A stretch of 43,480 bases of DNA, taken from the IMG/VR virus record IMGVR_UViG_3300042691_010608, positions 1 to 43,480 of that record, one strand, 5' to 3'. Below the pieces are notes generated by a model that saw only the letters and a program-made list of their open reading frames with translations, was not told where the DNA came from and did no database searches. Position 1 is the first letter of the stretch, and each line of letters begins with the position of its first letter. This DNA comes from a virus. Position numbers and translations under genes: made by a program. Below are positions 1 to 43,480 of the stretch, one piece after another.

Positions 1-380
1 ATGTACACATAGCCGATGCCCTGCGCCTGATAGAGTTCAACCTCATCCGTGGCTACGATGGTCTGTCCGGCAGGGAAGTTCACCTTAGCCGACAGCGCCC
101 CCGTGTCCGGGTTGTAGGAGTACAGGCCGTCAGAGACGACAAGGATAATGAGTTCAGTCCCGGTAGCCGTAGTGTAGGTGCAAGTCCCGTAGATGGGCTG
201 TCCGACCAACGCGCCAGTCGTGAGGCGTTCAGCACCCTTGCGGACGCTGGCCACCCCACGATCCATCCTGATGTTCTGGGCCTTGGAGACGAAGTTCTTT
301 CCCAGATTGACCGGGTTGTCCCGAGAGTTCAAGCCGATGAACCCTTCGTCACCATCGACTGCGTACTCTCTGGCTGGCAT
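1..380 (-). CDS. Tail/stabilisation-like virion protein, N-terminal part (runs off window)
   Basis: This is the N-terminal 126 residues of a virion protein that runs off the left edge. The start ATG (380-378) overlaps the stop of the small membrane ORF upstream as TAATG. An early stretch, about residues 14-50, has the pattern of an N-x-R-D-N-P motif, then A-x-N-x-x-x-D-x-G and R-x-G. This pattern is frequent at the start of phage tail-hub and stabilisation proteins that pack beta-propeller-like repeats. The rest (GTCTYTTATGTE, ILVVSDGLYSYN) is beta-rich. The position downstream of adapter and small virion genes supports a tail role. The open frame at the right edge of the window (43002-43480) is probably the C-terminus of the same gene, although direct joining of the two ends is out of frame. 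The exact family is not certain. Confidence 0.7.
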   Translation of the reverse strand, partial: MPAREYAVDGDEGFIGLNSRDNPVNLGKNFVSKAQNIRMDRGVASVRKGAERLTTGALVGQPIYGTCTYTTATGTELIILVVSDGLYSYNPDTGALSAKVNFPAGQTIVATDEVELYQAQGIGYVY

Positions 381-487
381 TACTTACCCGTGACGGAGTG
401 CCAGATGGCGAGGAGTTTAGCGGAGTACCGAGCGCCGACATAAACGCCGCCAAGGAAGGACAGGGAGAGGAGGAGCAAAGTGAGCAT
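380..487 (-). CDS. Small single-pass membrane protein (35 aa)
   Basis: This 35-residue ORF begins MLTLLLLSLSFLGGVYVGAR, which is one hydrophobic segment followed by a basic and polar tail. It fills the gap between two virion genes exactly. Its ATG lies 1 nt past the upstream stop, and its TAA overlaps the next ATG as TAATG, the junction type used through this operon. Function is not recognised. A small membrane protein inside a tail-gene cluster could be a lysis accessory or a virion membrane peptide, but this is inference. Confidence 0.55.
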   Translation of the reverse strand: MLTLLLLSLSFLGGVYVGARYSAKLLAIWHSVTGK

Positions 488-488
488 A

Positions 489-698
489 TTATTCGGTTTC
501 TGGGACGACCTCTACCTTGATGAGAGGGCCGAGGTTCACGGGGGTCTGTGCCTTGTCGAAGGTAACGAGGATTTCGGACTCGCTCATCGTGACGGCCTGA
601 GAGCCGTTGAACGCAGGGAAGATGGCAGACAGGACAGCCGGAGGGCAGACCGATGTGTCCAGTTTACCCAGCAGATAGGTGATGCGGTAGGTGGTCAT
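489..698 (-). CDS. Small hypothetical protein in virion operon (69 aa)
   Basis: The protein is 69 residues, with a beta-rich composition and an acidic C-terminus ending PETE. Its ATG overlaps the stop of the upstream gene (TAATG at 698). I do not recognise a family. It has no Cys-metal motif and no clear membrane segment. Tight coupling on both sides indicates a virion or assembly role in the tail region. Confidence 0.65.
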   Translation of the reverse strand: MTTYRITYLLGKLDTSVCPPAVLSAIFPAFNGSQAVTMSESEILVTFDKAQTPVNLGPLIKVEVVPETE

Positions 699-1486
699 TA
701 GTCAGCGAACTCGAAGTGAAGGTTGTAGATTGATTGTGCGGCAGCGGTTCCCGTGATGATGGCGGCGTTATGGGCTTCGTTGACGACATAACTTGCATCA
801 TTTCCAGCACTCCCAGTAGGCCCAGCGGAGGTCGTGGCTTCAAGCACATCATTGACGAACAGGGAGACGCTCCCATTCCCGTTAGAGGTGATACGAATAT
901 CAATGGTATTCGGAACAGTAGGGACGATACTGGAGGTGGTCGTTACCGCCGTCAGAGTCGTGCCGTTGTGGACAATCAACTCAAGGGCGTTTGAGGCAGC
1001 CTGTCTGATGCCTACGCTACGCACAGTAGGGTCGCCGCCCACAAATGTGTTCTTACCAAAAGTAACTCGTGAGATGCTGTTGGAGTCGCTGGCAGTAGAG
1101 TTGCGACTGTAACGGAATGTCGCCGTGAAAGGCTTTGACCAATTCCAAGATCCGTTTCCTCGATTGATGCCACGCTGGGCGGAAGGGAAACCTATAAATC
1201 CACAGCCATAACCTACTGCACTAGTAGGTGCGGAAACTTGATGGCCGCCAGCATTCACGCCCGCTTGAGCGCCCGTCCCAGATGTCGAAGCAATCATAGT
1301 AATAAACTGCACGAACGAATGACCAGACTTCTTGTCTGACCAATAGTTCGCCGCAGGGGTCATCAACTTCGTAGTCGATGTTCCAGCAATAGCCTCTGCG
1401 TTCGTAGCGATATCAGCCGCCTTCAGAGCCAGCGGGTCTGTCTCGACTGTGATTCCGTCAATCCCGCCGATGATAGAGATAGCCAT
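698..1486 (-). CDS. Beta-rich virion surface/tail protein, LamG-like (262 aa)
   Basis: The protein is 262 residues and rich in Ser, Thr, Asn, Gly and Ala. The N-terminus (MAISIIGGIDGITVETDPLA) resembles attachment segments of phage structural proteins. The C-terminal half alternates hydrophobic and polar residues as in a beta-sandwich: RSVGIRQAASNALELIVHNG at about 155-175 and IDIRITSNGNGSVSLFVNDV at about 193-213. The pattern 'describes a strand, NG turn, SLFVND' is typical of LamG/concanavalin-like jelly rolls, which bind carbohydrate. It is joined by TAATG overlaps to its neighbours. It could be a short fibre, a decoration protein or a receptor-binding component. The fold is inferred from pattern only. 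Confidence 0.65.
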   Translation of the reverse strand: MAISIIGGIDGITVETDPLALKAADIATNAEAIAGTSTTKLMTPAANYWSDKKSGHSFVQFITMIASTSGTGAQAGVNAGGHQVSAPTSAVGYGCGFIGFPSAQRGINRGNGSWNWSKPFTATFRYSRNSTASDSNSISRVTFGKNTFVGGDPTVRSVGIRQAASNALELIVHNGTTLTAVTTTSSIVPTVPNTIDIRITSNGNGSVSLFVNDVLEATTSAGPTGSAGNDASYVVNEAHNAAIITGTAAAQSIYNLHFEFAD

Positions 1487-1788
1487 TAGACGAGGGCCAC
1501 AGCGATGTGGACAGGGGTGGAGGCAGCACTGGCGATAGCCCGGACTGCACCATTGTAGTTCTCGATGCTAATGCTCTGGTTCGGCATCAGGATGATCCCG
1601 CTAGCGCCAGTCGTGGCGAAGATGACCTCCAGAGTTGCCGTGGTGCTTTGGTTCTGCACCAAGAGCATCACCCGCTTGTCGTAGGAGTTCGTGGTTTCTG
1701 CCAGAATCTGCGAGGCAGATGTGCCGACAGTCACATCCGTATGAGTGAACGAATGTGTGAATGGGGTGGAGAATGCGATATTAGCCAT
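1486..1788 (-). CDS. Small beta-rich virion protein (100 aa)
   Basis: The protein is 100 residues and dominated by short beta-strand-like segments (KRVMLLVQNQ, LEVIFATTG, AVRAIASAA). This composition is common in capsid decoration or neck proteins. The gene is separated by 8 nt from the adapter gene upstream and coupled by TAATG to the next gene. I do not recognise a specific family. Confidence 0.6.
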   Translation of the reverse strand: MANIAFSTPFTHSFTHTDVTVGTSASQILAETTNSYDKRVMLLVQNQSTTATLEVIFATTGASGIILMPNQSISIENYNGAVRAIASAASTPVHIAVALV

Positions 1789-1796
1789 TGGTTTGA

Positions 1797-2561
1797 TTAG
1801 TAAGTGCGGTTCATATTCAGCCGGTTGACCTGTTTCTGCTGGCGCAGGACGATGTCAATGGCTTCGGTGAGAGTGTTCTGGGCTTCGACTTCAGCGACCT
1901 GGGCGGCTTCCAACTGCAACTCAGACTTGAGCCAGTCAGAGAAAGCGCCACGGGCAGCGTAGGAAGCGAAAAGATATGGGATCTGTACGATCTGCCACTT
2001 CGCAGGATGTGTCGAAGGGGATTGACCAGCCGTAGTAGCCTCCAGGCAGTTGTAGAAGTTTCCGTAGTGAGGCTTACCCGCTACCGGGGTATAAGTGCCA
2101 GTGTTGCTTCCGCTGTCGAAATAGATTTGAGCGCCAACAGAATAGGCAACGGCGGGAGCATACAGATCGCCAACCAGTTCAGGGCGCTTAGTGCGATATT
2201 CGGCATAAACAGTGCCTGGGTCTGTAGGCATCACCAGTTTCTGGACTGTGCCGTTGTCGTAGATTCGGAACGACAGGGCAGCAGCCCGTGTGCTGACCAG
2301 GGGGTCTCGGTCATAGCAGTTCAGGATCTCTCCAGCATCAGCCGGGATAGCAGCAGTAACAAGTCCATTGCCGTCATTTGTGACAGTCAGTTGGACTACA
2401 CGAAGTAAATCAGGCCAGTCTTGGGACTCCCAGGCGTGGCGAACACGCTCGTTGATGAAGTCACGGAACTGGGCGAATGTCTCCTCAGAGACGATATGCC
2501 TGTCCTGCCCGGAGTACTGAAGGGCGTTGAACAGGATGGGGGAAAAGTGGGTGGTTCTCAT
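1797..2561 (-). CDS. Head-tail adapter (gp11/tail-tubular-A-like), 254 aa
   Basis: This protein probably forms the ring that joins the portal to the tail. Visible features are a helical N-terminal part with an early FRDFINERVRHAWESQDWPD segment (about 32-51), a middle beta-rich insertion, and a long amphipathic C-terminal helix (about 205-250: LKSELQLEAAQVAEVEAQNT followed by IVLRQQKQVNRL). This helix-insertion-helix layout and the length are usual for podophage adapters. Its place three genes downstream of the capsid gene fits. The ATG overlaps the preceding stop (TAATG). Confidence 0.7.
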   Translation of the reverse strand: MRTTHFSPILFNALQYSGQDRHIVSEETFAQFRDFINERVRHAWESQDWPDLLRVVQLTVTNDGNGLVTAAIPADAGEILNCYDRDPLVSTRAAALSFRIYDNGTVQKLVMPTDPGTVYAEYRTKRPELVGDLYAPAVAYSVGAQIYFDSGSNTGTYTPVAGKPHYGNFYNCLEATTAGQSPSTHPAKWQIVQIPYLFASYAARGAFSDWLKSELQLEAAQVAEVEAQNTLTEAIDIVLRQQKQVNRLNMNRTY

Positions 2562-2923
2562 TATGTGAGAAAGCCGTCTGCCGTGAAGATCGCACCATTG
2601 ACAGTAGTGCGCTTAACTCGGTTGGTCACGGCGACCTCCGGGTTGTGCTTGATATAGTCGTCCATAAACTCCTTGTCATTCCAGCACTCGTAGCCAAGGC
2701 GTTGTCCCCAATAATGAAAAGCAGAAAGGGGAATCTGGGCTTTTAGTTCCCCGACCCCCTCGATGCTTTGTGCCGCATTGCTATGACGGAAAGCCGCCAT
2801 AGACTTAGCCTGCGTATAAGCAGCAGCCTCCTGCATCCTCCAGCCCGTCAGAAGTTCCCGTTCGACCTGCTTGCGCATATCGGCGGGGATTGCTTCCGAC
2901 AGAGACTGGATGATGTCAGACAA
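2561..2923 (-). CDS. Hypothetical virion/assembly protein after the capsid gene (about 120 aa)
   Basis: The frame is open from 2992, but that start would lie inside the capsid gene. The first candidate after the capsid stop is TTG at 2923-2921, giving about 120 residues that begin SDIIQSLSEAIPADMRKQ. No ATG or Shine-Dalgarno settles the start. The protein is mostly helical, with a WNDKEFMDDYIKHNPEV segment near 90, and it ends by TAATG coupling with the adapter. The position suggests a neck or head-completion protein, but I do not recognise the family. Confidence 0.6.
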   Translation of the reverse strand: MSDIIQSLSEAIPADMRKQVERELLTGWRMQEAAAYTQAKSMAAFRHSNAAQSIEGVGELKAQIPLSAFHYWGQRLGYECWNDKEFMDDYIKHNPEVAVTNRVKRTTVNGAIFTADGFLT

Positions 2924-2933
2924 GACTGTCTGA

Positions 2934-3962
2934 TTAGGCGGTGAAGTCGAACTTACCGAACGCCAGCGGGTTGTGGATGCAGAGACCCGCAACCGCTTCG
3001 ATCAGGCGAGCAGGGCCACCACCATTGTCCGTGAGTTCGGAAACGCCAGCGACATTGCCGCCGTAGCGCACTTCGACCATATCGAACGGGATGATGTAGC
3101 CGCTGAAGTTGTTCTTCAGGAACAGGGACGGGTGGAGGCGGATGCGTCCGAAGTCGCCTTCAAACACATCGACGGCAGAGACATACGAAGAGGCATCAGC
3201 ATCACGATTAAATGTGCGGATGCTCTGGTACTGGTTTGTGCCGGAGGCTGTGGTCGTGAAGACGAGGTTGGTAAACGCACGCTTCAGGGTCGGGCCAACG
3301 AGGCAGTCGTAGTCCTTGAACTGACCAGTCTGGCTGTAGATTCCAGTCAGGATGTCCTGAACGACAGTCTCAGTGAGGGCGGCAGTGCCGACAGTCGAGA
3401 TCTGCGAGGCAGACGGGCAGAAGGCGGAGGCAGCAGCCGGGAGGTCAACAGTGTCGATGTTGGCGGCGGCGACGATCCACTTGTCAAGACCACGAGTGCG
3501 GTATCCGACTGTGCCGTTATCGACCTGGGCGGTCTGATTGCTGCACATCGCCACTTCCATATCACGCTTGATGAGGGTGATGGCCTTGGAGACATTGTTG
3601 GCGAGTTCGTCACGGACACCAGCGATGTTAGTGACATCCTGGGTGAGTTTCGAGACACGAACAGCCTTGCGGAAGATCTGAATACGATTGCTCAGTTCGA
3701 CACGGAACTGGGTCGTACCATCATTCACGAAGTTGGTCGTACCAGTAGCAGGATCGACATCAGTGCCGTCAACCACGGGGGTCGGGGCAGTTGTCGAGGG
3801 AAGGCGGTCAGCCTGCCAGCGGAAGATTGTGTTGCCGGGCGAGGAAGCCTTCTTCGCCATCGAGGTGAAGGGGGTGTCCTTCGCATCGACCATAGCGATG
3901 AGGTTGGCGAGATCTTCACGCTTACCAGCGTTGACGATATTGCGTTCAAGTAGGGAGGGCAT
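2934..3962 (-). CDS. Major capsid protein, SU10/DUF5309-like
   Basis: This is the main shell protein, predicted to have the HK97 fold. At 342 residues it has the usual length for the SU10_MCP (DUF5309) group. Features seen: an N-terminal arm with F-R-W-Q-A-D (about 47-52), then G-T-D-V-D. A strand and helix set follows with R-V-E-L-S-N-R-I-Q-I and V-R-V-S-K-L-T (about 87-106), then a long helix with DELANNVSKAITLIKRDMEV (about 119-138), the spine-like element of this family. The C-terminus has beta strands and an EVRYGG segment (about 294-299). The gene directly follows the scaffold (23-nt gap). No Shine-Dalgarno is visible upstream of the ATG. Assignment is by motif order and context. Confidence 0.88.
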   Translation of the reverse strand: MPSLLERNIVNAGKREDLANLIAMVDAKDTPFTSMAKKASSPGNTIFRWQADRLPSTTAPTPVVDGTDVDPATGTTNFVNDGTTQFRVELSNRIQIFRKAVRVSKLTQDVTNIAGVRDELANNVSKAITLIKRDMEVAMCSNQTAQVDNGTVGYRTRGLDKWIVAAANIDTVDLPAAASAFCPSASQISTVGTAALTETVVQDILTGIYSQTGQFKDYDCLVGPTLKRAFTNLVFTTTASGTNQYQSIRTFNRDADASSYVSAVDVFEGDFGRIRLHPSLFLKNNFSGYIIPFDMVEVRYGGNVAGVSELTDNGGGPARLIEAVAGLCIHNPLAFGKFDFTA

Positions 3963-3985
3963 AGGTATAGGGTATTAGGGGGGGA

Positions 3986-4999
3986 TTAGATGAAACCTTT
4001 CGACAGCAAGACTTTGGCGAGGTCATCTGCGGAGGTCGTCTTTGCGAAACGACTTACAGCCTGCTTTGCGCCTGCTTCGGTAGCGCTTTGCTTGGCTGGG
4101 CTGACAGTGGGACGAATCGCTTGTGCTGGTACTTTGCTCGTCTGAGTAGGCTTCTTAGCCATAGAGGCTTCCCGCACAGCAGCGCCACGGATGTAATCTC
4201 CGATGAACATCTGCCAGTCAGGGAACTTCTTCAGTTGAGGGAAAGTACGAAGGATATGTTGAGCCTGCTGGTATTCCTTGGATTGGGGAGTCTTCCACCA
4301 CGGATAGGTTGCTTCAGCAATAGGCTTGATCTTGCTCTCGGCATCGATGCGACCCATCTGCTTAGGCAGGTGATCTTCGATAGCCTTGGTGGCATTGACC
4401 AGCATACGCCGGACATCTTCCGGGCCGTACTCACTATCTCCAAGGACGAAACCATCAGGATTCTCCATACACTTATAGCGGAGCCAACGGGCTTGCTCGA
4501 TCTCCTTGTCCACCTCAGCCTTTGATTTTAACGAGGAAAATGGGTTTTCGTCATCAATGACACCCTTCTCGCTCAATTGCTGGGACTCGGCTACCTGCTG
4601 CTTCAGCACTTCAACTTCCTTGCGGAGGTTCTCGGCTTCCTCTTCAGCCTGCTTTCGCTTGGCTGTGAGTTTGTCGATGCGCTTCTGCACGCCCTTTGAC
4701 AGACTGCCGTCTGTGTCTTCGTCTTCTGCTTCCTGTGAATGAACTTCGTCGCCATCCTCAGCCTGGGGGACTTCCTCTGCTTCGGCTTCGATGGCCTCCG
4801 CCTGGTCGTCCTTGACTTCCGTCTGGGCTTCACCCTCGCTAACGGCCTCGGGTTCTACCGCCTGCTCGTCATCGGCGAACAGGGTCTCACGCAGTTTAAG
4901 CGCAAGCGATTCTTCGTTTAAGCCAGAAGAATTGGCGTTTGACTGTACCTCGATGTTGTTTTGAGCCGGATCGATATCGGCATTAGGGTTTTCTGACAT
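3986..4999 (-). CDS. Capsid scaffolding protein (337 aa)
   Basis: This is the probable internal scaffold that shapes the prohead and then leaves or is degraded. The N-terminal third is strongly acidic (about residues 43-98, Glu/Asp/Ala-rich). It is followed by a predicted coiled coil (about 103-145: KGVQKRIDKLTAKRKQAEEE and on). The C-terminal part carries basic residues and an AxxA-rich tail ending DLAKVLLSKGFI, a typical capsid-binding helix. Its place between portal and capsid genes is the canonical place for a scaffold. Confidence 0.82.
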   Translation of the reverse strand: MSENPNADIDPAQNNIEVQSNANSSGLNEESLALKLRETLFADDEQAVEPEAVSEGEAQTEVKDDQAEAIEAEAEEVPQAEDGDEVHSQEAEDEDTDGSLSKGVQKRIDKLTAKRKQAEEEAENLRKEVEVLKQQVAESQQLSEKGVIDDENPFSSLKSKAEVDKEIEQARWLRYKCMENPDGFVLGDSEYGPEDVRRMLVNATKAIEDHLPKQMGRIDAESKIKPIAEATYPWWKTPQSKEYQQAQHILRTFPQLKKFPDWQMFIGDYIRGAAVREASMAKKPTQTSKVPAQAIRPTVSPAKQSATEAGAKQAVSRFAKTTSADDLAKVLLSKGFI

Positions 5000-5104
5000 A
5001 ACAGGGAATATGCTCCCAGGGGCGTATGGGGATTAACCCACGAAATCAATGGTAGTCAAAGGCTCCGGCGGCGCTTTGTAACTTTTGGCAACTTCCTTAA
5101 CGGC

Positions 5105-5344
5105 TCACGACCCGTACTTGCCTTCTTTTGCTTCTTGCTGCTCGGATAGTAGTAGATCTCGGAAGTCTTTAAGGGCTTCTGCTCTGCCGCAGGCGTGAAC
5201 ACGCTTTTCGCCTTCGATTGAATAAGAAATAGCCCGATCAACTTCCGCTTCAATGCTCCCATTGAGGTAAGCAAGTACTGCATCAAAAACTTCATTAGTA
5301 TCGAAGGATAGTGTGGTTTTGTGTTCTTTTAGGTTTTTAGCCAT
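5105..5344 (-). CDS. Small hypothetical protein between portal and scaffold (79 aa)
   Basis: The protein is 79 residues and mostly helical, with acidic and basic patches (MAKNLKEHKTTLSFDTNEVF at the start, RAEALKDFRDLLLSEQQEAK near the end). Its ATG overlaps the portal stop as TAATG. I do not recognise a family. The position suggests a head-assembly role. Confidence 0.65.
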   Translation of the reverse strand: MAKNLKEHKTTLSFDTNEVFDAVLAYLNGSIEAEVDRAISYSIEGEKRVHACGRAEALKDFRDLLLSEQQEAKEGKYGS

Positions 5345-7503
5345 TAGAATTGAGGCATCTGCTGAGCGCCCTGTTGACCTTGCGCCTGTTGATCCTGCAT
5401 AAATTTATCAGACACAGGGGTAACTCCAAAGCGTCCGATTGTCTTGTTTTCCTGCTGGGATACAGACATCTGTAGGTTCTGCATATAGTTCTGAAGAAGC
5501 GCCTGGAATTGCTGGTCTCCCTGAGCAGCCTGTTGAGCCTTCGGGTTCTTAGAGAGGATATCCTGGGCGTACTGCAACTTAGATTTAGCAGCCGGGTCGT
5601 TTTCGACATATTGCGGCTCCATACCAGCCATCATCTTGGCGATGTCGTTCTGGACACCCTCATACATCTTCTGAGAGGCAGAAGCCTGATCCAGAAGGAT
5701 ATCCTTGGCGGCTTCGGGACTAATGGCCTCTATGAAGCGCTGGGTGAGTTTGTTTCGGTCAATGACACCACCAGCGTCAAGCGGAACAACAAAGGATGAG
5801 ATGGCCTTGAGTTTCTCCATCACATAGTCCGTATCGAGTTCCTTGATGTTGTAGGAAACATTGAAGTCGTAGGTAGCGGTGATCTCCTGCGGCTGTAGGA
5901 CAACAGGGACTCCGGCGACACGCTCGATCTCGCCGCCATCCATATACTGGATCGATAGGGAGACGATTTGCTTGAACACACGACCCCAGGCCGTAAGCCA
6001 GTTGTTGACGAGGAACTGCTGGGTTGTCTGTGTCTTGACGGGCGGGATGCTGGCGTGGTACAGGCCGAAATAAGCCGCATTCCGGGCTTCCACACGATCA
6101 ATGAGGTTGAAGGCGAGTGCGGGATTTCCCTGAGGCGGCGAAAGGAATGTGTAGTCATCCGGAGTAGTCACGGGCAGCAAACCGCCAGGCTGGATGATGT
6201 TTTGAGTGCCAAGGCGCTTCTTGACCTTGATCGGAGGAAGGGTCTCAAAGGCCGTGCGGTCACGGATAGAGTCGTGCTGAGCCTTGATCTCCATCTGGTC
6301 GGTATAGGCAATCTCAGGGATACCACGGGACTCGATGATGGAGCGGCGCAGGCGCTCACGGCGGAACTCGATGAACGGATATTGCCCGTGAGCGTAGTCT
6401 AGGACATCGTGCTTAGCGTACAGGCTTTCTTGGACTTGAGGGCAGAATACTGTGTAGTAGATGCACGGAATGCCGTCCTCGTTGATCTGGCGTGTATAAG
6501 CGTAGATGATCTCAACCAGGTTGTCCGCACGATTGATCGTGTTAGTGACATTGGTAGTAGTCGGGACAAGGTTAGGATCAGCGTACCAAGAGGACTTGCC
6601 AGCACAGTTAGCGGCTTCCTCGACAAAGGCAGCATCCCAGCCATCGGTTTCGATCAGTTCACGCATCTCCACCTCGGTCATAAAGGTGCGGCGGAAGATG
6701 ACACGGGCATCCTGAAGATCGAGAGTTTCTGGAGGGAAGCAGATCTCATCGAACGGCTTCAGGGCGGCGACAGCCGGAGCATTGCTTACGGCGTATTGCT
6801 CTCGGTAGGTTGAAGCGCCAGTAGACAAGAGTTCTTCAGCGATGCGCCTGGCTTCAGTCTCGGGGCAACTGAGGGCGTTAGCCAAGATGTTACAGGTCAG
6901 GTCACTAGCGCCCGTGCGGTTCAGTTCCTTGATGGCTTCTGCGGCAATGACATCGCCATTGACGGCACGAAGTTCCAGTTCAGGAAGGGTGATAGTCACA
7001 TTGCGGCTACCAAGTTTGCGCTCCCATCCGATATGGACGGCAGACCATCCGAACTGAAGGCTGTACTGCGCCCAGAGTTCGGCTTCACGCTCAAGTTCAG
7101 CACGCAGGCGGTTACTGACCATCCAGTTCGCCAGGTTCTGAATAGCGCCAGCCGTGCTGGTATCATTGGCTTCAGTGCCGGAAATACGCAGGCGAGCCAA
7201 CTGCCACGAAGACACCAAAAGGACGACAAGTTCGTTGATTGTCTGATCGACCAGGCGGCAACGGACATCGGAAGCACCCTCAAACGGGAAGACAGACTCG
7301 CCTTCGTCCATCAAATGACTGTACTTCTTGCCATCGTCAGCCTGGCCTTGCCATCGAGCCAGACGAATGTCGTCATTGCTGTTCAGGCGAGCGACATTGC
7401 CGCCGTTATACAGGGAACGCTCAAGTTCGCTTTGAAGGTTGCCAATATCTGGCGTTGCTGAGGCAAAAGTCAGTTTGTCTCGCTGGGAGTCTCTGTCGAG
7501 CAT
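5344..7503 (-). CDS. Portal protein (719 aa)
   Basis: This protein forms the dodecameric ring through which DNA enters and leaves the head. At 719 residues it matches the large portals of podophages and of the SU10-like group. Seen features: an N-terminal region with FPFEGASDVRCRLVDQTINE (about 73-92), a motif typical of these portals. The middle is mixed alpha/beta with a stem/wing pattern, and the C-terminal tail is Gln/Met-rich (about 655-719), which could form the barrel or contact DNA. It lies directly downstream of the terminase and HTH genes. The start ATG (7503) lies 34 nt inside the HTH gene. No Shine-Dalgarno is visible. Confidence 0.85.
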   Translation of the reverse strand: MLDRDSQRDKLTFASATPDIGNLQSELERSLYNGGNVARLNSNDDIRLARWQGQADDGKKYSHLMDEGESVFPFEGASDVRCRLVDQTINELVVLLVSSWQLARLRISGTEANDTSTAGAIQNLANWMVSNRLRAELEREAELWAQYSLQFGWSAVHIGWERKLGSRNVTITLPELELRAVNGDVIAAEAIKELNRTGASDLTCNILANALSCPETEARRIAEELLSTGASTYREQYAVSNAPAVAALKPFDEICFPPETLDLQDARVIFRRTFMTEVEMRELIETDGWDAAFVEEAANCAGKSSWYADPNLVPTTTNVTNTINRADNLVEIIYAYTRQINEDGIPCIYYTVFCPQVQESLYAKHDVLDYAHGQYPFIEFRRERLRRSIIESRGIPEIAYTDQMEIKAQHDSIRDRTAFETLPPIKVKKRLGTQNIIQPGGLLPVTTPDDYTFLSPPQGNPALAFNLIDRVEARNAAYFGLYHASIPPVKTQTTQQFLVNNWLTAWGRVFKQIVSLSIQYMDGGEIERVAGVPVVLQPQEITATYDFNVSYNIKELDTDYVMEKLKAISSFVVPLDAGGVIDRNKLTQRFIEAISPEAAKDILLDQASASQKMYEGVQNDIAKMMAGMEPQYVENDPAAKSKLQYAQDILSKNPKAQQAAQGDQQFQALLQNYMQNLQMSVSQQENKTIGRFGVTPVSDKFMQDQQAQGQQGAQQMPQF

Positions 7504-7694
7504 ACGGGGTGTGATTTAGATTCGATATATTGCAAAAGGGATGACTTGTGGAAGCGATGCTGTCCACCAAGGGTAGTATAACACCGGAGAATGCCAGATT
7601 TACGCAATTTGTCCAATTCACGGACATCAATACCAGTTAGGCGCTCTGCCATAGATCTGGAGAGCAGCATCGGGTAGTTATCAGGGCTTTCCAT
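7470..7694 (-). CDS. MerR/excisionase-like helix-turn-helix protein (74 aa)
   Basis: This is a small DNA-binding protein. Residues about 8-57 (MLLSRSMAERLTGIDVRELD, then RKSGILRCYTTLGGQHRF) match the MerR/HTH_17 layout: a recognition helix, then a wing with T-x-G-G-x-x-R-F. The ATG at 7694 shares a base with the terminase stop (TGATG), and the gene ends inside the portal start. An HTH protein between TerL and portal is unusual. It could be a late regulator or a DNA-recognition partner of the terminase. An upstream in-frame start (7718) exists but lies inside the terminase gene. Confidence 0.7.
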   Translation of the reverse strand: MESPDNYPMLLSRSMAERLTGIDVRELDKLRKSGILRCYTTLGGQHRFHKSSLLQYIESKSHPVCSTETPSETN

Positions 7695-9304
7695 CAGTAC
7701 GAGCCGCCCCCCTTGCACTTGAAAGCCTCAGGGGCATACTGTTCCGGTTGCATAACCGCCAAGTATCGCAGGCAGTCGATAGGGTCTTTTGAAGCGCCCT
7801 TTTCGCCATCTGCACCCGTCCATTCACGAAGGGAATAGATAAGGTTTTCACACTTTTTGGATATATACAGTTTCGGCTCATTAATCGGAGACAAAGGCTG
7901 ACCTGGATCGTGCGCCAGGGCATCGTTGATTATCGCAACGCCTTCTTCGATACGGACACCTGCGGCTTGCTGGAAAAACATAGGATTTGGGTCTTCGTCC
8001 AAGAGTTCGATGAGGGAACTGCCTCCCTCCTTAGTTGCAGCCTGCGTAGCGCCTGCACGGGGGTCAATATACCGCTCTTCGATCACCTCGTCCCCTTCTA
8101 GTTCACGGATTAGTTCCTTGTACTCGACAAGACCCCTGCCACCACCTGCTCGCTGCGCAGGCCCGGCCTTCCCGTCCAGTTTAGTGTCCGGAAGCGCCCA
8201 TTCCCCATAAGTCACATCAGGCCATTCCCGGTAGACATACCATTTTGTGTTTTCACCCTGACCTACCGCTCGTAGCCACACCATAAACCAGTTTCTTGCC
8301 CCGGCAGGGTCAACGACCATATAATTCGTACCTTCCTTTGGGATTTTGTCTGGATCGATCTCGTTTAGGTCGCCAAATCGAGGGAATTGCGCTCCGGCAA
8401 GGCCATCTGCCCATCCGTAGGCTCGGATTTTCTTCTCGTACTGGGTTTTGCCCTCCAAAGTACGGCAAAGTTCGTCAAAAGGGTTGTAAGGGTTGAATTG
8501 GGAGTGAAACCACATCACTCCAGCATCTTTTCCTCTGGATTTAGCCCTGTAAGGCATATGTCCGTGCGGAACACCAGGCGTATGCTGGATTTTCTGATCC
8601 AGAATGGTCGCAACCCGGCTTTCCAGCACCTTACAGCCAGAAATGTACTCCTTTACGACATTAGTATAGCCGGAAATCGGGGTAAAAGTGACAATAAGTT
8701 TACCACGGCGAGTAACAATTCGATAGCGGAGTGTTTCGATCCAATCCAAAGGGACAAGTTCGTCACACCAGATGATATCGCACTCGCCGCCTTCGATGAC
8801 CCGTTTTTCCTGCGCATAATTCATAAAATAGCACTGGCTTCCGTTTGGGAAGATAAAAGTGCCATCAGAGAACCCGTTTTTCTGAGAATACTGAATGTTG
8901 GTAACCCGACCCTTCTTAAGACCTTTGTACTCCGGGGGGATGTACTTCCAGATGACATTCTGCTGCATCTGGATCGAGGACTGCGATGTCGTGTGAAGAC
9001 ACCACACACGGGCATTAGGCGTATTGACCATAGCAGCCACGATGCGTTTCGCCGCCCATTCTGTCTTGCCAGCACGATTGCCGCCCAGCACGCAGAGTTC
9101 CTGGTGCTTGGAAAGCAGCGAGTCAGCGTCTTTCCAATGAAATGGCTCGTATCCGTGGCGGTAGGGGTCTTGTTTCTCCGCTAAGATCTTCTCCTCCCGA
9201 ATTCGTAGAATTCGGGCGACTTCGTCCGATCCCAGTTTTTCGACCAAAACCTTCAACTCTTCAGTCGAAGGCAACTTGATGACTGGATGCGGAGTCAGTT
9301 TCAC
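7694..9304 (-). CDS. terL: Terminase large subunit (packaging ATPase and nuclease)
   Basis: This motor pumps DNA into the prohead and cuts the concatemer. Walker A is GGNRAGKT (residues 74-81), and Walker B with the catalytic acid is IIWCDE (177-182). The coupling motif follows at about TFTP (206-209). The C-terminal RNase H-like nuclease starts around VVDPAG (about 330-335, Asp332) and has a second acidic site at YIDPRAGA and a third at DPIDCLRY. The length of 536 residues is usual. The gene overlaps the 80-aa gene upstream by ATGA and the HTH gene downstream by TGATG. No adjacent classical small subunit is obvious. Confidence 0.93.
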   Translation of the reverse strand: MKLTPHPVIKLPSTEELKVLVEKLGSDEVARILRIREEKILAEKQDPYRHGYEPFHWKDADSLLSKHQELCVLGGNRAGKTEWAAKRIVAAMVNTPNARVWCLHTTSQSSIQMQQNVIWKYIPPEYKGLKKGRVTNIQYSQKNGFSDGTFIFPNGSQCYFMNYAQEKRVIEGGECDIIWCDELVPLDWIETLRYRIVTRRGKLIVTFTPISGYTNVVKEYISGCKVLESRVATILDQKIQHTPGVPHGHMPYRAKSRGKDAGVMWFHSQFNPYNPFDELCRTLEGKTQYEKKIRAYGWADGLAGAQFPRFGDLNEIDPDKIPKEGTNYMVVDPAGARNWFMVWLRAVGQGENTKWYVYREWPDVTYGEWALPDTKLDGKAGPAQRAGGGRGLVEYKELIRELEGDEVIEERYIDPRAGATQAATKEGGSSLIELLDEDPNPMFFQQAAGVRIEEGVAIINDALAHDPGQPLSPINEPKLYISKKCENLIYSLREWTGADGEKGASKDPIDCLRYLAVMQPEQYAPEAFKCKGGGSY

Positions 9305-9543
9305 CAGGCTTTACAAGACCAATATCGAGCCTTGGTTTTCGGGCCTGGTTTGGCGCACTTATGTCTGGCACGGAAAGACTTCCTGCGAGCAGGGTCGTTC
9401 TTCTTGATAGACATATTCGGGTCTCCGAAACGGACGATCTTGGTCTTTCCGCCAGCCTTCACATAGACGGCAGACTTCTTGGAAGCGCCGGGGGTACGGA
9501 AAGGTTTGTTGATGGAAACTTTACGGCCTTTGTAGTCTGCCAT
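9301..9543 (-). CDS. Small basic Cys/Trp protein, phage-conserved type (80 aa)
   Basis: The protein is 80 residues and strongly basic. It has an N-terminal GRKVSINKPFRTPGASKK segment, a central VRFGDPNMSIKKNDPARRKS, and a C-terminal FRARHKCAKPG with a closing YWSCKAW. To my knowledge this pattern (F-G-D-P-x-M, R-A-R-H-x-C, Y-W-S-C) is shared by small proteins of unknown function in many marine and freshwater phages. The two Cys, one His and aromatics could bind metal or nucleic acid. The stop overlaps the terminase start (ATGA), so it may take part in head assembly or packaging. Confidence 0.75.
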   Translation of the reverse strand: MADYKGRKVSINKPFRTPGASKKSAVYVKAGGKTKIVRFGDPNMSIKKNDPARRKSFRARHKCAKPGPKTKARYWSCKAW

Positions 9544-9631
9544 ATCTCTTGATCCTTAGGAACATTACGGATTGTAGGTCGGATGCGTCTGGCTCCCACT
9601 CATCATCGTCATCGAGATTTAGTGGAAGCAT
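9521..9631 (-). CDS. Tiny acidic ORF (36 aa)
   Basis: This short ORF begins MLPLNLDDDDEWEPDASDLQ and overlaps the next gene by 23 nt. The acidic stretch contrasts with the basic proteins on both sides. It fills the space between two credible genes, but length and overlap make it weak evidence. It may be a real acidic peptide or chance. Confidence 0.3.
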   Translation of the reverse strand: MLPLNLDDDDEWEPDASDLQSVMFLRIKRYGRLQRP

Positions 9632-9636
9632 AGGGA

Positions 9637-9810
9637 TCACATTCCGCCCTTAGATCCCTTGTATCCTTTGAAACCAGCGCCACGATTCTTGCCGTGCATC
9701 GCCTTTTCAAAGCCTTCCATAGCGGAGTAGCCAGGCATCTTGTGTTCGCCTCGCTCCTTGCGCATACCCTCCTTTTTTTCGTGCTTCTTTCCGTGTTTCT
9801 TGGACTTCAT
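9637..9810 (-). CDS. Tiny Lys/Gly/His-rich basic protein (57 aa)
   Basis: The protein is 57 residues with a Lys/His-rich start (MKSKKHGKKHEKKEGMRKER), a middle YSAMEGFEKAMHG and a Gly/Lys-rich tail (GFKGYKGSKGGM). Similar Lys/Gly-rich micro-proteins are often encoded beside head genes and may coat or condense DNA. This is inference. The gene lies 45 nt downstream of the tRNA on the same strand and is followed after 5 nt by the tiny acidic ORF. Confidence 0.55.
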   Translation of the reverse strand: MKSKKHGKKHEKKEGMRKERGEHKMPGYSAMEGFEKAMHGKNRGAGFKGYKGSKGGM

Positions 9811-9855
9811 AGTATGATCAGTTTTGCTAATGGGGGTTATAAGTCAAATGAAAAG

Positions 9856-9930
9856 TGGAGCCTTGGGTCGGAGTCGAACCGACAACCATCTGTTTACAAA
9901 ACAGGCGCACTGCCATTGTGCTACCAAGGC
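9856..9930 (-). tRNA. tRNA-Thr (anticodon UGU), CCA encoded
   Basis: The leftward strand folds into a full cloverleaf. The acceptor arm is GCCTTGG paired with CCAAGGC. The D stem is GCAC/GTGC with a 7-nt loop. The anticodon loop is TTTGTAA, giving anticodon UGU (threonine, codon ACA). The T arm is GTCGG, TTCGACT, CCGAC. The discriminator is U, and CCA is encoded. The anticodon stem has one C-A mismatch at its top pair. The gene sits 5 nt after the end of the gene at 9936-10220, so it is probably transcribed with the virion operon. No integrase accompanies it. Confidence 0.9.
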
Positions 9931-9935
9931 GGAAT

Positions 9936-10220
9936 TCAGGCTTCCCAGCGGGTCGAGCCTTCTGAGCCTTCAAGTAGCGCTCTTGCGCCGATGTTAAGAG
10001 CGCTTGAAAGCACCTCCTCAAACTCCTCTTCGGCCTTTCCGCTGCCAAAAGTGACCACTTTCCAGCGTTTGTTAGGGCTACGGATAATCATCACTCCCCT
10101 GTCGCAGTAGGGCTTGATCTTCAGGATAGCATCCATCACCGCACCCTCCATCTGATCGTCCAGGTGCTGGGTATAGTCCGGAACGGGCTTCTTCTTCCGG
10201 CTCCGCTTCTTCTTAGCCAT
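9936..10220 (-). CDS. Basic hypothetical protein (94 aa)
   Basis: The start is taken at the ATG 10220-10218, because it overlaps the upstream stop as TAATG. A longer frame exists but begins inside the neighbour. The N-terminus is very basic (MAKKKRSRKKKPVPDYTQHL). A short beta-rich part follows (GVMIIRSPNKRWKVVTFGSG), then a helix with EEEFEEVLSSALNIGARALL. The basic arm suggests nucleic-acid binding. The family is not recognised. Confidence 0.65.
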   Translation of the reverse strand: MAKKKRSRKKKPVPDYTQHLDDQMEGAVMDAILKIKPYCDRGVMIIRSPNKRWKVVTFGSGKAEEEFEEVLSSALNIGARALLEGSEGSTRWEA

Positions 10221-10660
10221 TACCAGCGACCTCCAAACCGGGGGTGCTTGGCGGCGACCCACCTGACCCCGTCAGACCGCAGGGGTACGACCATCCCGAC
10301 CACGAAGTTCTTACTGTCCCGAACCAACACATTCACCTGCTTCTTGGACTTGCCGTCCTCGATCTCGCACAGGATGATCCGCTGATTCCGGAACTTGCCC
10401 TTGACCACCCCAGTCTTCGGCTTCTCCTCGACAACCGCCTCCTTCAATTCCTCGACAACCTCGGCATCGATCCCGGTCTTACCACGCACAAACTCGATCC
10501 CCTCCTTCGTCCAGAAAATAGGCCACAGGTGCTTCGGCCCGTTCCTGGGCTTGCGCATCCAATGCTTACCCTCAAGAGCCGTTTCTCGCAGCACCTTCAG
10601 GTCATTCCTGTTCAATCCGGTAAGCCGGATAACCTCAGTCTCCTTGTAAATGTCTTCCAT
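10220..10660 (-). CDS. Putative HTH DNA-binding protein, first gene of virion operon (146 aa)
   Basis: Residues about 3-30 (DIYKETEVIRLTGLNRNDLK) look like a short helix-turn-helix. A central W-P-I-F-W-T-K-E-G segment (about 47-55) and an acidic linker (about 65-80) follow, then a beta-rich C-terminus with RNQRIILCEIEDG and NVLVRDSKNFVVGMVVPLRS. It is the first gene after the 886-bp gap and leads into the tRNA and terminase genes. A small terminase subunit or late regulator is possible from position, but not shown by sequence. Confidence 0.6.
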   Translation of the reverse strand: MEDIYKETEVIRLTGLNRNDLKVLRETALEGKHWMRKPRNGPKHLWPIFWTKEGIEFVRGKTGIDAEVVEELKEAVVEEKPKTGVVKGKFRNQRIILCEIEDGKSKKQVNVLVRDSKNFVVGMVVPLRSDGVRWVAAKHPRFGGRW

Positions 10661-10922
10661 TCCTTAAGGATCTATAGGTTACCTTGACTTCGTCAATCTG
10701 GTTCCCCCAAGGATTCTCATTCCGCTCATTCACATTCGCTTCACAAGAACCCTTTCCCCCTCTGGGGGACTAAAGGGGGGAATGGGGGATTATTAAGGGG
10801 GGCGACAGCACACCTGTCAAGCCGATCAACGGCTCCGGGCCAGGGTATTAGACGGCCTAATGACCAGTACAAGCAGGGCTTATTGCAGAAAAAGTCCAGG
10901 TGGTGGAACCCGCTGGGGGAGA

Positions 10923-10960
10923 CCCCCCCTCCCCCCCCTCCCCCTCCCCCCCCCGGGGGG
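10923..10960 (-). other. G-tract array (possible G-quadruplex/triplex site)
   Basis: The + strand reads C7, T, C8, T, C5, T, C9, then G6. The leftward strand and any leftward RNA therefore carry four G tracts of 5-9 separated by single A residues, preceded by a C6 run. This meets the usual G-quadruplex pattern by a wide margin. G runs on the + strand at 10775-10803 could pair with the C runs instead. Assembly slippage in the runs is possible. Confidence 0.75.
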
Positions 10961-11287
10961 TGTGGACAGGCTGGCGCACCGGGACAAAACGCCCAGCAAA
11001 TCCGGGGTCGGCAATACCTGATTAAGTCACTAAGGATTGACCGGACACTATGGACTGCATAGCCCCAGTCCGCCGGTTTGTCCGCCGGTCTTGCCCGGCT
11101 GGACGGGTCACAGGGGGCAGGCTGGGGTCAGCGCCGGGGCGTTAATCCACCGGGACGGGCTGGGGGCGCTGGGGGGCGTTTTGAGCCGGGGTAGGCGCTG
11201 GGCAGGGGGTTGACTCTCCCGGGAGGGGAAGCCCGGCGCTAGGGGTCAGCGGGAGGGTTCGGCAGCGCACGCCGGGAGGGCGCTGAG

Positions 11288-11361
11288 AGCGCCGGAGTTA
11301 ACCCCAAAATCAGTACGCGCAAAGGTTGCGACGGGAGCGCCGGAGGGGAGCGCCGGAGTTA
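11288..11361. repeat. Direct repeat AGCGCCGGAGTTA (two copies; third copy inverted at 11998-12010)
   Basis: The 13-mer AGCGCCGGAGTTA is seen at 11288-11300 and 11349-11361. Its reverse complement is at 11998-12010. Two of the three copies lie within a few bases of a 19-nt box (11359 and 12016), so it may be part of the same control module. Confidence 0.7.
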
Positions 11362-11377
11362 GTCCTGGTTGTGATCT
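11359..11377 (-). promoter_or_regulatory. 19-nt conserved box, copy 1
   Basis: The + strand reads TTAGTCCTGGTTGTGATCT. It differs at one position from copies 2 and 3. It lies downstream, in the leftward sense, of the terminator at 11491-11518 and upstream of the virion operon. A promoter or operator role is inferred from the same placement in all three copies. Confidence 0.55.
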
Positions 11378-11490
11378 GCTGCGCCCGGTTTGCGGCAGGC
11401 GCTGGGAGGCGCTGGGAAGCGCTGGGGCGCTCCGGGCAGGCGCTGAGCCGCCCGCACCGGGAAGCCGGGCGCTGAGAGGCACGCAGGCAC

Positions 11491-11518
11491 AAAAAAGCCC
11501 CGGTGCTGTCCCGGGGCT
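11491..11518 (-). terminator. Intrinsic terminator after the 124-aa membrane protein gene
   Basis: In the leftward RNA the stem GCCCCGG/CCGGGGC (loop 7 nt) is followed by six U residues. The 21-base hairpin is identical to that at 15457-15477. Confidence 0.88.
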
Positions 11519-11529
11519 GTGTGTGTGCG

Positions 11530-11553
11530 CCTACCTACCTGCCTACCTACCTG
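11530..11553. repeat. (CTAC)n tetranucleotide tract
   Basis: CCTACCTACCTG is followed by a second CCTACCTACCTG. The tract lies directly between the stop of the gene at 11547-11921 and its terminator. On the leftward strand it is GGTA repeated and provides TAG in every frame. Confidence 0.85.
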
Positions 11554-11921
11554 CTAGCCCACAGCATAAAGCCGAAGACCACAGCGCCGAAGATGCTCCA
11601 CACGATAGCGGCGGCGGCAAGGTATCCCAGCATTTCCCACAGCGCAAAGCCCCGGCGCTTCCCGGTGCGCTTAGCGAAGGGCGAGCGCTTAGCGCTGGGA
11701 AGGATTCGGGACGGGCGCAGGGTGCGCTCGCCGCCCAGCGGGTCGATATGCCAGTAAGCGTCTCCGGCGGCGACAGCGTCTTCAGCGTGCAGGTGAGTCA
11801 CAGGCTTCCCATCTTTGCCCGGGAGGATGAAAAGCAGGTCGATAGACTTAGGGAGGTTGCCGGAAGTCTCCGGCGGGAGGTTTTCCGGCAAGCCGCCGGA
11901 GAGCGTGTGCGTGTTTTTCAC
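11547..11921 (-). CDS. Small membrane protein with soluble N-terminus (124 aa)
   Basis: The start is GTG at 11921-11919, with a TTGACT element 29 nt upstream. The first 90 residues are soluble and basic toward the end (KRSPFAKRTGKRRG). Residues about 92-122 (FALWEMLGYLAAAAIVWSIF and on) are hydrophobic, enough for one or two membrane passes. The gene forms its own transcription unit between the 19-nt box copy 2 and a strong terminator. I do not recognise the family. An early membrane protein of this kind could modify the host envelope or act in superinfection exclusion, but this is a guess. Confidence 0.65.
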   Translation of the reverse strand: MKNTHTLSGGLPENLPPETSGNLPKSIDLLFILPGKDGKPVTHLHAEDAVAAGDAYWHIDPLGGERTLRPSRILPSAKRSPFAKRTGKRRGFALWEMLGYLAAAAIVWSIFGAVVFGFMLWASR

Positions 11922-11950
11922 AGGGAGAGACAGCGCTAAAAACCGGGGTC

Positions 11951-11956
11951 AGTCAA
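11951..11956 (-). promoter_or_regulatory. TTGACT -35-like element
   Basis: TTGACT on the leftward strand lies 29 nt before the GTG at 11921. Similar spacing occurs at four other first genes. No good -10 hexamer is visible at 16-18 nt, so promoter strength is uncertain. Confidence 0.35.
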
Positions 11957-12015
11957 CCCGCGAAAAATGCGGAGCGCCGGGGCGCTAGTTTGTGCGCTAA
12001 CTCCGGCGCTGGGGT

Positions 12016-12034
12016 TTAGTCCAGGTTGTGATCT
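12016..12034 (-). promoter_or_regulatory. 19-nt conserved box, copy 2
   Basis: The + strand reads TTAGTCCAGGTTGTGATCT. It lies between the (TACC)6/terminator pair and the next leftward gene, matching copies 1 and 3 in arrangement. Confidence 0.55.
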
Positions 12035-12178
12035 AGTCAGCGGCTAGCGCCGTGCCTGCCGGGTGCGAGCGCCTGCGCTGGGGCGCTGGGGCGGCGTGCC
12101 GCTCCGGGGCGGCGCTGTGCCTAGCCCGGGCGCTCCGGCGGCGCTGTGTGCGTGCGCTGTGCGCTGTGTGTGCGTGTG

Positions 12179-12202
12179 TACCTACCTACCTACCTACCTA
12201 CC
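12179..12202. repeat. (TACC)6 tetranucleotide repeat
   Basis: Six perfect TACC units lie immediately past the terminator at 12210-12234, in the leftward sense. Confidence 0.92.
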
Positions 12203-12209
12203 GGGACAC

Positions 12210-12234
12210 AAAAAAGCCCCGGGGTCTCCGGGGC
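12210..12234 (-). terminator. Intrinsic terminator after the GP88 operon
   Basis: The stem GCCCCGG/CCGGGGC has a 5-nt loop and is followed by six U residues in the leftward RNA. It ends the unit of the genes at 13481-12257. Confidence 0.88.
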
Positions 12235-12256
12235 TGTGTGCGCTGGGCGCTGTGCG

Positions 12257-12526
12257 TTAAAGCGGAGTCAGTCCGCCGTAACAATTCAAACCCCTTCGCC
12301 GTAGCGCTCGCATATCAGCGGCGGCACGGCACAGGGATTCGTGCGCTTCCGCTTCCGCTATCATCCTAGCCCGGAAACGATATTCCCGGCTGAGCGCTTC
12401 CCGGTTGTCTACTGTGAAGGATTCGTTTGCGGCGGCTTGTAAGGCAGGCAGGCGCTCAAGTGAGCGCTGAGCCTGCGCCCAGTAATGAGCGGCCTTTTCT
12501 TCCAGCGTGATAGGTTCGGCGCTCAT
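12257..12526 (-). CDS. Small helical hypothetical protein (89 aa)
   Basis: The protein is 89 residues, Ala- and Arg-rich and almost entirely helical (EEKAAHYWAQAQRSLERLPA, REALSREYRFRARMIAEAEA). It overlaps the upstream gene as ATGA and is the last gene before the terminator. The family is not recognised. Confidence 0.6.
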   Translation of the reverse strand: MSAEPITLEEKAAHYWAQAQRSLERLPALQAAANESFTVDNREALSREYRFRARMIAEAEAHESLCRAAADMRALRRRGLNCYGGLTPL

Positions 12527-12750
12527 CCGTTAATCTCCTTTTCCAGCGCCGCCGTGTAGCGCTCAAGTTTGCCGACAATCGCCCGGAGGTCTCCCACCTT
12601 TTCGCCCAGCGTGTCGATATCGTGCGGAGCGCAACGGGCGTGAATTGCTTCCCGGTGTGCGCAATCCAACTGAGCGAATTGCTCCCTGTAGTTTGCGAGC
12701 GCCTGCCGGGCAATGGCTAGGCGCTGTGCCGGACTGGGGCGGTCACTCAC
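12523..12750 (-). CDS. Small coiled-coil hypothetical protein (75 aa)
   Basis: The protein is 75 residues and helical, with a C-terminal heptad-like stretch (DTLGEKVGDLRAIVGKLERY). It overlaps the GP88-like gene upstream and the 89-aa gene downstream by ATGA junctions. It may act with one of them. No family is recognised. Confidence 0.6.
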   Translation of the reverse strand: MSDRPSPAQRLAIARQALANYREQFAQLDCAHREAIHARCAPHDIDTLGEKVGDLRAIVGKLERYTAALEKEING

Positions 12751-13481
12751 AGCGCACCCCCTTTCGTTTCCTGCGCTCCGGCGTTTGCGCCTGTCCCGTG
12801 GAAGCGGAAACCGATTAGGACGGAGCGCCGGGGGTTAGCGCACAAGCGGCAGGTAGCGCAAGAGACTAGATCTCTAGTCTGTGCCGGGCATACGATACCT
12901 TTGCGCCCTTCCGGCGTGTGAAAGGTTTCCGGGGTGGACTGGGCAACAGTCACACACACGGGCAACCCGGTAGCGGCGAGCGTATCGGCGTGCGCAAGGT
13001 TGTTTGCGCTGAGGTTAATCGTGAACCCTACCGCAAAGGCGTACCGAATTGCTTCCAAGTTTGCGGCGGCGATGCGCTTGCGCTGTAGCGGCGAACCTGC
13101 CGGGACATCAGCGGCACGCACGGGCTTGTGCGTGTATGTGAATCCCCTGCGCCCGGAAGCGGCGGAGACTTCGGCGAGCGCTTTAAGTTTCGCCCGGTCA
13201 ACCCGGTTGCCTTTGCCGGGCAGGTCTCCGGCTTGATTGTGCCGCCACACGGGAGCGGGGTTGCGCTTCAGCGCCTCAGCGAGCGAGCGCAGGAAAGCGG
13301 CGAAAGGCTCGCCCAGTTTCCCGGCGCTAACCTTGCGCCAAAACATCCCGAGAAAGGAATACTTGGCATAGCAGGTTTTGCGCAGGGGGCAGGCGCTGGG
13401 GCAGGTTTCGGCGCTAGTGGTCGTTACGACTAGAGCGCCGGTTTTGGAGTTACTAGACTTTGGACTGATATGGTATCTCAT
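12747..13481 (-). CDS. GP88-like Cys-rich protein (244 aa)
   Basis: I take the ATG at 13481, because homologues of this type begin close to a Y-x-I/L-S-P-K-S motif, here MRYHISPKSSNSKTG. The frame is open 21 codons further. Conserved features: an N-terminal Cys set TCPSACPLRKTCYA (Cys27, 31, 37), a central WRHNQAGDLPG (79-89), and FTYTHKP (114-120). A C-terminal Cys set lies at 198, 208, 211 and 214 (CATCRLC). This matches the phage 'gene product 88' family (GP88), which has no established activity that I know. Seven Cys in two groups could hold zinc or an Fe-S cluster. The gene is the first of a three-gene unit, 88 nt downstream of the 19-nt box copy 3. Confidence 0.75.
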   Translation of the reverse strand: MRYHISPKSSNSKTGALVVTTTSAETCPSACPLRKTCYAKYSFLGMFWRKVSAGKLGEPFAAFLRSLAEALKRNPAPVWRHNQAGDLPGKGNRVDRAKLKALAEVSAASGRRGFTYTHKPVRAADVPAGSPLQRKRIAAANLEAIRYAFAVGFTINLSANNLAHADTLAATGLPVCVTVAQSTPETFHTPEGRKGIVCPAQTRDLVSCATCRLCANPRRSVLIGFRFHGTGANAGAQETKGGAL

Positions 13482-13568
13482 AAGCACGCATAGCAAAGCC
13501 CGGGGGCGGAGCTGAATCAACCGAATAATAAACACGGCAAACAAGCCGCGAAGAATCCGGGCAGGCGC

Positions 13569-13587
13569 TTAGTCCAGGTTGTGATCA
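13569..13587 (-). promoter_or_regulatory. 19-nt conserved box, copy 3
   Basis: The + strand reads TTAGTCCAGGTTGTGATCA and lies 88 nt upstream of the GP88 start used here. It shares 18 bases with copy 2. Confidence 0.55.
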
Positions 13588-13741
13588 CTCCGGGCGCTTG
13601 CGCCGGGTGCGTGCGCTGTGCGTGTGCGCCGTGCGCCGTGCGCCGGGTTCGGCTGCGCTGACGCTGACGGCGTACTCTACCCCGGACGGCGGCGGCGTGT
13701 ACGGCGTGCGCTGTGCGCCCGTGGCGGCGTGTGTGCGTGCG

Positions 13742-13760
13742 TACCTACCGCCTACCTACC
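13742..13760. repeat. TACC tetranucleotide tract (interrupted)
   Basis: TACCTACC, GCC, TACCTACC. It lies on the far side of the terminator from the tract at 13810. Confidence 0.85.
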
Positions 13761-13780
13761 CGGCGAGAATACCGGGCAAT

Positions 13781-13804
13781 AAAAAGCCCCCGGGGTGCGG
13801 GGGC
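13781..13804 (-). terminator. Intrinsic terminator flanked by TACC tracts
   Basis: The stem GCCCCC/GGGGGC (7-nt loop) is followed by five U residues in the leftward RNA. It ends the unit 15400-13833. Confidence 0.85.
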
Positions 13805-13809
13805 GTGCG

Positions 13810-13829
13810 TACCTACCTACCTACCTACC
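13810..13829. repeat. (TACC)5 tetranucleotide repeat
   Basis: Five perfect TACC units lie 3 nt beyond the stop of the 120-aa zinc-binding protein and before its terminator. Confidence 0.92.
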
Positions 13830-13832
13830 GGG

Positions 13833-14195
13833 CTAATATCCGGAGCGGTTGTCGGCTTTGATTTTATCTCCAGCGCTCGGGCTGTCCTCGCCGTCATCCC
13901 ACATCGCAAGGCAATCGTGGCACGCCCAATACAGGCGCTTGCCGATGCGCTTAGCGCCTCGCTTGGATTCGTAATGCGCTTCGACCAGATACCGGGTATC
14001 GTGCATCTCGCCGTCATTCACTTTCGTGTCACGGAGCATACCGCCGCAACATTCGCACAGCGTGGTGCTGGGCAGGTCTTCTTCCATTACGATTTGCCAG
14101 CCGCCCCGGTCACCCCGGCGCAACATATCTACACGCTCCCACACGCAATGCAGGTGCGAGAGGCTTTTGCCTAAAAGTTTCGGTTGGTCGCTCAT
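13833..14195 (-). CDS. Putative zinc-binding protein (120 aa)
   Basis: Cys47, Cys49 and Cys50 (LCECCGG) with Cys92 and Cys95 (WACHDC), plus His93, form a plausible zinc site. The rest is polar, with an acidic C-terminus. The gene overlaps its upstream neighbour as ATGA and ends 3 nt from the (TACC)5 tract. The family is not recognised. The role is possibly nucleic-acid or protein binding. Confidence 0.6.
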   Translation of the reverse strand: MSDQPKLLGKSLSHLHCVWERVDMLRRGDRGGWQIVMEEDLPSTTLCECCGGMLRDTKVNDGEMHDTRYLVEAHYESKRGAKRIGKRLYWACHDCLAMWDDGEDSPSAGDKIKADNRSGY

Positions 14196-14626
14196 AGTGA
14201 TTCGGCGTGGCTGATGTCAGCGGCGTAGCGCTTGAGCGCTTCGGCGATGGCGTTGGAGAGACGCTGAGCGGCGAGGGAATGCGCCTCAAAGTACTCCCGG
14301 TTGTGTTCGATATCCTCGGCGCTGTAATCTTCTGACGGGGTTTCCTTGCGCCAGTATTCGTACTGCTCTCCGGCATCATCGCCGTGCTTATCAGCGGCGA
14401 ATTGGGCGGCGGCGGCGAGCGTGGCAGGCGCTTCCCATCGCACATCCATTCCGACCAGAGCCTGGTCGAGTAGATCACTCACGGCGAGGGAGGCTTGCAC
14501 CTCGGCATTCTCCGGCGGCATCTCGCATTCATCCGGGCTGGTGGCGGCATAGCGACTGCGCACATCGTCTGGGCTGATGAGCGCCTGCGCCAGAAGGAGG
14601 GCGTGCTTCTTGAGTTCGTGCTTCAT
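14192..14626 (-). CDS. Acidic Ala-rich hypothetical protein (144 aa)
   Basis: The protein is helical and acidic in the middle (ETPSEDYSAEDIEHNREYFE), with Ala-rich helices at the ends. The ATG lies in the context CGCATATG, one of three related leaders in this cluster. I see no motif that gives a function. Small acidic early proteins often inhibit host DNA-binding enzymes, but nothing here shows that. Confidence 0.6.
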   Translation of the reverse strand: MKHELKKHALLLAQALISPDDVRSRYAATSPDECEMPPENAEVQASLAVSDLLDQALVGMDVRWEAPATLAAAAQFAADKHGDDAGEQYEYWRKETPSEDYSAEDIEHNREYFEAHSLAAQRLSNAIAEALKRYAADISHAESL

Positions 14627-14646
14627 ATGCGTACTTCGTACCGGGA

Positions 14647-15051
14647 TTAGTAGCGACCTCCGAAAGAGTCATCCTCGATGCCGTCATACTCGTCCGGGCT
14701 GGGTTTGCGGAAGTGGTCTTTGGCGCAGGTGAGGCTCATCCGGGCAGACTCGATATCGAACCTCTGCATTTCCTCGCAGGCATCGGCGAGATTCTTGATG
14801 CCGAACGCATCAAAGTGCTTATGCCCGGTCTCCCGGTAGAGCGAATCGATGATGCCCGTGACACTCCGGGCTTCCCGGCAGATGTGGCGCAGAGCGTCGG
14901 AGTCGTAGCGGTAGCCCTCAGCGTAGTGCTTGAGGTCTTTTGCGTGCTTGTGGAGCGCCGTGGTGCGCTCGCCGTGTCCGTTGAAAATCTCGCTGTGTAG
15001 CCAGCGAGCGTAGCGGAGCGTAAGCAGTTTGATGGACGGGATGGTTTTCAT
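14647..15051 (-). CDS. Hypothetical protein (134 aa)
   Basis: The ATG at 15051 is chosen, because the longer frame starts inside the neighbour. The protein starts MKTIPSIKLLTLRYARWLHS and is helical, with several His and an acidic C-terminus (DEYDGIEDDSFGGRY). No family is recognised. The leader contains AACCCAGATACCAACCCAGA, a short direct repeat. Confidence 0.6.
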   Translation of the reverse strand: MKTIPSIKLLTLRYARWLHSEIFNGHGERTTALHKHAKDLKHYAEGYRYDSDALRHICREARSVTGIIDSLYRETGHKHFDAFGIKNLADACEEMQRFDIESARMSLTCAKDHFRKPSPDEYDGIEDDSFGGRY

Positions 15052-15085
15052 CTGGGTTGGTATCTGGGTTGTGGGTGGAAATGAA

Positions 15086-15400
15086 TTAGGTGAACAGCGC
15101 CCCGGTGAGCGCCTTGCCATCGTGGACGGCGAGCCAAGCCTCACCAGACTGGGCAAAGAAGTCCCTGCCGAATTCGTTGCGGGGATAACGCTCGGTAGCG
15201 TAGTCCTCGACAGCCCAGCGCTGGGCGCACAGGCGCTCGTCAGCCTCGGCGGAGAGATCGCTCCCGTGTTCCCACAGGTCGAACAAGTTGCAGTAGTAAG
15301 CCTGCAAGACTTCCCAGCGCTGTCCCCGGAAATCGAGGGAAGCGAATGCGATGAGGTCTGCGTCAGACTTGATGGAGCGGAGCGTGTACGGGATGGACAT
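15086..15400 (-). CDS. Hypothetical protein, first gene after a terminator (104 aa)
   Basis: The protein is 104 residues, aromatic-rich and acidic (LQAYYCNLFDLWEHGSDLSA). The terminator at 15452-15477 and a TTGACTGG element at 15431-15438 lie immediately upstream, so it probably opens a transcription unit that runs to the terminator at 13781. Function is unknown. Confidence 0.6.
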   Translation of the reverse strand: MSIPYTLRSIKSDADLIAFASLDFRGQRWEVLQAYYCNLFDLWEHGSDLSAEADERLCAQRWAVEDYATERYPRNEFGRDFFAQSGEAWLAVHDGKALTGALFT

Positions 15401-15432
15401 AAGACCCGTAGTGTCTACCCGGCTACCCTACC

Positions 15433-15438
15433 AGTCAA
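15433..15438 (-). promoter_or_regulatory. TTGACT -35-like element before the 104-aa gene
   Basis: TTGACTGG on the leftward strand ends about 32 nt before the ATG at 15400 and lies just past a strong terminator. This makes it the best placed of the TTGACT elements. At 17-nt spacing the hexamer is GACACT, a poor -10. Confidence 0.45.
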
Positions 15439-15451
15439 CACCCCATTCAAC

Positions 15452-15477
15452 AAAAAGCCCCGGTGCTGTCCCGGGGC
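15452..15477 (-). terminator. Intrinsic terminator, twin of that at 11491
   Basis: The hairpin of 21 bases is identical to the one at 11497-11517. Five U residues follow in the leftward RNA. It ends the unit that includes the 198-aa zinc protein. Confidence 0.88.
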
Positions 15478-15484
15478 GTAGCGC

Positions 15485-15547
15485 CTATTTGCGGCGCACA
15501 ATCACAGCCAGCACCATAAGCGCCAGCATCGTGCCGATGGGTATCAC
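15485..15547 (-). CDS. Tiny hydrophobic peptide (20 aa)
   Basis: The GTG start overlaps the TGA of the 198-aa gene as GTGA. The peptide is MIPIGTMLALMVLAVIVRRK, one short membrane segment with a basic end. It stops 7 nt before the terminator hairpin. Its position and composition are suggestive of a real micro-protein, but its size allows chance. Confidence 0.35.
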   Translation of the reverse strand: MIPIGTMLALMVLAVIVRRK

Positions 15548-16140
15548 AGCGGCGGCTTCCGGGGATCTCTCGTTACGGATTCCCAGCCCTCCTCGGCGGC
15601 GAGGTCGAGCGCATAGCCCAGCGCCGTGTGCCAAGCCTCCTCGGCTCGTCCCGGGCGCTCCTCGTCCGTAGCCTCGTTGATAGCCTGGGCGTGTTCGGCG
15701 AGCGCATCCAGAGCCTCGCACCTACCTACCCCGTCACCCATCCGGCGGCGCATCACGCTGTCTACCCCTACCGCCCGGAGAGCGCTGTTAAGGATTCGCT
15801 CCCCTGCCTTCCGGGTGCTTTCACCCTTGGAGCGGATATATGCCACAGTCATCATACCGGACATACTGGCGGACAGGCTGAAGCCCGGAAGCAAGGGTCT
15901 ACCCAGTTGCTGGTCAGCGGCACGGCAGGCTTCAAAGAAGACGATGAAGTCTTGGTCGCTGTCCAGCGAGTGGGCAATCTTGCGCTCCCGCTCCGGGTGC
16001 GTGAGTTGAACCACGCACAGTCCGCACAGGCTACCGCTCTCACCCTTGCTTGCGCTGAAGGTATTGAACGGCAGTTCGGCGTAATGGGCTATGACACCCT
16101 CGCTTCCGCAATGGTCGCAGTAACACTTTTCTTTGCTCAT
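15544..16140 (-). CDS. Zinc-binding hypothetical protein (198 aa)
   Basis: The N-terminus has CDHC (Cys8, Cys11) and CGLC (Cys39, Cys42), a treble-clef or zinc-ribbon spacing. The rest is helical, with GRPLLPGFSLSASMSGMMTV at about 80-100 and an acidic helix-rich C-terminus. It overlaps the preceding gene as ATGA. The family is not recognised. A DNA- or protein-binding early factor is likely from the zinc site. Confidence 0.65.
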   Translation of the reverse strand: MSKEKCYCDHCGSEGVIAHYAELPFNTFSASKGESGSLCGLCVVQLTHPERERKIAHSLDSDQDFIVFFEACRAADQQLGRPLLPGFSLSASMSGMMTVAYIRSKGESTRKAGERILNSALRAVGVDSVMRRRMGDGVGRCEALDALAEHAQAINEATDEERPGRAEEAWHTALGYALDLAAEEGWESVTRDPRKPPL

Positions 16141-16529
16141 AGGTCGGCGGATTCGCTGATCGTGATGTGCTGGTCTTTCTCCGGGTCTTTAGAGATTCGC
16201 ACATCCATCACGCAGGTGTTCGTCCCGGTGATGTACGGCGATTCTTCCATAAAGATTCGTGCGGCATCCTCTTTGCTCTTTGCCCGGATGAGGCTCACCT
16301 GCGCCTGCACAGCATATACCCGGTACAGCCTACCTGGCTTCTTCAATTCTGCCTTACTGCGAATCTTCTCGATGTTGATGCCATCGACCTCGGTGTAGTT
16401 TTCTTGAAACTCCGTCATCCACTTGCCAGCGGATTCGGATTCAAGCGCCAGTTCGACAGCCTCTTCCTCGTTAGCGGCTTTGATGTTCGTGACGATGTCC
16501 ACATTGCGGACTACTTGGTATTCTTTCAT
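16137..16529 (-). CDS. Hypothetical protein (130 aa)
   Basis: The ATG at 16529 is chosen, as the longer frame runs into the neighbour. Two similar halves are visible: an early TNIKAANEEEAVELALESES and a later SLIRAKSKEDAARIFMEESP. Each has a strand followed by an E-A helix, like a duplicated beta-alpha unit of about 60 residues. Function is unknown. It overlaps the zinc-protein gene by ATGA. Confidence 0.6.
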   Translation of the reverse strand: MKEYQVVRNVDIVTNIKAANEEEAVELALESESAGKWMTEFQENYTEVDGINIEKIRSKAELKKPGRLYRVYAVQAQVSLIRAKSKEDAARIFMEESPYITGTNTCVMDVRISKDPEKDQHITISESADL

Positions 16530-16536
16530 AGTCGTA

Positions 16537-17154
16537 TCAGTTAGTGATGCGCAGGAGACCGCCACGGGAGCAGTAGTCGAGGTAGCACAGGACATCGTCT
16601 TCCATATCCGTGTCCTCATCGATTTCCTCGTCCCAGCAGGGCGTGGACATAAACTCGCCCTCGGCATCGCACTCGTCATCATTCTGCTCCTCAAACCATC
16701 CCATGATACGCTCCGGGTAGGTGAGCCACTTGTAGCCCTCCGGCGTGAGCGAGCGAGCAAGGCGCTTGAGAGACTTAACCCGGATGAAGACCACATCCGT
16801 AGTCCACCCGGTTAGGTCTTTCTCGCCGTCCATCAATACGGCGGCTTCAGCCCGGTCACAGAAGTCGGCAAGGGTGATGCCAGGTGATCCCGGCTTGCGC
16901 TCTAGGCTGTTGAGCCACTTGGCGTAGTGCTTGGCATCCTTCTTGAACCCGGCTTCATCCACGAACGGCTTGCCGTCACGGATGCGCTTGATTTCCCGCA
17001 GGCGGTCAGCGGCGCTGACAGCGTCTTGGTAATCAGTTTCCGGCGTACTCCTACCCTCGATGTTAGTGAGGGAGGCGATGGCGGATTCCAGAAGCGCATC
17101 GATGTTGTCCATCTGCATCGGAGCGGGGGCGGGGGTTTTCTTGGGTTTGGGCAT
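16537..17154 (-). CDS. Hypothetical protein with acidic C-terminus (205 aa)
   Basis: The start is ATG 17154, in CACACATATG. The N-terminus is Pro/Lys-rich (MPKPKKTPAPAPMQMD), followed by helices and a strongly acidic stretch near the end (EEIDEDTDMEDDV). The middle has FCDRAEAAVLMDGEKD. No family is recognised. The acidic segment could mimic DNA, but this is speculation. Confidence 0.6.
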   Translation of the reverse strand: MPKPKKTPAPAPMQMDNIDALLESAIASLTNIEGRSTPETDYQDAVSAADRLREIKRIRDGKPFVDEAGFKKDAKHYAKWLNSLERKPGSPGITLADFCDRAEAAVLMDGEKDLTGWTTDVVFIRVKSLKRLARSLTPEGYKWLTYPERIMGWFEEQNDDECDAEGEFMSTPCWDEEIDEDTDMEDDVLCYLDYCSRGGLLRITN

Positions 17155-17173
17155 ATGTGTGTTGGGTTGGGAA

Positions 17174-17410
17174 TTAGACGACAGAAGAGGTAGCCCGGAA
17201 GTTGTGGACGAATTTGATTTCGACCAGATAATATTCGTGCTTAGGGTCACCATCCTTTGCGAATTGTCCGTGGACAAGTGCATCGGTGATGTCCCCGTGG
17301 ATGCACAGCCAGTTATCGCCGTATTGTTCGGTGTGCCAGATTCCTTCAGCGTCCTTCCAGACGATGATGTGGTCGGCGTTGCGGTTAATGCTATCTGCTA
17401 GTTTGGTCAT
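17174..17410 (-). CDS. Small hypothetical protein (78 aa)
   Basis: The protein is 78 residues, with strand-rich pattern and aromatic residues (HIIVWKDAEGIWHTEQYGDN). It starts in the same CACACATATG context as the next gene. Function is unknown. Confidence 0.6.
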   Translation of the reverse strand: MTKLADSINRNADHIIVWKDAEGIWHTEQYGDNWLCIHGDITDALVHGQFAKDGDPKHEYYLVEIKFVHNFRATSSVV

Positions 17411-17447
17411 ATGTGTGCTGGGTGGGAATTAGTCCTGGGCGTGGGGA

Positions 17448-17891
17448 TCAGCCAAAGATGACATCGCCGTAGACGGCAATCTGGAGGATAGCCCCGGCAT
17501 CGATGACATCCATCTCACCAGCGATGTCCTCGTCCCCGGCGAGCAGACGGGCAATCATCACCCGGTGGTGCGCCGTGGTCTTGGGGTCGATGAGTTTAGG
17601 GAACAACCTACCCGCCAGTACCTCCGGGGTGAGGCAGACGGGCTTGAGCAGATTGCCTTCCGTATCGGCGAGCAGTTCGCTGTCGCTGTACGCATTCTTG
17701 GTAGGGTAGACAGTAACCTCCGCCCGGAAGCCATTGTTGGTCTCGCCGTGCTTGTAGTTAGTCCACTTGCGGTAATCGGAGAGGGTGTACTCTCCGCCCT
17801 CCGTAGCGGTAACGATGATGTTGGAGAATGCTTCCAGCGCCTTGTCAGAGAGCGCCGGGAGCGTGATGGTGGGTTGCGTGTTATGGTGCAT
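17448..17891 (-). CDS. Hypothetical protein (147 aa)
   Basis: The ATG at 17891 follows a TTGACTGG element by 31 nt. The longer frame overlaps the upstream gene. The protein has a strand-rich middle (YTLSDYRKWTNYKHGETNNG) and a C-terminal helix and strand region (HRVMIARLLAGDEDIAGEMD). The family is not recognised. Confidence 0.6.
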   Translation of the reverse strand: MHHNTQPTITLPALSDKALEAFSNIIVTATEGGEYTLSDYRKWTNYKHGETNNGFRAEVTVYPTKNAYSDSELLADTEGNLLKPVCLTPEVLAGRLFPKLIDPKTTAHHRVMIARLLAGDEDIAGEMDVIDAGAILQIAVYGDVIFG

Positions 17892-17924
17892 AAGCCCGGT
17901 CTTTCTCAGCGCCGGGTGCGCACC

Positions 17925-17930
17925 AGTCAA
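17925..17930 (-). promoter_or_regulatory. TTGACT -35-like element
   Basis: TTGACTGG on the leftward strand ends about 31 nt before the ATG at 17891. A clear -10 is not visible. Confidence 0.35.
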
Positions 17931-17934
17931 CACA

Positions 17935-18207
17935 TCATTTAACCTTTTTCCTTTTCGCTCTCCCGGTGGGCGTGGTCGGCGCAGGCTTCCAGCGCCCGGA
18001 CGGCTCGGCATAGGACACATCCATCCCCATAGGCTCAAGCCCTAGGATGTTGTAGTCCGTCCATTCGATAGCGTCCTCCCGGGACAGGTCGTACAAGCCC
18101 TGGCACACCTCGATCAGTTTCCAGTAGTTGTACACCAGCCGCCCGGAGGGTTTGACCCGCTGGACTGCCTTGGCGAATTCTTTGTGTGGCTCTAGTTTGA
18201 TGTTCAT
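17935..18207 (-). CDS. Small basic hypothetical protein (90 aa)
   Basis: The protein is 90 residues. It has an aromatic helix region (LVYNYWKLIEVCQGLYDLSR) and a basic C-terminus (RAKRKKVK) after a Pro/Thr linker. It overlaps the methyltransferase gene by ATGA. Function is unknown. A partner of the methyltransferase is possible from position only. Confidence 0.55.
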   Translation of the reverse strand: MNIKLEPHKEFAKAVQRVKPSGRLVYNYWKLIEVCQGLYDLSREDAIEWTDYNILGLEPMGMDVSYAEPSGRWKPAPTTPTGRAKRKKVK

Positions 18208-18899
18208 AGGAAAAAGTCTTTCTGCTCCGGCGTGCCTGCCACCCGGGCGAACCCGGGCTGGCTGAAGAGCATACCTACCTCGGCGGCGATGCAGATATCG
18301 AGCGCCAGGGCATAGGGTACTTCAGCCCGTACCGCCGCTGACACATTGCTGGTTATACCTGTGTGTCCGCCCCGGGTTGTGGGCGTGTGGCACGGCGCTC
18401 GGTGACCACAGGGAAGTTTGAGCAGCAGGCTCTCAGGGAATACCCCGAACAGGTCGGTGGGCTTCTGCCACTTCATCCCGTACTGGCAATAGGTCACAGT
18501 ACGGCGCTCGTACTTCTGGATGCATTTCATATACCTCATCTTCGCCCTAGGGTTTTCGATAATTATGTACCTGGGGGCTAGTTGATCTATCAGCCTCACA
18601 GTATGCTCAAGTACCTTGAGGGCTAGTTTGGCCTTAATGGTCTTGGGCTGATGGGGTTTGGCGCTTTTAAGGCTAGTCCAGTTAGCCCAGGCAGCGAGCA
18701 GGCTGAATGTCTCGCAGGGTGGGGAGGCTAAGACGATGTCAGGCTTCCAAGGAAAGTCCTGTACCCCGACATCCAGTATGTTTTTGCAGATGTCCGGCTT
18801 GAAGCGCTTGGAGAAATCTACGCTCAGGACTTCGTGACCACGATCCTTGAATGCTGTACCCCAGCCACCAAGTCCTGAGAATAGATCGATTACCTTCAC
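18204..18899 (-). CDS. DNA (cytosine-5) methyltransferase
   Basis: This enzyme transfers a methyl group from S-adenosylmethionine to C5 of cytosine in DNA. Motif I is DLFSGLGGWG (5-14), the cofactor loop. Motif IV with the catalytic Cys is SPPC (59-62, Cys62). Motif VI is ENP (115-117), motif VIII a QYGMKWQKP version (139-147), and motif X PYALALDICIAAE near the C-terminus. At 231 residues it is short, so the target-recognition part (about 155-195, with CGHRAPCHTPTTRGG) is small. No restriction enzyme is next to it, so it probably protects phage DNA from host restriction. Confidence 0.88.
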   Translation of the reverse strand: MKVIDLFSGLGGWGTAFKDRGHEVLSVDFSKRFKPDICKNILDVGVQDFPWKPDIVLASPPCETFSLLAAWANWTSLKSAKPHQPKTIKAKLALKVLEHTVRLIDQLAPRYIIIENPRAKMRYMKCIQKYERRTVTYCQYGMKWQKPTDLFGVFPESLLLKLPCGHRAPCHTPTTRGGHTGITSNVSAAVRAEVPYALALDICIAAEVGMLFSQPGFARVAGTPEQKDFFL

Positions 18900-19255
18900 T
18901 CCTCGATGATGGCTTGGAGGTATCGTTTGCGGAACTCAGCGACATCTTCGCCAACCTCAGGCTGGCACTTGATCTCGTTGATGCGGCTACCATAGAGGCG
19001 GGTGGCCTCGCAGATGGATGCCCATAGTTTATCGTACCTGCGGTACATCATAACCTTCTGAGACAAGGTCATCTCCTTAGCCGTGGTCTTAGGATCACGG
19101 CAGGCGAACGCCAGCGCCCGGAGCGTGTTCCAGTTCAACCCGGCGATGATGTCATCGCTGACTGCGGCGGCAAAGCGATCCCTGGCACGGGGCAGGAGGC
19201 TGAAGTATTCAGATACTTCTTCGATATTACTGGGCTTATTTTTGGTCTTGGTCAT
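18896..19255 (-). CDS. Hypothetical helical protein (119 aa)
   Basis: The ATG at 19255 is chosen, as the earlier frame lies in the neighbour. The protein is helical, with RARDRFAAAVSDDIIAGLNW near the start and a basic middle (TLSQKVMMYRRYDKLW). It overlaps the methyltransferase start by ATGA. The family is not recognised. Confidence 0.6.
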   Translation of the reverse strand: MTKTKNKPSNIEEVSEYFSLLPRARDRFAAAVSDDIIAGLNWNTLRALAFACRDPKTTAKEMTLSQKVMMYRRYDKLWASICEATRLYGSRINEIKCQPEVGEDVAEFRKRYLQAIIEE

Positions 19256-19556
19256 TGGAGGTAGGGTCGATGGGAAGGAGTTGGTAAAGGTTGGTAGCGA
19301 ACTTGCTTTCAATGTACCCGTAGGGGTGAGAGATGTTCATAGTCTTGGCTTGGGGCGTGATGATAGTGAGAGGCAGTACGCTCACGGCGAAGCGGAGGGT
19401 GATGTAATCTTTGTCCTCCAGTACTTCTTTGGCGTGCTGTTCAGCCTGCTCCTGGGTGTCGTAGGACGAGACGGCAGTCGAAAGGTCTTTGGACGCATTC
19501 GAGAACCTGTTAATGATGACGAGGTAGATCGTCTTGGTGTTATCGGGATTGCTCAT
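19236..19556 (-). CDS. Hypothetical protein (106 aa)
   Basis: The protein is 106 residues. It starts with a strand (TIYLVIINRFSNASKDLS) and then has a helix with TQEQAEQHAKEVLED, an alpha/beta sandwich pattern seen in many small phage proteins. A TTGACTGG element lies about 36 nt before the ATG. Function is unknown. Confidence 0.6.
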   Translation of the reverse strand: MSNPDNTKTIYLVIINRFSNASKDLSTAVSSYDTQEQAEQHAKEVLEDKDYITLRFAVSVLPLTIITPQAKTMNISHPYGYIESKFATNLYQLLPIDPTSNDQDQK

Positions 19557-19592
19557 AGGAAGGACAGCGATCCAAAGACCGCAGACCTATCC

Positions 19593-19598
19593 AGTCAA
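19593..19598 (-). promoter_or_regulatory. TTGACT -35-like element
   Basis: TTGACTGG on the leftward strand lies in the 68-nt gap between the 106-aa gene and the HTH gene. At 17-nt spacing the hexamer is TTGGAT, a weak -10. Confidence 0.4.
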
Positions 19599-19624
19599 CC
19601 ACCAATTAACGCCTTTTTGTTTTT

Positions 19625-20098
19625 TTATTCCGCAGGCTTTTCAGCCGGGGTAACATCAATGATTGTGCTGTTAATGTTCAGCAGTTTGTTGATGTCGTCC
19701 GCAGAAATCTTGAGTTCGGCCTTAACATTCACAGTCGGCGCAGCGTCCGTGACCTTGTCCAGTTTATCGATGGCGATGGCAGTCGAGAGCATCAGTTGCC
19801 CAATGGGGATGCTGTCTACTTCGCTGTCCAGGCGGCTCAGACCCTTATCAATGAACGAGGCCAGGCGTGCGGCGGTGCGGCGCTTGAACGCCAGCATATC
19901 CAACTGCCCGGAGTCAGCCAGGTTGTTGCGGATGCCGGACACGACCTCACGATCCACCGCCACCAGCCGGGCAGTCTCAGCGGGGGGAGTGCCTTGCTTA
20001 AGCAGGCTCTCGATGCGTTTCTTGGTGGCAGGGGGTAGGGTGCGCCCGGCCTCCTTAGGGGTGTCGTCTAGTCGCTCGTACTGGGGATCCGTATCCAT
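19625..20098 (-). CDS. Helix-turn-helix protein (157 aa), regulator or small-terminase-like
   Basis: Residues about 26-57 (KRIESLLKQGTPPAETARLV, then AVDREVVSGIRNN) form an HTH. A long helical middle (AARLASFIDKGLSRLDSEVD) suggests oligomerisation. The C-terminus is a strand/helix part with VNVKAELKISADDINKLLNI. It is the first leftward gene of the divergent pair at 20.1 kb, which suits a regulator of early genes. HTH plus helical oligomer also fits a small terminase subunit, although it is 11 kb from the large subunit. Confidence 0.65.
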   Translation of the reverse strand: MDTDPQYERLDDTPKEAGRTLPPATKKRIESLLKQGTPPAETARLVAVDREVVSGIRNNLADSGQLDMLAFKRRTAARLASFIDKGLSRLDSEVDSIPIGQLMLSTAIAIDKLDKVTDAAPTVNVKAELKISADDINKLLNINSTIIDVTPAEKPAE

Positions 20099-20115
20099 AC
20101 CCTCAAACTACTTGG

Positions 20116-20121
20116 TTGACT
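20116..20121 (+). promoter_or_regulatory. TTGACT -35-like element before the rightward operon
   Basis: TTGACT ends 29 nt before the RusA start ATG (20151). With 17-nt spacing the next hexamer is TAAGCC. The divergent gap is only 52 bp, so the two early operons must start very close to each other. Confidence 0.45.
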
Positions 20122-20150
20122 TAGATTTGCAAGCACCATAAGCCAGGCTA

Positions 20151-20600
20151 ATGCACAAATATATCCTGCCTATTGAGCCGCCGCCCACCCACCAAGCCGC
20201 CCTGCGTATCCTGAAGACCCGGGACGGCAGGCAGTTCATCGGCAAAATGGCTAAGTCATCCGCAAAGAAGTGGTCTAACGCAGCCACCCTGATGATCCAG
20301 TCCCAGCGCCAGATCAAGCAGGCTGATACTCTTAACGCTCCGTGCATCGTGAACATAACCTTCTACTACCCGCACACCAAAGAGAGCGAGAAGTACTGCA
20401 AGCGCACGAACCAGACCCACATCGCCAAGGCTACCCGTCCTGATCTGGACAATCTAGCCAAGTCTGTGCTGGATGCGATGGTCGATGCCGGGGTGCTGAA
20501 AGATGACGGCGCTATCGTTGAACTTGGCCTCGCAAAATATTATGCGTCCGAACCCAAAGTGGTGATTGACATTGATGTTCACCCTGTGTTTGACTCCTGA
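20151..20600 (+). CDS. rusA: RusA-like Holliday junction resolvase
   Basis: This enzyme cuts four-way DNA junctions in replication or recombination intermediates before packaging. The family signature RPDLDNLAKSVLDAM (about 97-111) is followed by GVLKDDGAIVELGLAKYY. The conserved Asp residues in DLDN and in the DD pair are the catalytic carboxylates. The length of 149 residues is slightly longer than the family norm of about 120. It is the first gene of the rightward replication operon. No Shine-Dalgarno is visible before the ATG. Confidence 0.93.
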   Translation: MHKYILPIEPPPTHQAALRILKTRDGRQFIGKMAKSSAKKWSNAATLMIQSQRQIKQADTLNAPCIVNITFYYPHTKESEKYCKRTNQTHIAKATRPDLDNLAKSVLDAMVDAGVLKDDGAIVELGLAKYYASEPKVVIDIDVHPVFDS

Positions 20601-20609
20601 CCTCTCCCT

Positions 20610-21413
20610 ATGAGTACATACAACAAAGTCGTAAAGAACCTGTCCTTCGCCCAGTACAAGAGCGAGCCTGCCGTCAACGCTTCTTTCCTTAAGAAGTTTG
20701 CGGTGTCTCCCCTGTACGCCAGCACCGATGAGTTCTCCTCCTCCGCCGCCACCGACCTGGGTTCGTTTGTCCACGCCCTGACGATTGATCCGTCCTCGCT
20801 GGATAACTTCGCCTGCCTCCCGACCACCGGGGAAGGTAGCAAGAAAGCCCGTGACGAATGGCGCAAGGCTCACCCCGAAGGCGTGCTTCTCTCTCCCTCC
20901 GCTATGGAGCAGGGCAAGGCTACTGCTGAAGCGCTCAAGCGCAACGGAGACTTCGCTCACCTGATGAGCCGTGACCCTGACACCGAGGTTTCTATCTTCG
21001 CCCAGCATCCCCGCTACGGCTGGGATATGAAAGGCCGTGTGGACATCCTGCTCGATGACGGCAAGACGATGATCCTTGGGGATGTGAAGACCTACGGCAA
21101 GCCGCTCACCAAGAAGTCTCTCTTCTGGGATATCCGTGAACGGGGCTACGACATCCAACTGGCGTTCTATCGCCGCATCATCCAGACTGTGCTTAACCGC
21201 ACCCCGGATGAGATGGCGCTCTACTTCGTTGAGACCGAGACCAGCGCCCACGATTCGGTCAAGGTCACGCTCGATGAGGGCTGGCTGGCTCACGCTGAGA
21301 TGCGACTGGACGAGTACTTCCGGATCTATGACGAGTGCCACAGCACTGGCATCTATCCCGGCTTCAACTTCGGCAAGCCGCTTCACCTCACGCTGGGAGA
21401 CAACCTGTCGTGA
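20610..21413 (+). CDS. RecE-like PD-(D/E)XK exonuclease
   Basis: This is a probable 5'-3' exonuclease that produces 3' single strands for annealing. The catalytic set is visible: GSFVHAL (His55), KGRVDIL (Asp145), GDVK (Asp158, Lys160) and YDIQLAFYR (Gln183). The order and spacing match the RecE/exonuclease VIII and DUF3799 group. The length of 267 residues is usual for phage versions that keep only the nuclease domain. It is 9 nt downstream of rusA and overlaps the initiator gene as GTGA. The Rad52-like annealase at 24004 is its likely partner. Confidence 0.88.
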   Translation: MSTYNKVVKNLSFAQYKSEPAVNASFLKKFAVSPLYASTDEFSSSAATDLGSFVHALTIDPSSLDNFACLPTTGEGSKKARDEWRKAHPEGVLLSPSAMEQGKATAEALKRNGDFAHLMSRDPDTEVSIFAQHPRYGWDMKGRVDILLDDGKTMILGDVKTYGKPLTKKSLFWDIRERGYDIQLAFYRRIIQTVLNRTPDEMALYFVETETSAHDSVKVTLDEGWLAHAEMRLDEYFRIYDECHSTGIYPGFNFGKPLHLTLGDNLS

Positions 21414-22066
21414 GCGAGCCTAAGGAAGGATTCGGCCTCTGGATCCCAGGGGCTGTTCTCTCACGCACGGACATCAGTCTAGAGGAGAAGTGCCTCTATG
21501 GGCTGGTGGAGGTGCTTGACGGGGGCAAGGGGTGCTGGGCATCCAACGAGTGGCTTGCGAGCCGCCTGAGCGTCAGCGAGAGGGCGGTACAGCGCTATCT
21601 TGCCAGGCTTGAGGAGGTTGGTCTGGTCATCAAGGTGATCAATGTCGAGGCTGGCAACCAGCGCCGAGTGCAGACTGTGGGCGCACAGGCCGTCTCCCCC
21701 TCACGCCAAGTTGTCGCCCCCCTCACGCCAATCTGTCGTGACCCTCACGCCAATCTGTCGTCCAAGAGTACAAGTGAGAATAAAGAAGAGATAGATACAC
21801 CCCAAACCCCATTGCCTCACGGAGAGTTGTTCAAGAGGGCTTGGAACGAATGGGTGAACTATCGTACCAAGACGAAGAAGCGCCTGTCCCGGTTCGCTCA
21901 GGAGAAGCAGTTGAAGATCCTTGAGGGTCTCACCGAACAGGAGTGTGTCGATTGCATCAACCGCTCCATCGCTAACGACTGGCAGGGACTGTTCCCCGAG
22001 AAGGCTAGGAATAGTAAACCTTTTTCCAAAATTCTAACTCAGGAGGATCACCGCAATGGTTTCTGA
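21410..22066 (+). CDS. Replication initiator, lambda O-like with HTH (218 aa)
   Basis: This protein is predicted to bind the origin and to recruit the helicase loader. The GTG start (21410) overlaps the previous stop as GTGA. Residues about 41-75 (GCWASNEWLASRLSVSERAV, then QRYLARLEEVGLV) form a winged HTH of the replication-protein type (HTH_36). A low-complexity linker (about 95-135) follows, then a C-terminal helical domain with ELFKRAWNEWVNYRTKTKKR (about 139-158), as in phage initiators that contact a loader. The linker DNA carries three iterons (21698-21760). The DnaC-like loader gene lies two genes downstream. Confidence 0.8.
   Translation: MSEPKEGFGLWIPGAVLSRTDISLEEKCLYGLVEVLDGGKGCWASNEWLASRLSVSERAVQRYLARLEEVGLVIKVINVEAGNQRRVQTVGAQAVSPSRQVVAPLTPICRDPHANLSSKSTSENKEEIDTPQTPLPHGELFKRAWNEWVNYRTKTKKRLSRFAQEKQLKILEGLTEQECVDCINRSIANDWQGLFPEKARNSKPFSKILTQEDHRNGF
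21698..21760 (+). repeat. Three origin iterons (19 bp, 22-bp period)
   Basis: Copies are at 21698-21716 (CCCTCACGCCAAGTTGTCG), 21720-21738 and 21742-21760 (both CCCTCACGCCAATCTGTCG). Start-to-start spacing is exactly 22 bp, close to two helical turns. As 22 is not a multiple of 3, the repeats are read in different frames and are kept at the DNA level, not for the protein. They lie inside the initiator gene, as in lambda O. Confidence 0.85.
21762..21812 (+). other. A/T-rich stretch next to the iterons (probable unwinding element)
   Basis: The stretch after the iterons is purine- and A/T-rich (AAGAGTACAAGTGAGAATAA, then AGAAGAGATAGATAC), in contrast to the GC-rich flanks. Lambda ori has the same order: iterons, then an A-rich region that unwinds. 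Function is inferred from this layout. Confidence 0.6.
22041..22046 (+). promoter_or_regulatory. Consensus Shine-Dalgarno AGGAGG
   Basis: AGGAGG lies 9 nt before the ATG at 22056, inside the end of the initiator gene. It is the only perfect Shine-Dalgarno I noticed, and it fixes the start of the 74-aa gene. Confidence 0.85.
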
Positions 22067-22280
22067 GGAAGACATCAATCGCTTAGGTTTCGATGCGTGG
22101 GCTGACAATCAGTTCATCAACCTGATCGAGGACTTCGTGATGCCGGGTCACGGCAATGTGAACATCGAGGGTATGGATTGCACAGTCGCACTCAAGTGGG
22201 ACGATGCTATGATCCACTGCGTCCTCCGTGCCTACACCGCTGACGGCTGGCAGACCTACGAGAAGCAGATCAAGCGATGA
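22056..22280 (+). CDS. Small hypothetical protein between initiator and loader (74 aa)
   Basis: The protein is acidic, with a strand pattern (MDCTVALKWDDAMIHCVLRA). It is the only gene here with a strong Shine-Dalgarno, which suggests high expression. It overlaps the initiator end by 11 nt and the loader start by ATGA. Function is unknown. A modulator of replication is plausible from position. Confidence 0.7.
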   Translation: MVSEEDINRLGFDAWADNQFINLIEDFVMPGHGNVNIEGMDCTVALKWDDAMIHCVLRAYTADGWQTYEKQIKR

Positions 22281-22969
22281 GCAAGCCATACTGCAACGGA
22301 TGCAAGGGATCTCTGACCCCTATGTGGGACGAGGCCAAGCGCCAGTTGGTGCATCGATTCTACACCTGCAAGGCGTGCGCACAGAGCGGCAAGACCACCT
22401 ACTGGGACTACCCGTTCCAGTACGATCAGGTGATGGAGAAGTTCAACCTCGTCTGGCTGGACACGCACCCCGAATACCCGAAGGCGTTCCTCGACACAAA
22501 AGTCGAACTGCTCGCACCTAACCTACAGCAAGCCGTCAAGTGGAAGCCGGGAGATAAGGTCAGCCTGCTCCTGCACGGCACGACTGGCACGGGTAAGACC
22601 CGTACTGCCTGGCATATCTTCAACCGCCTATGGTTGCAAGACTTCCCGGCTAAGGCAGTATGGTTGCCTATGCGCAAACTGGAAATGGCTATCGAGAAGG
22701 GGTTCGATGACCACAAACACGGGCAGGTGCTGGACTACTTCTGCAATGTCCCGTTGCTGTGCTTCGATGACCTAGGAAAGGAGCGCCTGACCGCCCGGAT
22801 GGAGTCAGACTTATTCGCTATCATCGATGAGCGCACCAGTAACCTGAGACCCACTATCATCACGACCAACTACAATGGAACAACCCTCCTTGAACGCTTC
22901 AACAATAAGGAGACAGGTGAAGCCCTCCTCCGCCGAATCCGTGAGTACTACACAGCCGTTCACGCTTAA
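22277..22969 (+). CDS. DnaC-like helicase loader (AAA+ ATPase)
   Basis: This protein is predicted to load the host replicative helicase at the origin. An N-terminal zinc finger has CNGC (Cys6, Cys9) and CKAC (31, 34). Walker A is GTTGTGKT (101-108), Walker B LLCFDDLG (160-167), sensor 1 TTNYNG (196-201), and an arginine pair lies at RRIREY (219-224). The length of 230 residues fits DnaC/IstB-type proteins. Its place after the O-like initiator mirrors lambda O and P. Overlap with the next gene is 29 nt. Confidence 0.88.
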   Translation: MSKPYCNGCKGSLTPMWDEAKRQLVHRFYTCKACAQSGKTTYWDYPFQYDQVMEKFNLVWLDTHPEYPKAFLDTKVELLAPNLQQAVKWKPGDKVSLLLHGTTGTGKTRTAWHIFNRLWLQDFPAKAVWLPMRKLEMAIEKGFDDHKHGQVLDYFCNVPLLCFDDLGKERLTARMESDLFAIIDERTSNLRPTIITTNYNGTTLLERFNNKETGEALLRRIREYYTAVHA

Positions 22970-23204
22970 ACAGACCGACTCCAAGTTCCCCCCTATGCGG
23001 TGGCAGGTCAAAGGGGAAGGGGCTACCTACAATGTAGACCTACTGGACAGCGTGTGCGACTGCTCCCACTGGCGATTCAGGCTGTTCGACAAGCCCGAGC
23101 CGGAGCGTAGGTGCAAGCACATTGAAGCCGCCCGGCAACACGCTATTGATCTGGTCATATTGAATATGAAGAAGGGGCTTGACCACAGGTTCGGCACACC
23201 CTAA
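22941..23204 (+). CDS. SWIM zinc-finger protein (87 aa)
   Basis: The SWIM signature C-x-C-x(n)-C-x-H is seen as Cys39, Cys41, Cys58, His60 (CDCSHW and RRCKHIEA). Such fingers bind DNA or proteins in recombination factors. GTG at 22941 is the preferred start (MSTTQPFTLKQ). ATG at 22995 would give 69 residues and would also keep the finger. It is encoded between the loader and the lysozyme-like gene. Confidence 0.7.
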   Translation: MSTTQPFTLKQTDSKFPPMRWQVKGEGATYNVDLLDSVCDCSHWRFRLFDKPEPERRCKHIEAARQHAIDLVILNMKKGLDHRFGTP

Positions 23205-23217
23205 CAAACGATTACTT

Positions 23218-23682
23218 ATGAAACGCATCCTGTCATTCCTGCTGGCATTTTCGACCTGCCACGCAAAGTCCATCGTGACCGAGGACTTCGTCAACAAGGT
23301 CGGCATCATCGAATCCAATCTGAAGACTGACGCTGTCGGTGATGACGGCGAAAGCCTGGGCGCATTCCAGATCGGACGCAGGGCTTGGGCTGATGCCGTG
23401 GCTTACAGCAGTCTGATCGCCGGGCCTCACGACTACTACCTGCCCACCGATTGGAAGGGACACGCTCACGATTTTGAGATGTCTCAGCGTGCCGCTACCT
23501 TAATTCTCAAGATGCACGAAGAGCGGATGATCAGGAATCATATCAAGCCCACCCCATTCAAACTCTATATGGCCTACAATATGGGCTACCACGGAGCAGC
23601 CCAGCACGGCTTTGACATCAATCAGACCTGGGGCTTCCGCCGTGCCATCCTAACCCGAGCCAACATCATTCTATCCCGATGA
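23218..23682 (+). CDS. Secreted lysozyme/transglycosylase-like enzyme (154 aa)
   Basis: The ATG at 23218 gives a signal-like N-terminus (MKRILSFLLAFSTCHA, cleavage probably after Ala16). The body carries the lysozyme-superfamily pattern: catalytic Glu32 (IIESNLK), then VGDDGESLGAFQI (40-52), and YNMGYHG (120-126). It is expected to cut peptidoglycan. It could be the endolysin, exported by Sec or with a signal anchor, since no other muralytic gene is seen. It lies in the replication operon, 4 kb from the holin-like genes. An early cell-wall role is an alternative. Confidence 0.75.
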   Translation: MKRILSFLLAFSTCHAKSIVTEDFVNKVGIIESNLKTDAVGDDGESLGAFQIGRRAWADAVAYSSLIAGPHDYYLPTDWKGHAHDFEMSQRAATLILKMHEERMIRNHIKPTPFKLYMAYNMGYHGAAQHGFDINQTWGFRRAILTRANIILSR

Positions 23683-23978
23683 GCGAACCAATCCGAGACA
23701 TCAAGTCCTTGCTGCGTATGGCTGCGGCTCAGGCCGAAGCCGCCGAGAGCAAGCACAACAACCAGCACAACCAGATCCTGTATCTGTCTGACAAACTCAA
23801 CAAAGTGTTCCACGCCCTCCGGCAATTCCACTCCAACCACGGGCGTGACCTCAGTCCTGAGGTGCTGGATGCTTTCAATTCCGCCTGGCGCAATTACGAA
23901 GCGTCCTTCGACACCTGGCAATCCTATCAGAAAAATGATTCCAACTTTGGTATGGACACCACCTTTGACCTAGACTAA
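23679..23978 (+). CDS. Helical hypothetical protein (99 aa)
   Basis: The protein is helical in the first 60 residues (SLLRMAAAQAEAAESKHNNQ) and polar after that. It overlaps the lysozyme-like gene as ATGA. No family is recognised. A lysis accessory or a replication accessory are both possible from position. Confidence 0.6.
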   Translation: MSEPIRDIKSLLRMAAAQAEAAESKHNNQHNQILYLSDKLNKVFHALRQFHSNHGRDLSPEVLDAFNSAWRNYEASFDTWQSYQKNDSNFGMDTTFDLD

Positions 23979-24003
23979 TCACATCATCTCCACACCCAAT
24001 AAT

Positions 24004-24882
24004 ATGAACGAAATCATCGAAGCACTCCGCAAGCCCTTCAGCGCTGACCGCATTGAATGGCGACTCCAATCGTCCGGCGAAAAGCAGGACGGAAGCATCT
24101 GGGCTAAGTGCCTATGCTACATCGACAATCGTGCCGCTATGGAACGACTTGATGAAGTGTATGGTATGAACTGGTCTCACTCCGAGGAGTTCAAGCAGAT
24201 CGGCAATCAGGCTGTCTGCACTGTGACCATCACCATCGAAGCCCGTGGTGAAGGCGTTGCCCTGTTCCCCTATCGTACTGTCTCCGGATCTTGCGCCGTG
24301 GAAGCCAACGGCGACATTGACCCGTTCAAGTCTGCCGCCTCCGGCGCTATGAAAAGGGCCGTGGTGAATCTTGGGGTTGGTCGGTATCTATACGACTTGC
24401 CGGAAGCCTGGGCTGTCATCGACCCGAACGGCAAGTACGATGGCAAGACCAAGAATGGTACTCGCTTCCGCTGGAATCCTCCGCAACTCCCGGCTTGGGC
24501 TGGCGGTGGCGCTGACACCAACTACGCCGTCAATCAGCCTGCCGTGACTGACTTCATCGACACGCTCCCGACTGTTCCTGCTGTGAAGCCCAAGGCCGCT
24601 CCGCTCCCGGCTGGTACTGCTGATGACCCCACCATTCCGTTCGGCGATGCCAAGGGTCAGCCGCTGTCCTCCCTTCCGCTTAAAGGCCCGAAGGATAAGA
24701 AGTGCGCTGACCTGTACTACTGGGCTAAGGTGTATGTCCCCAAACCCTACAACGGAAAGATCTCCCAGAAGGACACTAACCTCAAGGCACGGGCTGAGGC
24801 GCTCTACGCCGCCGCCACCGCTCCCAAGGACGCTCCCGCTCCTGAGTCTGAAGGCGAGACCTTTGACGAAGTCCCGTTCTAA
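24004..24882 (+). CDS. Rad52/Rad22-like single-strand annealing protein with SSB-like tail
   Basis: This protein is predicted to pair complementary single strands after RecE-like resection. The Rad52/22 core signature is DPFKSAASGAMKRA (106-119), followed by VVNLGVGRYLYDLP. Upstream are a W-S-H-S element (57-60) and a VTITIEARGEG strand. From about 165 the protein is a Pro/Ala-rich linker. It ends in EGETFDEVPF. This acidic tail with Pro-Phe is close to the tip of bacterial SSB (DDIPF), which recruits DNA-processing enzymes. No separate SSB gene is visible in the window. Confidence 0.85.
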   Translation: MNEIIEALRKPFSADRIEWRLQSSGEKQDGSIWAKCLCYIDNRAAMERLDEVYGMNWSHSEEFKQIGNQAVCTVTITIEARGEGVALFPYRTVSGSCAVEANGDIDPFKSAASGAMKRAVVNLGVGRYLYDLPEAWAVIDPNGKYDGKTKNGTRFRWNPPQLPAWAGGGADTNYAVNQPAVTDFIDTLPTVPAVKPKAAPLPAGTADDPTIPFGDAKGQPLSSLPLKGPKDKKCADLYYWAKVYVPKPYNGKISQKDTNLKARAEALYAAATAPKDAPAPESEGETFDEVPF

Positions 24883-24899
24883 CCTGCACATAATTCCTT

Positions 24900-25070
24900 A
24901 TGTCCAGCCCCTACGACCCCCAAGAAGAAGCCAAGACTGTCGATGGTATGAACGGGTCTTCCCAGCCTACGGAGTTCATTACGCTCCAGGTGGTTGACGA
25001 AGACCCGGTCAGCCTGACCGATGACGAGATTATGGAGATCCTGCGCTACGCCGCACGCATCAACCGATGA
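24900..25070 (+). CDS. Small acidic protein (56 aa)
   Basis: The ORF runs from ATG 24900, in the TTCCTTATG context also seen at other genes, to TGA 25070, which overlaps the next ATG as ATGA. It is acidic in the second half (VVDEDPVSLTDDEIMEILRY) and ends in a basic helix. It is too short for many gene finders. Function is unknown. Confidence 0.6.
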   Translation: MSSPYDPQEEAKTVDGMNGSSQPTEFITLQVVDEDPVSLTDDEIMEILRYAARINR

Positions 25071-25255
25071 GCAAGAAACTAGAAATCTACATCGAGGAAC
25101 TGCTCAAGCAGATGGGCGAGCAGGAGATGGAGATCCAGATCGCTATGCTCCGCATCGAGCGTCTGACCGAGGCAGGCAATGCCCTCAATGCCAAGGTCAA
25201 CGATGGTGCGCTCAAGTCCGAATGGGAGAAAGCCGTCAATGACCCTGTCCAGTAA
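25067..25255 (+). CDS. Small coiled-coil protein (62 aa)
   Basis: The protein is almost one continuous amphipathic helix (IEELLKQMGEQEMEIQIAML). It overlaps the gene before by ATGA and the one after by 17 nt. Function is unknown. Confidence 0.6.
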   Translation: MSKKLEIYIEELLKQMGEQEMEIQIAMLRIERLTEAGNALNAKVNDGALKSEWEKAVNDPVQ

Positions 25256-25709
25256 ACTTATCGATCCCAAGCGGGTGCGTGAACTGATGGCTGCTATGCA
25301 GCCTAAGGACGCACCTAAAGTAGTCGAGGTCAAGACGACCAGGCTGACTCCCGGTCAGCGCCTGGCTAATGCTTACGAGATGATCAAGAATACCCAGTGT
25401 ACGCTGGGTACTTCTTCCCTCTCTTGGAAGGTATCAATCAAGGGCATCATCAAGTATGCCAAGGAAAACAATCTTCCCCTCCTCTGGCAAAGGCCGGAGT
25501 TAGATCAGCAGGCCAAGGCTATCGTTGAATCAGGTAAGTATACTAATGTGCGCCACGGCTTGCGTGTCCGTGTTGCATATCAGTTAGCCCTGAAGCACGG
25601 CGTTAGCAAGGCTTGCAGGCTTACCGGCGTTTGCAGAGAGGGGCTTTATGCTCACTGTCGTAGGTACGAAATCCCTACTCCCCTACAAGCCACAGGAATA
25701 TCCAGATGA
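25239..25709 (+). CDS. Hypothetical protein with C-terminal HTH-like region (156 aa)
   Basis: ATG 25239 is chosen. The C-terminus (about 119-150: VAYQLALKHGVSKACRLTGV, then CREGLYAHCRR) resembles a Hin/resolvase-type helix-turn-helix. The N-terminal half is basic. It may regulate late genes, as it lies near the middle of the rightward operon, but no motif proves this. It overlaps the phosphoesterase gene as ATGA. Confidence 0.6.
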   Translation: MTLSSKLIDPKRVRELMAAMQPKDAPKVVEVKTTRLTPGQRLANAYEMIKNTQCTLGTSSLSWKVSIKGIIKYAKENNLPLLWQRPELDQQAKAIVESGKYTNVRHGLRVRVAYQLALKHGVSKACRLTGVCREGLYAHCRRYEIPTPLQATGISR

Positions 25710-26440
25710 GCAAATATAATATCATTGCGATGGGTGACAACCACGGCGACCTAGCCTGTGAAGACACCCTCGACAAGGTGATGGAGATGGTGAAGCGGGT
25801 GAAGCCCAAGTACCGGGTACACCTCGGAGATAACTGGGATTTCAGGTGGGCGCGCCGGGGTATCGACAAGAATTCGTCCGAAGCCCGGGAAGGTTTCGAG
25901 GAAGACCTTGAGGCTGGCATCAAGTGGATCGAGCGTTACCGCCCTACCCACTTCCTGTTCGGCAACCACGATGACCGCATCCGGCAGATCATCAGCAGCA
26001 CGGACTCGATCAAGACCCGGGAAGATATGCAGGAGATCCAAGACCGCATTATGCGGACGCTCCGCAAGGTTGGCTGCAAGGTCATCAAGCCGTATAGCGT
26101 CAAGCACGGGCGTGTGGTCATCGGCCCCCTAACATTCATCCACGGATTCTCTCACGGGCAGAATGCCCTACTGAAGGATGCCCGTGCGTTCGGCAGTCCC
26201 GGCGGAGGTTTCACGATGGGTCACCTCCATCGCCTTGAGCAGTTGAACAACGAATCCTTTGACGGCGGTGCGTCCTGGCTGTGCGGCTGTGCTATGCGTA
26301 TTGACGAGGCCGAATATGCGATGCGGCACAGTTCTACGCTGCGCTGGCAGAATGGGTTTATGTGGTATCAAGTGGACGGCGACTCCTACATCGGCAAACA
26401 AGCCCACCGCTTCGGCAAGGGCTGGTACTTCCCGGCCTGA
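25706..26440 (+). CDS. Calcineurin-like metallophosphoesterase
   Basis: This is a two-metal hydrolase of phosphate esters. All five blocks are visible: GDNHGD (10-15), HLGDNWDF (39-46), FGNHDD (85-90), FIHG (144-147) and GHLH (172-175). The length of 244 residues is typical of phage members of this family. The substrate is not shown by sequence: it could be DNA ends (as in SbcD/Mre11 relatives), phosphoproteins or nucleotides. It is followed by the coiled-coil pair through a TGATG overlap. Confidence 0.9.
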   Translation: MSKYNIIAMGDNHGDLACEDTLDKVMEMVKRVKPKYRVHLGDNWDFRWARRGIDKNSSEAREGFEEDLEAGIKWIERYRPTHFLFGNHDDRIRQIISSTDSIKTREDMQEIQDRIMRTLRKVGCKVIKPYSVKHGRVVIGPLTFIHGFSHGQNALLKDARAFGSPGGGFTMGHLHRLEQLNNESFDGGASWLCGCAMRIDEAEYAMRHSSTLRWQNGFMWYQVDGDSYIGKQAHRFGKGWYFPA

Positions 26441-26862
26441 TGAGTGACGATACCAAAGAGTGGCTGGCTAGTGAAGCCTTGCGCCTAGGCAACGAGGTTC
26501 GGGATCTGTCTATCTCCAACGCAGTCCTGCGTGACGACAACGCTAAACTCAAGGACGAGAACGAGGAACTGTATAAGGACTACGAGTCACTTGCCGATGA
26601 GCATACGAAACTCATCGATAGGAATAAGACCCTCAAGGACGAACTCCGCAAGCGGGCTTTGGACTCACTATCCGACATCGGGCAACTGGGAGAACAGTCG
26701 GCTGAAATCGCCCGCCTCAAGGCCAAGGTCGAGCGGCTCCGTCAGGCCGGGGATGCGTTGGAACAAGAAGTCATTGGTTGTTATTTTGAGCAAGATGAAC
26801 CAGCAGACTCCGAAAGTCTCCGAGCGTGGCGAGCCGCCAAGGAGGACAAGCCGAGCGTATGA
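26440..26862 (+). CDS. Coiled-coil protein, paralogue A (140 aa)
   Basis: A long coiled coil covers about residues 20-115 (NAKLKDENEELYKDYESLAD; ARLKAKVERLRQAGDALEQE). A C-terminal SLRAWRAAKE motif is shared with the next gene. It begins by TGATG overlap with the phosphoesterase stop. Function is unknown. Assembly as dimers or higher oligomers with paralogue B is likely. Confidence 0.65.
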   Translation: MSDDTKEWLASEALRLGNEVRDLSISNAVLRDDNAKLKDENEELYKDYESLADEHTKLIDRNKTLKDELRKRALDSLSDIGQLGEQSAEIARLKAKVERLRQAGDALEQEVIGCYFEQDEPADSESLRAWRAAKEDKPSV

Positions 26863-27147
26863 GTTTAGAAGCCCACCATCAGTTCATCTTGAATACAATG
26901 CAACGGCACGACGATATTGCTCGGAAGTTGATTCAAGAACTCGAAGCCGAGAACGCCCGCCTCAAGGCCGAGGTCGAGCGGCTGACTGATTGTCAGTCTG
27001 AGGCTGACCGATTGAAAGCCGAGGTCGAAGCACACGAAAAACGCTGGGCTGAAAGCGAAGATTTGATTTCGCATTATAAGCAGCAAAGGGATGAAGCATA
27101 CAACGACTGCCAATGTCACCGCCTCAAGGCCGAGGTCGAGCGGCTCC
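26713..27147 (+). repeat. Three near-identical 28-bp repeats in the coiled-coil genes
   Basis: CGCCTCAAGGCC followed by A/GAGGTCGAGCGGCT occurs at about 26713, 26959 and 27119. One copy is in paralogue A and two are in B. Recombination between copies would delete or add coiled-coil units. Confidence 0.75.
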
Positions 27148-27263
27148 GCAAGGCCGGGGATGAATTGTCTTGGGCTTTTGCTTTCGCTGTTTCAAGGGAC
27201 GATGGAAAAGAGTCTGGATTAATCAAGGCGTGGAACGCCGCCAAGGAGGGCAAGCAGTCGTGA
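26859..27263 (+). CDS. Coiled-coil protein, paralogue B (134 aa)
   Basis: This is a second coiled-coil protein, with three LKAEVE units (near 36, 55 and 88) and the same C-terminal pattern (IKAWNAAKEG) as paralogue A. The pair looks like a tandem duplication with later divergence. It overlaps A by ATGA and the next gene by GTGA. Function is unknown. Confidence 0.65.
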   Translation: MSLEAHHQFILNTMQRHDDIARKLIQELEAENARLKAEVERLTDCQSEADRLKAEVEAHEKRWAESEDLISHYKQQRDEAYNDCQCHRLKAEVERLRKAGDELSWAFAFAVSRDDGKESGLIKAWNAAKEGKQS

Positions 27264-27406
27264 CCCGCCCTAAGCATCGCCCCCGTCGGCCCGCCAAGCG
27301 CGGACTGACCAAGGCCGAACAAGCCACAGTAACCCGGACGACCCTAGCCGACAAGACCCGCTGGGAATACCTTTTCTCCCTGAACAAATACACCCCTTGC
27401 AAATGA
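27260..27406 (+). CDS. Small basic protein (48 aa)
   Basis: GTG 27260 overlaps the preceding stop as GTGA. The protein is basic at its start (TRPKHRPRRPAKRGLTKAEQ) and ends in YTPCK. It is coupled to the next gene by ATGA. It is possibly a nucleic-acid-binding peptide. Function is unknown. Confidence 0.55.
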   Translation: MTRPKHRPRRPAKRGLTKAEQATVTRTTLADKTRWEYLFSLNKYTPCK

Positions 27407-27603
27407 CCGATATATCAAAATGTGACGGCTTCATCCGTAACATCCTGTGCGCCAACCGGGACAACTGCCTGCGCTACACCATCAAGGCTGACGATCTGCT
27501 TCAGTCCTGGCTTACGCCGCAGATGAAGTCGAACGGGCAATGCCAATATTTCCTACCTAACTATGAGCAAGAAAAAGCCAAGCCTAGCAGACAAGATCCT
27601 TGA
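27403..27603 (+). CDS. Small Cys-containing protein (66 aa)
   Basis: Four Cys residues (Cys7, 16, 22 and 47, in MTDISKCDGF, LCANRDNC and QCQYF) could bind zinc. Similar short Cys-containing phage proteins of unknown function are common. It overlaps the previous gene by 4 nt and the next by 41 nt. Confidence 0.55.
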   Translation: MTDISKCDGFIRNILCANRDNCLRYTIKADDLLQSWLTPQMKSNGQCQYFLPNYEQEKAKPSRQDP

Positions 27604-27835
27604 TTACATCCGAAGGAACGAGAAAGAAGAACCGATTCCTCCGGGCTACAAGAGCATCTTGGATTGGTGCAAGGAACTCCGCTGCACCCGCCGTAAGTGG
27701 GGCATCGTCCTGCACGACCTACTTAAGACCACCAAGGTCAAGTCCATCCGCATTCGCCGGGTGGACAAAGGCAAGTTGAGGATGTTCAACTTCTACAAGA
27801 TTGACGAAACCTTCCTGCGCCAGATGCGGAAGTAG
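27563..27835 (+). CDS. Small HTH-like basic protein, last of rightward operon (90 aa)
   Basis: The protein is basic. Residues about 10-56 (ADKILDYIRRNEKEEPIPPG, then a WCKELRCTRRKWGIVLHDLL helix pair) look like a winged-helix. A strand-rich end follows (KVKSIRIRRVDKGKLRMFNF). It could be a transcription regulator acting at the end of the early phase. The family is not recognised. Confidence 0.6.
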   Translation: MSKKKPSLADKILDYIRRNEKEEPIPPGYKSILDWCKELRCTRRKWGIVLHDLLKTTKVKSIRIRRVDKGKLRMFNFYKIDETFLRQMRK

Positions 27836-27887
27836 GGCGGACTTCCCGCTGGTTAGCCACGGGTCGTCCTAACAACAGCGGCTCCTT

Positions 27888-27989
27888 ATGAGCAGCACAC
27901 GCACTTCTAACCACCGATGTTGCTGCATATATGGTCGTCATACGCTGTATGATTTCAAGCGGAAGTATTGTTCACGCCTTCTTCACTAA
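27888..27989 (+). CDS. Tiny Cys-rich ORF (33 aa)
   Basis: This ORF starts in the CTCCTTATGAGC context shared with credible starts and has a CCC triplet and one later Cys. It overlaps the end of the convergent membrane-protein gene by 18 nt. It is supported only by start context and composition. Confidence 0.3.
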   Translation: MSSTRTSNHRCCCIYGRHTLYDFKRKYCSRLLH

Positions 27990-28289
27990 CCTGATGATCA
28001 GCCCAGCGGACACAATCAGGCAGGATGCTACTGTTGCATAGGCTACATCAGCGGTAGACCGGAGAGCCTGGGTGGCGCTGTTAAGATTGTTCTCAAGGTT
28101 GACATCATCAGAAGCGAACGAATTGCCGCCATCGATGATTAGGAGCGCCATCATATTGCTATTACTAAGGGCATTCAAGGTGGCTTGAATGACATATGCA
28201 GAGTACAGGGCGCAACCGCAGGAGATAGCCAGAATGAAGCCTACCGCCCAGATCAGATTACTTTCGCTTGCTTTGTTTGGGCTTCGCAT
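27972..28289 (-). CDS. Small two-pass membrane protein, lysis cassette (105 aa)
   Basis: Two hydrophobic segments are seen, at about 11-33 (NLIWAVGFILAISCGCALYS) and about 81-101 (VAYATVASCLIVSAGLIIRL). A polar middle and a basic C-terminus complete it. Its start lies 32 nt inside the holin-like gene. It may be an antiholin or second holin, inferred from topology and position. Confidence 0.65.
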   Translation of the reverse strand: MRSPNKASESNLIWAVGFILAISCGCALYSAYVIQATLNALSNSNMMALLIIDGGNSFASDDVNLENNLNSATQALRSTADVAYATVASCLIVSAGLIIRLVKKA

Positions 28290-28617
28290 TGGTCTTTCCT
28301 CTGGCCTTCTTAACCTCTGCGCTCATACGCTTCTTGGCATAAGCGATGGCTGCGTCTAGGACTTCCGGCGCTGAAGCCCCGGCGAGTCCGATGGCGGCGA
28401 ACCTCATCGTCATAGACTGGATATGTTCCTGAAGGGCGAACCCGACTAGCACACTTACAATAGCGGCAGCGAGTGTCCGTCTGACGATCCATCCAAGAGT
28501 CAACTTCTCTTCGGACAAAAGTATGCGACTGACCATCCCGGCGGCTCCAAGAGCGGAGGCGATGACGGAGTCCTTAGCCAATTGGCTGTAGTCGTCAGGG
28601 CTGCTTGTCGTTGCCAT
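28258..28617 (-). CDS. Holin-like membrane protein (119 aa)
   Basis: ATG 28617 is chosen, as the longer frame lies in the spanin-like gene. The N-terminus is soluble. Then come hydrophobic stretches: VIASALGAAGMVSRILLSEE (about 16-35), RRTLAAAIVSVLVGFALQEH (about 45-64) and RFAAIGLAGASAPEV (about 71-85). A very basic C-terminus follows (KKARGKTNAKPKQSKRK). This layout fits phage holins of the LydA-like type, which make membrane lesions that start lysis. It sits beside other lysis-type membrane genes. Confidence 0.7.
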   Translation of the reverse strand: MATTSSPDDYSQLAKDSVIASALGAAGMVSRILLSEEKLTLGWIVRRTLAAAIVSVLVGFALQEHIQSMTMRFAAIGLAGASAPEVLDAAIAYAKKRMSAEVKKARGKTNAKPKQSKRK

Positions 28618-29299
28618 CTGATTTGATCGAGTCCCTAACCTTGTCATACATCCACCAGACGGCAAGTGACGCTCCGCATAAGAGTGTGCCAGCAGCAGTC
28701 CACTCAAAGTACTGACTGTCAATGATATAAGGAACCGCACCAGCAAACGCACCTGCCAGGATAATAGGAATGCCGATACGGATAGATGCAAAGGCGCAGG
28801 CGGCTCCACCCAGGACTACCAACGCAGCCCCAGTAAGAGTCCAGATATCCCGGGAACTCTCCTTCTTAATGCGCTCGATCTCAGCCGTCAGCCTGGCGTT
28901 CTCGTCCTTCAACGCCTGGATGTCAGCCTTGGACTTTTTGGCATCAGCCTCAGCCTTAGCCCACATCTTGTCTACCTCAGCCTTCATCTTAGTAGCATAG
29001 TCCATCTGAGCCTGATACGCCTTCTGATCATTCTTCAATGCCCTAGCCCGGGCAAACTCCACATCCGTAGCCGTAGGCGTGGGTAGGTATGCTAACGCTA
29101 CCTTACCTTCAGCCTTCACGACCTCCGGCTTGTCGCTGTTCTCCACGGCAACAGTCACGGCAGCAGCAACCCGGCTGTCCGACTTGTCGATTTTTTCCCC
29201 GACTTTCGCCAGGTCATCGACAGGTGGAGCCGGTGCGGGATCGGGAGTCTTGGTCGTGGAGCAGGCTGACAGCAGGATGGCGGCTAGTATGAATCTCAT
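28595..29299 (-). CDS. Lipoprotein with C-terminal membrane segments, spanin-like (234 aa)
   Basis: The N-terminus is MRFILAAILLSAC with lipobox LSAC (lipid on Cys13). Residues about 70-145 form a coiled coil (ENARLTAEIERIKKESSRDI). Up to three hydrophobic segments follow (TLTGAALVVLGGAACAFASI, IPIILAGAFAGAVPYII, TAAGTLLCGASLAVWWMY). A lipid anchor in the outer membrane plus an inner-membrane C-terminus is the plan of a unimolecular spanin, which fuses the envelopes in the last step of lysis. Three membrane segments are more than usual. It starts by ATGA overlap with the giant protein gene. Confidence 0.6.
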   Translation of the reverse strand: MRFILAAILLSACSTTKTPDPAPAPPVDDLAKVGEKIDKSDSRVAAAVTVAVENSDKPEVVKAEGKVALAYLPTPTATDVEFARARALKNDQKAYQAQMDYATKMKAEVDKMWAKAEADAKKSKADIQALKDENARLTAEIERIKKESSRDIWTLTGAALVVLGGAACAFASIRIGIPIILAGAFAGAVPYIIDSQYFEWTAAGTLLCGASLAVWWMYDKVRDSIKSDGNDKQP

Positions 29300-32200
29300 C
29301 GGTTGTAGCGCTTCATAGCGTCACGCTGAGCGGCTTCCTGCCTGTTTACTCCTGTGCGACCCCTGTCGCTAGCGGGAGGTGTCTCGATAGCCTGGGCGGC
29401 TTCACCAGCCCGGCGAATGAGTTCCTTCGACTTCTCGACCTTGTCAGTAGGCAGGGCATACACGCCAAGGCCGACCTGAAGTTTGGAAGCAGCCTTGAAC
29501 TTGTCAGCGGCTTCTAGGGCATCAATGGAGTTGTTGCCATTGTAGATCATAACGCCGTTAGCGCCGTAGACCTTGTACTTTGTGCTAGAGCCGAAGCCCT
29601 TTTCGTCAGCCTTGCTGAACTCACGGACGAGTCTGACACCGCCTTCCGTTTCCCAGATGCGGCGCTCGACAGCGTTCAGGATCCCCTGACCCTTCATCGG
29701 CCCGGCATAGGCACGACCAGCGATGTCGTTACCACGACCACGACCAGCGTATTGCAGGTTGAAGGCAGATGTAGCCTCAGCGGTCTGAACACGCTTCCAG
29801 ACTTCGTGCTTGGCAAGCCATTCTTGTGGCGTAGTAGTCTTCGGAAGGTTAAAAGGAGACTCTATTGGTGTCATCTTAAACCTACTAGACAGGATCGGCT
29901 TCTGGAAGATGCCGGGCTTAGATGGAAGCGTGGTGTCCATCGGCGCACCAGTATACGGGGAGTAGGCAATACCAGTACCAGGATCATAGGCCAGTTGTGT
30001 GAGTCGAGACCCAAACTCATCCATACTGATACGGAGCAGTCCAGGGCTGATCGCAGGCTCGTTGCTGGCAAAGAACTCGTCCACAAGTTTCTGCATCCCG
30101 GTAGCACGGGCGGCTTCGCTTTGGGTTCGACCTTCAAGCACACGCTGAGAAGCCTCAGCAAGCGCACGCTGACGGGCTGTGATGATAGCGTCCAGTTTCT
30201 CAGCAGCAATCTGAGCCTCCTTAGCAGCCTTAGCGTCTGCCTTGCGCTGCGCCTCGTATAACTTTCTAATCTGTTCGGCACGGGCGGCTTCCTGGTTAGC
30301 GATGTCTTTCTCAGCCTCAAGAAGAGCCTTCTCGATCTTTCCAAGTCGGCGAGCCTCGTCACGGGCTTGCTTCTGCTGGCGCTTGTCGTGACCCTGGGCA
30401 TACTGTTCCCAGCCAGCATCAGACGCAGCCTGACCACGAATGTCTTCGCCCTGCTCCTTGAGTAGTTCACGCTGACGGGCGGCTTCGGCATTCTTGGCAT
30501 CCTGTCGGCGCTGCTCGATACGGGCGAGGATACGCTGACCCTGGATACGCTTACGCTCTTCCTCGATGACAGCCGGGTCTTCTGCACGCTGTTCAGCCAG
30601 GATCTCGTCACGATCTTTATTCCAGGCAGCACGCTCCTGAGGTGTCGGGCCGGGAGGCATAGCCTCATCATACATAAACAGAGGCGGCGGCTGATCAGGA
30701 GAGCGCTCAGGCAGAATAGGCTTGGACTCAAACGAGCCAGGCTCCTTGTGCTTAACAAGATATTTGGCCTCCTCAGACATCTTGATGACTTGCACGCTCT
30801 TGGGCAGTCTGTCACGAAGGATGGCTACGGCAGCGTCAGGGTCTTTGTAAGCGCCGTCATTGACCACGACATAGGCGATGTCACGGATGTTCTTGATGTC
30901 CTGGCCTCGCTCTCCGGATCGGCTAAGAAGGACAAGGGGGCCGTCCTTATTGGCCTCTCCGCTTCCAGTTCCAAGTCCAGCACCAGCGCCAGCACGATCC
31001 TCTACAGTTGCATCAGGAGACAGACGATACGGAGCAGTGTAGAACGGCTTCTCAGGATTGATGCCTTCGCTGAACAACTTGATGACATTCTTCAGGGCTG
31101 TGTTCGGGCCTGCCTTCGTCATCCCGTGAGCCTGATAGTTGTGACCGAACTGCGTCATCGGGAACTGAGTGTCATTCTTCGTATCGTATCCGTTGGCTGT
31201 CACCAGCGCATCATCGCTCCATCCGTGGCGGTCTGTTTCCAGTTCCTTGAACGGAACAGAAGCACGCTCAATCTCAGCCTTGGTCATAGTGACAGGCTTT
31301 TCGGGCTGGAGTTTGCCCAACTTCTTGAATCCTGCCGGAGTGTCTCCGTGATAACCCTCAAGGACTCCAAGGACATTAGATCCGTCAGCCTTGATTTTTT
31401 CGCCTTTTAGGACGACAACCATTCGAGAACGAGAAGACTCCTTGGTAGGATTTTTCACATAGATGTCTACCTTGTTTTGATCAAGGAGTGATACGAACTT
31501 TTCAAGAGCGCCCGATTCAAATACTGCGCCATTACCATCAGGCGTAGTAAGTCGTGTAAAGGCGGTGTCCTTGTAGTTTGTCTTGCTGTATGTCTTGCTG
31601 TAATTGACGGACTCAATTGCAGTATCCACACGGAAATCCGGTGTCATAAGAACATACTGTTTCCTGTTCTTACCCTCAGACATCATCGTCATTGCGATTC
31701 CGTCTTCAGTTACAACACGGGCAGGATCAGATTCCCGCTTTGTTCCGAAGATTTTATCCTGCATCTCACGCCACCCTTCCAGAAGGATGTCATCGTGTCT
31801 AAAGAGGAACATTCTTCCATCCGAAATAAACGGAGCATCAGGCTTAGCACGATTAGCGAACCGATACTTGAAGGCAGCACCTGTCTGAGACTGCACTGAT
31901 GTGTCCTTGATGGTTGTTAGGGTAACAGGCTGACGCTGACCACGGACACCCTTGGTCTCAACCGGGACTGTAGGCGGAAGAGTGACTGTAGGACGGGCGG
32001 CAGCATTCTGCTCCGTGAAGTCAGCAAGCGCCTGGTTGAGCCACAGTTGGGATTCAACCTCAGATCCAACGGCTGTACGAACTACTTCAAGCGCCTCGGC
32101 CTGATTCTTGGCAGAGATGTGGCGGATGTTTCCGTCACCCATCGTGTAGGCATAGGAACGCTCACCCTTCACATTGCCGACATACAGGCGCACATCAGGC

Positions 32201-35200
32201 AGGATCGGGTGTGTGAGTTCAGTCTCGACATTGAATCCTTCGATCTTGCCACGCTTGCCACCCTCAAAGGTTGTGGCGCTGATGATCATCTGGCTGACAC
32301 CCTTGACCTGGGGAACATTGACACGACCCCAATCGTTAAGAGAGAACACAAATGAGGACGATGTCCAGCCACGCTGGGTAAGGAACACGGACTGAGCAGT
32401 CTTTGTAGCGAAGCCCATCTGATCCAGTCGCACATCGAAGAGCGCAAAGTCAGTACCACGGGTGGCAAATCCTGTGGCAGCATTGGTCTGCGTATTGCCC
32501 TGAACGAACGGCAGGCGTTTCTGGCCGGACTCAGTTCCGAAGATGACACGGATAGCATCACGCATAGCAGCGCCACGCTCAGGATTCTTAGGATCAAGCA
32601 CATCTGCGCTAGGCTCGGAAAGGCGTGTGGGCGTAGCAGTGTACGGATCAATCGGGCCTTTCCCGTAATGGAAGTTCATCATAATGGCTGCTTTTTCGTG
32701 GAAGCCAGCCAGGTCTCCGAACAGTTGAGTGAGGCGCTCAGGTGTGTAGTTATTGCCCTGAGGGTCTTTAACCATCTCGGTCTTGTTGCCGTCCTTGTCA
32801 CGATACCAAAGACCTTCGCTGAAAGCGCTGTTAGTGCTACGGACAAACTCCTCAGTACCGAACATCTTGACCTTAATGACCTTCTGCTTGAGGTCGATCT
32901 TCTTGCCCGGGTTAGCGGGGTCATCGATCCTTACAGGGTTGCCCTTCTCATTATAGACAACGACATCCTCGATACTGATGGACAGAGGGCTGGCACGGCG
33001 TGTCGCCGTCTTGCCTGCGATGTCCTTGGGGATCATCAATCGGCGCTCAGTAAGGGCATCCTTGCCTACGCTGAAGATATTATTGTAGTCGAAGGACAGG
33101 ACAGCCGTAGACTCGCCGGACGACATAGCCTTCATAACCATCAGCAGGTTCTCCCTGATGGAGGCGGGAAGGTTAGCGTTGTTGGCGATAGCGGCAATCT
33201 CGGCATCAGACGGGATACCAGTGATAGTAATATTCGTTGGGTTCTTTGGGTCTGTATACTTGACCATACCACGATTAGCCTCAGGGATTCCGGAAAGGGA
33301 ATCAATGACGCTGCGGGAGAACGAGTCTGACTTCTGACCAATTGCCTCAGGTGTCAGGATATTATTGCCATCCGGCGTAAGCATCCAGTCAAAGCCGTTA
33401 GACTTAGCGAAGTCCACACGCTGCTGAACCGGGACGAGCGGATCGTACAGGCTTACAGGCTTAACACGGCGAGACTGCTTTCCGCCTGTCAAGGCAATGA
33501 CCCGGTCATAGAACTCGTTCAGGACAGGATTACGGATGATCTCGTTCTTGTTGTTGAAGAAGTAACCACGGAGAGTCCCGTCTCCAGCCTCGATGAAGCG
33601 CATACCAGCCGATTCCAACTGAGCCTTCATATGGCTGGCGCTACGGCGGACGAACATCCCCATATTAGGGTCGAACATCATCCGGGCGGCACGGGCTACC
33701 TCATCCGTGACCTGGCGGTCACCGAACAGCATCTTGCGCAGGTCGCTCCATCCGATGGAGTCACCAGGCTTTCGTCCTTCGCCAGGCTTGTACGCACTAG
33801 AGGCGGCAGCACCTTCAGGGGTAGAAACACCCGGGCGGTAGGCAGTACGCTTGTTGCCGTCAATCGTAGCCATAAACCAAGTCAGGATCTCCTGAGTCGG
33901 GCCGACAAGCCCGGAGAAGTCCTTGCCACCGCTGGCTACATAGGCATCCTTAGCGGCCTTGAACTCAGACAGATACCTGGCCTTCATATCAGGCGGAAGG
34001 TCGGCGACATAGGCATTGACCAGCGCCTCGGACACTTCAGGTGAATAAGCGACAGTCCTACCTGCGCCGGACACATCCTGCTCAGCGCCCCACATCATCT
34101 TGACCATATCAGGCATAGCGTCCTGAACGGCGGCATCCTGCAACAGGGCGTGCCAGCCTTCAGACATAGCGCCAAGGTTGTCGATGTTGTTGATGTCGAT
34201 GTAGGTTCGGCGACCCTGAGGGCCGTCTACGATATAGAATCCGTTGGCTACCTTGCGTGTTGTGTTTCCGTTGGGATCAATGCGTGTCTCATACGGACGC
34301 ATCGGAACAGGGTTTCCGGCCTCTATCTGAGCCTTTGCGAGGTTGCCTTTGAGTTGATCAATCTCACGGGTGATGATCTGGGACTCTGCCTCAAGACGGG
34401 ACTGCGCTTCAAGCGCACGCTCAAGTTTGACATTAGCAGCCTCGACAGCCTTAGGGTCAGGCTTACCAAAGTTCCGGCCTTGAGCCTTCTCGGCAAGTTT
34501 AGCCATCTGCTGCTCAACTTTGATGATCTCAGCAGTATCCTTCTGAGGATCGAGCGCATCAGCCTTCTTCTTGAGCGCAACAATTTCCTCCTGAATCTTG
34601 GTCATCGCATCAGCCTGCGCTGTGGTTTGCGTGCCTTCTAGGGCGGCAACCTCGGCCTCAAGTTTGGCGATCTCTTCCTTGCCCTTGATGATGGCATCCT
34701 TTCGAGCGTCAAGTTTCTGCTGCTGGGCGTTGATGTCGTTCTGTGTCGCAGTAGCAGAGTCCCTGGCAAGGCGAGCCTTCTCAAGCCTGGCCTGTCTGTC
34801 AGCGATATAAGCCTGGCGCTTAGCGCCCTCATCCGCCCCCGGGAACGCCATCATAGCCTCTTTCAACAACTGGGTTGCCTCTGTGTGAGGGTCGTTGGTG
34901 AGGATCTGCGCAGTCTCAAACTCGGCGCTATTGACGAAACTCATCTGACCACGATGCGTGATGACTAGGTCACGGACAATGTTGGCTCGCTTGATGTACT
35001 CAGCGGAGGCAGCAGCCGGGTCGTTGGGATGCAGTTTGTCAGCACCATTAAGGTACTCAAACACTCTTGCACGGGAAGACGGGTCGATGCCACCACGATC
35101 AGTGGAGGACTCAAGGAGTGTGGCTAGGTCACCAAGGACAGTCTTGTCGAGGATAGGCTGTGCGCCGGAAGGCATCATCGCATACAGGCGACCAGCGGCA

Positions 35201-38121
35201 CGAAGTCCGGCAGAGAAGCCCATACCGATGCCAGCACCTGCGCCAGTAGCATCACGATCATTCAGGTGAGCGATGATAGCGCCTGTGCCTCCGGAGATGA
35301 ATCCATCCTCCCACACCACACGGGCTGTGTTGCGTACTACCTCCTCAAAACCGGACTGATGCGCACGGCGAAGCCAGGTGGCATCATCTACAAGTTCGTT
35401 CATACGGATCTTGGCGGCAGGATTGCCTTCCGCAATCTGTGCGAACCTAGCAGCCTCAGCCTCCATATCCATAGCAGTCTGGATGAAGATAGACCCGCCG
35501 TGACGAGAACCGCTTGTCGTGTTCTTGCCAAGAGCCTTCTGGATTCGACCGAATCCTGCAACAGAAGTCCCGACAGCATTCAATACTTCCGGGCGGATAA
35601 GCACGCTTGTCGTGAACCTAGAACCGGCAGCACCGACAACTCCAGCGCCACCAGCACCAGCAAGGGCTGCGGCAAGGATGTCACCCTCAATAAGCATCGC
35701 AAGAGCAGTTCCGCTGGCAGCGGCGGCGGCAGTTCCAGTCGCTAAAGCAGCCATACCGGGCTGACGAAGACCGAACCCTGCAAGCATATGGATGCCACGC
35801 TTGACAAGATTGCCTTCCACGACCCCACCCTTTCGGGCATTCTCAAAGAAGTCACCAAGACCTTGGATTGAACGACCAACAAAATTGGCGGCTACACCAG
35901 CGCCCTGCTGACCATACCCGGCAATAAGCCTGGCTCGCATAGCATTGATCTTGGCCTGCGTAGTGCCAGTAGCGGCATCTGGAATAACATCTAGTTCTGC
36001 CTGAAGTTTGCTTGCACGGGTGGCGAAGTTTTCATTCTTGGCGATGACCTTGCCCATACGCTTACGGATGACGGAGGCGGCGGCTGTCTGTCCGATTAGT
36101 CCAGTCTTTCGAGGGTCTGTAAGCGCAATGGCGATGACATCGTCATCTGTGAGTTCAGCGCCATATTTTGTCGTATTCTTGATCAGATCACGAACTGTGT
36201 CCACGGCTGTCTGGAATGCCACATCCTTAGTACCTGCGGCGATGCGAGCGGCATTAGCCTCAGCGGACAAAGCACGGAATCCCTGTGCAGCCTTTTCAAC
36301 GGCAGCGGTTGCCTGAGCGGCCTTAGCGCCTACGCCAAACAACTTGGTCGCACCGATTGCAAGGGTGATCGGGTCTGCAAGGGCAGCAGCCTGCTGAAGG
36401 CGCTCATTCTGCAACTGACCACGGGCGGCACGGGCGGCTTCTTCCATACCCAATTTCGAGTACATCTGGGCGACAACCGGATCTGTCTTTATCGACACGC
36501 TGCGCCAGTTCTCCAGCCACTGGTCAATCTCTGCGTCAAGTTGCTGACCCGTCATCTCCTTGTAGGTATTTGAACCTTTCACATAAGCCTCAAAAGGAGA
36601 CATAAATGCCGTATAAGCATTAGTAGCCGCCTGCGTCATAGGTTGAAACGATGTCGATGATGCGGCTCTATTAAGCAGAGCAAGGGGCGAGCGCTTGATG
36701 TTGCTCTCAGCCCGGAACATCACAGAGTTAGGATCTACGGAACTGTTGAAAAACTTGACCAGATTAGGAACAGACTGAAGGATGCCTTCGCCAAAATTAG
36801 CCAGGCGCTCAGCGGACATCTCAGGGCGGTAAGCACCTTCAGATTTCAGTTGGCTAAGTTTGCGGAAAGTAGCGATCATCTCAGGATCGGCATATTGCCC
36901 GAACCTGCTTGTGATATATTGAGCCTGCTTGCCAGGGTTGTCGCTAAGCGCAACAAGTTCAGGGCCGATCTTGCTGGCGTATTCGTGCGCCTTGACGAGG
37001 ATTCGGTTTGCCTCATCACGCTGCTCTTGAGGCTTCATCATCCAGTTGTCAGACAGGACGAATGTATTGTTCTTGACCATCACATTGCCAAGCGTGCCTG
37101 CCGCAACCATAGTACCGACAGCACCTTCGGCAAAGCCACCAATGCCATATCCGGCCTCAACGACAAGATGAGAAACGCCTTCAAGCAGTCCACTGATGAA
37201 ATGGCCTCCGTGACGATCCTTCCAGTCCGTGTATGCAAGCCAAGCATCACGCCTGGCAAGACCTTCAAGAGATTCAAGTCTAGTAGGATCAGCGTTGATC
37301 ATCTCACCCTGACGGGCAAGAGGGTCTAGCATATCCACCATAAACCGGAGTTTGGTCATCGTGTAGGTATCCGTCTTTTGGCGGACATCCTTTTCGGTGG
37401 CTTCGGCTTGGAGTCGGGATACGATGTGCGGATCTACGCCAGCCTGAGAGGCGATAGCAATAAGGTCTTTTTCGGAAAGGCTAGAAGGACTCCAGTAACC
37501 ACGATTCTGGCGCTTCTCGATCATATCCTGAATGATAGGTCGAATCTTGCCAAACGCATATCTGGCATCGTGGTCTGTGCGGGGCTTCTCTACATTGACA
37601 AGATACCAGGCGGCATCAGTGGGAGAGTTCTTGCCCTCCGGCAGGGTGGAACGGATATTGTTAATGAACCTGTTCCAGTCACCAGGATTGAAAGAGGCAG
37701 CAGCAGTCTTAAGGCTCTGCATCGTCCGCTCGTCACGCTTTACGACACCCGTAGATGTATCTCCTTTTCCAGTCCAGATCTCAGCGGCATCAAAGATGAA
37801 CCGATTGATTTCCCGATATCCTTCAGACTTCGTGCGTGCCGTATATTCAAGCGTCCCGACCTGATACTGGGGATCGCTGTACATAGCCCCGGCTCGCTGA
37901 CCGCCAGGAAGCACATACTCGAAAGGCTCCGTAGGAAAGCCGTTCTCATCCCTGTTCTTAGGGGGAGTTACAGTCTGTCCAGAAGGAGCAGCAACCTCTT
38001 GGTTTGGCTGAACCTCGCTAGAGGGAAACTGCAAAGAACCTTCACTCAGGTTTGTCGGCTTGATGGCATAGTCATCTGCCGAAAAATTCTGAGTGCCTGA
38101 TACGGAGAAGTTGTTTTCCAT
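29296..38121 (-). CDS. Giant internal virion protein (2,941 aa)
   Basis: This single frame takes a fifth of the window. Its position among virion genes and its size suggest an ejected internal (core) protein, as gp16-like proteins are in podophages. Visible regions: N-terminus Pro/Gln-rich (1-60). Hydrophobic helices lie at about 307-349 (VVEAGYGIGGFAEGAVGTMV) and 764-827 (Ala/Gly-rich), good candidates for membrane insertion. A long coiled coil covers about 1090-1270. Near 1320 is a degenerate metallopeptidase-like SEGWHALL. A beta-rich half follows at 1400-2400. A domain around 2390-2447 has LLSRSGERGQDIKNIRDIAY. An Arg/Glu/Ala-rich helical region lies at 2494-2650. No lysozyme signature is seen. 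Function by part is unknown. Confidence 0.75.
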   Translation of the reverse strand: MENNFSVSGTQNFSADDYAIKPTNLSEGSLQFPSSEVQPNQEVAAPSGQTVTPPKNRDENGFPTEPFEYVLPGGQRAGAMYSDPQYQVGTLEYTARTKSEGYREINRFIFDAAEIWTGKGDTSTGVVKRDERTMQSLKTAAASFNPGDWNRFINNIRSTLPEGKNSPTDAAWYLVNVEKPRTDHDARYAFGKIRPIIQDMIEKRQNRGYWSPSSLSEKDLIAIASQAGVDPHIVSRLQAEATEKDVRQKTDTYTMTKLRFMVDMLDPLARQGEMINADPTRLESLEGLARRDAWLAYTDWKDRHGGHFISGLLEGVSHLVVEAGYGIGGFAEGAVGTMVAAGTLGNVMVKNNTFVLSDNWMMKPQEQRDEANRILVKAHEYASKIGPELVALSDNPGKQAQYITSRFGQYADPEMIATFRKLSQLKSEGAYRPEMSAERLANFGEGILQSVPNLVKFFNSSVDPNSVMFRAESNIKRSPLALLNRAASSTSFQPMTQAATNAYTAFMSPFEAYVKGSNTYKEMTGQQLDAEIDQWLENWRSVSIKTDPVVAQMYSKLGMEEAARAARGQLQNERLQQAAALADPITLAIGATKLFGVGAKAAQATAAVEKAAQGFRALSAEANAARIAAGTKDVAFQTAVDTVRDLIKNTTKYGAELTDDDVIAIALTDPRKTGLIGQTAAASVIRKRMGKVIAKNENFATRASKLQAELDVIPDAATGTTQAKINAMRARLIAGYGQQGAGVAANFVGRSIQGLGDFFENARKGGVVEGNLVKRGIHMLAGFGLRQPGMAALATGTAAAAASGTALAMLIEGDILAAALAGAGGAGVVGAAGSRFTTSVLIRPEVLNAVGTSVAGFGRIQKALGKNTTSGSRHGGSIFIQTAMDMEAEAARFAQIAEGNPAAKIRMNELVDDATWLRRAHQSGFEEVVRNTARVVWEDGFISGGTGAIIAHLNDRDATGAGAGIGMGFSAGLRAAGRLYAMMPSGAQPILDKTVLGDLATLLESSTDRGGIDPSSRARVFEYLNGADKLHPNDPAAASAEYIKRANIVRDLVITHRGQMSFVNSAEFETAQILTNDPHTEATQLLKEAMMAFPGADEGAKRQAYIADRQARLEKARLARDSATATQNDINAQQQKLDARKDAIIKGKEEIAKLEAEVAALEGTQTTAQADAMTKIQEEIVALKKKADALDPQKDTAEIIKVEQQMAKLAEKAQGRNFGKPDPKAVEAANVKLERALEAQSRLEAESQIITREIDQLKGNLAKAQIEAGNPVPMRPYETRIDPNGNTTRKVANGFYIVDGPQGRRTYIDINNIDNLGAMSEGWHALLQDAAVQDAMPDMVKMMWGAEQDVSGAGRTVAYSPEVSEALVNAYVADLPPDMKARYLSEFKAAKDAYVASGGKDFSGLVGPTQEILTWFMATIDGNKRTAYRPGVSTPEGAAASSAYKPGEGRKPGDSIGWSDLRKMLFGDRQVTDEVARAARMMFDPNMGMFVRRSASHMKAQLESAGMRFIEAGDGTLRGYFFNNKNEIIRNPVLNEFYDRVIALTGGKQSRRVKPVSLYDPLVPVQQRVDFAKSNGFDWMLTPDGNNILTPEAIGQKSDSFSRSVIDSLSGIPEANRGMVKYTDPKNPTNITITGIPSDAEIAAIANNANLPASIRENLLMVMKAMSSGESTAVLSFDYNNIFSVGKDALTERRLMIPKDIAGKTATRRASPLSISIEDVVVYNEKGNPVRIDDPANPGKKIDLKQKVIKVKMFGTEEFVRSTNSAFSEGLWYRDKDGNKTEMVKDPQGNNYTPERLTQLFGDLAGFHEKAAIMMNFHYGKGPIDPYTATPTRLSEPSADVLDPKNPERGAAMRDAIRVIFGTESGQKRLPFVQGNTQTNAATGFATRGTDFALFDVRLDQMGFATKTAQSVFLTQRGWTSSSFVFSLNDWGRVNVPQVKGVSQMIISATTFEGGKRGKIEGFNVETELTHPILPDVRLYVGNVKGERSYAYTMGDGNIRHISAKNQAEALEVVRTAVGSEVESQLWLNQALADFTEQNAAARPTVTLPPTVPVETKGVRGQRQPVTLTTIKDTSVQSQTGAAFKYRFANRAKPDAPFISDGRMFLFRHDDILLEGWREMQDKIFGTKRESDPARVVTEDGIAMTMMSEGKNRKQYVLMTPDFRVDTAIESVNYSKTYSKTNYKDTAFTRLTTPDGNGAVFESGALEKFVSLLDQNKVDIYVKNPTKESSRSRMVVVLKGEKIKADGSNVLGVLEGYHGDTPAGFKKLGKLQPEKPVTMTKAEIERASVPFKELETDRHGWSDDALVTANGYDTKNDTQFPMTQFGHNYQAHGMTKAGPNTALKNVIKLFSEGINPEKPFYTAPYRLSPDATVEDRAGAGAGLGTGSGEANKDGPLVLLSRSGERGQDIKNIRDIAYVVVNDGAYKDPDAAVAILRDRLPKSVQVIKMSEEAKYLVKHKEPGSFESKPILPERSPDQPPPLFMYDEAMPPGPTPQERAAWNKDRDEILAEQRAEDPAVIEEERKRIQGQRILARIEQRRQDAKNAEAARQRELLKEQGEDIRGQAASDAGWEQYAQGHDKRQQKQARDEARRLGKIEKALLEAEKDIANQEAARAEQIRKLYEAQRKADAKAAKEAQIAAEKLDAIITARQRALAEASQRVLEGRTQSEAARATGMQKLVDEFFASNEPAISPGLLRISMDEFGSRLTQLAYDPGTGIAYSPYTGAPMDTTLPSKPGIFQKPILSSRFKMTPIESPFNLPKTTTPQEWLAKHEVWKRVQTAEATSAFNLQYAGRGRGNDIAGRAYAGPMKGQGILNAVERRIWETEGGVRLVREFSKADEKGFGSSTKYKVYGANGVMIYNGNNSIDALEAADKFKAASKLQVGLGVYALPTDKVEKSKELIRRAGEAAQAIETPPASDRGRTGVNRQEAAQRDAMKRYNR

Positions 38122-40298
38122 TATTTAGAGCGGGGAGCAGAGTCTCGCAGGCGGAACACGACATCGCCATCCTTTACTTCCTTGTTGGCATCACCAAGTT
38201 GTCCGGCGTTCTGCAAGGTAGTCCACAGGGTGGCACGGGCTTCTTCGACTGCGGCAGCGTCAAACGAAAGTTTGTTGCCGGAGTCTTCGATGCCGAACTT
38301 TTCCATAAACCTGCGAGAAGCATCAGCAACTGCACGCTGCTGGTCTGCCTGATCCTTAAATCCATCGTCCTCAAGCGCCTGAGCCTGCTCTTCAAGCCCG
38401 GAAGGGGAGAACTTCATATCGTAGCCAAGCATAGACTTACGATACATATTATCAACGAACTTGGCTAGGGCGTTGGTGGAAGCCTCAAAGACTTCCTTGT
38501 CATCAATCGGGTCTAGCGTGTTGATGTATGTGATCGCTCGCTGGACGAAGAGTCGGTCAGAGTCAGAGAAGTTACCACCAGAGACAATGGCTCGGCGGAA
38601 TGTGGCAACACCGAAGACCTGTTGCAGTTCTCCAGTAGCCCAGTTTTCCAAGTCCTTCGTCAACAAACGCATACGACCAGTATAATCCTGGTCAAGAGCA
38701 TCTCGCTGTTCCAGCGTTTCAGCCATACCAAGGATGAAGTCAGTAGACTTGATCCAGCCTTCAGCCAGCGTATTGACTTCATTCTGAGCCGTAGCAGTAA
38801 GCGCACGAATACCATACTTAGATGGCTCCTTACCCTTGCGGATGATTTCGCTACCGATATGGACGAACGGCCCGATTCTCGGATAAGCGGCAACATCAGC
38901 ACGCTTACGATCAGTTTCTTCTAAATTCGCCTTAATGTCCCTGGCTGTCTCAGCCCGGTTAGAAGCACTGCTGGCAGCAACAGTCTTGGCAATATCAAGT
39001 TTACCCTGCTCAGCCTTAACCTGATTATCAACAGCATCAATCTGCGCCTTGTATCGGTTCTCAATATCCTTGATGGCGCTCTCTTGGTAAGAGATAAGCA
39101 TATTGGCGGCAGTACCAGTACCCTTCGTGACGATCATTCTGGCTTTGATTGCGGCGTGGTCTCGCTGTGCGTTACCAATGTCTTCCTGCATTCGTTGAAC
39201 CAGGCGTGTGCGCTCAGTTCCAAGAGTGTTGATCCTAGCCTGTACAACCTCAGCAGTCTCACGGACACGCTCGATTTCGACACGCTCTGGAACAGCAGCC
39301 TGTGTAGCGGGAGCGGCAGCGGGAGCGGCAGCAGGAGCAGGGGCAGGGGCAGCGGCCTGTGTCTGTGCGCCAGTGGGAGCGGCAGCAGGCTTAGTCCCGG
39401 CTGTCAGCGCCGGAGAAACGGCGGGAGCGGCGGCGGCTTCAGGAGCAGCAGCCGTAGGCTTCTGCTTGGGGTAGCCGTACTTGTCGAAGTCAGCAGAAGT
39501 CGGAGCCGGAGCAGCAGGAGCAGATGTAGTCGGAGCAGGCTCAGATCCACGCTTCAATGTGGCATCAAAACGAGCCAGACTCTCAAAAAATGCACCACCC
39601 TGAGGAAGTCCATTGCTGTCAAAACTAGTACCTGTTCCGGTATAAGCAGCAAGACTAGGACGGGCAACAGCGCCAGGCGCAACAGGAGACCCAGGAACAG
39701 TAGGAATTGTGCTACCAGTAATGCCTGGAGCAGCGTTTCCGAATCCAGCGGCATTGTAAATTGTATTTAGATTGCCAGCCTCAGCCTCGGCAAGACGGGC
39801 TTCCGTGGTCAACTTCAGAGTCTGCGCACGCTTTAGATCAAGTTCAACTTGAGATGTAGCAGCCTCACGCTCCTGCGCTTCGATCTTTTTCTTCGACTCA
39901 AAGTTTGCAATGAATCGCTTGAGATCAACCCCTGTAAGTTTGTTGATATCTCCACCAGTCTTGTTGTAAAAATCGATAGCCGATGTATCCAGCATATCCT
40001 TGTTAGGATTATTTGGATTGACAGAAACTGTGCCATCGGGGTTTTTGATCAGGCTTCCGGACTTAACGCCAGCCTCAATCTTGGCCTTGTCACGCTGAAG
40101 AAATGGATCAAGAGAACCTTTCTGAATGGCCTCTTCTTCACTCTTCTTCTTGGCCTCCTCATAGCCCTGCACGACTGCCTGCCCAGCCTGGGCAAGACCC
40201 TGACCGATGGCAGCACCAGCCCGTCCGTAAGCCTCTACGAACCCGGGAGCGATCTGCTGAACTTGTTCAGACTGATACTTTTGGAACGGGGAGGGCAT
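38121..40298 (-). CDS. Internal virion protein with Ala/Pro-rich linker (725 aa)
   Basis: The N-terminus has an Ala/Gly-rich helical part (GRAGAAIGQGLAQAGQAVVQ at about 26-45). Coiled-coil-like helices follow, then a very Ala/Pro-rich linker (about 253-333), and then a long helical region with RERVR-like repeats. The C-terminus is helical and acidic. The gene is coupled by TAATG to both neighbours. A core or ejection protein that works with the giant protein is likely from position and composition. Confidence 0.65.
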   Translation of the reverse strand: MPSPFQKYQSEQVQQIAPGFVEAYGRAGAAIGQGLAQAGQAVVQGYEEAKKKSEEEAIQKGSLDPFLQRDKAKIEAGVKSGSLIKNPDGTVSVNPNNPNKDMLDTSAIDFYNKTGGDINKLTGVDLKRFIANFESKKKIEAQEREAATSQVELDLKRAQTLKLTTEARLAEAEAGNLNTIYNAAGFGNAAPGITGSTIPTVPGSPVAPGAVARPSLAAYTGTGTSFDSNGLPQGGAFFESLARFDATLKRGSEPAPTTSAPAAPAPTSADFDKYGYPKQKPTAAAPEAAAAPAVSPALTAGTKPAAAPTGAQTQAAAPAPAPAAAPAAAPATQAAVPERVEIERVRETAEVVQARINTLGTERTRLVQRMQEDIGNAQRDHAAIKARMIVTKGTGTAANMLISYQESAIKDIENRYKAQIDAVDNQVKAEQGKLDIAKTVAASSASNRAETARDIKANLEETDRKRADVAAYPRIGPFVHIGSEIIRKGKEPSKYGIRALTATAQNEVNTLAEGWIKSTDFILGMAETLEQRDALDQDYTGRMRLLTKDLENWATGELQQVFGVATFRRAIVSGGNFSDSDRLFVQRAITYINTLDPIDDKEVFEASTNALAKFVDNMYRKSMLGYDMKFSPSGLEEQAQALEDDGFKDQADQQRAVADASRRFMEKFGIEDSGNKLSFDAAAVEEARATLWTTLQNAGQLGDANKEVKDGDVVFRLRDSAPRSK

Positions 40299-41365
40299 TA
40301 GACGGCGAGGTATTTAAAGCGAGGCTTAACAATGATGTCCATACTCATCTTGACGATGGACTTAAGGAAAGGCTTGTCGGAAATGAAAGCGGCGAAGCGT
40401 TCACCTTCCTCAGTGTAAAGTTCACGGAACCAGTCCGGGGCTTCGTTAAGAACCCAGTGACGGAAGACCAGCCATTCGGCAGAGTCTTTGCCGTAGACCT
40501 CACGGGCGACCCAGCAGAAGATAGCCGTACCAGCAGCCTTGCCAAGTCCAGCGCCAAGGCCACCAGCAAGACCACCCATAATGCCACCAGAACGGGAGGC
40601 ATTGGCGGAAGCGATTGCCGTCTCCATCTGGATGCGGTTGGCACGGATGTTGGCGAGGTACTGGGATTCCGGCTGGAGGAAGGGAGACTGACCGACATCG
40701 GCGTACATCCCCTGAGCGCCACCAGCAAGACCCGTAAGGCTGTACTGCTGTGAGGCTGCGAAGGCAGGGTTCAGGAAGCCCTGAAGACCGATCTGTTGCT
40801 GTCCAGCACCCATCTGGTAAGCCTGCTGGGCAACGCCCTGACGCTGTGCAAGACGGCGCTGACCCATATTATAGGTGTTCAGAATCTCAAGATCGGAACC
40901 CTGGCGGCTAAATGTCATACCACGGGCGGCTGCGGCAGCACGGGCGGCTTGTTGAGCCTGATTGGTTTCCTGCTCGTTAAGGCTAGATCCGGCCTGGAGG
41001 TCAGACAAAGCCTGCTGTCCGAAGGTGCTGTAAATCCCACGGGTCGTAGGGTCAAGGGAGGCTAGGGCGGCCTGAGTGGACTGAGCGCCAAGGCCGGACA
41101 GCATCGAAATCTGGTCGGTGGCATACCGCTGCTGGAGTTTCTGGGCAGGCTCGTAAAGGTCGCCGTACAGACCCAGAAGTCCCTGCGAGGTGGCACGGAG
41201 GCCAGCCATACGAGCGTTGATGAGTTGCGGGGCGAGACGCTGCTCCATCTCCGCCTGCATCGGAAGCAGTTCTCCCTGCGCCCGGAGAGCGTTTCGGCCT
41301 TCGGCAAGATACTGCTGGTAGTCGGCCTCCGGGTTAGGTTTCGGTACTTTGGCTTTGCTTCCCAT
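40298..41365 (-). CDS. Internal virion protein with conserved C-terminal aromatic module (355 aa)
   Basis: Residues 1-250 are helical and rich in Gln and Ala. A Gly/Ala segment follows (GGIMGGLAGGLGAGLGKAAG, about 258-277). The last 74 residues start with FCWVAREVYG (about 283-292) and continue with W-L-V-F-R-H-W-V and APDWFRELY. This C-A/W-V-A-R-x-V-Y-G module recurs at the ends of unrelated phage structural proteins in my experience. It may be a virion-assembly tag. The hydrophobic Gly-rich region could cross a membrane. Confidence 0.65.
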   Translation of the reverse strand: MGSKAKVPKPNPEADYQQYLAEGRNALRAQGELLPMQAEMEQRLAPQLINARMAGLRATSQGLLGLYGDLYEPAQKLQQRYATDQISMLSGLGAQSTQAALASLDPTTRGIYSTFGQQALSDLQAGSSLNEQETNQAQQAARAAAAARGMTFSRQGSDLEILNTYNMGQRRLAQRQGVAQQAYQMGAGQQQIGLQGFLNPAFAASQQYSLTGLAGGAQGMYADVGQSPFLQPESQYLANIRANRIQMETAIASANASRSGGIMGGLAGGLGAGLGKAAGTAIFCWVAREVYGKDSAEWLVFRHWVLNEAPDWFRELYTEEGERFAAFISDKPFLKSIVKMSMDIIVKPRFKYLAV

Positions 41366-41784
41366 TAGAGTGCTTCGGTTAGGTTGATATATTTGTTAGA
41401 GATTTCGACCACCTTGTCGAATTGGACGGCCCATTTCTTCTGGTTCTCCCAGTTCGGGTAGCGGGTCTTGAACCGCCAGACCAGTCCGATGCGACCAGCG
41501 GCGTTCAGGGCGCACCAGTCCATTATGCAGATGTCTTGGTTCGGCTCGTCCTTCAGGGACACCCCGAAGACAGGGTTCAGGGCGGACTCGTCCCCGGAGT
41601 ACGGGGTGGAGATAGGGTAGGCGACACCGACCCCGGCGATCCTGCTTTCGTCATACGAGACGAACAGGTAGTCGTGCAGGAAAGCCCAACGGAGGTAGTT
41701 CTTGGTGTCATTGATGCCGAACGCCTCCCTGCGACCCTTGTAGCGGTTCGCATCGACGAATGAGGCTAGTTCGGACAGGAGCAT
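41365..41784 (-). CDS. GNAT-like fold protein in virion operon (139 aa)
   Basis: The pattern HDYLFVSYDESRIAGVGVAY (about 37-56) with a later IMDWCALNAAGRIGLVWRFK (about 87-106) and a C-terminal helix recalls acetyltransferase-like (GNAT) proteins near internal virion genes of podophages (T7 gp13-like position). The acetyl-CoA loop is not clearly conserved, so it may be a structural relative without activity. It starts by TGATG overlap with the tail-fibre gene. Confidence 0.45.
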   Translation of the reverse strand: MLLSELASFVDANRYKGRREAFGINDTKNYLRWAFLHDYLFVSYDESRIAGVGVAYPISTPYSGDESALNPVFGVSLKDEPNQDICIMDWCALNAAGRIGLVWRFKTRYPNWENQKKWAVQFDKVVEISNKYINLTEAL

Positions 41785-43001
41785 CAGGAGACTCGGTAAC
41801 GGATGATGACGATGCCGTCAGCACCAAGTGTAGCACTTGGAGCGCCACCGCCACCACCGCCAGAATTGGCAATAGGAGCAACACCCTGACCACCACCACC
41901 ATAGATGCCCGGAGCAGATGCTTTTCCAGCACCGCTATGACCTCCACCGCCGCCGCCGCCATATACACGGAGCGTTCCGCTGATGGAAGAACCATAGCCT
42001 TGGCCGCCGACACCGCCAGCGTCAGTCCACTTAAAGGTTTGCGTGGCTTGAGCGCCAGCACCACCGCCAGATCCAGTAAAGTTTCCACCGCCACCAGCAA
42101 TACCAGATCCAGAAGTTCCACCATTGTAGCCACTTCCCGGCTGTCCTCCATTTGCAGTCAGAGGGCCGAAATAGGACGCGCCGCCTGTTCCGCTAGAGCC
42201 AGATCCGACTACGACAGTCATGGGCGCGGTACCCTTGGCGATATTGATGAAGCCAGTCACGACATCCCCGCCGCCACCACCACCGCCGTGTGGGTTAAAA
42301 CTCGCGCCCGCACCGCCAGCCCCGACGACCAAGACTTCGATTTTACCTTCCTTGGTCAGCGAAGGAGTGAAAGTACCAGAGACAGTATAAGTGTGGATCT
42401 TATAGCCATCAATGGTCGTAATCACGCCTCCGCTAGCGTCAAAAGGGCTACCACCCACTGCCTTCCATTCAGTACCCGAATAGACTTCGGCCTGATCGAG
42501 TGTGGAGTTATAACGCATCTGACCAGCGACGGGAGTGCCAGGGCGTTGGCCTGTCGTGCCTACGGGGATTTTGACCGCAGATGTCGTGTTGAAAGAGGCT
42601 ACTCCATTGACGGCAAGGCTGGCATCAAGGGTCGTATTGCCAGTGACTGTAAGGTTGCCAGTCAATGTGGCATCCTCGGCCTCGATGTCTCCGCCTACAT
42701 CAAACTTCTGACCAGCCGCAGGGGTGACAGTGATATCAACGCCGGCACCGCCCGTGATAGACGAGGTAGTGATAGGGAGGTTGCTACCGAGCAGGTCTCC
42801 AGCCGTGGCCTTGCGGAGAGCCGAAGCGGACGCATCGTGCAGGAGTACCTGATCGCCGGAAGCGACAGTAAGCGCCGCAAGAGCCGTCTGGTCGGTGACG
42901 GCACCGGGGAGCAGGACAGCGCCGTTCGTCTGGTTGTTCAGGCGAGCCGCCGTGACCTGTTGCCCATCGGCGTAGGTTTCTGGGGATTGGATTTGAGCCA
43001 T
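41784..43001 (-). CDS. Tail fibre / receptor-binding protein with glycine-rich domain (405 aa)
   Basis: The N-terminal half has fibre-like repeats (DATLTGNLTVTGNTTLDASL at about 110-130). The middle has a beta-strand linker. Residues about 235-395 are extremely Gly-rich, with runs of six to eight Gly separated by short aromatic or polar segments. It ends GIVIIRYRVS, a signature of glycine-rich adhesin domains. In T4-like adhesins such Gly-rich segments form polyglycine-type helices that present receptor-binding loops. It starts by TAAATG right after the tail gene. Confidence 0.75.
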   Translation of the reverse strand: MAQIQSPETYADGQQVTAARLNNQTNGAVLLPGAVTDQTALAALTVASGDQVLLHDASASALRKATAGDLLGSNLPITTSSITGGAGVDITVTPAAGQKFDVGGDIEAEDATLTGNLTVTGNTTLDASLAVNGVASFNTTSAVKIPVGTTGQRPGTPVAGQMRYNSTLDQAEVYSGTEWKAVGGSPFDASGGVITTIDGYKIHTYTVSGTFTPSLTKEGKIEVLVVGAGGAGASFNPHGGGGGGGDVVTGFINIAKGTAPMTVVVGSGSSGTGGASYFGPLTANGGQPGSGYNGGTSGSGIAGGGGNFTGSGGGAGAQATQTFKWTDAGGVGGQGYGSSISGTLRVYGGGGGGGHSGAGKASAPGIYGGGGQGVAPIANSGGGGGGAPSATLGADGIVIIRYRVS

Positions 43002-43480
43002 TTATTTGGTGGTTTGAGTCATTTGTCCAGGGACGACAGCCTCTACAGTCACAGACCTGACTGACGGGCGGAGGTTCTTAGAATTGAACTTCAGTTGGCA
43101 GTAATAGCCAGACTTTCGAGCAGGGATTCTCAGCGTAAAGTCCTCATCTGTATCCGATCCGTAACTGATGAGTTTTGTCGAGGTGTCAGGATTCGTGGTA
43201 TCGAGCGAGATATCGACTGCACCTCCGGCTGGAAGCGCAGCGTCAATCTGGACGCTGGAGAAGCGTTTCTCCCTGTTGGTCTGGAAGGAGTAAGCCCTGG
43301 TGACGAGTTCAGCGTCAATGTTGATCGGCGTGAACTCAAGGGGGCTGAGTGTCGCCGGGATGTAGAACGGGAGGACAGGGGTGCCGCTGGCCTGACCGAA
43401 CTCATCGTAATCGAGTTCATCCAGCAAGAACAGACCCTGCTTGTCGTTCACCATGAACATACGGCGGCGGTTGCCCTTCT
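43002..43480 (-). CDS. Tail protein, C-terminal part (runs off window)
   Basis: The frame is open to the right edge and reads a basic stretch, then MVNDKQGLFLLDELDYDEFG. It is probably the C-terminal 158 or so residues of the tail gene whose N-terminus is at 1-380. The part is beta-rich (FTPINIDAELVTRAYSFQTN, VDISLDTTNPDTSTKLISYG) and ends MTQTTK. An internal ATG at 43460 is not a believable start, as the frame continues upstream. Direct circular joining is out of frame by one, so more sequence is likely between. Confidence 0.65.
   Translation of the reverse strand, partial: KGNRRRMFMVNDKQGLFLLDELDYDEFGQASGTPVLPFYIPATLSPLEFTPINIDAELVTRAYSFQTNREKRFSSVQIDAALPAGGAVDISLDTTNPDTSTKLISYGSDTDEDFTLRIPARKSGYYCQLKFNSKNLRPSVRSVTVEAVVPGQMTQTTK

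Follow-up and report, generated by a model that had tools for sequence, protein, structure and literature searches.

A predicted replication origin within the initiator gene of an uncultured phage with an SU10-type capsid

Some replication origins lie inside the gene of the protein that acts on them. This intragenic layout has been established experimentally for phage lambda (PMC5043065; PMC7466680), whose oriLambda is located within the O gene and consists of 19-bp iterons with dyad symmetry and a 40-bp A+T-rich region (PMC5043065). The minimal lambda fragment that is competent for unwinding comprises two iterons and the adjacent A+T-rich region (PMC7466680). In the lambda record, the annotated iterons begin at positions 39034, 39054, 39078 and 39101, which corresponds to spacings of 20, 24 and 23 bp, and they occur in several reading frames. 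In phage SPP1, for which the layout is likewise experimentally established, the oriL repeats lie inside gene 38 and are accompanied by an unwinding element and the loader gp39 (PMC6316719). A plasmid counterpart, also established by experiment, is Rep of pSK41, of the RepA_N family, whose N-terminal winged-HTH domain binds boxes located centrally in the rep gene, so that the origin DNA encodes the central region of the protein (PMC5703833).

We analyzed a 43,480-bp viral sequence (IMG/VR record IMGVR_UViG_3300042691_010608), hereafter the window, and found a locus that closely resembles these systems. Judged from its sequence, we consider it highly probable (approximately 0.88) that bases 21698–21799 are a phage replication origin that lies inside the linker-encoding part of its own initiator gene. 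The arrangement is a new, well-conserved example of the known intragenic iteron origin, and not a new arrangement. Our literature search, which most subscription journals lay outside, found no description of the origin of this lineage.

The initiator gene (21410–22066, plus strand) begins with GTG and encodes 218 amino acids. The protein matches the Pfam family HTH_36 (1.1e-7), and PHROG 678, “replication initiation O-like”, matches its residues 26–203 (8.6e-17). An AlphaFold2 model built on 14 relatives (mean pLDDT 69, pTM 0.40) divides the protein into a winged-HTH domain (approximately residues 14–87), a linker (92–132) and a helical C-terminal domain (139–189). The protein is thus O-like by profile and has a DNA-binding N-terminal domain and a separate C-terminal domain. 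The linker has very low model confidence and is predicted to be disordered. In Foldseek searches, the best matches of the winged-HTH fold are N-terminal domains of plasmid initiators, although these are weak (4pql, 4pt7 “initiator” and 5kbj “Rep-DNA complex”; E about 2e-3 to 1e-2) and MarR proteins rank close behind. A sequence search of solved structures returned one irrelevant weak match. The C-terminal domain and its counterpart in Gifsy-2 O are homologous (hhalign 7.8e-9).

Three iterons of 19 bp occupy positions 21698–21760 on the plus strand, with a period of exactly 22 bp. The first (21698–21716) reads CCCTCACGCCAAGTTGTCG, while the second (21720–21738) and third (21742–21760) both read CCCTCACGCCAATCTGTCG, from which the first differs at two positions. 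The shared pattern, CCCTCACGCCAA(GT/TC)TGTCG, begins at 21698, 21720 and 21742. The sequence therefore bears out the initial annotation, which had described three 19-bp direct repeats at exact 22-bp spacing, two of them identical and one with two differences. Since codons 92–132 correspond to bases 21683–21805, the iterons and the tract that follows them fill the linker, and the annotated placement in the linker of an HTH initiator gene also holds. The gene thus carries at least three iterons of 18–22 bp, spaced by about two helical turns, in coding sequence between two domains.

The array is unlikely to have arisen by chance. Its score for three equally spaced 17-mers is 32/34, the highest of any such array in the window. 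This score was reached by none of 2000 synonymous-codon shuffles of the initiator gene (maximum 27) and by none of 200 Markov copies of the window (maximum 25). No further iteron core with at most two mismatches occurs anywhere in the window. One possible extra iteron, on the minus strand at the initiator start codon (21398–21414), has three mismatches; because chance alone would give approximately 1.6 matches of this quality in the window, we rejected it. The three copies begin in frames 2, 0 and 1 of the gene, in that order, so the encoded peptides differ and no peptide is repeated. The iteron is an imperfect dyad. Iteron 2, taken with its flanking TGA, and the consensus both match at 14 of 18 dyad positions, a level attained by 0.17% of the 19-mers in the window; iterons 1 and 3 are weaker (10/18). 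This symmetry is as might be expected for a site bound by a dimer.

Immediately 3′ of the iterons is an A-rich, purine-rich tract (21762–21799, plus strand; A+T 0.66, purine 0.76), which we propose as the unwinding element. The 40-mer at 21761–21800 is 65% A+T, versus 44% for the window, and 72.5% purine, and only 0.8% of the 40-mers in the window equal it in A+T richness. This composition confirms the A/T-rich, purine-rich stretch that had been noted after the repeats. Nonetheless, the moderate A+T richness of the tract (66% in the window and 66–74% in relatives) counts against the origin reading. A second A/T-rich element, AGTAAAyCTTTTnnnAAAATyyTAAC, occurs at 22009–22036, just upstream of the next gene (ATG at 22056). 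It is kept in all 16 relatives and in a more distant, 49% identical cousin (L014), and its role may be that of a translation signal or of another site that melts easily.

A helicase loader gene is encoded beside the initiator (22277–22969, plus strand). Its product, an AAA+ protein of 230 amino acids with the Walker A motif GTTGTGKT, matches PHROG 50, “DnaC-like helicase loader” (2e-25), and IstB_IS21 (1.3e-6). The DnaC-like loader that had been reported to follow the initiator is thus present, with a small open reading frame of 74 amino acids in between (22056–22280, plus strand); Pfam and PHROG profile searches with this small frame gave no family match. The loader gene was found in the records of all 17 relatives searched. 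The early cluster also encodes RusA, an exonuclease-VIII-like protein and an Erf/Rad52-like annealing protein. Among the scanned open reading frames, which are part of those in the window, we recognized no DNA polymerase, primase or replicative helicase.

Elsewhere in the window, a gene at 18204–18899 (minus strand) encodes a C-5 cytosine methyltransferase-like protein of 231 amino acids that covers the N-terminal third of the Pfam model, and is possibly a shortened or divergent form. Another open reading frame (29296–38121, minus strand) encodes 2941 amino acids that match nothing in Pfam or PHROG. The related phage C75C1 likewise has a very long open reading frame in its structural block.

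Searches of IMG/VR and GTDB genomes yielded 15 distinct close relatives, whose initiators are 74–88% identical to that of the window in protein sequence, and the cousin L014. In all 15 close relatives, three iteron copies are recognizable at the same position with a spacing of exactly 22 bp, although the first copy is degraded in one of them (L012). The 48 copies align without gaps, and 9 of 22 positions are invariant in all of them. Their consensus is CCCTCACGCCAAKYTGTCGTGA, which contains the imperfect dyad TCACGnCAnnnTGnCGTGA; the center varies, and almost no change is seen in the left half. The tract also occurs in all 16 sequences, the window included (66–74% A+T, 76–84% purine). In the 41,972-base record of one relative, L013, each end of the contig carries part of the loader gene and the two parts overlap in residues, which makes it probable that the genome is complete and closed into a circle. 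A closely related replication module (L034) is on a 9.4-kb contig of a metagenome-assembled genome labeled Verrucomicrobiota, but this is a weak hint as to the host because the binning of phage contigs is unreliable.

The conservation of the array and the tract is at the level of DNA. Across the 16 sequences, synonymous-codon identity is 0.934 in the iterons and 0.980 in the tract, versus 0.660 in the rest of the gene (Mann-Whitney p = 8e-7 for the iterons and 1.4e-5 for the tract, values that are only indicative because the sequences are related). By contrast, amino-acid identity is 0.80 in the iterons, 0.73 in the tract and 0.82 elsewhere in the gene. Third codon positions in this stretch are approximately as conserved as first and second positions, whereas they are clearly less conserved in nearly all of the remaining gene. 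Given that synonymous sites are better kept and the peptide is not, the DNA itself is under selection. Among the relatives compared, the initiator diverges most in its linker peptide, while identities in relatives other than L014 are 83–93% for the winged-HTH domain and 71–91% for the C-terminal domain. These data answer a check that the initial annotation had called for, namely whether 22-bp iterons persist in related initiator genes as the linker diverges, and agree with its statement that the DNA is kept and the protein repeat is not.

The array, its dyad symmetry, selection on its DNA and on that of the tract, their position in a disordered linker between folded domains and the conserved linkage to a loader gene are direct observations. 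What function they serve is a matter of weighing alternatives. It is conceivable that the same initiator binds these sites mainly for autoregulation, as a roadblock in its own gene, or for copy control, and not at an origin. The protein does have an HTH domain, its own gene contains sites that look cognate, and the array is inside a transcribed operon. However, the sites are located approximately 290 bp into the gene and not at a promoter, and the half-site-like match at the start codon is not kept in relatives L003, L005, L011 and L013. The DNA-level conservation also covers the adjacent A-rich tract, which a roadblock would not need, and a loader gene is adjacent. We therefore regard regulation as the main role of the array as improbable.

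A comparison with the cousin L014 bears on which protein reads the iterons. Its initiator is 49% identical to that of the window overall, with 43% identity in the winged-HTH domain, 23% in the linker and 67% in the C-terminal domain, and its loader is 69% identical. At the same place in the gene, L014 carries another repeat, CCCCCCACGAAAT and then a TTCAYR half-site, with a spacing of 23 bp, and this repeat is likewise followed by an A/G-rich tract. Taken alone, the L014 array, which has two good copies, is only weakly significant, since its score is equaled in 6 of 200 shuffles. The site thus differs together with the recognition domain, while the C-terminal domain and the loader are retained, a pattern that would follow from recognition of the iterons by the initiator.

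Iteron arrays in general also act as partition sites, and the sequence of the array alone would be compatible with a partition or packaging site, or with a binding site for another phage or host protein. However, the array is part of an initiator gene and has an A-rich tract and a loader gene beside it, a position that matches the lambda, SPP1 and RepA_N origins (PMC5043065, PMC6316719, PMC5703833), and the repeat in L014 differs together with the DNA-binding domain of the initiator itself. Such other roles consequently seem very improbable. Finally, the linker peptides of the family are recognizably similar (PSRQ, LTP.CRDPHA.LS), but the idea that this peptide is constrained, e.g., by contact with the loader, and that a recent duplication left the DNA repeat behind as a relic is hardly credible, given copies in three frames with peptides unlike each other, synonymous sites that are more conserved in the array than in the remaining gene, and a linker that is predicted to be disordered and that shows the lowest conservation within the protein among the relatives compared.

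We thus return to the reading of the locus as an origin and to its similarity to lambda. In both cases, the initiator has N-terminal DNA-binding and C-terminal domains, the central part of the gene carries dyad iterons that are out of frame, an A+T-rich, purine-biased tract lies on the same side of the iterons (74% A+T and 67% purine in lambda) and a helicase loader gene is just downstream. However, lambda O itself has no detectable similarity to the initiator (hhalign probability 0.2%), although an O-like PHROG and the C-terminal domain of Gifsy-2 O match it. Moreover, the window has three iterons and lambda has four, the iteron sequence is another one, the virus has an SU10-like capsid, and the loader is a DnaC-like AAA+ protein, not P; it matches DnaC-like PHROGs and IstB/AAA models, with no P family among its matches. 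The “lambda O/ori/P logic” originally proposed for this locus therefore applies to the intragenic iterons, the tract and the adjacent loader, but not to the identity of that loader. Similarly, the 22-bp period is out of frame, as had been emphasized, but this is not special, since the lambda iterons are also out of frame and the layout recurs in many phages.

The architecture of SPP1 is also similar, in that gp38 binds direct repeats in its own gene, beside an A+T-rich unwinding element, and works with a phage loader. SPP1 differs in that it encodes a DnaB-type helicase of its own (gp40) and has a further origin, oriR (PMC6316719). We recognized no second array in a scan of the window, and no such helicase among the scanned open reading frames. 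SPP1 gp38/gp39/oriL and the Gifsy-2 type of O paired with a DnaC-like protein are closer working analogues than lambda O/P. The RepA_N plasmids resemble the locus in that the best, though weak, fold matches of the initiator are initiator or Rep N-terminal domains. However, these are plasmids and not phages, and the sequence family is not shared: the Pfam matches of the initiator include HTH_36 and not the RepA_N domain.

A full-length homologue of the initiator (hhalign 4e-20) occurs in the Pseudomonas phage Cruim01, where it is annotated as a hypothetical protein. The corresponding part of its gene contains three repeats, spaced by 22 and 23 bp, although the iteron sequence and the phage are different. 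More generally, we applied the same array scan to initiator genes of named phages. The positive control, lambda, was detected, with no synonymous shuffle reaching its score. Arrays beyond every synonymous shuffle were also found in phiES15, Gifsy-2, Cruim01, GJ44, Cormatin, PMBT4, phi39:1 and LLC-1, so the intragenic layout is present in at least eight of the named phages scanned besides lambda. EKP1 passes the scan, but its spacing is in-frame, and the initiator genes of Ceridwen, iLp1308, AR1074 and C75C1 fail it. Among distant HTH proteins, L029, L030 and L031 have no significant array at 17–30 bp, although a 33-bp repeat occurs in frame in L031; L033 is a borderline case. Another distant HTH initiator-like gene (L032, 3287–3352) has a linker with three copies of ACCCCAGAAGAAAACTTC at 23-bp spacing and with dyad symmetry.

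The major capsid protein of the window is of the SU10 type (SU10_MCP, PF17236, 1.6e-47) and is 27–30% identical to those of named phages. The portal protein matches SU10_portal weakly (7.2e-6, below the cut-off). The SU10-like capsid of the initial annotation is thus established, while a podovirus-type genome is plausible, as judged from the capsid and portal genes. In three larger relatives (36,959, 41,972 and 44,947 bases), the iteron-bearing initiator occurs together with a capsid protein 86–94% identical to that of the window; the remaining viral relatives are represented by shorter fragments. The named phages that are related by capsid or terminase replicate differently. One of them, phiM5, encodes DNA polymerase A and a primase/polymerase. 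The closest by terminase (32%), C75C1, does not share the replication module, since it has a short initiator of 139 amino acids without significant repeats and its own DnaB-like helicase. The iteron module together with the SU10-type capsid therefore marks a lineage. The combination of this initiator and origin with an SU10-type capsid is ordinary modular mosaicism.

We propose that dimers of the winged-HTH domain would bind the three dyad iterons, whose spacing is close to two helical turns, and thereby form a complex like the O-some that would melt the adjacent A-rich, purine-rich tract. The C-terminal domain would bring the DnaC-like loader, which would put a DnaB-type helicase of the host on the melted strand, and the host replisome would then be recruited. 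A host helicase is proposed because no phage helicase or DNA polymerase was recognized among the scanned open reading frames. GC skew lends no support to an origin here, as its cumulative maximum is near 20 kb, where the gene strand also switches; being confounded by gene strand, the skew carries no information here or even has the wrong sign.

For an uncultured lineage of phages with SU10-type capsids, these results provide a confident predicted origin and its initiator, with exact bases. Intragenic iteron origins recur well beyond lambdoid phages, where iterons of unrelated sequence occupy the corresponding part of the gene. The prediction of origins from sequence alone therefore becomes practical, by finding 20–24-bp dyad repeats that are out of frame in the linkers of HTH initiators. 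Natural variants such as L014 allow the joint change of an initiator domain and its site to be studied. It is possible, although we hold this idea only tentatively, that the winged-HTH domain and the iterons behind it form one exchangeable cassette, and that the difference between L014 and the other relatives would be such a swap. The plasmid pPR9 is a precedent for the exchange of an N-terminal domain plus origin as a unit (PMC5703833). If the cassette exists, phages of this lineage would change their origin specificity in one recombination event, while keeping their C-terminal domain and loader.
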